Assembly: GCA_903857795.1 (NCBI GenBank)
Contig: CAIOGM010000178.1
Coordinates: 1 to 34,380, forward strand
DNA length: 34,380 nt
From: an uncultured Geobacter sp.
Lineage (GTDB): Bacteria > Desulfobacterota > Desulfuromonadia > Geobacterales > CAIOGM01
Reading direction: 5' to 3'
This document shows, piece after piece, positions 1 through 34,380 of this stretch. The position numbers and the translations under genes were made by a program. Every line of letters starts with the position of its first letter. The first letter of the stretch is position 1. The notes under the pieces are model-generated. The model was not told the origin of the DNA. It made no database searches and was given only the letters and a program-made list of their open reading frames with translations.

Positions 1-2
1 GG

Positions 3-279
3 GAAAAGACTCAGGGTCAGATAGAGGTCATAGATCTCGATCAAGGGTACATCTCTTTAGGTGGTGACGATGAAACGAGAAGAAAATCATATCATGAGTG
101 GGTTATGTCATCGGTGCCTGAAGGTGAGTGGCAAAGAGTTCATGAAGCGGCGCAGCGAGGACATTTAACTGGCGACGAGAGGTTCCAGCAAATCGTCGCG
201 GAACGAATAGAGTATTCGTTTAGATTTCCGTAAACCCGGCAGACCAAAGAAACTTCAAAGCTTCATTGGTAAAAAATAA
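3..279 (+). pseudogene. REP-associated tyrosine transposase (RAYT / Y1_Tnp family), C-terminal fragment with frameshift
   Basis: An open frame enters from the left edge and runs to a stop at 231-233. It contains a YHEWVMSSVPEGEW segment and then HEAAQRGHLTGDERF, which resembles the C-terminal part of REP-associated Y1 transposases. From 229 a second frame, one base out of register, supplies the basic tail RKPGRPKKLQSFIGKK and stops at 277-279. This family normally ends in such an (R)RGRPKK tail, so the two pieces are best read as one gene broken by a single-base frameshift. The catalytic HUH/Tyr part would lie left of the window and cannot be checked. Just after the stop is TAAATCTGTCCCGGTTTTC, a sequence I associate with the ends of such elements. 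Family assignment is from pattern memory. Confidence 0.6.
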
Positions 280-311
280 ATCTGTCCCGGTTTTCTCGGT
301 TTTCTCGGTTT

Positions 312-823
312 TCTACTGGCTGGCCCGGATGCTTGAGGCGGGAGAGGACCCGATCTTCATCCTCCGGCGGATGGTGATCCTGGCCAGCGAGGATATCGGC
401 AACGCCGACCCCCGGGGGCTTCAGCTGGCTGTGGCGGCCCTGCAGGGGGTCCAGCTGGTGGGGATGCCCGAGGGGCGGATCATCCTGGGGCAGGCGGTCA
501 CCTACCTGGCCACCGCCCCCAAGTCCAACGCCGCCTATGCGGGGATCGACGCGGCCCTGGCCGAGGTCCGGCAGAGCGGCCCTCTGCCGGTGTCGCTCCA
601 TATCCGCAACGCGCCGACGAAGCTGATGAAGGAGTTGGGGTACGGCAAGGGGTACAAGTACGCCCACAGTTTCACCGGCGGGTATGTCCCCCAGGATTAC
701 CTCCCGGAGGCGCTGGCCGGGAGACAGTTCTACAAGCCGACGAAACATGGCTACGAAAAATCCATCAGGGATCGGATGGAACTTTTGAAACGACCGCCGG
801 TAGAGGGTGAGGAGACATATTGA
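312..823 (+). pseudogene. rarA: Replication-associated recombination protein A (RarA/MgsA), 3' fragment only
   Basis: The reading frame from about 312 encodes YWLARMLEAGEDPIFILRR, then MVILASEDIGNADPRGLQLA, PEGRIILGQAVTYLATAPKSN and YKYAHSFTGGYVPQDYLPE. This is the C-terminal tetramerisation/clamp-loader-like part of RarA, a AAA+ ATPase acting at stalled replication forks. RarA is usually about 430-450 residues; only about 170 remain. The Walker A and B motifs are absent because the frame begins directly after the transposase remnant. The apparent ATG at 266 would add a peptide read from the element-end sequence and a tandem TTTTCTCGGT repeat (291-317), so it is not a credible native start. 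The natural C-terminus is kept. Inference: the transposase element is inserted in, or was joined by deletion to, rarA, leaving it non-functional unless the 5' part lies upstream. Confidence 0.85.
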
Positions 824-839
824 AGGTGCCACCCGTTGA

Positions 840-1022
840 AGGCAACCCGAGAAAATCAATCTACTGACACCAACAGCATTGAAGTTTTTGTTGGACATTT
901 CCGCCAGACGCATCCGTGAGAAAATCGGGGCGGTGATTGATCGTCTGACGGAAGACCCGGAAAAACAGGGCAAGGCACTGCTCGGGGGCCTGCCGAAAAT
1001 TCGTTCTGCCCAAGCTGGTTGA
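840..1022 (+). pseudogene. RelE/ParE-type toxin remnant
   Basis: This start-less frame encodes LTPTALKFLLDISARRIREK followed by IGAVIDRLTEDPEKQGKALLGGL, then runs out of similarity and stops. The pattern 'RRIREKI..IDRL.EDPEKQGK.LLG' matches the first two-thirds of RelE/StbE-type ribosome-dependent mRNA interferases, where helix residues precede a P..G.PL motif. The usual remainder, a beta-sheet ending in R-x-R-x-x-Y with catalytic Arg/Tyr, is missing. No initiation codon exists in frame after the upstream stop at 837-839. No antitoxin gene is visible next to it. It is a dead fragment; the family call is moderate because only about 45 residues can be compared. Confidence 0.5.
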
Positions 1023-1047
1023 GGCCGGTTGGGATAATGATCCTCAC
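995..1047 (+). pseudogene. Type I restriction enzyme R subunit (HsdR) N-terminal scrap
   Basis: A frame different from the RelE remnant reads KFVLPKLVEAGWDNDPH at 997-1047. Type I restriction R subunits commonly carry a closely similar segment near the N-terminus ('...F(V/I)xPxLxxAGWDxxPH...'). Only about 17 residues survive before the sequence changes character just upstream of the next gene's ribosome-binding site. Alone this is weak. It is strengthened by HsdM-like and HsdS-like scraps less than 1.3 kb downstream in the same orientation. Confidence 0.4.
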
Positions 1048-1057
1048 CGGAGGCCAA

Positions 1058-1828
1058 ATGTCATTTAAAGACTTCAAACTCTTTGATACACACCTTCATA
1101 TTATCGACAACAAATTCCCGTTAATACCGAACAATGGGTATCTTCCTGATGCCTTTACCTGTGAAGATTACCTCGACAGAATGAAAGAATACAATCTTGT
1201 GGGAGGTTCCATCGTATCAGGTTCTTTCCAAGCATTTGACCAGACGTATTTGGTTAATGCACTCAAAATACTTGGCCCTTCATTTGTGGGGGTAACGCAA
1301 TTACCGGCTTCAGTCTCGGACGAAGAACTACTTGAACTCAACAGCGTTGGTGTCCGCGCTGTCAGATTTAATCTCAAACGCGGCGGTTCAGAGGAAGTCA
1401 AGTATCTTGATAGTGTGGCAAGACGAGTTCACGAACTTGCTGGCTGGCATGTGGAGTTGTATGTTGACTCCAGAGAGCTGACTTCACTTTATGATACACT
1501 GGCAGCGCTGCCGTCTGTCAGCGTAGATCATCTCGGTCTGTCAAAGGAAGGATTTAGCACGCTTCTTAAACTTGTTGAAAGAGGAGTTTATGTGAAGGCA
1601 ACAGGTTTTGGGCGAGTAGATTTTGATGTGAGAACCGCTCTACAAAACCTTTATGCCGCGAATCCAGATGCTCTTATGTTTGGCACTGACCTCCCATCGA
1701 CACGCGCTCAACGCCCCTATGAAGACAGCGACTTTGCTTTGGTAATTGAAGCATTGGATAGTGAAAAGGCGATCAAAGTCCTCTATGAAAATGCTGTTAA
1801 TTTCTATCATCCTGCAATGAGTGGCTAA
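1058..1828 (+). CDS. Amidohydrolase family protein (metal-dependent TIM-barrel hydrolase)
   Basis: This 256-residue protein has the layout of the amidohydrolase_2 family (2-pyrone-4,6-dicarboxylate hydrolase-like). The N-terminal metal motif is FDTHLHI (about residues 9-15). A mid-protein VDHLGL supplies a histidine, and the C-terminal MFGTDLPS supplies the aspartate. The length is right for a complete single-domain enzyme. The start is ATG 1058, because GGAGG lies four bases upstream; the frame is open back to 1019 but that stretch is the HsdR-like scrap. The gene is clearly richer in A/T than the flanking high-GC genes, suggesting recent acquisition. It sits alone among pseudogene fragments, so the substrate cannot be inferred. 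Confidence 0.75.
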   Translation: MSFKDFKLFDTHLHIIDNKFPLIPNNGYLPDAFTCEDYLDRMKEYNLVGGSIVSGSFQAFDQTYLVNALKILGPSFVGVTQLPASVSDEELLELNSVGVRAVRFNLKRGGSEEVKYLDSVARRVHELAGWHVELYVDSRELTSLYDTLAALPSVSVDHLGLSKEGFSTLLKLVERGVYVKATGFGRVDFDVRTALQNLYAANPDALMFGTDLPSTRAQRPYEDSDFALVIEALDSEKAIKVLYENAVNFYHPAMSG

Positions 1829-1830
1829 CC

Positions 1831-1980
1831 ATGGGTGATACTCTCGTGCGTAATATTCTCGGCACACCCAATGCTAAACGAGACGCCATCGGCAAGGTAA
1901 AGGCGCACCAACTCTGTGTCAGCGTGACAGCAGTCCCCCGGGCCGGGCGGGCAACCGACCATATGGTGCGATTTCTGGCG
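1831..1980 (+). pseudogene. DUF167 (YggU-like) protein remnant
   Basis: The frame from ATG 1831 gives LGTPNAKRDAIGKVKAHQL then CVSVTAVPRAGRATDHMVRF and LA. This follows the DUF167 pattern: a PNAKRD-x-I segment, a 'L.V.VtA.P..GrA' strand and an amphipathic 'alikfLA.efgv' helix. After LADEFG the similarity ends and the frame runs into sequence resembling HsdM. The conserved C-terminal half of DUF167 (the S-x-V-x-I-x-x-G-x-x-x-R-x-K segment) is absent, so this is a truncated remnant. DUF167 has no firmly assigned function. The spacing to the amidohydrolase stop is 2 nt, but no convincing ribosome-binding site is seen. Confidence 0.5.
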
Positions 1981-2318
1981 GATGAATTTGGTGATGCCGG
2001 GGAATTCTACACGCCGCCTGGATCACCTTACCGTACTATCGGCGTATAAGTGGTGGGGTGGTGGTGCGTACGAGAGGGAGACGATAGATGGAGCCCAAAC
2101 GGCAGCAAAGACGTTGTCAATTGTCAATGCTGGCGATCTGATTATCAGTAAAATCTGGGTAAGGCATGGGTCAACGGCAATAGCGACAGAGTCTGTTGAT
2201 GGTTGCGCTGCATCAGGAGGGTTCCCGACATTCAGCTTAAATCGAAAGCTGATAGAGCCGAGGTGGCTGCATTGGCTTACAAAGACTCAGAGCTTTTGGG
2301 ATGACTGCGCCGAACCCT
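1979..2318 (+). pseudogene. Type I restriction-modification remnant: HsdM scrap joined to HsdS-like target-recognition domain
   Basis: About 13 residues, ending FGDAGEFYTP (to about 2017), match the GEFYTP motif that precedes the N6-adenine methylase domain of HsdM. A shift into another frame at about 2018 then reads to the stop at 2318-2320: YKWWGGGAYERETIDGAQTA, then AKTLSIVNAGDLIISKIWVR, VDGCAASGGFPTF and LHWLTKTQSFWDDCAEP. This resembles half of an HsdS specificity subunit (a G..TAAKTL..V..GDLIISKI...G segment, then an FP.F strand and a W/L helix). HsdS normally has two such recognition domains separated by long helices, about 400 residues in all; about 95 residues are left. An internal deletion between hsdM and hsdS explains the junction. 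Non-functional. Confidence 0.55.
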
Positions 2319-2397
2319 AGCCTCACACGAAGGCACAAAGACACGAAGAGGGGCAAGAGATGAGCCAGATAGGTGAGACCTGAGATGCAACTGAGCC

Positions 2398-3027
2398 TCA
2401 GCTGGTTTCGCGGCGCCTCAGGAGCGGGAGGAGCTCTGCATGGTGGTCGATCCGGGCGAAGCCGGGGAGGTCGGCCTTGTAGGCGACGAAGGGGACTCCC
2501 GCCGCCTCGGCGGCTTGGCGGTCGAGATCGGAATCGCCCACAAAGAGGGCTTCATGGGGGGCGATTTGGTAGTGGTCGAGGATCCGGTGGAGCGGTTCGG
2601 GGTGGGGCTTGGGATTGGTCACCTTGGAGGAGGTCATCACGCAGCCGAAGAACCGGGCCAGATCAAATTCCTGGAGCAGCGCCTCCATGGAGACGGCGCG
2701 GTTGGTGCAGACCGCCAGCTGAAACCGTGGCTGCAGCGCCTCCAGCGTCTCCACGAAGCCCGGTTCCATCCTCATGAGCGGCAGCAGCTCCCGATAGTCG
2801 ATGGCTGCCGCCAGTTGGAAGGCGCGCTGCCGCTCTTCACCCTGGGGAAAGAAGAAGGTTAGGACATCCCGGTTGGCGTAGGTGTGGAGCACCCGCATGG
2901 TCTGCTCATCCTGCCGGTCAAGCTGGCGCCCCATGGCCGTCATGATCTGCCGGTAGAAGGCGAAATTCGCCTCAATGGAGTCGAAGATCACCCCGTCGCA
3001 ATCGTAGATCACCGCCTTGAATGCCAC
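2398..3027 (-). CDS. HAD-superfamily hydrolase (phosphoglycolate-phosphatase-like)
   Basis: About 209 residues. The N-terminal nucleophile motif I is YDCDGVIFDS (DxDG, the first Asp attacking phosphate). Motif II is AVCTNRA, motif III carries the lysine in TNPKPHPEP, and motif IV is FVGDSDLD. The helical cap between motifs I and II is of the small C1 type, as in phosphoglycolate phosphatase and beta-phosphoglucomutase relatives. GTG at 3025-3027 is preferred as start because GAGGGGG lies just upstream; a GTG at 3042 overlapping the HNH stop (GTGA) is the alternative. It is downstream of and probably co-transcribed with the HNH nuclease gene. The substrate is unknown. Confidence 0.85.
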   Translation of the reverse strand: MAFKAVIYDCDGVIFDSIEANFAFYRQIMTAMGRQLDRQDEQTMRVLHTYANRDVLTFFFPQGEERQRAFQLAAAIDYRELLPLMRMEPGFVETLEALQPRFQLAVCTNRAVSMEALLQEFDLARFFGCVMTSSKVTNPKPHPEPLHRILDHYQIAPHEALFVGDSDLDRQAAEAAGVPFVAYKADLPGFARIDHHAELLPLLRRRETS

Positions 3028-3038
3028 GTCATTCCCCC

Positions 3039-3341
3039 TCACTCTTCACTCTTGAGACGATCCAGATACTCCTCCCACTCCATGGGGAGGAGGTATTTTT
3101 TGCGGCTGTTGCACTCCCGGCAGGCCGGGACCACGTTGCCCGGGGTGCTCTTCCCCCCCCGGGCCACCGGCACCAGGTGGTCCATGGTCAACTGGTCGGC
3201 GGGGAACGTGGCGTCGCAGTAGTGGCAGAGCCCTCGGGCCAGGCGGTTCTGCCACCAGCGGGTCCGGCGCAGGTCTCGCCCCTTGTCCCGTTCGCGACGA
3301 ATATCCTGTTCGGTGACATCGGAGATGAAGTAATCGGTCAT
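3039..3341 (-). CDS. HNH endonuclease domain protein
   Basis: About 100 residues. It contains the McrA-like HNH/treble-clef fold: CHYC (zinc knuckle), TMDHLVPVARGG (the H of HNH), then NVVPACRECNSRKKY with the second CxxC and the N/K residues. This size and motif order are typical of free-standing HNH proteins found next to housekeeping genes, distinct from restriction enzymes with extra domains. ATG 3341 (MTDYFISD) is chosen; a TTG at 3368 would add nine residues without a better ribosome-binding site. Its stop overlaps the earlier possible start of the HAD gene. The role is unproven: DNA nicking or processing is expected from the family. Confidence 0.85.
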   Translation of the reverse strand: MTDYFISDVTEQDIRRERDKGRDLRRTRWWQNRLARGLCHYCDATFPADQLTMDHLVPVARGGKSTPGNVVPACRECNSRKKYLLPMEWEEYLDRLKSEE

Positions 3342-3420
3342 GGTCGGTTTAGCTCTTATTTTGTGCAACAGTCGTTGAAATTTTCGATTAATGATGACCT
3401 TCAGCCAGTTAATAACGACA

Positions 3421-3480
3421 GTGGGAGCGGCCTACGGCCGCGTATGATGCCGGGAATCCGCGCCTAAAGGAAGCTCCTAC
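3421..3480. repeat. REPIN-like pair of inverted REP palindromes
   Basis: The segment opens with GTGGGAGCGGCCTACGGCCGCG, whose core 3427-3441 is an imperfect palindrome (GCGGCC-TAC-GGCCGC). It closes with GCTCCTAC, the reverse complement of GTAGGAGC. So two REP units with GT(A/G)GGAGC heads face each other about 60 bp apart, the arrangement called a REPIN. The second unit read on the minus strand is GTAGGAGCTTCCTTTAGGCG. REPs of this head type are mobilised by RAYT transposases; a RAYT remnant lies at 3-279. Confidence 0.6.
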
Positions 3481-3503
3481 GGGTCGTTGCAAACGTTATT
3501 GCA

Positions 3504-3578
3504 GAACCTTGAACCTCGTACCCTGAACCTAGAACATTGAACTTAGAACCTTGAACCTAGAACCCTGAACCTAGAACC
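3504..3578. repeat. 14-bp tandem repeat (heptamer GAACCTT/GAACCTA), five and a third copies
   Basis: Units start at 3504, 3518, 3532, 3546 and 3560, with a partial unit at 3574. The consensus is GAACCTTGAACCTA, itself two related heptamers. Copies differ by one to three bases. The array begins 5 bp beyond the rnhA stop codon. A shorter array of the same heptamers lies at 22748-22776 at the 3' end of lgt. Confidence 0.85.
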
Positions 3579-3582
3579 GCCT

Positions 3583-4032
3583 CTAACCCCGCTCTTGCCG
3601 CCAGGCGGTGATTGCCGACCGGGCCAGTTCGTCGCACCGTTCGTTCTCCTCGTGACCGTCATGCCCCCGGACCCACGTCCAGGTGACGTCGTGGCCCGCG
3701 GAGAGCTCCATGAGCCGCTCCCAGAGGTCGCGGTTGAGCACCGGCTCCCTCTTGCTGTTGATCCAGCCGCGCTTGACCCACCCTTTGAGCCACTCGGTCA
3801 TCCCCTTCACCAGGTACTGGGAATCGGTGGTGACGGTGACCGCGCAGGGGCGCTTCAGGGCCGCCAGCGCCTCGATGGCCGCCGTCATCTCCATCCGGTT
3901 GTTGGTGGTCTCACCGGTCGCTCCGGAAAGCTCCTTTTCCGTGGTCCCGCAGCGGAGGATCGCGCCGTACCCTCCCACGCCGGGGTTGCCGCTGCAGGCG
4001 CCGTCACAGTAGATCTCAACAGGGGGCGACAT
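3583..4032 (-). CDS. rnhA: Ribonuclease HI
   Basis: 149 residues. The enzyme cleaves the RNA strand of RNA-DNA hybrids (R-loops, primer remnants). All catalytic residues are visible and fall at the E. coli RNase HI numbers: D10 in [12 protein letters not shown]48 in NNRMEM, D70 in TTDSQY, H124 in RGHDGH and D134 in ERCDELA. The basic 'handle' region with W81, W85 and KRGW is kept. The length is that of the bacterial type 1 enzyme. The start is ATG 4032 behind GGAGGGGG; it overlaps the acyltransferase gene by 17 nt, so it is the last gene of the pilD operon. A tandem repeat lies immediately downstream. Confidence 0.97.
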
Positions 4033-4666
4033 AGGCCCCCTCCTGTTTGAGACTCTCGGCGATGGCGCCCATGACCCGATCGACGATCCTCTGGTGGGTC
4101 TCCTTGCAGTCGTCCAGGAGGAAAAGATCGGAAAAGTCCAGGGGGGGGCCGAAGACGATCCGCGCCTCCCGGCCGAAGTCGGGGAACTTCCAGCGGTTCA
4201 GCCCGATGAGGGTAGAGGGGATCACCGCCGGCCGTGTGTCATAGATGATCTTTCCCACACCCCGGTTCCCCTTCCCGAGGACGCCGTCTTTGTGCCGGGT
4301 TCCTTCGGGAAAGAGCATCACCTTCTGGTCGGCCAGCAGGGTGTTGAGGAGCTTGCCGGCCCGCACGTCTCGCCCTCGTTTCACCGGGAACGCCCCCCAC
4401 GAGCTGTAGAGCCAGCCGGGAAATCCATGGAAGAGCTCCTCCTTGGCCGGCGCCCAGAGCATCTGCATCGGGTAGGTCCGGATCACCGCCCAGGGGAGGA
4501 AGATGGTGTCATAGGCGGAGATATGGTTGGCAGCCAAAAGAACCCCTCCGGCAGGGGGGATGTTCTCCGCTCCGATGATCCGGAACCGGTTGAGCAGGGA
4601 GGCGTAGCTGCCGATGACATGAATGGAGAAGGTGACCCAGCACCGGCGGAAAAATGAAGCCTTCAC
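4016..4666 (-). CDS. plsC: 1-acyl-sn-glycerol-3-phosphate acyltransferase (PlsC-like)
   Basis: 216 residues. Lysophospholipid acyltransferase family: transfers a fatty acyl group to the sn-2 position of lysophosphatidic acid at the inner membrane face. Block I is NHISAYD (N47-H48...D53, the NHx4D catalytic pair), block III is [10 protein letters not shown] (119-128), and a hydrophobic N-terminal helix (about 10-25) would anchor it. The start is GTG 4666 with GAGG six bases upstream, 10 nt after the regulator gene, so it belongs to the same transcript. Other LPLATs of this size (for example lyso-ornithine-lipid acyltransferase) cannot be excluded. The symbol is therefore functional rather than proven. 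Confidence 0.85.
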
Positions 4667-4676
4667 GATAACCTCG

Positions 4677-6058
<1,382 letters not shown>

Positions 6059-6062
<4 letters not shown>

Positions 6063-7483
6063 TCGCTTTCCCGGGGGAGCCAGATGGAGAAGATGGTGCC
6101 TTTCCCCGTCGTACTCTGCACGGTGATCCTGCCGTTGAAGGAGTCGATGATCCGGGCACAGATGGCCAGGCCGAGGCCGGTCCCCTTGCCCGGCTCTTTG
6201 GTGGTGAAGAAGGGGTCGAAGATCTTGTCCAGCTGGTCCGGTGCAATCCCCTCGCCGGTATCCCGAAGCTCTATTTTCAGGTAGGGAAGGGGGGGGGCGC
6301 CGTTTTTGAAGCTGCTGTGGAAGGCCCCGTTGAAATCACTCCTGCGCCTCCCCCTGACCAGAGGATGGAGCCTGGGGGTGGCGGAGAGCGCCGAGAGCGT
6401 CCCCTCGGACGCCGTGATCAGGAGCTCCCCCCCCTGCGGCATGGCGTCATGGGCGTTCATAATCAGGTTGATGAGCACCTGCTGGAGTTGGTGTCCGTCC
6501 ACCCTGACCTCCGGCAGATCGGGAGGGATGTCACAGGTTACCCTGATGGTGCGGAAGAGTCCCTGTGCGGTGAGGAGCTCCATGACCTCACGGATGATCC
6601 CGCCGGTGTCGATCCGGCTGAGCTCACCTTGACGGGGGCGGGCGTAGTCAAGCAGGTGTCTGACGATGTGATCGATCCGCCGGGCGTCATCCCCGATCCG
6701 CTGGGCATAGGCCGCCCGCTCGGGATCCCCCTCCAGCTCCTGTCGGAGGATGCCGGCATACCCCATGATGGCGGCCAGCGGGGCGCCGACCTCGTGGGCC
6801 ATCCCGGCGGCCAGGAGCCCTATGGAGGCCATCTTCTCCGTCCGGATACTCTCCTCCCGGGCCTGATTCAGCTCCTCGTCGGTTGCGGTCTGGACTCTCC
6901 TGATGGGGAGGATGATAAGCCGGGAGAGGAGGAGCGAGCCGACTCCCAGAAACAGGAGGAAACTCAGGAGGGTGTAGCCGAGAAAACTCTTCCCGGAGTT
7001 CTTGAGGAGCCTGTTCTCTTCGGCCAGGGTGAGGGTCAGGCGGAGCAGACCCCGGCTGACCCCATCGACACCGGCGACCGGCGCGTAGCAGGTGACGGTC
7101 TCTTCCCGTGGGGAGATTATCAGGCGGGGCTGGCTGTTCAGGAGGCTCTCGGCGAGGAGATGGTCCGGCGCCGGGGCCGGTGGGATGGCCAGGATCACCC
7201 CTCCGGAGCGGTCCGTGATGCAGAGGCTGCGAAACTCGTGATCTTGTTCCAGGGTCTCCACGAAGCGGGCCACCAGAGGAGATGAACCTGACGAGGCGAT
7301 CTCTTCCGGGAGGAGGCGGGAAAGGAGCGTCACGAGGCGCCGGGTCTCATCGGATTTCCGGGAATAGAGGCTCTGCCGGCTGCTCCCGTGGGAAGCGACA
7401 CCGAGCAGGAACCAGGTGGCCATGAGGAGGAGCAGCAGGGCCGAGAGGATGGCGGTGGAGAGCGTTAGGCGGGGCCTCGTCAT
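6059..7483 (-). CDS. Membrane sensor histidine kinase
   Basis: 474 residues. TM1 (about 9-30) and TM2 (about 168-190) flank a periplasmic sensor of about 135 residues with a PAS/Cache-like look (FRSLCITDRSGGVILAIP). After TM2 comes a short HAMP-like linker, then the H-box GMAHEVGAPLAAIMG with H230. The HATPase domain has an N-box LINLIMNAHDAM, G1 DTGEGI, F-box FFTTK and G2 GTGLGLAI. An unusual insertion of about 35 residues (RLHPLVRGRRRSDFNGAF and following) sits between N and G1. ATG 7483 overlaps the pilD stop as ATGA, and its own stop overlaps the regulator start. The signal is unknown. PilS-like by context, but canonical PilS has six TM segments. Confidence 0.95.
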
Positions 7484-8259
7484 GCGGCTCTGCCGCTCCC
7501 GAGAAAGAGACCGAGGTACCAGGAGATGAGCCGTGAGCCGAAGAAGAGGTAGATGAGGGCGCCCATGACCAGGAAGGGGCCGAAGGGGATGGCGAATTTC
7601 CCGTCCCGTTTCTTGATGAGCATGACCGTGATCCCGATGACCGAGCCGGTCAGGGAGCTGACGAAGATGATGAACGGGATAGCCTTCCAGCCGAAAAAGG
7701 CGCCGAGCATGGCCAGGAGTTTGATATCGCCACCACCCATCCCCTCCTTGCCGGTGAATCGCTCATACCCCCAGGCGACCAGAAAGAGCGACCCCCCTCC
7801 GGCGAGGATGCCGAGGAGAGAGTTGAGCCAGCCAAGCCGGGGGATGAGGAAGGAACAGGCGAAACCGATGACGATGCCGGGAAGGGTGATCTCGTCGGGG
7901 ATGATCTGGTGTTCCAGGTCGATAAAGGTGACGACGATCAGCGCGGCGCAGAGGAGCGCCAGGAGCGAAAACGACAGGGTGAGCCCGAACCTGAGGTAGA
8001 GGGCGACCCCCAGGAGTGGGGTCAGCAGCTCCACCAGCGGGTAGAGGGGAGAGATGGAGGTGCTGCAGGAGTTGCAGCGCCCCCGGAGCAGGAGGTAACT
8101 CACCAGGGGGATGTTATGCCAGGGGGGGATCGCCTTGCCGCAGACCGGGCAGTGGGACGCAGGGAAGGCCAGCGACTCGTTGCGGGGGAGGCGGTAGATA
8201 CAGACATTGAGAAACGACCCGATCAGCAGGCCGAAGACGAAGACAGTGGCGGCAATCAT
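7480..8259 (-). CDS. pilD: Prepilin peptidase / N-methyltransferase (type IV leader peptidase)
   Basis: 259 residues, polytopic inner-membrane enzyme that cleaves type IV prepilin leader peptides and methylates the new N-terminus. Domain order: hydrophobic N-terminus with IGSFLNVCIYRLPR, a cytoplasmic zinc-binding loop with two CxxC pairs (CPVCGK and CNSC), then the aspartyl protease core. The first catalytic Asp is in FIDLEHQIIPD, the second in the GxGD motif GMGGGDIKLLAM. ATG 8259 is used; upstream in-frame codons to 8325 add a non-conserved stretch. It leads an operon with the two-component pair, plsC and rnhA (ATGA and GTGA overlaps). No pilin genes are in the window. Confidence 0.95.
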   Translation of the reverse strand: MIAATVFVFGLLIGSFLNVCIYRLPRNESLAFPASHCPVCGKAIPPWHNIPLVSYLLLRGRCNSCSTSISPLYPLVELLTPLLGVALYLRFGLTLSFSLLALLCAALIVVTFIDLEHQIIPDEITLPGIVIGFACSFLIPRLGWLNSLLGILAGGGSLFLVAWGYERFTGKEGMGGGDIKLLAMLGAFFGWKAIPFIIFVSSLTGSVIGITVMLIKKRDGKFAIPFGPFLVMGALIYLFFGSRLISWYLGLFLGSGRAA

Positions 8260-8375
8260 GTCCCAGTATCCCTTGATTGATGCGAAAAAGTAAATGCGCA
8301 ATAGTAAAGGTAATCGTCGGGTCACGCAAGGAGTTTTATGGCCGGCTCACCGCGCCCCCCTCCGGGAGTCACCGG

Positions 8376-8705
8376 CTACTCGGCGTCCGGCGTGGAACGC
8401 TGTTTTTTCCTGGCGGAGCACTGCTTCTTGGCCTCCAGGCGTCGCCGGCGTTCCGCGTGGGGAATGGTTGTGGGCCGCCTTTTTTTCTGGACCTGGTTGC
8501 GCCGCTCCAGCAATTCGGCCAGCCGTTCCAGCGCTCTCTCCCGGTTACGCAGCTGTGACCGGCTCTCGGTGGCCTGGGCCACGAGTCCGGTGGGGAGATG
8601 CCGCACCCGGACCCCGGAATCGGTGGTATTGCGGTGCTGACCGCCCGGTCCCGAACCGCGGAAAAAATCGAATTCCAGTTCTGTTGGGTCGAAAACGATG
8701 GACAT
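8376..8705 (-). CDS. Peptidyl-tRNA hydrolase / release-factor-like protein, ArfB (YaeJ/ICT1) type
   Basis: 109 residues consisting of one class I release-factor catalytic domain. GSGPGGQHRNTTDSGVRV carries the GGQ motif (residues 21-23) that enters the peptidyl-transferase centre. There is no codon-recognition domain. The C-terminal third is very basic (RRNQVQKKRRPTTIPHAERR and a lysine/arginine tail), as in ArfB, where such a tail probes the empty mRNA channel of stalled ribosomes. A codon-independent ribosome-rescue role follows from the family. ATG 8705 has AAAGGA seven bases upstream. It is divergent from the HD gene, and separated from pilD by about 115 bp. Confidence 0.85.
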   Translation of the reverse strand: MSIVFDPTELEFDFFRGSGPGGQHRNTTDSGVRVRHLPTGLVAQATESRSQLRNRERALERLAELLERRNQVQKKRRPTTIPHAERRRRLEAKKQCSARKKQRSTPDAE

Positions 8706-8793
8706 GACATTCCTTTGAAGTTAAATTAGAAAATCCGAGGCGGCGCCTATTTTCGCGGGGTAATCATACCGTTCTTTCCGGACGAGGTAAACG

Positions 8794-9342
8794 TTGAATC
8801 CCCTGATCCTCCTAAAAAAATACTTCGACGGCAACGAAAAAGGGTTCGGTATGGTCTACGAGCACAGCCGTCTCGTCGCCGGCAAGGCTCTGACGGTCGC
8901 CATCGCCCGGGGGTGTGACGCCGGTGAGTTGAGATTTATCGAGGAGGCGGCTCTCCTCCACGATATCGGGGTTATCGGTACCGGGTCGCTCCGGCTCGGT
9001 TGCCGGGGAGGGGCGCCATATCTCTGCCACGGCATTATCGGACGGCAGATCCTGGAGCGGGAAGGGTATCCGGAGCACGCATTGGTCTGCGAACGGCATA
9101 TCGGTGTGGGGCTTACCGTTGAAGAGATCATCCGCCAGGAGCTCCCGCTCCCCCACCGGGAGATGACCCCGGTAACTCTCTCCGAGCGGATCATCTGTTT
9201 CGCCGATCTCTTCTATACCAAGAAACCGGAGAGGATCGATCGGGAGCTGAGCGTGGACGAAGTGCGCAAGGGGTTGGCGCGGTTCGGGGGGGGGAAGGTG
9301 GCGACCTTTGACGCCTGGCTCCGGGAGTTCCTCCCCCCATGA
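8794..9342 (+). CDS. HD-domain phosphohydrolase-like protein
   Basis: 182 residues. HD-superfamily metal motif: H24 (YEHSRLV), H56-D57 (LLHDIGVIG), further histidines in CHGIIG and CERHIGVG, and a late Asp in ICFADLFY. These match the HDIG-type fold of about 180 residues (YedJ/uncharacterised COG1418-like). Metal-dependent phosphohydrolase activity is expected; the substrate is unknown. The start is TTG 8794, justified by GAGGT at the right distance and by a divergent intergenic region directly upstream. It is followed by the fmdB-like gene, which has its own promoter. Confidence 0.8.
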   Translation: MNPLILLKKYFDGNEKGFGMVYEHSRLVAGKALTVAIARGCDAGELRFIEEAALLHDIGVIGTGSLRLGCRGGAPYLCHGIIGRQILEREGYPEHALVCERHIGVGLTVEEIIRQELPLPHREMTPVTLSERIICFADLFYTKKPERIDRELSVDEVRKGLARFGGGKVATFDAWLREFLPP

Positions 9343-9350
9343 GGGAACTC

Positions 9351-9380
9351 TTGACAAACCGGCGGCAACTTCTCTATAGT
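9351..9380 (+). promoter_or_regulatory. Sigma-70-type promoter for the FmdB-like gene
   Basis: TTGACA at 9351-9356 and TATAGT at 9375-9380 are separated by 18 bp. They lie 37 bp before the ATG at 9417. This is the strongest consensus promoter noticed in the window. Confidence 0.65.
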
Positions 9381-9416
9381 CACAGCTCAACACTAGTTAT
9401 GGGAGGTGCGTTTCAA

Positions 9417-9671
9417 ATGCCTGTGTATGAATACCGCTGTACGAGCTGTGATGACCGGTTCGAACTTCGTCAGAAATTTGCCGATCCCCCCACGACCGCC
9501 TGCCCGGCCTGCGGCGGCTCTGTGGAAAAACTCATTTCAACTGTCGCCTTCTCTCTGAAGGGGGGGGGCTGGCATAATGAAGGTTACGGTTCGAAAAAAG
9601 AGGTCCCTCCGGCGGCGCCCGCCTGCGCCAGTGGCGGCAGTTGTGCCGGCTGCCCTTCGGCCGCGACCTGA
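9417..9671 (+). CDS. FmdB-family zinc ribbon protein
   Basis: 84 residues. The N-terminal MPVYEYRCTSC...CPAC forms a zinc ribbon with C8, C11, C29 and C32. It then has the usual GGG-rich FSLKGGGWHNEGYG linker and a low-complexity tail with three more cysteines (GGSCAGC). FmdB-family proteins are named after a putative regulator of formamidase but their function is not established. The start is ATG 9417 with GGGAGGT eight bases upstream, behind a good promoter. The hairpin terminator at 9712-9742 makes it a single-gene transcript. Confidence 0.9.
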   Translation: MPVYEYRCTSCDDRFELRQKFADPPTTACPACGGSVEKLISTVAFSLKGGGWHNEGYGSKKEVPPAAPACASGGSCAGCPSAAT

Positions 9672-9711
9672 AAAACCGCGACCGGCTTTTAAGACAATCA
9701 GTCGCTTCATC

Positions 9712-9742
9712 AAAAAATCCTCCATCACCGGAGGATTTTTTT
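9712..9742 (+). terminator. Rho-independent terminator after the FmdB-like gene
   Basis: A 12-bp perfect stem AAAAAATCCTCC / GGAGGATTTTTT with loop ATCACC, ending in a run of seven T. The A-tract and T-tract symmetry could also serve the minus strand. Confidence 0.85.
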
Positions 9743-9778
9743 GTCACTGGTACAGAAATGATTTGACGGAGGTTGCAG

Positions 9779-11050
9779 GTGCAGATCGTATTCGGCATTG
9801 ACTTCGGTACGACCAATTCGGCGCTTTCGGTCTATCGGAACGGCGCGGTTGAGGTGGTTGCCGTCGAAACCGGTGAATCCGGCGGCGAGCTGATGCGCTC
9901 GGTCCTCTATTTCAGCGAGGACAACGGGATTCATGCCGGGAGCGAGGCTATCCGCCAGTATGTGGAGGAGGGGGCTACCGGTCGCTTCATGCAGTCCATC
10001 AAGACGTTTCTCCCCAACAGCAGCTTCGTCACGACGGAGCTGTTCGGTCGGCGGTACGGCATAGATGACCTGATCACCATCATCCTCAAAAAGATCAAGG
10101 CCCGGGGTGAACTCCATGTGGGGTGTCCGGTGGAGAGCGTGGTTCTGGGCCGGCCGGTGCTCTTTTCCACGGATCCCGCCAAGGACGCCCTGGCCCAGCA
10201 GCGGCTGGAGAGCGCCGCCCGCAAGGCGGGGTTCAGGAATATCTGGTTTCAGTATGAGCCGGTGGCGGCGGCCCTGGCCTTTGAAGAGACGCTCCCCCCC
10301 GGAGAGGAGCGGACCGTCTTTATCGGGGATTTCGGCGGCGGCACATCGGACTTCTCAATTATCCGGGTGAAGGGGGGGGAGTTTGCCCGCCCCGACCGGC
10401 GCAGCGACATCCTCTCCCTGGGAGGGCTCTACGTGGCTGGAGACAAGTTCGATTCCCAGATCATGTGGGACAAGGTGGCGCAGCACTTCGGTCGCCATGC
10501 TCGCTACAAGAGCATGGGGAAGGAGGAGTGGGTAACGGTTCCCAAGAGCATCACCTACACCCTCTGCCAATGGCACCGCATCCCCCAGCTGCGGGCGCGA
10601 AAGACCCGGGAACAGATCAGGGCGATGAAGGGGACCACCGACGACCTCCGGGCCATGGAGCAGCTGGAGAACATCATCGACGATAACTTCGGCTTCTTTC
10701 TTTTCCGCTCCATCGAGCAGGCAAAGTGCGAGCTCTCCCACCAGGAAGAGAGCCTGATCAGCTTCACGGAGCGTGACCTCTGCATCAACGAGGAGCTGAC
10801 CAGGGGGGAGTTCGAGGCGATCAATGGGGCCAATTTTACGCAGATCGCGGAGTGTATCGATGGGGTCATCGCCCGCTCCGGCCTGGCACCTGACCAGATA
10901 GATACGGTCTTTCTGACCGGCGGAACCTCACGGATTCCCCATATCCAGGCGCTCTTTGCCCGCCGTTTCGGTCTTGAAAAGCTGGAAAACCGGGACGCCT
11001 TCACCAGTGTGGTCCACGGCCTGGGGAGTTCGGCGCCGCTGTTTGTCTGA
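9779..11050 (+). CDS. Hsp70-family ATPase lacking a substrate-binding domain (YegD-like)
   Basis: 423 residues. Actin/Hsp70 nucleotide-binding fold: phosphate-1 loop FGIDFGTTNSALSV at the N-terminus, connect-1 and adenine-pocket regions with YEPVAAALAF, phosphate-2 loop FIGDFGGGTSDFS, and a C-terminal adenosine motif VFLTGGTSRIPHI. The protein ends right after the ATPase lobe (HGLGSSAPL), so the peptide-binding and lid domains of DnaK are absent, as in E. coli YegD. Segment 230-330 carries an extra charged helical insertion. GTG 9779 is preferred because GGAGG is six bases upstream; the TTG at 9773 abuts that site and is too close. Function unknown; no DnaJ or GrpE partner nearby. Confidence 0.9.
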   Translation: MQIVFGIDFGTTNSALSVYRNGAVEVVAVETGESGGELMRSVLYFSEDNGIHAGSEAIRQYVEEGATGRFMQSIKTFLPNSSFVTTELFGRRYGIDDLITIILKKIKARGELHVGCPVESVVLGRPVLFSTDPAKDALAQQRLESAARKAGFRNIWFQYEPVAAALAFEETLPPGEERTVFIGDFGGGTSDFSIIRVKGGEFARPDRRSDILSLGGLYVAGDKFDSQIMWDKVAQHFGRHARYKSMGKEEWVTVPKSITYTLCQWHRIPQLRARKTREQIRAMKGTTDDLRAMEQLENIIDDNFGFFLFRSIEQAKCELSHQEESLISFTERDLCINEELTRGEFEAINGANFTQIAECIDGVIARSGLAPDQIDTVFLTGGTSRIPHIQALFARRFGLEKLENRDAFTSVVHGLGSSAPLFV

Positions 11051-11073
11051 CGGAGCAGGGGATAAAAAAACCG

Positions 11074-11103
11074 TTGCCGCCGAAGGCGCAAAGATGCTAT
11101 TTT
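11074..11103 (+). promoter_or_regulatory. Possible promoter upstream of a leader terminator and the ABC-F gene
   Basis: TTGCCG (11074-11079) and TATTTT (11098-11103) are spaced by 18 bp. Transcripts starting here would meet the hairpin at 11118-11150 almost at once, before the ABC-F start codon. The match is modest. Confidence 0.3.
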
Positions 11104-11117
11104 AGAACCGTTTCCGC

Positions 11118-11150
11118 ACCACAGGGATCGTTCCTGTGGTTTTTATTTTA
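11118..11150 (+). terminator. Hairpin terminator between the Hsp70-like and ABC-F genes
   Basis: Stem ACCACAGG / CCTGTGGT with a seven-base loop, followed by a T-rich tract TTTTATTTTA. It can terminate the Hsp70-like transcript. If the weak promoter just upstream is real it would act as a leader attenuator. Confidence 0.8.
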
Positions 11151-11205
11151 ACGCCAGAGCCGATGCAGGGCCACTTTTTCGGCATCAAACGGGAGTTTCA
11201 CTGGA

Positions 11206-12843
11206 ATGATTACCGCTTCGAATGTCTCACTTTCCTATGGAAAACGGATCCTCTTCAAGGACGTCACCATCAAATTCACGCCGGGCAACTGCTACGGCCT
11301 CATCGGCGCCAACGGCGCCGGCAAATCCACCTTTCTCAAGATTCTCTCCGGTGAGATCAGTCCGGACAAGGGGGAGGTCTCTCTCGGCAATCGGGAACGA
11401 CTGGCCGTGTTGCGCCAGGACCAGTTCGCCTTTGACGAGGAGACGGTCTTCAGCACTGTCATCATGGGGCACAAGCGGCTCTATGACGTGATGGTAGAGC
11501 GGGACGCCCTCTATGCCAAACCCGATTTCAGCGAAGCGGACGGGGTCCGTTCCGCCGAACTGGAGTCTGATTTTGCCGAGATGAACGGGTACGAGGTCGA
11601 ATCCGAGGCGGCGGTGCTCCTCAACGGTCTCGGCGTCCCCCAGGAGCTGCGCCAGAAGAAGATGAAGGAGCTGGAAGGGGGGGACAAGGTGCGGGTGCTC
11701 CTGGCCCAGGCGCTGTTCGGCGCCCCCGACGTACTCCTCCTGGACGAGCCGACCAACAACCTGGACCTCAAATCCATCTCCTGGCTGGAGGATTTCCTCT
11801 ACCGGTTCCCCAATACGGTGATCGTCGTCTCCCATGACCGCCACTTCCTGAACCAGGTCTGCACCCACACCGCAGACATCGACTTCGGCCGGATCCAGGT
11901 CTACGTGGGGAACTACGATTTCTGGTACCACGCCAGCCAGCTGAACCTGAAACAGAAGCAGAACGAGAACCGCAAGGTCAGCGACAAGGCGGCGGAGTTG
12001 AAGGAGTTTATCCAGCGGTTCAGCTCCAACGCCTCCAAGGCGAAGCAGGCGACCTCGCGCAAGAAGCTCCTGGACAAGCTGACCCTGGAGGAGATGCCTG
12101 TCTCCTCACGTAAATATCCCCACATCATGTTCAAGCCGGAGCGCCCCTGCGGCGACATCATCCTGGAGGTGACCGGGCTGACCAAGGCCATCGACGGGGT
12201 CACGGTGCTGAACAACTTCGACCTGGTGGTCCGCAAGGGGGAGAAGATCGCCTTTGTGGGGGGGGCCACACTGGCCCGCACCACCCTCTTCCAGCTCCTG
12301 GCCGGGGAGCTGGAGCCGGACAGCGGCTCCCTTCGCTGGGGGATCACCATGACCAACGCCTACTTCCCCAACGAGAACAGCGCCTACTTTGCCGATGACT
12401 TCAACCTGATCCAGTGGCTGGGGCAGTACTCCCCACCCACCGAGGGGGAGACCTTCGCCCGCGGCTTCCTGGGGCGGATGCTCTTTTCCGGGGAAGAGGC
12501 GATGAAGAAGACCTCGGTTCTCTCCGGGGGGGAGCGGGTCCGTTGCATGCTGGCGCGGATGATGCTCTCCGGCGCCAACGCCCTGATCCTGGACGAGCCC
12601 ACCAACCACCTTGACCTGGAGTCGATCACCGCCTTAAACGACGGGCTCATCGCCTACAGCGAGGTGATCCTCTTCGCCTCCCACGACCACGAGTTCGTCT
12701 CCACCGTGGCCAACCGGATCATCGAGATCACCCCTGGTGGCGTCATCGACCGGGTCATGGCGTTTGACGAGTATCTGGAGAGCCCTGAGGTGGCGGCAGA
12801 ACGGGACCGCCTCTACCACGGCCACGCGGAGGCGACCCTGTGA
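11206..12843 (+). CDS. ABC-F family ATPase, YbiT-like, with a degenerate second Walker A
   Basis: 545 residues, two fused ABC ATPase domains with no membrane segments; ABC-F proteins act on the ribosome as translation factors. NBD1: Walker A IGANGAGKST (33-42), signature region LEGGDKVRVLLAQAL, Walker B LLLDEPTNNLD and SHDRHFLN. The YbiT-type linker FSSNASKAKQATSRKKLLDK follows. NBD2: signature VLSGGERVR and Walker B LILDEPTNHLD are normal, but the Walker A position reads VGGATLARTTLFQ, with AR in place of the canonical GK. A short ARM is consistent with YbiT. The gene overlaps the SseB-like gene. Family assignment is firm; function in the cell is not known. Confidence 0.92.
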   Translation: MITASNVSLSYGKRILFKDVTIKFTPGNCYGLIGANGAGKSTFLKILSGEISPDKGEVSLGNRERLAVLRQDQFAFDEETVFSTVIMGHKRLYDVMVERDALYAKPDFSEADGVRSAELESDFAEMNGYEVESEAAVLLNGLGVPQELRQKKMKELEGGDKVRVLLAQALFGAPDVLLLDEPTNNLDLKSISWLEDFLYRFPNTVIVVSHDRHFLNQVCTHTADIDFGRIQVYVGNYDFWYHASQLNLKQKQNENRKVSDKAAELKEFIQRFSSNASKAKQATSRKKLLDKLTLEEMPVSSRKYPHIMFKPERPCGDIILEVTGLTKAIDGVTVLNNFDLVVRKGEKIAFVGGATLARTTLFQLLAGELEPDSGSLRWGITMTNAYFPNENSAYFADDFNLIQWLGQYSPPTEGETFARGFLGRMLFSGEEAMKKTSVLSGGERVRCMLARMMLSGANALILDEPTNHLDLESITALNDGLIAYSEVILFASHDHEFVSTVANRIIEITPGGVIDRVMAFDEYLESPEVAAERDRLYHGHAEATL

Positions 12844-13307
12844 GCGGCGTCGGAGACAAGGAGCCCCTCGTGACCGAACTGGACCAGGCGCTGGAGATCC
12901 TGCGTCTGGATATGAACGACGCCAAGAGCCAGTCCAAGTATTACGATCTCTTCCTCAACGCCACCTTCTTCGTCCCGACCCTGGATGACCGGGAGCAGGG
13001 GGGGGGCGGCGATGACGACCAGGTCCTGCCGCTGGTGATGGAGGTGGAGGGGGAAGATTACCTGATGCTCTTCGACAGCGAAGAGCGGCTCAACGCCTGG
13101 TCTGAGGAGCAGTCGGTCAGTGTCCAGGTTCCCGGGCACCTCCTGGCGGCCACGACGCTCCCCCCGTTGCGCTGGGCGCTGAACGTGGGGACCCCCTATT
13201 CCAAGCAGTTCCTCCCCGACGAGATCGCCTGGCTCAGGGAGGTGGTGGAGCGCTGCGATGCCGAAGCCGCCCTGAAGGGCGAACCGGTCGCCGGACCAGA
13301 AGCCTGA
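12840..13307 (+). CDS. SseB-like protein
   Basis: 155 residues, no signal peptide or membrane segment. The layout resembles the SseB N-terminal domain (PF07179): 'YYDLFLNATFFVPTL', a polar loop with four glycines (QGGGGDDDQ), then 'MLFDSEERLNAW' and a C-terminal 'WALNVGTPYSKQFLPDEIAWL'. In that family the 'f.pvf.s.e.l..w' segment is diagnostic. Molecular function is unknown. The start is GTG 12840, overlapping the ABC-F stop as GTGA and carrying GGAGG seven bases upstream, so translation is coupled to ABC-F. A 14-bp hairpin follows the stop. Confidence 0.7.
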   Translation: MSGVGDKEPLVTELDQALEILRLDMNDAKSQSKYYDLFLNATFFVPTLDDREQGGGGDDDQVLPLVMEVEGEDYLMLFDSEERLNAWSEEQSVSVQVPGHLLAATTLPPLRWALNVGTPYSKQFLPDEIAWLREVVERCDAEAALKGEPVAGPEA

Positions 13308-13339
13308 CAGCAAAGCCCGCCTTCCGGCGGGCTTTGCTG
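13308..13339 (+). terminator. Strong hairpin between the SseB-like gene and topoisomerase I
   Basis: Perfect 14-bp stem CAGCAAAGCCCGCC / GGCGGGCTTTGCTG with a TTCC tetraloop. There is no T-tract on either side, so termination may be partial or the hairpin may act as an mRNA stabiliser. Confidence 0.6.
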
Positions 13340-13360
13340 TAACGGAGAACCGTCTTACCC

Positions 13361-15175
13361 ATGCTGATAATCGTCGAATCGCCCACCAAGGCCAAGAAAA
13401 TACAGTCCATCCTGAAGGTCAAGACCCTCTCTACCGTGGGCCACTTCAAGGATCTCCCCACGTCAGCCATCGGTGTCGATCTCCAGAGCTATGAGCCGAC
13501 CTTCGTCTATCACGAGAAGAAGCAGCAGCTCCCCCAGGAGCTCCGCAAGGCCGCGGCAGGGGAGATCGTGATGCTGGCCGGTGACCCGGACCGTGAGGGG
13601 TACGCCATCAGCCGCCATATCTACGATGAGGTCAAGGAGGTGGCCAAGGAATGCCTCCGGATGGAGATCTACGAGGTCACCGAGAAGGGGCTCCGGGAGT
13701 CACTGGCCAAGGCGACCCCCTTCGACCAGACCAATGCCGGGCTCTATCACGCTTTCCTGGGGCGCCGGATCGGCGACCGGCTGGTGGGATATATCCTCTC
13801 CCCCATGGCCAGCAGACGTCTCAAGGCCACCTGCAGCGTCGGGCGGGTTCAGTCTCCGGCGGTCCGTCTGGTGGTGGACCGGGAACGGGAGATCCGCGAT
13901 TTCACCCCGACTCCTTACTGGATCGTCAGCATCCTGCTCAACAAGGATGGGGTCACCTTCCTGGCCTACCACCTGAAGGGAAAGTTCCAGCAGCAGGAGG
14001 AGGCCGAGGGGCTTATGGCCCTCATCCGGGAGCAGAGTCATGCCCTGACCGAGAAGGTCCAGCAGAAGGAGGTCAAGCAGTCGGCCAAGCCCCCCTTCAC
14101 TACCGTGGACCTGCAGGCCGCTGCAGCGGTCCGGCTGAAATTCTCCCCGGAACAGACCATGAAGCTGGCCCAGGGGCTCTTTGATCACGGTCTTATCACC
14201 TACCACCGGACCGACTCGGTCCGGATGGACGAGCAGTTTATCGCAGAGATCCGGGAGTTCCTGACAAAGGCCCTGGGCGACCACTACCTCCCCCCCAGAC
14301 CGAACCAGCACAAGTCGAAAAATTCTCAGGCCGAGGCCCATGAGGGGATTCGTCCCACCCGGATGCACTCCATCTCCGAGAGCGGTCAACTCATGGAAAA
14401 GGAGCGGCTTACCCCCGACCACGGCCGGCTCTACGACCTGATCTTCCGCCGGGCGGTGGCCAGCCAGATGGCGCCGGCTCGCTACGATGCGACCACGCTC
14501 CTGTTCGATCTGTCAGGGGAGAAGTTCAAGTCCGTTGGCCGGGTGCTGAAATTCGACGGGTTTCTCAAGCTCTATGCCGAGGCCGACGAGGAGAAGGAGC
14601 GCAAGGGGGACGACGAGAAGGCCCAGGAGCTCCCCCCGGTGGTGGTGGGGGAGCTGGTCCCCAAGGAGAAGGAGAACCTGGAGGAGAAGAAGACCAAACC
14701 GCCGGGGCGGTTCACCCTCGGCTCCCTGGTGAAGGAGCTGGAACGGCTGGGGATCGGCCGACCATCGACCTATGCGGCGATCACCAAAAACATCACCGAC
14801 CGGGGTTATGTGAAAGAGGAAAAGGGGAAGGTGGTCCCCCTGCCGCCGGGGGAGACGCTCATCGATTATCTGCGGGAACAGCATCCCTGGGTGATCGATT
14901 ATCCCCTCACCAGCCGGATGGAGAGCTTTCTCGACCGGGTGGTGGAGAATCAGGAGAGCTGGCAGCGTTTCTGCAAGGGGGTGCATCACAAAATGGGATA
15001 TGCGGCGCCGCCGGTACGCGGCGTGAATGGCGGTCCCAGCGAGGCTCAGCTTGGCTATGCCCGGCATCTGGCGGCGTCACGACAGTTGACCATTCCCCCC
15101 GAGACACTCCTCTCCGGCAAGGCGCTCTCCTTCTGGATAGCCGGTGTCGTCGGAGGGGGGGCGCCAGAGCGGTAG
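13361..15175 (+). CDS. topA: Type IA DNA topoisomerase without C-terminal zinc fingers
   Basis: 604 residues. The Toprim domain has IVESPTKAKKI with catalytic Glu and GDPDREG (74-80) with the metal-binding Asp residues. SVGRVQSPAVRLVV marks domain IV. The strand-cleaving Tyr is Y281 in GLITYHRTDSVRM. RPSTYAAI completes the core. Canonical bacterial topoisomerase I (750-900 residues) has several C-terminal tetracysteine zinc ribbons; here none exist. Instead a small tail domain reads PSEAQLGYARHLAASRQL and ends SGKALSFWI, like tails of some accessory type IA enzymes. It is therefore probably a second topoisomerase rather than the main relaxing enzyme. The start is ATG 13361; GGAG lies further upstream than usual. 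Confidence 0.9.
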   Translation: MLIIVESPTKAKKIQSILKVKTLSTVGHFKDLPTSAIGVDLQSYEPTFVYHEKKQQLPQELRKAAAGEIVMLAGDPDREGYAISRHIYDEVKEVAKECLRMEIYEVTEKGLRESLAKATPFDQTNAGLYHAFLGRRIGDRLVGYILSPMASRRLKATCSVGRVQSPAVRLVVDREREIRDFTPTPYWIVSILLNKDGVTFLAYHLKGKFQQQEEAEGLMALIREQSHALTEKVQQKEVKQSAKPPFTTVDLQAAAAVRLKFSPEQTMKLAQGLFDHGLITYHRTDSVRMDEQFIAEIREFLTKALGDHYLPPRPNQHKSKNSQAEAHEGIRPTRMHSISESGQLMEKERLTPDHGRLYDLIFRRAVASQMAPARYDATTLLFDLSGEKFKSVGRVLKFDGFLKLYAEADEEKERKGDDEKAQELPPVVVGELVPKEKENLEEKKTKPPGRFTLGSLVKELERLGIGRPSTYAAITKNITDRGYVKEEKGKVVPLPPGETLIDYLREQHPWVIDYPLTSRMESFLDRVVENQESWQRFCKGVHHKMGYAAPPVRGVNGGPSEAQLGYARHLAASRQLTIPPETLLSGKALSFWIAGVVGGGAPER

Positions 15176-15383
15176 AGTCCGGCACGGAGCGCCCACGGAT
15201 GGCATCGGGGGAAGAGTTTCAAGGTGAGACCTGCTTTAATTAATGTGTAAATGAGATCAACTTTAAATATGTTTGATTTGTGCTATTTCTCATGTTAGTC
15301 TGCCGACGGTCTGTTCGGATTGTCAGAAGAGGTTGCTCAGGAGCGGGAAAGACCGTTCTTGCAGTTATATTCAGGAGGTTCCC

Positions 15384-16481
15384 GTGAAGGTCGCCCCAAT
15401 CAAGAAGATTCTCATAGCAGATGACGAGCCGGCCGGGATTGCTCTCCTGAAAGGGCTGCTCCCCCGGGAATACAAATTCATGGCCGCTACCGACGGCCTG
15501 ACCGCTCTCGATCTGGCCAGGCAACATCAGCCGGACCTGATTCTCCTGGACGTGAGGATGCCCGAAATGGATGGGCATGAGGTCTGCCGGGCCCTCAAGG
15601 CGAGTGAGGAGACGGCGGACATCCCGGTGATCTTTCTCACCTCTCTCACGGAGACCGAGGATATTGTCAACGGGTTCAATCTGGGGGCCGTGGACTACGT
15701 CGCCAAGCCCTTCAGCGCCATTGAGTTGAACGCCCGGGTAGCGACCCATCTGCAGCTCCAGGCAACAAAGGAGGAGTTGGGACGGATGAACGCCGAACTC
15801 CATGAACAGCAGAACCTGTTTCTGGAGATGATTCCCCACGATCTGCGAACCTCATTGGCCATCATTCAAGGAAATGCCGAACTGCTCCAGCGAATGGTGA
15901 AAAAACGGGAAGGGGATGATGAGAGGTATGGCCCGGCGGCCGATGATGTTCTCCATGGGTGCGAGCGTCTGAAGGCCCTGTTGACCGATTTGCTGGATGT
16001 GGGGCGGCTCAAGTCTGGTCGGTTCATGCTCCGCAAGATGAGAATGCCGCTCAGCACTCTGATTGCAGCGACTCTGAGTAGCTTTCGGGATATCCTCGAT
16101 GAGACCCGGTATCGGATTGAGCTTGCCGACCAGCTTCCCGAACTCTTCATTGACCATCATTGTGTTGAGCGGATTCTGGTGAATCTGCTGGCAAACGCGG
16201 AGAAATATTCTTCTCCCGGCAGCACGATCTTCATACGCGCCTGGCAGCGGGGAGAGGTTGTGGTCGTGGCTGTGTGTGATGAGGAGGAGGATGTGGCCAA
16301 TCTCGACAGGGCGAAACTCTTTGTCCCCTATTATCGCTCCTTCCTGACGAACACCACCGAAGGGGTCGGACTGGGACTCCATATGGCAAAGCTCCTGGTG
16401 GAGGCTCAGGGGGGAGAGATCTGGGCCGATCAGGACGAAGAGTATCGAACCCGGTACTGTTTTACCTTGGCGATCAGGTAA
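15384..16481 (+). CDS. Receiver-first hybrid histidine kinase
   Basis: 365 residues, soluble. The N-terminal receiver (about 8-122) has ADDEP, phospho-acceptor D56 in LILLDVRMPEMDG and KPF. A coiled-coil segment (TKEELGRMNAELHEQQNLFL) leads to an H-box EMIPHDLRTSLAIIQGN with H152. The HATPase part has N-box LVNLLANAEKYSS and a late G-box EGVGLGLHMAKLLVEAQGG. The usual G1 DxGxG is replaced by CDEEEDV. GTG 15384 with AGGAGGT eight bases upstream is chosen; the frame extends back to 15273 without a ribosome-binding site. Receiver-HK proteins of this shape relay phosphate from another kinase. No cognate gene is adjacent. Confidence 0.88.
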   Translation: MKVAPIKKILIADDEPAGIALLKGLLPREYKFMAATDGLTALDLARQHQPDLILLDVRMPEMDGHEVCRALKASEETADIPVIFLTSLTETEDIVNGFNLGAVDYVAKPFSAIELNARVATHLQLQATKEELGRMNAELHEQQNLFLEMIPHDLRTSLAIIQGNAELLQRMVKKREGDDERYGPAADDVLHGCERLKALLTDLLDVGRLKSGRFMLRKMRMPLSTLIAATLSSFRDILDETRYRIELADQLPELFIDHHCVERILVNLLANAEKYSSPGSTIFIRAWQRGEVVVVAVCDEEEDVANLDRAKLFVPYYRSFLTNTTEGVGLGLHMAKLLVEAQGGEIWADQDEEYRTRYCFTLAIR

Positions 16482-16575
16482 TTGACCTCTGAACTCCGGG
16501 AGTAACTCTTGTTTTTATGGGATGAATTGTTTATAGTCCGCACAATATTGAATGGTTGGGTGTTCGTATGCTACT

Positions 16576-16592
16576 TGTCGGATTCTTTTACA
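16576..16592 (+). promoter_or_regulatory. 17-nt box upstream of PEP-CTERM gene 1 (putative activator site)
   Basis: TGTCGGATTCTTTTACA. It matches two boxes upstream of the second PEP-CTERM gene (18698-18714 and 18729-18745) in the pattern TGTCGG-N2-T-N3-TTACA. It lies 85 bp upstream of the -24 GG, a usual position for a sigma-54 enhancer site. Confidence 0.5.
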
Positions 16593-16676
16593 CTCAGGTT
16601 TTGGGAAAGCTTACATTGAATTCTTGTCTGGTAAGGGGAAATTCGATTTATTCAATATGTTCGGCCAATGAGCAAT

Positions 16677-16692
16677 TGGCATATTTATTGAT
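16677..16692 (+). promoter_or_regulatory. Sigma-54-like -24/-12 element of PEP-CTERM gene 1
   Basis: TTGGCATATTTATTGATA: GG at 16678-16679, ten bases, then GA at 16690-16691 where consensus has GC. The -12 G is 40 bp before the ATG. The same GCAATTGGC lead-in occurs at the second PEP-CTERM promoter. Confidence 0.5.
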
Positions 16693-16729
16693 ATAAAATA
16701 ACGATACTGTATGAATGAGAGGATTCAAT

Positions 16730-17338
16730 ATGAAAAAGCTTTTCCTGGCGGTATTTCTTGGGCTGGTTTTCACTAGTCCATCATTGGCGAGCACTGTGGC
16801 ATTTACTGCGCCCAATGATGTTACTTCAGGCCTAGAGGCTGGTAATCCTGTTAATCTCGCCCATGTTTTTACTGCTAACTCAAATATTTCAGTCAATGCT
16901 CTTGGTGCTTATTACCTTAAGGCTGACTGGAAAGTTCCCGAAACGGTTGGGCTTTACGATATTTCAGGTAATCTCTTATCTTCGACTATCCTCTCGCCAA
17001 CTGAAAATACTCCGGAAGGATACTTGTTCAATGATATTTCACTTGTAACACTGACCGCAGGACAGAAGTATCTTGTAAATGTTTTTGTTAGTACTAATGC
17101 TTGGTCATCTGGTGCCGTACCTATTCAGGACCCCAACATAACTTATAATTCGCATGTTTATAAGGTTAGTAATATTTTTGAATTTCCGAGTGATACAGAG
17201 GGGGCTAATAGAGATGCATATTATGGTCCTAACTTCACTATTGTCGGAAACAGTGTTGTCCCAGAGCCGTCAACTTTCTTTCTTCTCGGTGCTGGTCTTA
17301 GTGGATTGGCGGTCATAAGAAGAAAATCTAAGAAGTAA
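16730..17338 (+). CDS. PEP-CTERM sorting-domain exported protein 1
   Basis: 202 residues. A signal peptide (KKLFLAVFLGLVFTSPSLAS, cleavage after about ALAS/S) is followed by a beta-rich domain that resembles DUF4082, with VNALGAYYLKADWKVPETVGLYD and LTAGQKYLVNVFV. The C-terminus is a canonical PEP-CTERM tail: VVPEPSTFFLLGAGLSGLAV then the basic IRRKSKK. Such tails are recognised by exosortase/EpsH-type transpeptidases in EPS-producing bacteria; none is in the window. ATG 16730 has GAGAGGA upstream; the earlier ATG at 16715 lacks a site. It is lower in GC than the neighbours. A sigma-54-like promoter precedes it and a terminator follows. Confidence 0.88.
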   Translation: MKKLFLAVFLGLVFTSPSLASTVAFTAPNDVTSGLEAGNPVNLAHVFTANSNISVNALGAYYLKADWKVPETVGLYDISGNLLSSTILSPTENTPEGYLFNDISLVTLTAGQKYLVNVFVSTNAWSSGAVPIQDPNITYNSHVYKVSNIFEFPSDTEGANRDAYYGPNFTIVGNSVVPEPSTFFLLGAGLSGLAVIRRKSKK

Positions 17339-17364
17339 GTGTTAGATGACCAAATAGTTGTTCG

Positions 17365-17400
17365 AGCCCTAAGGGAGACTTTTCTTAGGGCTTTTTTTTA
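17365..17400 (+). terminator. Rho-independent terminator of PEP-CTERM gene 1
   Basis: Stem AGCCCTAAG / CTTAGGGCT with a ten-base loop, then TTTTTTTT. It lies 26 bp after the stop codon. Confidence 0.9.
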
Positions 17401-17861
17401 TTACCCTGAAGGGTGATTGCACTATTCACCTCCATTATCAACTGGTTTCAGAATTTTCCCTGAGCGAATGTTTAGCGAGGAACTGGATTCTGTCATTGTT
17501 TATTTGGCGAGTCGACGCACTAGATGGTAAAAGTTGTACTCTTGACAGAGGTGTCTGCAGACGGGACAAGTATCGCTCTCTAGACATCGACCCTGTGCCA
17601 AAAGTATCCCTTGTTGCACTACCACTTATCGCACTCCAGACACCCCAGATTTCTCCGCTTAGCCGTGCATATACTAGTGCATCAATCAGAGTGCATCATC
17701 TCGATGGAGCAACCTACCCACTGCAACCACTTCACTCAGAAGACAACAGCGCAGAGATGTCTCTTGTAACTGGGCATGAGGAAGATTGACACCGACGTCG
17801 GTAGCAATATTTCCATTGCTCTTGCTTGAGGACTGGTACGAATCCGTTGGCATGGATCTAT
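17401..17861. other. Gene-free stretch between convergent PEP-CTERM terminators
   Basis: No frame here has a ribosome-binding site together with a recognisable protein. The longest open frame (17496-17789) starts without a Shine-Dalgarno sequence and resembles nothing I know. Composition is lower in GC than the housekeeping genes. I see no tRNA, repeat array or clear promoter. Confidence 0.6.
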
Positions 17862-17903
17862 TTAATAAAGAAAGAGCCCTACTGATAATTGCAATAGGGC
17901 TCT
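17862..17903 (-). terminator. Rho-independent terminator of PEP-CTERM gene 2
   Basis: On the minus strand: stem AGAGCCCTA / TAGGGCTCT around a 13-base loop, then TTCTTTATTAAA. It lies 27 bp beyond the stop codon and has nearly the same stem core (AGCCCTA) as the terminator of gene 1. Confidence 0.85.
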
Positions 17904-17929
17904 TCATCTTCTGTATGGTGATGTGCGTT

Positions 17930-18559
17930 CTATTTCTTGGACTTCCTTCTGATGAAGGCTAATCCACTAAGACCTGCGCCAAGAAGGAGAAATGTAGATG
18001 GTTCGGGTACTGCAGATCCTCCCTCGATGTTAGGTCCAAAAAAGCCAGTTCTGCTGGGCTTGTATGTATTTGGGAAAGTGAGTTGCCCAGATCCTGTGGT
18101 TGAGGTATCATAGGCGGACTGGATGAAGGTGCCCCAATTTTCAGTAAGATATTCGGGATCGTATGTGTAGACCTCATTACCTGTTACAGCCATAAGTACG
18201 TAATGTGTTCCTGCAGATAAAGTAATTGAGCCTTGGTCCATGGTATCCCACTTGAACAGTCCGTCACTTGAATCCGCATTATCTACGGTTGCAGTTCTCA
18301 GCAGGGTACCGTCCATTGCAAAAAGTCCCACAGCATGATCTTGAGTGAGCCCAAGCCCATTATCAAAAAAACCGAGTCTAGTTGCGATCACTTCCCACTT
18401 CGGGGTAAACTCCCAACCGAGACTCCAATTGCCATTGGTGGCCGTGTTGATTGGATTCGGCTCATCAATTGTAATCGCAGCCAAGGGAGGTGCCGCAAAC
18501 GCCATACTGCTCACCATTGCCAACAAAGCCGTACAAATAAAAAGTCTTATCATTTTCAT
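17930..18559 (-). CDS. PEP-CTERM sorting-domain exported protein 2
   Basis: 209 residues. Signal peptide MKMIRLFICTALLAMVSSMA (cleavage after AFA). The central beta-rich domain has WEVIATRLGFFDNGLGLTQD, HAVGLFAMDGTLLRTATV and LSAGTHYVLMAVTGNEVYTY, the DUF4082-like plan also seen in PEP-CTERM protein 1. The tail is VPEPSTFLLLGAGLSGLAFI then RRKSKK, differing from protein 1 at only two positions over 26 residues. ATG 18559 has GGAGG five bases upstream. The gene is convergent with gene 1. A good sigma-54 element and two copies of the 17-nt box lie upstream. Probable substrate of an exosortase encoded elsewhere; surface or extracellular matrix role inferred. Confidence 0.88.
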   Translation of the reverse strand: MKMIRLFICTALLAMVSSMAFAAPPLAAITIDEPNPINTATNGNWSLGWEFTPKWEVIATRLGFFDNGLGLTQDHAVGLFAMDGTLLRTATVDNADSSDGLFKWDTMDQGSITLSAGTHYVLMAVTGNEVYTYDPEYLTENWGTFIQSAYDTSTTGSGQLTFPNTYKPSRTGFFGPNIEGGSAVPEPSTFLLLGAGLSGLAFIRRKSKK

Positions 18560-18601
18560 CTTTCCCTCCGTGCATATTAATTTTAGTTCCACGAAATTTT
18601 A

Positions 18602-18617
18602 TGCATATTCAGGGCCA
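18602..18617 (-). promoter_or_regulatory. Sigma-54 -24/-12 promoter of PEP-CTERM gene 2
   Basis: Minus-strand TTGGCCCTGAATATGCATA: GG (18616-18615), exactly ten bases, then GC (18604-18603). This meets the GG-N10-GC rule for RpoN promoters. The -12 lies 44 bp before the ATG. Confidence 0.6.
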
Positions 18618-18697
18618 ATTGCGGAGCCGGCGCAATATATATATCTCGCTACGAAACAGATAGTTACCATCGTATAGATTTACAGTTACCCAATCAC

Positions 18698-18714
18698 TGT
18701 AAGATATCCCGACA
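18698..18714 (-). promoter_or_regulatory. 17-nt box, proximal copy, upstream of PEP-CTERM gene 2
   Basis: Minus-strand TGTCGGGATATCTTACA. It lies 81 bp upstream of the -24 GG, almost the same distance as the box of gene 1 (85 bp). Confidence 0.5.
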
Positions 18715-18728
18715 ACAAAATGCGGAAC

Positions 18729-18745
18729 TGTAAACAATCCCGACA
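18729..18745 (-). promoter_or_regulatory. 17-nt box, distal copy, upstream of PEP-CTERM gene 2
   Basis: Minus-strand TGTCGGGATTGTTTACA. It is offset 31 bp from the proximal copy, about three helical turns, so both would lie on the same face of DNA. Confidence 0.5.
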
Positions 18746-18898
18746 CCATTTTTTCGTGAGTGTGCCCACATCTCAAGGAAGGATGCCTGTCTAGAGTTTC
18801 GATACAGCACAAGAAACCTCAAAAAGGAGATCCGCCATGTTGACCACAATGAGAACGATAGCAACGGCAGCAGTAGACTCCTCCATACAAAAAGAACG

Positions 18899-19042
18899 TC
18901 AGTGCCGGTGATGTGGGAAACACCCGTGCAGACGGTCTGCAATCTTCTGGCATAGATTCCTGATCTCAGGATAATTCGCCCTGATAAACCAGTAGGCGGC
19001 CATCATAACTCCGATTACGATGTATTGACGGTCTGGGCACAT
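18899..19042 (-). CDS. Small 47-residue protein with one hydrophobic segment
   Basis: ATG 19042 is preceded on the minus strand by GGAGGTG with a six-base spacer, one of the best ribosome-binding sites in the window. The product begins MCPDRQYIVIGVMMAAYWFI (hydrophobic residues about 8-20), then RANYPEIRNLCQKIADRLHG and a histidine-rich end (CFPHHRH). It could be a single-span membrane miniprotein with a cytoplasmic amphipathic helix. I recognise no family. It lies upstream of PEP-CTERM gene 2 on the same strand, 150 bp before the distal box, so it is probably a separate transcript. The evidence is the start site and plausible composition only. Confidence 0.5.
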   Translation of the reverse strand: MCPDRQYIVIGVMMAAYWFIRANYPEIRNLCQKIADRLHGCFPHHRH

Positions 19043-19272
19043 TATCGGCACCTCCTCTCTCAGGTAGCCGTCTCATTATCCCCAGAATTCATGATCGTTC
19101 GGGCAGATTGTTCCGTTCAGATTCTCTTGAGTTTGTGAGGTAAAGAACGTATATTACGCAGAATTCAACCACATATAGCCATGGGTATCTTTTAGAATAG
19201 CGGGTATATAAGCGGGTATCAAAACAGGCGATGCAAGATAAATAATAACTAAATCATATACATAGGCCTAAT

Positions 19273-19842
19273 ATGCTGCTGATGATCGACAATTATGACT
19301 CATTCACCTACAACATCGTCCAGTACCTGGGGGAGTTGGGAGAAGAGGTCCGGGTCTGCCGGAATGACCGGATCACGATACCGGAGATAGAAGCGCTGAA
19401 TCCGGGGCGGATCGTCGTCTCTCCGGGTCCCTGTTCGCCGGAAGAGGCCGGCATCTCGGTTGCGGCCATCCGGTACTTTAGCGGAAAGATCCCGCTGCTC
19501 GGTGTCTGTCTTGGCCACCAGGCAATCGGCGTCGCCTTCGGCGGCAACGTAGTCAGAAGTTCGACCCTCATGCACGGCAAGACCTCCCCGATTCTTCACA
19601 ACGGGCGGGGACTCTTCCGGGGATTACCCAATCCCTTCGATGCCACCAGGTATCACTCGCTTGTGGTGGAGCGGGCCACGTTTCCCGACTGCCTGGAGGT
19701 TACCGCCTGGGTTGAGGAGGGGGAGGTGATGGGGCTCGCCCATTGCGACCTGCCGCTCTGGGGGGTACAGTTCCACCCCGAATCGATCCTGACGGTGGGA
19801 GGGATGGACCTGTTGAGAAATTTCCTGGAGATGAGTCGGTAG
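19273..19842 (+). CDS. trpG: Anthranilate / aminodeoxychorismate synthase glutamine amidotransferase subunit
   Basis: 189 residues, class I glutamine amidotransferase that supplies ammonia from glutamine to a chorismate-using partner (TrpE for tryptophan, PabB for folate). N-terminal [16 protein letters not shown] is typical of TrpG/PabA. The oxyanion strand is [11 protein letters not shown]. The nucleophile C79 is in [12 protein letters not shown], and the His-Glu pair is in VQFHPES near residues 168-172. The length is that of a free-standing subunit. No trpE, pabB or trpD is adjacent, so pathway assignment is open and the protein may serve both (amphibolic PabA/TrpG). The start is ATG 19273; the ribosome-binding site is weak. 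Confidence 0.92.
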
Positions 19843-19859
19843 CACTTTCCCCCCCCCAT

Positions 19860-19955
19860 ATGGCGACGGTGGCCGCACCTGCCGAAGCCAGGGCAGAGAT
19901 CATCAAGTGGGTGGTCGGCCCGATCTTCATGCAGACCGGCGTGTTGTCGCGCTGA
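19860..19955 (+). pseudogene. Possible C-terminal remnant of a DUF1640-like coiled-coil membrane protein
   Basis: A 31-codon frame reads MATVAAPAEARAEIIKWVVG and ends PIFMQTGVLSR. Proteins of the DUF1640/CCDC90-like type often end in 'a.ikaelikWvvg...' followed by a membrane helix; here the helix is cut off by the stop. There is no ribosome-binding site (the upstream sequence is a C tract). Weak call. Confidence 0.25.
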
Positions 19956-19957
19956 TG

Positions 19958-19986
19958 TTGAGGGTGGCGAAGTAGGGGGATAACGT
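19958..19986 (+). promoter_or_regulatory. Possible promoter of tRNA-Sec
   Basis: TTGAGG (19958-19963) and TAACGT (19981-19986) with a 17-bp spacer, ending 13 bp before the tRNA. Match to consensus is moderate. Confidence 0.3.
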
Positions 19987-19999
19987 AAAACGCGATTAC

Positions 20000-20096
20000 G
20001 GAAGCACTAGCAATCTGGGTATTGCCCCGGTCTTCAAAACCGGTGGAGGGGGTGAGAAGCTTCCTCGGTGGGTTCGATTCCCATGTGTTTCCGCCA
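20000..20096 (+). tRNA. selC: tRNA-Sec (UCA anticodon)
   Basis: 97 nt with encoded 3' CCA. An 8-bp acceptor stem GGAAGCAC / GTGTTTCC (one G-U pair) is characteristic of selenocysteine tRNA. The anticodon stem-loop is CCGGT-CTTCAAA-ACCGG with anticodon TCA. A long variable arm (about GGAGGGGGTGAGAAGCTTCCT) and a T-arm GGTGGGTTCGATTCCCAT follow. tRNA-Sec reads in-frame UGA at SECIS elements with SelB. No selA, selB or selD is in the window. The gene is single, flanked by low-information intergenic DNA. Confidence 0.96.
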
Positions 20097-20243
20097 ATAC
20101 TTATAAGTAGTTAATCAGGTGTGGAGTCAGGTACTCCAGGGTTAGTACAGGGTGTTTTTGTGTAAGTGACTTGCATCAAACCGAGCTTCAATTGGTTGAT
20201 ACGTAACCGATGCTCGTCCAAATGGGATATTTCGATTGAACCA

Positions 20244-20272
20244 TAGGTGGCATTATAGGGGGCATTCTTTGC
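20244..20272. repeat. Short direct repeat downstream of tRNA-Sec
   Basis: GGTGGCATTATA is followed directly by GGGGGCATTCTT, two copies of a GG(T/G)GGCATT unit 12 bp apart. A comparable pair (GCGGGTATATAA, GCGGGTATCAAA) is at about 19200-19226 upstream of trpG. Repeats of this look are often found between tRNA 3' ends and integrase genes, but no integrase is present here. Confidence 0.35.
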
Positions 20273-20313
20273 CGCGAATCACCCAACACCATGGCGGCGC
20301 CGTACACTAGAGT

Positions 20314-20355
20314 CAACAACGGCCTCCCGGAGATTTTTCCGGGAGGCCGTTGTTG
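20314..20355. terminator. Long hairpin after the ParA-like gene
   Basis: Perfect 17-bp stem CAACAACGGCCTCCCGG / CCGGGAGGCCGTTGTTG with an eight-base loop (AGATTTTT). It abuts the TAA stop (20356-20358) of the minus-strand ParA-like gene. No T-tract follows, so it may terminate inefficiently or protect the 3' end. Confidence 0.65.
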
Positions 20356-21756
20356 TTACTCATGATCCGCGAGCTGTTCTGCCACCAGCTGCTTCAGGCG
20401 GTTGAACCGGCGGTACTGTTCCTCGGCGAGGATCGCTTCCGGTTTTTCGGCGTTGACCGGGTGGATGAAGAGGAAGGCGTCACGCAGCACCCCCTCCTGG
20501 TCTGCAAGGGTTTCGAGGACGAGGGAGTGGAGCCGGTTTGCCTCCCGGTTGAGAGGCTCCTCCGGTTGCGCCCTGAGGGGATAGCTCTTGCGGGTCAGCA
20601 GTTCACCGTTCAGGCTGAACCGGTAGATGTCGATGCTCTTTTCTGAGCCGTTGTCCTGGGGAGAGAGGGCGTAGAGCGCATCGCTGGTGGCGTTTTTGAA
20701 CATGGTCCAGGTCGGGTCGTCATCACTGAACTCCTGATCCAGGTTGTGGATGGTGGAGAGGAGGAGGCCGACGAAACAGCGTTCATCCAGATGGCCGCAG
20801 GCCCCGCCGTCTGAAGCTTCGAAATAGAAGGCCCGGGAGACGGCCCCCTCCCGGCTGAACGACTCTCCACAGAGAAGACAGTGGCTCTTGAGTCCGGAAA
20901 GCCGCATCTCGAATTCATCGCGTTTACGCCGGTCTTCCGTCAGGAGCCACTGCTGGTAGAGGAGCGAACGGGGTTCGGTGGTATCCAGATACTCCACCAT
21001 CACGGTCCGGGCGAACTGGGCGAACTGGGTATGGACCTCGGTGCCGCGGGCATTGGTAAGGATCGGATAGACCCGGCCGTCGGGATTGGTGTTGAGGCTG
21101 TCCACCTTGGGGCTCTTGGGGATGAAGTTGTCGTAACAGCGGAAGCCGCGGTTCACCGCATACCCTTTCAGAAGGCTCTTCTGGTCCTTGAAAAGGCCAT
21201 CGAACTTGACCCGGGAGTCTATCAGGCAGGGGATCAGGCTGAGGCTCTTCCGGTTCATCCCCTTCTGTTCGAAGAGGTCGAAGATATTCTTGCAGTTCTC
21301 CATGCTCGGCATGTCCTTGATCGGGATGATGACCCGGTCAGCCGCATAGAGGGCGTTCTGGGTAAGGATATCCAGCTCCGGCCTCGTGTCGACGATCAGG
21401 ACGCCGGAGAGCTCTGATTGGGCGAAGAGCCGGGCCAGCAGCATGGCGCTGCGAATCCCCCCCTTGAGGTCGTTGAGGTGGCCCGACGAGGGGATATACT
21501 CCACGCCGAACTGCCCGATATGGAGGAGCTCCTTGAGCGGTACTCCGGTGAGGAGATCCTCGACGCTACCGGTGAGCGGCTGACCGGGGAAGCCGAACAT
21601 CTTGTCCACGGTAAAGTGGTTGTCGAAGGAGAAGATGGCTACCGGCAGCTCCTCGCGGAGCGCCTTGAGGTAGACGGCCAGATTGGTGGCGAGGGTGGTC
21701 TTGCCGACTCCCCCCTTTTCTGAAGAGACGGTGATGACGTAGGGGTAATTGTTCAT
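20356..21756 (-). CDS. ParA/MinD-type ATPase with an unrecognised C-terminal domain
   Basis: 466 residues. Residues 1-260 form a ParA/MinD deviant-Walker ATPase: KGGVGKTT (14-21) with signature Lys, switch I region FSFDNHF (normally D-x-D), and Walker B VLIVDTRPELD. Where the ParA switch has DTPP, this one has DTRPE. Residues about 265-466 are not a known partition domain to me. They contain CLLCGESFS and later CGHLDERC, a possible zinc site, then a mixed alpha/beta segment ending in a leucine/glutamine-rich helix (YRRFNRLKQLVAEQLADHE). No parB or centromere-like repeat is nearby. ATG 21756 is the start. Divergent from lgt; a long hairpin follows the gene. A role in positioning or regulation is only inferred. 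Confidence 0.8.
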   Translation of the reverse strand: MNNYPYVITVSSEKGGVGKTTLATNLAVYLKALREELPVAIFSFDNHFTVDKMFGFPGQPLTGSVEDLLTGVPLKELLHIGQFGVEYIPSSGHLNDLKGGIRSAMLLARLFAQSELSGVLIVDTRPELDILTQNALYAADRVIIPIKDMPSMENCKNIFDLFEQKGMNRKSLSLIPCLIDSRVKFDGLFKDQKSLLKGYAVNRGFRCYDNFIPKSPKVDSLNTNPDGRVYPILTNARGTEVHTQFAQFARTVMVEYLDTTEPRSLLYQQWLLTEDRRKRDEFEMRLSGLKSHCLLCGESFSREGAVSRAFYFEASDGGACGHLDERCFVGLLLSTIHNLDQEFSDDDPTWTMFKNATSDALYALSPQDNGSEKSIDIYRFSLNGELLTRKSYPLRAQPEEPLNREANRLHSLVLETLADQEGVLRDAFLFIHPVNAEKPEAILAEEQYRRFNRLKQLVAEQLADHE

Positions 21757-21910
21757 GAGATTTCCGATCTTTTAAAGAGATAACTGCCGAGATGGCAGAG
21801 AATGGAGCGGACTCTTAACCTGTTTGCTGACCCGCCCGGATAATAGATGAAGTAGGCGATGCAGGTCAACGTAAACCTCGATTCAGGGAAATCACCCCTC
21901 ACCTGGTTTA

Positions 21911-21939
21911 TTGACTCCTGTCTCCTTTGCTGGTAGGTT
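21911..21939 (+). promoter_or_regulatory. Possible promoter of lgt
   Basis: TTGACT (21911-21916) and TAGGTT (21934-21939) with a 17-bp spacer, about 30 bp before the start codon. The -10 match is poor. Confidence 0.3.
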
Positions 21940-21969
21940 GGCAAAAAATTAAGAACAGAGGTAACAGAG

Positions 21970-22755
21970 ATGCAGTTTCCCACTATCGACCCGGTATTCC
22001 TCCAGGTCGGCCCCCTGGCGTTCCGCTGGTACGGGCTCATGTATATCATCAGCTTTGTCGCCGCCTACTTCATCGTCTCCGCCGGGGTGAAGCGCAAGAA
22101 ACTCTTGCTCTCCCGGGACGATGTGGCCGACCTGATCTTCTCCGTCGCCCTGGGGATCATCCTCGGCGGCCGGTTCGGCTATGTTCTCTTCTACAACCTG
22201 CCGTTCTACCTGGATCATCCCCTGAAGGCCTTCGCGGTGTGGGAAGGGGGGATGTCGTTTCACGGTGGGGTATCCGGGGCGATCCTTGCGGGGTGGTGGT
22301 ATCTGCGAAAGAAGGGGCTCCCCTTTTTCCTGATGGCCGACATCGGGTTCATGGCCGGGCCGGTGGGGCTGTTCTGTGGCAGGATCGGCAATTTTATCAA
22401 TGGGGAGCTCTACGGCAGAGCCACCGAGCTCCCCTGGGGAATGGTCTTCCCCGGTGGCGGCCCCCTGCGACGGCATCCGTCGCAGCTCTACGAGGCGATT
22501 CTGGAGGGACCGGTGCTGCTCCTGCTCCTCTGGCTGACTTCCCGGAGGAACCCGCCCGACGGCGTCGTCTTCTGGAGTTTCATCGCCGGATACGGGTTGT
22601 TCCGTTCCTTCGTGGAGCTGTTCAGGGAGCCTGACGCCCAGATTGGCCTGCTCTTCGGTTCGATCTCCATGGGGCAACTCTTAAGTCTCCCCATGTTCCT
22701 GCTCGGCGTGACGATGATCCTGCTGACAGCAAGGAAATCCCAACCCCGAACCTAG
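21970..22755 (+). CDS. lgt: Prolipoprotein diacylglyceryl transferase
   Basis: 261 residues, polytopic inner-membrane enzyme that attaches diacylglycerol from phosphatidylglycerol to the lipobox cysteine of prolipoproteins. The conserved SFHGGVSGAI segment carries the essential His. GRIGNFINGELYGR is the Lgt signature (Arg, Asn, Glu), and HPSQLYEAILEG and FVELFREPD are the C-terminal conserved blocks. About seven TM segments, normal length. The start is ATG 21970 behind AGAGGT. The last codons and the TAG stop lie inside a heptamer repeat (22748-22776). Substrates in this window include the TPR and peptide-binding lipoproteins. Confidence 0.97.
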   Translation: MQFPTIDPVFLQVGPLAFRWYGLMYIISFVAAYFIVSAGVKRKKLLLSRDDVADLIFSVALGIILGGRFGYVLFYNLPFYLDHPLKAFAVWEGGMSFHGGVSGAILAGWWYLRKKGLPFFLMADIGFMAGPVGLFCGRIGNFINGELYGRATELPWGMVFPGGGPLRRHPSQLYEAILEGPVLLLLLWLTSRRNPPDGVVFWSFIAGYGLFRSFVELFREPDAQIGLLFGSISMGQLLSLPMFLLGVTMILLTARKSQPRT

Positions 22756-22776
22756 AACATTGAACATTGAACCTAG
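22748..22776. repeat. Heptamer repeat GAACCTA/GAACATT at the 3' end of lgt
   Basis: GAACCTA GAACATT GAACATT GAACCTA G: four exact-phase heptamers. The first contains the lgt TAG stop codon. Same family as the 14-bp array at 3504-3578. Confidence 0.8.
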
Positions 22777-23213
22777 TATTTAGTCCCTTTCACCAGACTC
22801 TTTCTCATCTCCAGAACATTCCCGTCCCCCCTTTTCTGGTACTGGACCGTGTCCATGATGGAGCGGATGAGGAAGACTCCCCGCCCCCCCTCGGCGAGCC
22901 CTTCGAAATCCGGGGTGGGGACCTCGTTGATGTCGAACCCCTCTCCTTCGTCAAACACCCGGATCACGAGTTCGTCCTGCTCTATGCCGATGCTGAGATG
23001 CACCATCTTGTCCGGGTCGCGGGCATTGGCGTGGGTGATGGTGTTGATCACCGATTCGGTGAGGACCAGGTTGATGTAATACGCCAGGGTGATACGGTTC
23101 CCCCCGTATTCGTCCAGACCGTTGGCCAGCTCTTCTCCGATCTTCCCGATGAGACTCAGGTACCGGGTCTGATTCGGAATCTTGATGTCGATTTCGATCC
23201 GGTTCTTGTCCAT
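22773..23213 (-). CDS. Anti-sigma-factor kinase, RsbW/SpoIIAB-like
   Basis: 146 residues, a free-standing GHKL ATPase. N-box ESVINTITHANAR, G1 FDEGEGFD and G2 GGRGVFLIRSIMD are intact. There is no histidine phospho-acceptor domain. Family members phosphorylate the serine of an STAS antagonist and bind a sigma factor or other target. It sits 11 nt after the STAS gene and close to a PP2C phosphatase, the complete partner-switching set. No sigma factor is encoded alongside, so the controlled target is unknown. Start ATG 23213. Confidence 0.9.
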   Translation of the reverse strand: MDKNRIEIDIKIPNQTRYLSLIGKIGEELANGLDEYGGNRITLAYYINLVLTESVINTITHANARDPDKMVHLSIGIEQDELVIRVFDEGEGFDINEVPTPDFEGLAEGGRGVFLIRSIMDTVQYQKRGDGNVLEMRKSLVKGTKY

Positions 23214-23224
23214 GGTCTCCTCGA

Positions 23225-23560
23225 TCAGCCCTGTTCCGGAACGTCCGCCGGGGTGGGATAGATGTCGAACACCCGGTGCAGCCGGGTCAGTTCGAACATG
23301 GATTTGACCTGGGGTTGCAGGCTGGCAAGCTTCAGGCTCCCCTGGTTGGTGATGGCGTTCTTGAACCCCGAGACCAGGGCGCCGAGGCCGGAGCTGTCGA
23401 TGAACCGGACATCCTGGAGATCTATGAGGATGTTCTTTTTCCCCTGGTCAAAGAGCGCCAGGAGTTCGGCCTTCAGGTCATTGGCGTTGTGGGCGTCCAG
23501 TCGCTCTTCCTTGAAGGCGATAATTACCAGCTTTTTCTGTTCCGAGATGTCGAGATTCAT
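23225..23560 (-). CDS. STAS-domain anti-sigma-factor antagonist, RsbV/SpoIIAA-like
   Basis: 111 residues, one STAS domain. The phosphorylation loop is VRFIDSSGLGALVSG with S56/S57. The preceding strand ILIDLQD and the terminal helix are typical. Unphosphorylated antagonist binds the anti-sigma kinase; phosphorylation releases it, and a PP2C phosphatase reverses this. The genes for both enzymes flank it (RsbW-like 11 nt downstream, SLC5-PP2C 47 nt upstream). ATG 23560 is preceded by GGAGG. The 16-residue C-terminal extension (YPTPADVPEQG) is non-conserved. Confidence 0.92.
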   Translation of the reverse strand: MNLDISEQKKLVIIAFKEERLDAHNANDLKAELLALFDQGKKNILIDLQDVRFIDSSGLGALVSGFKNAITNQGSLKLASLQPQVKSMFELTRLHRVFDIYPTPADVPEQG

Positions 23561-23607
23561 GCATTCCTCCGTGAGTTGATGAGTGGTTATTTGGCTTTTT
23601 TTAGGTT

Positions 23608-26600
23608 TTAAGCCAATTTCAGGACGACCAGGGTGATATCGTCTTTAGGGAGCGCCTCCTGGAGAAACTCGTCAAGATTCTCGAAGAGGGCTGAGATGAT
23701 GGCGTCAGGGGTGTCATCGCGCATCAGGTTGAGGGTTTTGCAGAGCCGGTCGATGCCGAAGAACTCTTCGGCGGCGTTCTGGGCTTCGATGATGCCGTCG
23801 GTGTAGAGGAGCAGGATATCGCCCGGATCGAGCTGCACCGACTTCTCTTCGAAAAGAACCTGCGGCAGCACCCCGAGGATCAGCCCCTCCGTGTCCAGGT
23901 CGCTGCAGCCCGCCGGCTGCCGCTTCAGGAGGAGCGGCCGGTTGTGGCCGGCGTTGGCGTAACGGAGGAGCCGGCTCTTGAAGGAATAACTCACATAAAA
24001 CATACTGATAAAGAGTTCTGAACGGCTCAGGTCGTCGTAGAGAAGTTCGTTGAGACGCTGCATCAGCTCGCCAGGGTGCACCGTCCGCTGAACGTGGGCG
24101 CGCAGAACGCTGCGGGTCTCGGCCATGATCAGCGCCGCCCCCACATTGTGTCCGGAGACATCGGCGATGACGATGTCCAGGGTGTCATCCCCCCGCAGAA
24201 AGTAGTCGAAGTAATCCCCCCCCACATGGGCGGCGGGGAGGCAGCTACCCGCCACCAGCACCCCCGGCAGGGCCGGCGGCGTGGTGGGGAGGAGGGAGCG
24301 CTGGATCTGCTTGGCTATCTCCATCTCCCGCAGCACCCGGGCGTTCTCCAGGAGCGCCTGCTCCTTGGCCTTCCGTTCCCGTTCCCGGGCCTCCATCTGG
24401 AAGACGATGGTGATGGCCTGGGCCAGCTGTCCCGCCAGGCTGGAGAGGAGCTGGAGGAACTGCTCGGTGAAGAGACCGACGATATCCTGAGAAAAGACCG
24501 AGAGGATGCCGATGGGGGCTTCTCCCTGCCGGGCAATGGGAATATGGGCGAAGGAGCGGACCCCCACCGTCTCCATGAGGTCGCGGCTGACCAGCTTGGT
24601 GGCGTGGTTTACGTCGTTAACGAACTGGATCTTGTTGGAGAGAAAGGCGTCACCGATGTAGGTATTGACCTCGGCTTCCCAGTCGGTCCTGGTGATCTTC
24701 TTGATCTCCGTCCCCCTGAACCCTCTTACCTTGAGCATCCCTCCCGCCGTGGCCAGCCTGACCACCACCAGGTTGAAGCCAAATTCCTTCCGGATGAGGT
24801 CCAGCAGGTCGTCGATGATGATCTGGAGATCCAGGGTGCGGTTCATGATCTCCGAGGCGCGCAGCCTCACATAGAGCGATTCACGGCTCTCCTCCAGGGA
24901 GGCCCGGACCGTCCGGAAGACATCGTAAAACGACTCCATCCGGGAACCGAGATCGGAGAGGTAGCTCTCCACGATGGCCCCGGCCGCCGCCGCCCCCACC
25001 GAGCTGGCCAGGGTCTTTTCGATGAACCGCTTGAGGCTGGGGAGTTCGAATTCCGAGACCCGGCCGTTTTCGTCGATCTCACGGTCTCCCAGATAGGAGG
25101 CGATGGCGCTGCTGGCCTGCTCTTCACCGACGAATTTGGCCATCAGGTTGACGAACTGCATGATGGTGACCGGCTTGGAGAGCCGCTTTTTCTCCCAGGA
25201 CTCCTCTTCCCGGGGTTTGAACACCGACACGAACTTCTCCGCCGGTTCCTTCTCGCGCTCGTCCTTGGGCATCAGGATGGAGAAGGCAAGATACCCGCCG
25301 ATGTTGAAGAGGAGGCTCCAGAAGACGGCGTGGCTGTTCAGATCAAACTCATCAATACCGAAGAGGGCGGTGGGGCGCAGCAGTGAGAAACCGAAGAGCC
25401 CCTTCTCCAGGAGGGTGGTCTGCCAGCGTCCGCTCTGGATGAGCGAAGGGAGGAGCAGGGTGTAGAACCAGAGGGCAAACCCCATGGACATCCCCATGAG
25501 GGCGCCTGCCTTGTTGCCGCGCCGCCAGTAGAGTCCGCCGATGAAAGACGGGGCGAACTGAGCCGCGGCCACAAAGGAGATGATTCCCATGTTGACGAGC
25601 ATGTACTGCTCGGCCACGAGGCTGTGGTAGAAGTAGCCGAGAAAGACCACCAGGAAGATCCCGGCCCGCTTGAGGTTGAGGAGGAGGCCGGGAAACCAGC
25701 CGTTGGGGGCGATCCTGACGAGGATCGGCATCAGGAGGTGGTCCAGGAGCATGGTGCTGATGGCGATGGACTCCACCATCACCATCCCGGCGGCGGCGGA
25801 GAAGCCGCCGATGAAGGCGAGAAGCGCCAACCACTGATGCCCTGACTTCAGGGGGAGTGAGAGGACGAACAGGTCGGCGCCGCTGCTGGAACCGGTGAGG
25901 AGGATGCCGGCAAGAGCGATGGGCATGACAAACAGGTTGATGAGGAACAGGTAGGCGGGGAAGAGCCACATGGCCTCCCTGATGTGCAGTTCGTCGGAGT
26001 TTTCGATCACCATGAGATGAAACTGACGGGGGAGGAGCATGATCGCCCCCATGGAGATCACCAGCATGGAAAAGATGGAAGAGTAGGTGACCTCCCCCGG
26101 GCCGCCGAAGGTGGTCAGATGGTCCAGCAGTTCCGGACGGGTCGCGGCCATCCGGCCGAAGATGTCGGGAAAGCCGTCGAAGAGGAAGAAGGTGACGAAG
26201 ATCCCCACCGCCATGAAGGCGCAGAGTTTGACCAGGGACTCCAGGGCTATGGCGGCGACGAGCCCTTCGTGGCGCCCGGTGGAGGAGATTCGCCGGGCGC
26301 CGAAGATTCCGGCGAAGAGGGCCAGGACTCCGGCGGCCAGTGCACTGCTGCTGACCGGGATCGCCGTCATCCCCGGCAGTGATACGGAGATATGGGGCTG
26401 ACCGCAGAGAATTTCAAAGGAGGTGGAGACCGCCTTCAACTGGAGGGCGATATACGGCATGACGCCGAGGATGGCTATGATGGTGACCAGCCCCCCTAGG
26501 CGCTGGGACTTGCCATACCGGGAGCTGATGAAATCGGCGATGGAGGTGATGTTGTTTTCTTTGCAGATCCGGACCGTCTTGCGCAGAACGAACCACCAGG

Positions 26601-26844
26601 AGAAGGCGGTGAGGGAGGGGCCCAGATAGATAAGGAGAAAGTCGAGGCCGGTGGTGGCCGCCTTGCCGACACTGCCGTAGAAGGTCCAGGAGGTGGCGTA
26701 GACGGCGATGGAGAGGGAGTAGATGTGGGGATTGGCGACGACGCTCCGCTGCTGCGACTGACGCTTGTCGGCCCAGGCGGCGACCCCGAAGAGGGCCAGG
26801 ACATAGAGGAGTGAGACTCCGATGACCAGTTCAGGCTGGAGCAT
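23608..26844 (-). CDS. SLC5 transporter - linker - GAF - PP2C (SpoIIE-type) phosphatase fusion
   Basis: 1078 residues. Residues 1 to about 525 are a sodium/solute symporter-like (SLC5, PutP/CbrA-type) membrane part of about 13 helices, with SLSIAVYATSWTFYGSVGKA at the first conserved helix pair. Residues about 545-650 form a helical linker (NLMAKFVGEEQASSAIASYL; SSVGAAAAGAIVESYL) resembling the STAC region of CbrA-type sensors. A GAF domain follows (about 666-815), then a coiled coil with the MEIAKQIQRSLLP signature. The PP2C/SpoIIE domain (about 860-1078) keeps the metal Asp residues: GGDYFDY, VIADVSGHNVGAAL, LYTDGIIEAQN and KDDITLVVL. Expected role: dephosphorylates the STAS protein encoded next, in response to a transported or bound solute. 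Start ATG 26844 overlaps the stop region of the upstream small gene. Confidence 0.93.
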   Translation of the reverse strand: MLQPELVIGVSLLYVLALFGVAAWADKRQSQQRSVVANPHIYSLSIAVYATSWTFYGSVGKAATTGLDFLLIYLGPSLTAFSWWFVLRKTVRICKENNITSIADFISSRYGKSQRLGGLVTIIAILGVMPYIALQLKAVSTSFEILCGQPHISVSLPGMTAIPVSSSALAAGVLALFAGIFGARRISSTGRHEGLVAAIALESLVKLCAFMAVGIFVTFFLFDGFPDIFGRMAATRPELLDHLTTFGGPGEVTYSSIFSMLVISMGAIMLLPRQFHLMVIENSDELHIREAMWLFPAYLFLINLFVMPIALAGILLTGSSSGADLFVLSLPLKSGHQWLALLAFIGGFSAAAGMVMVESIAISTMLLDHLLMPILVRIAPNGWFPGLLLNLKRAGIFLVVFLGYFYHSLVAEQYMLVNMGIISFVAAAQFAPSFIGGLYWRRGNKAGALMGMSMGFALWFYTLLLPSLIQSGRWQTTLLEKGLFGFSLLRPTALFGIDEFDLNSHAVFWSLLFNIGGYLAFSILMPKDEREKEPAEKFVSVFKPREEESWEKKRLSKPVTIMQFVNLMAKFVGEEQASSAIASYLGDREIDENGRVSEFELPSLKRFIEKTLASSVGAAAAGAIVESYLSDLGSRMESFYDVFRTVRASLEESRESLYVRLRASEIMNRTLDLQIIIDDLLDLIRKEFGFNLVVVRLATAGGMLKVRGFRGTEIKKITRTDWEAEVNTYIGDAFLSNKIQFVNDVNHATKLVSRDLMETVGVRSFAHIPIARQGEAPIGILSVFSQDIVGLFTEQFLQLLSSLAGQLAQAITIVFQMEARERERKAKEQALLENARVLREMEIAKQIQRSLLPTTPPALPGVLVAGSCLPAAHVGGDYFDYFLRGDDTLDIVIADVSGHNVGAALIMAETRSVLRAHVQRTVHPGELMQRLNELLYDDLSRSELFISMFYVSYSFKSRLLRYANAGHNRPLLLKRQPAGCSDLDTEGLILGVLPQVLFEEKSVQLDPGDILLLYTDGIIEAQNAAEEFFGIDRLCKTLNLMRDDTPDAIISALFENLDEFLQEALPKDDITLVVLKLA

Positions 26845-27101
26845 CAGAGCTCTTCTTCCGAAGAGTCGTCACCGTTTGGCGTAACGTTAGCCTTGTTGAA
26901 GAGCCAGATGACGAAAATGGAGACCACCCAGCCGACTTGGAGGTAGAGATAGAGGAGCGGGATCCCCAGGAGCCGGTCCGGCTTGTTGAAGATGCTGATG
27001 AAGGGGTAGTTCATCATGATCGCGCCGAGGATGAAGAAGATGATCCATGATTCCCGGAAGCGCAGGCGGGTCAGGAGGAGCCGTTTAAGTTGTGGCCACA
27101 T
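26844..27101 (-). CDS. Small two-helix membrane protein (DUF3311-like symporter companion)
   Basis: 85 residues. TM1 about 18-36 (ESWIIFFILGAIMMNYPFIS) and TM2 about 47-67 (LLYLYLQVGWVVSIFVIWLF) are joined by NKPDRLLGIP; an acidic tail follows (NGDDSSEEEL). A 'P..n..+.l(l/f)GiP.lY.ylq..W' pattern is typical of small proteins encoded directly before SLC5-type symporters (DUF3311/DUF4212 groups). Its stop touches the start of the SLC5-PP2C gene, so a subunit relationship is inferred. The start is ATG 27101, overlapping the end of the kinase gene by 31 nt. Confidence 0.75.
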   Translation of the reverse strand: MWPQLKRLLLTRLRFRESWIIFFILGAIMMNYPFISIFNKPDRLLGIPLLYLYLQVGWVVSIFVIWLFNKANVTPNGDDSSEEEL

Positions 27102-28663
27102 GGCAGAACTCCCAGTGAGGTCAGTAGCGCGGCGACAGTATGCCTTAAACTCTGCGCCGTGTCGACAGTGATTACCTCTTCCCCGGTGATTTCCGGAGGG
27201 GCATACTCACTTTTCTGCCGGAGAAACTGCTCCTGCCGGGCGTCGGAGATGACGTCACGGCGTCCTTGCCGCTGCTCCAGCCGTTCCAGGATAACCGCCT
27301 CGGGAGCGCTGACCGCCAGAATCACGAACCGGGCGCCATGGAGCTCGGCCAGTTCCCGAAACCGCACCCGTTCCGTGGGATCCCGAAAGGTGGCGTCGAT
27401 GATGACGCTCCTCTTCCAGGAGAGGGCGGCGGACGCCAGCTCCCTGAGACGGTCGTAGCAGCTGCGGGTGAAGCCGGGATGATAGATCCCCTCCAGGTAC
27501 TCTCCCTGGAAACATTGGGTGAGGGGAATCCCCGCCAGCTCTTTGCGTATCCGGTCCGAGGAGTAGAGCTCCAGGCCGAGCTGGAAGGAGAGCTCCTCCG
27601 CCACGGAACTCTTGCCGCTGCCGCTGAGGCCGCAGGTGATGAAGAGGACCAGGGGGAGCCGCTCCCTGAGGATCAGCCCCCGGGCCAGGAGGAGATGCCG
27701 TTGGGCACTCTCATTAGCCGCATTCCTCTCCCCTTGTGAGAGTTCCGGTTCGGCGGCCGCGATGCTCTCGACCTCTCCGCGGATGAAGGCCCGATAGATC
27801 TGGTAGAAGGGGAGGAGCCGCCGAAGCTCCTCGTCTCCGGTGACCGTGCAGTACTCCTCGACGAAGCGTGACGCCAGCCGACCGCAACGGTAATACTCCA
27901 GATCCATGAGGAGGAAGGCGATATCCGCCGCCGTGTCCAGGCAGCGGAACCGCTGGTTGAACTCGATACAGTCGAAGATTACCGGCGGGTCGGTGAGACA
28001 GATGTTCCCGCTGTGCAGGTCGCCATCCCCCTCGCGGATGAATCCTCCCTTCACCCGCCGGTTGAAGAGTTCCTCGTGTTGCTCCAGGAACTCCTCCACC
28101 CACCGGCGGATGAACAGGTAATCCGGCAGGGTTATGCTCTTTCCGATGAACCGCGCCACGATGGCGAAGTTCTCCTCCCAGTTGGCGCGCAGCGCCCCGG
28201 GAGCGCCGTAGAGGGAGATCTCCGGGCCGGTGGCCGCATTCCGGTGGAAGGCGGCGATGATCCTGGCGAGGCGCCGGATCTGTTTGGTTGTAACCGCTCC
28301 CTGCTTCAGGAGCCGGTTCATCATCCGTGCTTCCGGGAGCCGGACCATCTTCACAGCGTAGTCGACGACCTCCCCTTCGGCACAAAAAGAGACTCCCCGG
28401 GGGGTCGTCCGGAGCGGAACCACCTCCAGATAGATCTCACGGGCCAGGCGGCGGTTGAGTCGCAGCTCCTCGGTGCAGAAAAAGAGGCGGCGCTCCAGGG
28501 TGGTAAAGTCCAGGAATCCCAGATTTACCGGTTTCTTGACCTTGTAGACGAACCGGTCGGTGACGAACAGATATGAGACGTGGGTCTGGAGCAGCTGCAC
28601 GGCCGCCGTCGGATCAGGGTAGGCTGCGGGGTCGAGCAGGGAGTCGAGCCGGCTTCTATCCAT
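27071..28663 (-). CDS. Aminoglycoside-phosphotransferase-like kinase fused to P-loop (gluconate-kinase-like) domain
   Basis: 530 residues, soluble. Domain 1 (about 1-320) is a protein-kinase-like APH fold: VYKVKKPVNLGFLDF (ATP-binding Lys), catalytic loop GDGDLHSGNICL near 212, metal motif VIFDCIEFNQRFRCLD. Domain 2 (about 340-530) is a small P-loop kinase: GLSGSGKSS near 345, then YSSDRIRKELAG and IIDATFRDPTER. This COG2187 + COG0645 fusion recurs in proteobacteria but has no established substrate. ATG 28663 with GAGGTGA seven bases upstream is chosen; the open frame up to 28762 has no comparable site. First gene of the operon leading into the SLC5-PP2C module. Confidence 0.88.
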   Translation of the reverse strand: MDRSRLDSLLDPAAYPDPTAAVQLLQTHVSYLFVTDRFVYKVKKPVNLGFLDFTTLERRLFFCTEELRLNRRLAREIYLEVVPLRTTPRGVSFCAEGEVVDYAVKMVRLPEARMMNRLLKQGAVTTKQIRRLARIIAAFHRNAATGPEISLYGAPGALRANWEENFAIVARFIGKSITLPDYLFIRRWVEEFLEQHEELFNRRVKGGFIREGDGDLHSGNICLTDPPVIFDCIEFNQRFRCLDTAADIAFLLMDLEYYRCGRLASRFVEEYCTVTGDEELRRLLPFYQIYRAFIRGEVESIAAAEPELSQGERNAANESAQRHLLLARGLILRERLPLVLFITCGLSGSGKSSVAEELSFQLGLELYSSDRIRKELAGIPLTQCFQGEYLEGIYHPGFTRSCYDRLRELASAALSWKRSVIIDATFRDPTERVRFRELAELHGARFVILAVSAPEAVILERLEQRQGRRDVISDARQEQFLRQKSEYAPPEITGEEVITVDTAQSLRHTVAALLTSLGVLPCGHNLNGSS

Positions 28664-28844
28664 AAACTTCACCTCACATCTTTGTTTGACCCGTTCCGCT
28701 CTTTTGTGATACCGTGCCAAGAATAAACAGCAGGCTGGCGGGTCATTAAAGAGCCCGGCCAAGCCCAGAGAGCCAGACGCTGACAGGGGCGCCGCCTATT
28801 CCCCCTCCCTGTCAATCGGCTGGTATTTTTTTAACGGATTTCCC

Positions 28845-30572
28845 ATGAATAGGCAACTGGTTCTTCGGCCGTTCCTCATCTTCTCATTCATCCTCACCCT
28901 CTCGTCATGTGCAACCATGACGCCGACCCCCTCGTCCCCTACCGGGTCGGAGGAGGTCGCCTCTCCCCGTGAGATGAAGAGCCGGGCTCTCTATCAGTAT
29001 TCGCGAGCCCGCCTCCGGCTCCTGGATGGTGATTCCGAGGGCGCCCTCTCATTGATTAATGTGGCCATGGACGAAGACCCCGAGGGGGCCTATCTCTACT
29101 TTGCCGCAGCGGGCATTTACCTGAAGAGCAATCGGGTGCAGGAGTCCATGAGCGCTGCCGAAAAGGCGGTGACCCTCGATCCGGAGAGCCGTCAGGCCCA
29201 GCTGCTCCTGGCCAATCTCTGCTCCATGGTCAAGCGTAACGACGATGCCGTTCCCCATTATCTCAAGGCAATCGAGCTCGACCCGGCCCGGGAAGACGCC
29301 TATCTGCACCTCTCCGTCGCCTATGTCAGGCTTCAGGAGTACGACAAGGCGGTGGCCATCCTCAAGAAGTATCTGGAACGTGATCCCGCTTCGACGCTGG
29401 TCAACTACTACCTGGGCAAGGCCTATGAACAGATGAAGCTCTCCAAGGAGGCCATCGTCTACTTCAAACGGGCTCTTGAGTCGCGGCCGGACTTCGAGCA
29501 GGCGATGATCGATCTGGGGATATCGGAAGAGTCCCAGGGGCTCACCGATGACGCCATCGCCACCTATCGGGCGCTCCTGGAGCACAACCCGGATAACAGC
29601 GCCGTGCAGCAGCACCTCATCCAACTCCTCATCCAGCAGCAGCGGTACGAGGAGGCGTTGACGCTACTCAAGGAGCAGGTTGCCGCAGGCCATGCCAACG
29701 GAGACGTTCAGCGCAAGATCGGCCTCCTCTACCTGGAGTTGGAACGATACGACGAGGCCGTTGCGCTCTTCACGTCACTGCTGGAGAGGGAGCCGGACTC
29801 CTGGCAGCTCCGCTTCTATCTGGCGACGGCCTATGAGGGGAAAGAGCAGGGGGACAAGGCACTTGAGGAATTTTTGAAGATCCCCCCCACGGCCCCGCTC
29901 TATCTGGAGGCCTTGAGTCATGTCGCCTATCTCTATAAGGAGAAAGGCGATTCTGCCGCCGGTCTGGCCCTGCTCACCAGGGCCGTCGAGGCGAAGACGG
30001 GAGGGGTCGAACCGTATCTGCTCCTTTCCCGGTATCAGGAGGCGCTCGGTCAGCCCCAGAAGGGGTTGGAGACGCTGCTTCAGGTGGTTGAGGAGTTTCC
30101 CAAGGAGCCCCGTCTCTTCTTCGCCATCGGCGTTCTCTACGACAAGGTCGGCAAGCGGGAAGAGTCCATCGCCATGATGAAGAAGGTCATCGCCATGGCC
30201 CCCGACGATGCCCAGGCGCTGAACTATCTCGGCTACACCTACGCCGAGATGGGGACCCATCTCAACGAGGCGCTGGGGTATATCAACCGGGCGTTGGACG
30301 CAACCCCGGGGGACGGGTTCATCCTGGACAGCCTGGGGTGGGTCTATTACAAGATGAAGAAGTATGACCTGGCCATCGTCAACCTGGAGCGGGCCCTCAC
30401 CGTAATCTCTGACGACCCGGCGATCCTGGAGCATCTGGCCGAGGCGTACTACGCCAACCGGGAGTACGATAACGCCATCGCCAGCTACAGAAAACTCATC
30501 AAGCTGGAGCCGGAGAAGAAGGAGTACGCGGACCGGCTGAGGAAGATCAGGGCCGAGAGCTCCGATCGATGA
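28845..30572 (+). CDS. TPR-repeat lipoprotein
   Basis: 575 residues. A lipoprotein signal with hydrophobic core PFLIFSFILTLS and lipobox LSSC places the modified cysteine at residue 22. Next comes a Pro/Ser/Thr-rich linker, and then about 13-14 tandem tetratricopeptide repeats fill residues 45-570 (for example AYLHLSVAYVRLQEYDKAVA, LNYLGYTYAEMGTHLNEALG, ILDSLGWVYYKMKKYDLAIV). TPR scaffolds of this size bind proteins; the partner is unknown. The ATG overlaps the next gene's ATGA (30569-30572), indicating translational coupling to the peptide-binding protein. No promoter is evident; divergent from the APH-like kinase gene. Confidence 0.9.
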   Translation: MNRQLVLRPFLIFSFILTLSSCATMTPTPSSPTGSEEVASPREMKSRALYQYSRARLRLLDGDSEGALSLINVAMDEDPEGAYLYFAAAGIYLKSNRVQESMSAAEKAVTLDPESRQAQLLLANLCSMVKRNDDAVPHYLKAIELDPAREDAYLHLSVAYVRLQEYDKAVAILKKYLERDPASTLVNYYLGKAYEQMKLSKEAIVYFKRALESRPDFEQAMIDLGISEESQGLTDDAIATYRALLEHNPDNSAVQQHLIQLLIQQQRYEEALTLLKEQVAAGHANGDVQRKIGLLYLELERYDEAVALFTSLLEREPDSWQLRFYLATAYEGKEQGDKALEEFLKIPPTAPLYLEALSHVAYLYKEKGDSAAGLALLTRAVEAKTGGVEPYLLLSRYQEALGQPQKGLETLLQVVEEFPKEPRLFFAIGVLYDKVGKREESIAMMKKVIAMAPDDAQALNYLGYTYAEMGTHLNEALGYINRALDATPGDGFILDSLGWVYYKMKKYDLAIVNLERALTVISDDPAILEHLAEAYYANREYDNAIASYRKLIKLEPEKKEYADRLRKIRAESSDR

Positions 30573-32191
30573 CGCTGGGGCGGGCGTTCTCCCTGTTTCT
30601 GCTCCTCTCTCTGGCCGGTTGTGGCGCCGTTGACGAAACCGGCACGGTCCCTCTGCGCAAGGGCGGGGTTCCCGCCTCCGGAGACACCCTGGTCACCGGC
30701 TCCATCGGCGAGGCCTCCACCCTCATCCCACTCCTGGCGTCCGACGCCGCCTCCCACACCATCGCCGGTTACATCTACAACGGGCTGGTGAAGTACGACA
30801 AGGAGCTGAACCTGGTGGGGGACCTGGCCGAGAAGTGGGAGGTCTCTCCCGATGGCCTGGTCATCACCTTCCACCTCCGCAAGGGGGTGAAGTGGCAGGA
30901 CGGCCACGACTTTACCAGCCGCGACGTCCTCTACACCTACCGGGTCACCATCGACCCCAAGACCCCCACCGCCTACGCCGAAGACTTCAAACAGGTGAAA
31001 AAAGTCGAGGCCCCGGATCTCTTTACCGTCCGGGTCACCTACGATCATCCCTTTGCCCCGGCCCTGGCCTCCTGGGGATCAAACGTCCTGCCGGCCCATC
31101 TCCTGGAGGGGAAGGAGATCACCACCAGCCCCCTGGCGCGCCGCCCGGTGGGGACCGGCCCGTACCGGTTCAAGGAGTGGGTGGGGGGGCAGAAGGTTAC
31201 CCTGGAGGCCTATGACGGCTACTTCGAGGGGAAGCCGTACCTGGCCCGGGTGGTGGACCGGCTCATCCCCGACAGCGCCACCATGTACCTGGAGCTGAAG
31301 GCGGGGGGGATCGACATGATGACCCTGACCCCGGTGCAGTATCAGCGCCAGACCACCGGCAAAAAATTCCTCTCCCAGTTCAACAAATACCGCTATCCCG
31401 CCTCCTCCTATGTCTACATGGGGTACAACCTGCGCAATCCCCTCTTCGGCGATGTCCGGGTCCGGCAGGCTCTGACCCATGCCATCAACAAGGAGGAGCT
31501 TATCCAGGGGGTGCTTTTGGGGATGGGGCAGGTGGCCAAGGGGCCGTACAAGCCGGGGAGTTGGGCCTGGAATCCCTCGATCAGTGACCCGGCCTATGAT
31601 CCGGCGGCGGCGCGCAGGCTTCTGGCCGAGGCGGGGTGGCGCGACACGGACGGCGACGGCCTCCTGGACAAGGGGGGGAAACCGTTCAGTTTCACGGTGC
31701 TGACCAATCAGGGGAACGCCGAACGGCTCAAGACGGCCCAGATCATCCAGCAGCGGCTCCGGGACGTGGGGATCGACATGAAAATCCGGGTCATCGAATG
31801 GGCCTCCTTCATCACTCACTTCATCGACACCCGCAACTTCGAGGCGGTGCTCCTGGGGTGGAGTCTGGGGCAGGACCCGGACATCTTCGATGTCTGGCAC
31901 TCCAGCAAGAGCGGCAAGAAGGAGCTGAACTTCATCGGCTACAAGAACGAAGAGGTGGACCGGCTCATCGTTGCGGGGCGGGGGACCTTCGACCAGAAAG
32001 AGCGGCAGCGCTGTTACTGGCGGATTCAGGAGCTCCTGGCAAAGGATCAGCCCTACACCTTCCTCTATGTCCCCGACGCCCTCCCGGTGGTGAGCGCCCG
32101 AATCCGGGGGATCGCCCCGGCTCCGGCGGGGATTGGTTACAACTTCATCCAGTGGTACGTCCCCAGGGGCGAACAGAAGTATACCCAATGA
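30569..32191 (+). CDS. Peptide/nickel-type ABC transporter substrate-binding lipoprotein
   Basis: 540 residues. Lipobox LAGC with C18 as lipidation site. The family 5 extracellular solute-binding fold (DppA/OppA/NikA) is shown by [20 protein letters not shown] at the N-terminal strand, [80 protein letters not shown] and [16 protein letters not shown]. These proteins capture oligopeptides, dipeptides, metals or sugars; which one is not visible. Start by ATGA overlap with the TPR gene, stop by ATGA overlap with the permease. Being a lipoprotein rather than free periplasmic is common in this lineage. Confidence 0.92.
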
Positions 32192-33168
32192 TCCCGTATC
32201 TCATCAAACGGATTCTCCTCCTCTTCCCGCTCCTGTTGGGGATCACCTTGATCACCTTCACGGTGATCCATCTGGCCCCTGGCGAGCCGGTGGAGATGCA
32301 GACCGCCATGAGCCCCAAGATCACCGCCGAGACCCGCCAGCGGCTCCGGGAGTACTACGGGTTGGACAAGCCGCTCCCGCTCCAGTACGGTCTCTGGCTG
32401 GGACGGATCGCCAGGCTGGATTTCGGCCGCTCCTTTGCCCCGGACAACCGGCCGGTGATCGACAAGATCCGCGAGCGGATTCCGGTGACCCTCTCCCTCA
32501 ACCTCATCGCCCTGGTTCTGGAGTTCGGCCTGGCGCTCCCCATCGGCATCCTGGCGGCGGTGAGGCGCAACACCCTGCTGGACAAGGGGCTCACTCTCTT
32601 CGTCTTCCTCGGCTTCGCCATCCCCACCTTCTGGCTGGCGCTTCTCCTCATGTACCTCTTCGGGGTGAGACTGGAGTGGCTCCCCATCTCCGGGCTCCAC
32701 TCCCTGGGGAGCGACCGTCTCGCCCCCTGGCCCTGGCTCCTGGACATGGCCAGGCATCTGATTCTCCCCATTGCCGTGGCCTCCTTCGGCAGCCTGGCCG
32801 GGCTCTCCCGCTATATGCGCTCCACCATGCTGGAGGTGATCGGTCAGGATTACATCACCACGGCGCGGGCCAAGGGGTTGCCGGAACGGGTGGTGATCCT
32901 CAGGCATGCGCTGAGAAACGCCCTCCTCCCGGTGATCACCCTCCTGGGGTTTTCCCTCCCCGGGCTCATCGGCGGCAGCGTCATCTTCGAGACGATCTTC
33001 GCCATCCCCGGAATGGGACAGCTCTTCTTCATGGGGGTCATGGCCCGGGACTATCCCCTGGTCATGGGGATTCTCGTCATCGGCGCCGGCTTGACCCTCA
33101 TCGGCAACCTGCTGGCCGATCTCTGCTACGCCCTGGCCGACCCGCGCATCCGCCACGGCGGACAATAA
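32188..33168 (+). CDS. Peptide-type ABC transporter permease (DppB/OppB family)
   Basis: 326 residues. N-terminal [20 protein letters not shown] and [16 protein letters not shown] are the hallmark of DppB permeases, followed by about six TM helices. The EAA-type coupling loop is [40 protein letters not shown] follows, and [11 protein letters not shown] is near the end. The start is ATG 32188 (ATGA overlap with the binding protein); the frame is open back to 31636 but that stretch is an out-of-frame shadow of the binding protein gene. The DppC-type gene is 18 nt downstream. Confidence 0.95.
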
Positions 33169-33186
33169 TAATTCCTGGATTCAATC

Positions 33187-34038
33187 ATGTTCCGTAACAG
33201 CTACTTCATCACCGTCGTCTGGAGACGTTTTCGCCGTAACCGGCTGGCCCTGGCCGGGGCCGGGGTGGTGGGGCTCCTCTTTCTCCTCTCGTTCCTGGCG
33301 CCGTTCATCACCCCCTGTGATCCGGCCCACTTGGACGCCTGGCATGTGCTCCTGCCGCCATCGACCCAGCACTGGTTCGGCACCGACGAACTGGGGCGGG
33401 ATGTCTTCACCCGGGTCATCTACGGATCGCGAGTCTCCCTCAAGGTCGGGTTCGTAGCGGTGGGGATCGCGGTGCTCATCGGCACCGCCGTGGGGCTGGT
33501 GTCCGGGTTCTACGGCGGCTGGTTTGACTCTCTCCTCATGCGGCTGGTGGATATCATGCTCTGCTTCCCCACCTTCTTCCTGATCCTGGCGGTCATCGCC
33601 ATGCTGGAGCCGTCCATCTGGTACATCATGATCATCATCGGTCTCACCGGCTGGATGGGGGTGGCGCGGCTGGTCAGGGCCGAGGTCCTCACCCTCCGGG
33701 AGCGGGAGTTCGTTCAGGCGGCCCGCTGTCTCGGCGCCTCGGACCTGAGGATCATCGTCCGGCACATCCTCCCCAACGCCCTCTCGCCGGTGCTCGTAAC
33801 CGCCACCCTGGGGGTGGCCGGCGCCATCCTCACCGAATCGGCCCTCTCGTTCCTCGGCATCGGGGTGCAGCCCCCCACCCCCAGTTGGGGGAACATCCTC
33901 ACCGCCGGCAAAGAGTACATCGAGTTCGCCTGGTGGCTCTCCCTCTTCCCCGGTCTCGCCATCCTCGTCACCGTCCTCGCCTATAACCTATTGGGTGAAG
34001 GGCTCCGCGACGCCCTCGACCCGCGATTGAACCGCTGA
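33187..34038 (+). CDS. Peptide-type ABC transporter permease (DppC/OppC family)
   Basis: 283 residues. The conserved N-terminus of DppC is seen in RNRLALAGAGVVGLLFLLSF and LAPFITPCDP, then HWFGTDELGRDVFTRVIYGS. The coupling loop is REREFVQAARCLGASDLRII and VRHILPN; the end motif is ALSFLGIGVQPPTPSWGNIL. About six TM helices. It pairs with the DppB-type permease to form the membrane channel. No ATPase (DppD/DppF) gene follows in the remaining 340 bp, so the ATPases are encoded elsewhere or beyond the window. Confidence 0.95.
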   Translation: MFRNSYFITVVWRRFRRNRLALAGAGVVGLLFLLSFLAPFITPCDPAHLDAWHVLLPPSTQHWFGTDELGRDVFTRVIYGSRVSLKVGFVAVGIAVLIGTAVGLVSGFYGGWFDSLLMRLVDIMLCFPTFFLILAVIAMLEPSIWYIMIIIGLTGWMGVARLVRAEVLTLREREFVQAARCLGASDLRIIVRHILPNALSPVLVTATLGVAGAILTESALSFLGIGVQPPTPSWGNILTAGKEYIEFAWWLSLFPGLAILVTVLAYNLLGEGLRDALDPRLNR

Positions 34039-34280
34039 TCCTTTTTGGCAGTTCCCCCCGCCAGTAACGTGTAGAAAAAAATCTTTGTTTAAAACACTCA
34101 CATATGGACACGTCCGGAGGTACGCCAAATGACACGGCATATCTACTGAGCTACTTATGAGTGCGGCAGGGAGTCTGAACTCCCGTAATTTAAAGCTGGA
34201 CGGAGCGCCAGGCGACACAACCAAAATTGAGGGACACCTAGGCGATCCGCCGCAATAAAGATACCATGCTAACGCATATG
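34039..34280. other. Gene-free stretch after the permease gene
   Basis: No coding frame with a ribosome-binding site is seen. The base composition falls toward A/T. A minus-strand open frame (33988-34224) overlaps the permease end, has no recognisable product and is not called. No ABC ATPase start is present. Confidence 0.6.
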
Positions 34281-34355
34281 GCTGTCATCCTGAGCGACAG
34301 CGAAGGATCTGCTTCAGCTTAAACTGCAGATCTTCACTTCGTTCAGGATGACAAG
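34281..34355. repeat. Long imperfect palindrome of the TGTCATCCTGAGCG type
   Basis: The left arm begins GCTGTCATCCTGAGCGACAG and ends CGAAGGATCTGC. The right arm, about GCAGATCTTCACTTCGTTCA and GGATGACAAGC, is its imperfect reverse complement, separated by about 11 bases. A transcript would form a stem of roughly 30 bp. Sequences with these TGTCATCCTGAGCG termini are dispersed repeats in several bacterial genomes; only one copy is seen in the window. Confidence 0.7.
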
Positions 34356-34380
34356 CTAAGAGGTATGCTTTTTGTTGCTA

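Follow-up and report, generated by a model that had tools for sequence, protein, structure and literature searches.

The known SLC5-STAC sensors, among them the histidine kinases CbrA, CrbS and RpuS, signal into two-component kinases. Their STAC domain consists of four helices, and in CbrA a lysine at the Na2 site of the SLC5 domain goes with proton rather than sodium coupling. A small gene encoding a two-helix protein overlaps the sensor gene on its upstream side; its product in the CbrA system, CbrX, binds the SLC5 domain of CbrA, and is dispensable in P. putida (PMC13022988). A separate group of systems, of the RsbU, RsbP, SiaA and SpoIIE type, combines a PP2C phosphatase with an RsbV phosphoserine site and an RsbW kinase, encoded in the order phosphatase-rsbV-rsbW. 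A combination of SSS, GAF and PP2C_SIG domains has been noted in Actinobacteria, among proteins that also hold HATPase_c, and by that review's description is shared with the fusion protein presented here (PMC7918813); no functional study of those proteins, and no STAC, operon or evolutionary analysis of them, was found. The literature searched likewise yielded no paper on an operon of SLC5-STAC-GAF-PP2C, rsbV and rsbW, and the genome paper of G. metallireducens lists sigma factors and mentions only a frameshifted anti-anti-sigma gene.

The window analyzed here is a stretch of 34,380 nt from an uncultured Geobacter sp. (contig CAIOGM010000178.1 of assembly GCA_903857795.1, positions 1 to 34,380). 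On its minus strand lie five tightly packed ORFs, which encode, in the direction of transcription, an APH-like/AAA_33 P-loop kinase fusion (27071..28663, from the ATG at 28663; an alternative TTG start lies at 28762), an 85 aa membrane protein with two transmembrane helices (26844..27101), a predicted SLC5-STAC-GAF-PP2C transceptor phosphatase of 1,078 aa (23608..26844), an RsbV-like STAS anti-sigma-factor antagonist (23225..23560) and an RsbW-like HATPase_c_2 serine kinase or anti-target protein (22773..23213). The kinase and two-helix genes overlap by 31 nt and the two-helix and fusion genes by 1 nt; rsbV follows the fusion after 47 nt and rsbW follows rsbV after a further 11 nt. Pfam matches comprise SSF, GAF_2 and SpoIIE/PP2C in the fusion, STAS in RsbV, HATPase_c_2 in RsbW, and AAA_33 with a weak APH match in the kinase. 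This is the arrangement described in an earlier sequence-only reading, which had placed five overlapping or nearly touching genes here, with the antagonist and anti-sigma kinase directly behind the fusion and no sigma factor in the operon; each of these points was recovered. Sites resembling sigma-70 promoters occur in the operon at chance frequency.

The two-helix gene, the fusion, rsbV and rsbW are kept together in essentially all of 52 operonic loci from ~22 families of the class. The earlier reading would have been refuted had rsbV and rsbW not been conserved beside the fusion, and this tabulation of neighbors did not refute it. The same order recurs in loci whose proteins are only ~45% identical, which argues that the arrangement is not due to chance. 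RsbW orthologs were identified in 253 of the 277 genomes of the class, and RsbW and the fusion are both missing from several; the switch is conserved across nearly the whole of a class of soil and sediment bacteria that includes the metal-reducing relatives of Geobacter.

The N-terminal part of the fusion is a full SLC5/SSS transporter domain (residues 1-525; 25270..26844, minus strand, as for all domains below), as the sequence-only reading had claimed. The Pfam SSF match lies above the cut-off, the modeled domain has a LeuT-type fold (VIA Z of 26-30 against CHT1, SGLT, NIS and SMCT1), and phmmer aligns residues 8-629 with the chain of PDB 10ED, which comprises the SLC5 and STAC domains of CbrA (E=6.5e-69). 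This alignment runs on through the STAC region of CbrA, and the model places four helices there (561-572, 574-585, 600-616 and 618-631), so that what had been described as a CbrA-like linker can be refined to a STAC domain (approximately residues 555-640; 24925..25182). K206 of the fusion, which corresponds to the Na2-site residue K196 of CbrA, is present in all 57 PP2C-type sequences and in 19 of 20 histidine kinase-type (HK-type) sequences, and the pocket residues Y49, T51, W53, T54, Y73 and F424 are, together with K206, invariant or nearly so. The homologous front, the Na2-site lysine and the pocket aromatics are common to the fusion and CbrA, CrbS and RpuS, whereas two pocket positions differ from CbrA, with S264 at the position of F248 and R273 at that of H257.

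Behind the STAC domain the fusion departs from these kinases: it carries a GAF domain in place of PAS and a PP2C phosphatase in place of the DHp-CA kinase, with RsbV and RsbW in place of a response regulator. The GAF domain (residues 671-811; 24412..24834) is the same domain as that of PDB 2QYB from G. sulfurreducens, and is followed by a helical linker (residues 812-850; 24295..24411). No HisKA or HATPase domain was detected in the fusion by Pfam, and its C-terminus is instead a PP2C domain of the SpoIIE/RsbU type (residues 858-1078; 23611..24273; PF07228, E=4.5e-52), with structural similarity to SiaA (VIA Z 27.2) and Rv1364c (VIA Z 26.7). The metal-binding aspartates had been reported as intact, and D877, D895, D1016, D1068 and D1069 proved invariant in 57 sequences. 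In RsbV, the DSSG motif (D55-S56-S57-G58) containing the candidate phosphoserine S56 is invariant in 49 of 49 sequences, as are the N-box residues E53 and N57 and the G boxes of RsbW; the relatives found were 6m36, 1th8 and 1sbo. The locus therefore shares the PP2C fold and metal residues, the phosphoserine site, the kinase motifs and the gene order with the RsbU/RsbP/SiaA/SpoIIE-type systems, and differs from them in having a full transporter domain plus STAC as input and an operon that lacks a sigma factor. The domain matches and the conservation of rsbV and rsbW beside the fusion agree with the earlier proposal that a CbrA-type SLC5 front is coupled here to a phosphatase-based partner switch, a natural example of a sensor rewired to another signaling system.

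The two-helix protein is a candidate accessory subunit of the SLC5 domain, since it resembles CbrX in position, gene overlap and topology. Its gene was found upstream of all 52 operonic PP2C-type genes and 14 of 20 HK-type genes, and near none of 12 loci lacking SLC5. A profile search of the PDB returned no CbrX chain at E<=10, the likeness being one of position and topology rather than detectable sequence.

Outside the class, proteins with a front ~45% identical to that of the fusion end in a histidine kinase (HisKA-HATPase). In a phylogenetic tree all PP2C types group in a single clade (SH-aLRT 99), which is nested among the HK types, and identity between the two collapses in the linker between GAF and output domain. 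Because of this nesting and this breakpoint, the sequences indicate that the PP2C form is a single derivative of the histidine kinase form, produced by one output swap. Coiled-coil linkers have been proposed to let PPM phosphatases and histidine kinases exchange sensors (PMC12143880), and the homologous HK and PP2C versions with their breakpoint in this linker provide a natural test of that proposal. Module losses have also occurred within the class. In genus g19, SLC5-STAC-GAF and the two-helix gene are gone and the same chromosomal site carries a stand-alone PP2C gene immediately followed by rsbV-rsbW, suggesting that PP2C, RsbV and RsbW form a unit; in family f21 only RsbV and RsbW are retained. 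In both groups the two-helix gene disappeared along with SLC5-STAC-GAF.

We consider it probable that the operon is a transceptor-controlled partner switch that arose once, when a PP2C phosphatase took the place of a histidine kinase. In the proposed mechanism, the CbrA-type SLC5 domain, probably proton-coupled and with the two-helix protein probably packed against it, would change conformation on binding or moving a small carboxylate-bearing solute. The signal would pass to the STAC bundle beneath, then to the cytoplasmic GAF domain and, through the helical linker, which is probably a dimeric coiled coil, on to the PP2C domain. The latter would remove the phosphate from S56 of RsbV. Unphosphorylated RsbV would bind RsbW and so free the RsbW target; with the phosphatase off, RsbW would rephosphorylate RsbV and the target would be held. 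The replaced kinase would have belonged to an SLC5-STAC-GAF kinase, near the base of the class. A phosphatase readout makes the question of how transporter conformation is turned into signaling testable.

The genome contains five sigma-70 family genes, among which no dedicated sigma-B/F type was seen. Neither RpoS nor FliA is an obligatory target of RsbW, as each is absent from some genomes that retain the switch, and a near-universal or a non-sigma partner is therefore left. A tentative reading, at somewhat less than even confidence, is that RsbW acts on RpoD, as has been proposed for sigma66 of Chlamydia, or on a protein other than a sigma factor, for example a diguanylate cyclase or a histidine kinase. 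In the Chlamydia precedent, an RsbU is proposed to respond to alpha-ketoglutarate (PMC8256260). No neighboring gene at this locus points toward RpoD or a signaling enzyme as the target. A more far-reaching form of the model, in which the transport cycle directly gates the serine phosphatase, thereby setting a class-wide switch that acts on the housekeeping sigma factor or non-sigma enzyme, following one kinase-to-phosphatase exchange behind an unchanged SLC5-STAC-GAF front and small membrane subunit, is possible though doubtful.

RpoS itself is a rather unlikely target, which would make the system a general stress or starvation switch like CrsR-CrsA of Shewanella or HsbR-HsbA of Pseudomonas. 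Gamma-proteobacteria offer known cases in which a partner switch controls RpoS (PMC6482189), and RpoS is present in 234 of the 277 genomes. This survey used the genome's own RpoS as the query; the TIGR02394 model also matches RpoD, which renders co-occurrence of the switch with TIGR02394 matches uninformative. RpoS and the switch are weakly co-absent in complete genomes (Fisher p=0.02, uncorrected for relatedness), but nine genomes at least 90% complete have RsbW and no RpoS at E<=1e-80 (lists compared by hand), 13 have RpoS and no RsbW, and the RsbW-positive genomes lacking RpoS include one assembled as a single contig with an intact switch operon (G182).

A reading in which the SLC5 domain serves as a membrane anchor, vestigial or constitutive, while GAF reads a cytoplasmic signal as the true input and PP2C acts on RsbV, is unlikely. 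According to a review, the kinase part of CbrA reportedly still signals when the SSS domain is absent (PMC7918813), so SLC5 need not be the main input and GAF may be, and PP2C-RsbV-RsbW can outlast the loss of SLC5 and the two-helix gene. Against this, the near-invariant pocket and K206 argue for retained binding or transport, and g19 lost GAF along with SLC5, indicating that GAF was not kept as an independent input. Control of motility through FliA/FlgM, for which the flagellar regulation by the Pseudomonas HptB-PA3346-PA3347 partner switch is a precedent (PMC8256260), is highly improbable and was rejected for the class as a whole, since searches recovered no FliA from several genomes whose switch is intact (e.g., G161, a single contig, and G160, G189 and G002).

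Some genomes carry second, orphan copies of the fusion with no rsbV, rsbW or two-helix gene nearby, suggesting that some copies work in trans or on something else. By visual inspection, two such copies (L112 and L113) adjoin CoA-transferase-like and PutA-like genes, which as regards the ligand is a hint only.

The APH/AAA_33 kinase had been listed as a member of the switch operon. It is indeed a conserved neighbor, but some intact switches lack it, and it remains beside rsbVW in most of the g19 and f21 loci that lost SLC5; a function within the switch was accordingly judged unlikely, and the kinase is probably a persistent neighbor rather than a working part.

The five genes that a sequence-only reading had described on the minus strand of the window (22773-28663) were all found where described, overlapping or nearly touching: the kinase gene overlaps the two-helix gene by 31 nt, the two-helix gene overlaps the fusion by 1 nt, and gaps of 47 nt and 11 nt precede rsbV and rsbW, respectively. 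In Pfam and NCBIfam searches, the 1078-aa fusion matches SSF, GAF and SpoIIE/PP2C, the rsbV product STAS, the rsbW product HATPase_c_2, and the kinase gene product AAA_33 and, weakly, APH; the sole domain match of the two-helix protein, DUF3311, was below threshold. The SLC5-STAC structure of the histidine kinase CbrA (PDB 10ED) matches fusion residues 8-629 (E=6.5e-69), and 2QYB, the crystallised GAF domain of a Geobacter sulfurreducens protein, aligns to residues 658-836. An AlphaFold2 model of the fusion built on 50 relatives has a mean pLDDT of 82 and a pTM of 0.59, so that the relative placement of its domains is unreliable; by structure comparison, residues 1-546 resemble SLC5 transporters, 670-814 resemble 2QYB (60% identity), and 830-1078 resemble the phosphatases SiaA, Rv1364c, RssB and SpoIIE. 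K206, the counterpart of the CbrA Na2-site filler K196, is invariant in 57 PP2C-type sequences, and the CbrA pocket residues Y51, W55, Y75 and F406 are retained, whereas S53 and A56 are replaced by Thr, F248 by Ser and H257 by Arg. Residue comparison suggests a proton-coupled, carboxylate-binding SLC5 pocket of altered specificity. The PP2C metal aspartates, previously noted as intact, are invariant, and so are RsbV's DSSG motif and, in RsbW, the Glu, Asn and Gly motifs.

The best-supported reading of the operon is a transporter/GAF-gated partner switch, in which the SLC5 domain and/or the GAF domain would gate the PP2C phosphatase, which would reactivate RsbV, which would in turn take RsbW away from its target. 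Both halves are of known kinds, namely SLC5-STAC transceptors and RsbU-type partner switches, and SSS proteins with GAF and PP2C_SIG domains have been mentioned for Actinobacteria in a review (PMC7918813). The openly readable literature searched yielded no account of the operon, of how widely the class conserves it, of the exchange of kinase for phosphatase or of the losses of modules; prior mention is possible. The two-helix protein is placed like CbrX, a two-helix peptide bound to the SLC5 domain of CbrA (PMC13022988), and no sequence homology to CbrX was detected.

The fusion has matches at E<=1e-60 in 250 of the 277 genomes of the class, which named relatives such as Geobacter suggest to be Desulfuromonadia; because some matches are partial, among them PP2C-only ones, somewhat fewer genomes have the full fusion. 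RsbW orthologues occur in 253 of the 277 genomes and 79 of the 82 genera. The two-helix gene is upstream of the fusion at every one of the 52 operonic loci that were read, which come from about 22 families. Conservation of rsbV and rsbW beside the fusion, proposed as a test of the switch, holds in all 52 but one, which lies at a contig end; at one further locus a stop splits the fusion, yet both genes still follow. Eight additional fusion copies are solitary, lacking the two-helix gene and rsbV/rsbW. Two orphan second copies in other genomes of the order (L112, L113) adjoin genes judged by eye to be CoA-transferase-like, sigma-54 activator-like, recG-like and PutA-like, a possible hint of acetate or proline as ligand.

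In one genus (g19), the same chromosomal site carries a stand-alone PP2C of 254-276 aa followed by rsbV and rsbW, with neither SLC5-STAC-GAF nor the two-helix gene left. One family (f21) lacks the fusion and the two-helix gene and keeps rsbV-rsbW; the two-helix gene was found in none of the 12 loci of these two groups. Several genomes of a second family (f4), and a few others, lack both fusion and RsbW. By these losses the operon falls into three modules, one being SLC5-STAC-GAF together with the two-helix protein, another PP2C and the third RsbV-RsbW. The gene for the APH/AAA_33 kinase does not track the losses, and some intact operons lack it, so a separate function is probable.

Elsewhere in the phylum, the top matches span only fusion residues 1 to about 815-840, at 38-47% identity, and other matches span less. 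The eight such proteins that were scanned all have HisKA-HATPase at the C-terminus, in several cases along with receiver domains. Receiver/kinase genes, as read from sequence, adjoin some of these histidine kinase-type genes. The two-helix gene is upstream of 14 of 20. In a tree of the SLC5-STAC region, with the distant, long-branched CbrA as outgroup, all PP2C-type sequences, orphans included, form one clade (SH-aLRT 99) nested inside the kinase type. Identity between the two types falls to about 10% directly after the GAF domain (residues 841-860). The economical reading is that a PP2C domain took the place of the kinase once, inside the linker. This family offers a clear natural example in line with the recent proposal that coiled-coil linkers let PPM phosphatases, histidine kinases and diguanylate cyclases exchange sensor domains (PMC12143880).

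The candidates left as target of RsbW are RpoD, RpoH or a non-sigma protein. The window's genome encodes five sigma-70 family factors, their identities assigned from length and sequence, none of which was placed as sigma-B/F type. For genomes with completeness of 90% or more and contamination of 5% or less, presence lists crossed by hand gave 161 with both RsbW and RpoS, 9 with RsbW only, 13 with RpoS only and 4 with neither (Fisher p=0.02, uncorrected for relatedness). RpoS was not found at threshold in the single-contig genome G182, where the switch is intact, and searches for FliA found none in four genomes whose switches are intact, G161, G160, G189 and G002. Each is thus missing where the switch persists, which rules out RpoS and FliA as obligatory class-wide targets.

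Other partner-switch genes were also observed. The window's own genome carries a second operon of dCache-HAMP-PP2C, STAS and HATPase genes (L110, contig C17, 5534-8308) and a stressosome-like gene cluster (L109, contig C174, 2623-9885) in which STAS genes, RsbT-like HATPase genes and RsbX/PP2C-like genes adjoin a Kup-like potassium transporter and kinases. Receiver-PAS-PAS-PP2C proteins (L020-L024, L028), with PP2C domains 45-53% identical to that of the fusion and no rsbVW close by, may feed the same RsbV. Two Methylococcaceae genomes (L025, L027; 7586-12361) have a cluster in which an RsbW with 48-49% identity to that of the window accompanies a PAS-PP2C phosphatase, a kinase judged by eye to be RsbT-like and a subunit of the AmoC/PmoC family, the last with a Pfam E of 1e-110 in L025. 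At L238 (genome G241, contig C87, 4956-8482), divergent PP2C, RsbV and RsbW genes are interspersed with sugar-nucleotide genes, likely an exopolysaccharide cluster. Divergent from the switch, on the plus strand of the window (28845-34038), are genes for a TPR protein, a family-5 solute-binding protein and an OppC-type permease of an oligopeptide ABC system; the first two of these genes stay beside the switch throughout the class, and a functional link is possible. The plus-strand gene at 16715-17338 encodes a protein that has a PEP-CTERM motif and matches DUF4082 weakly.
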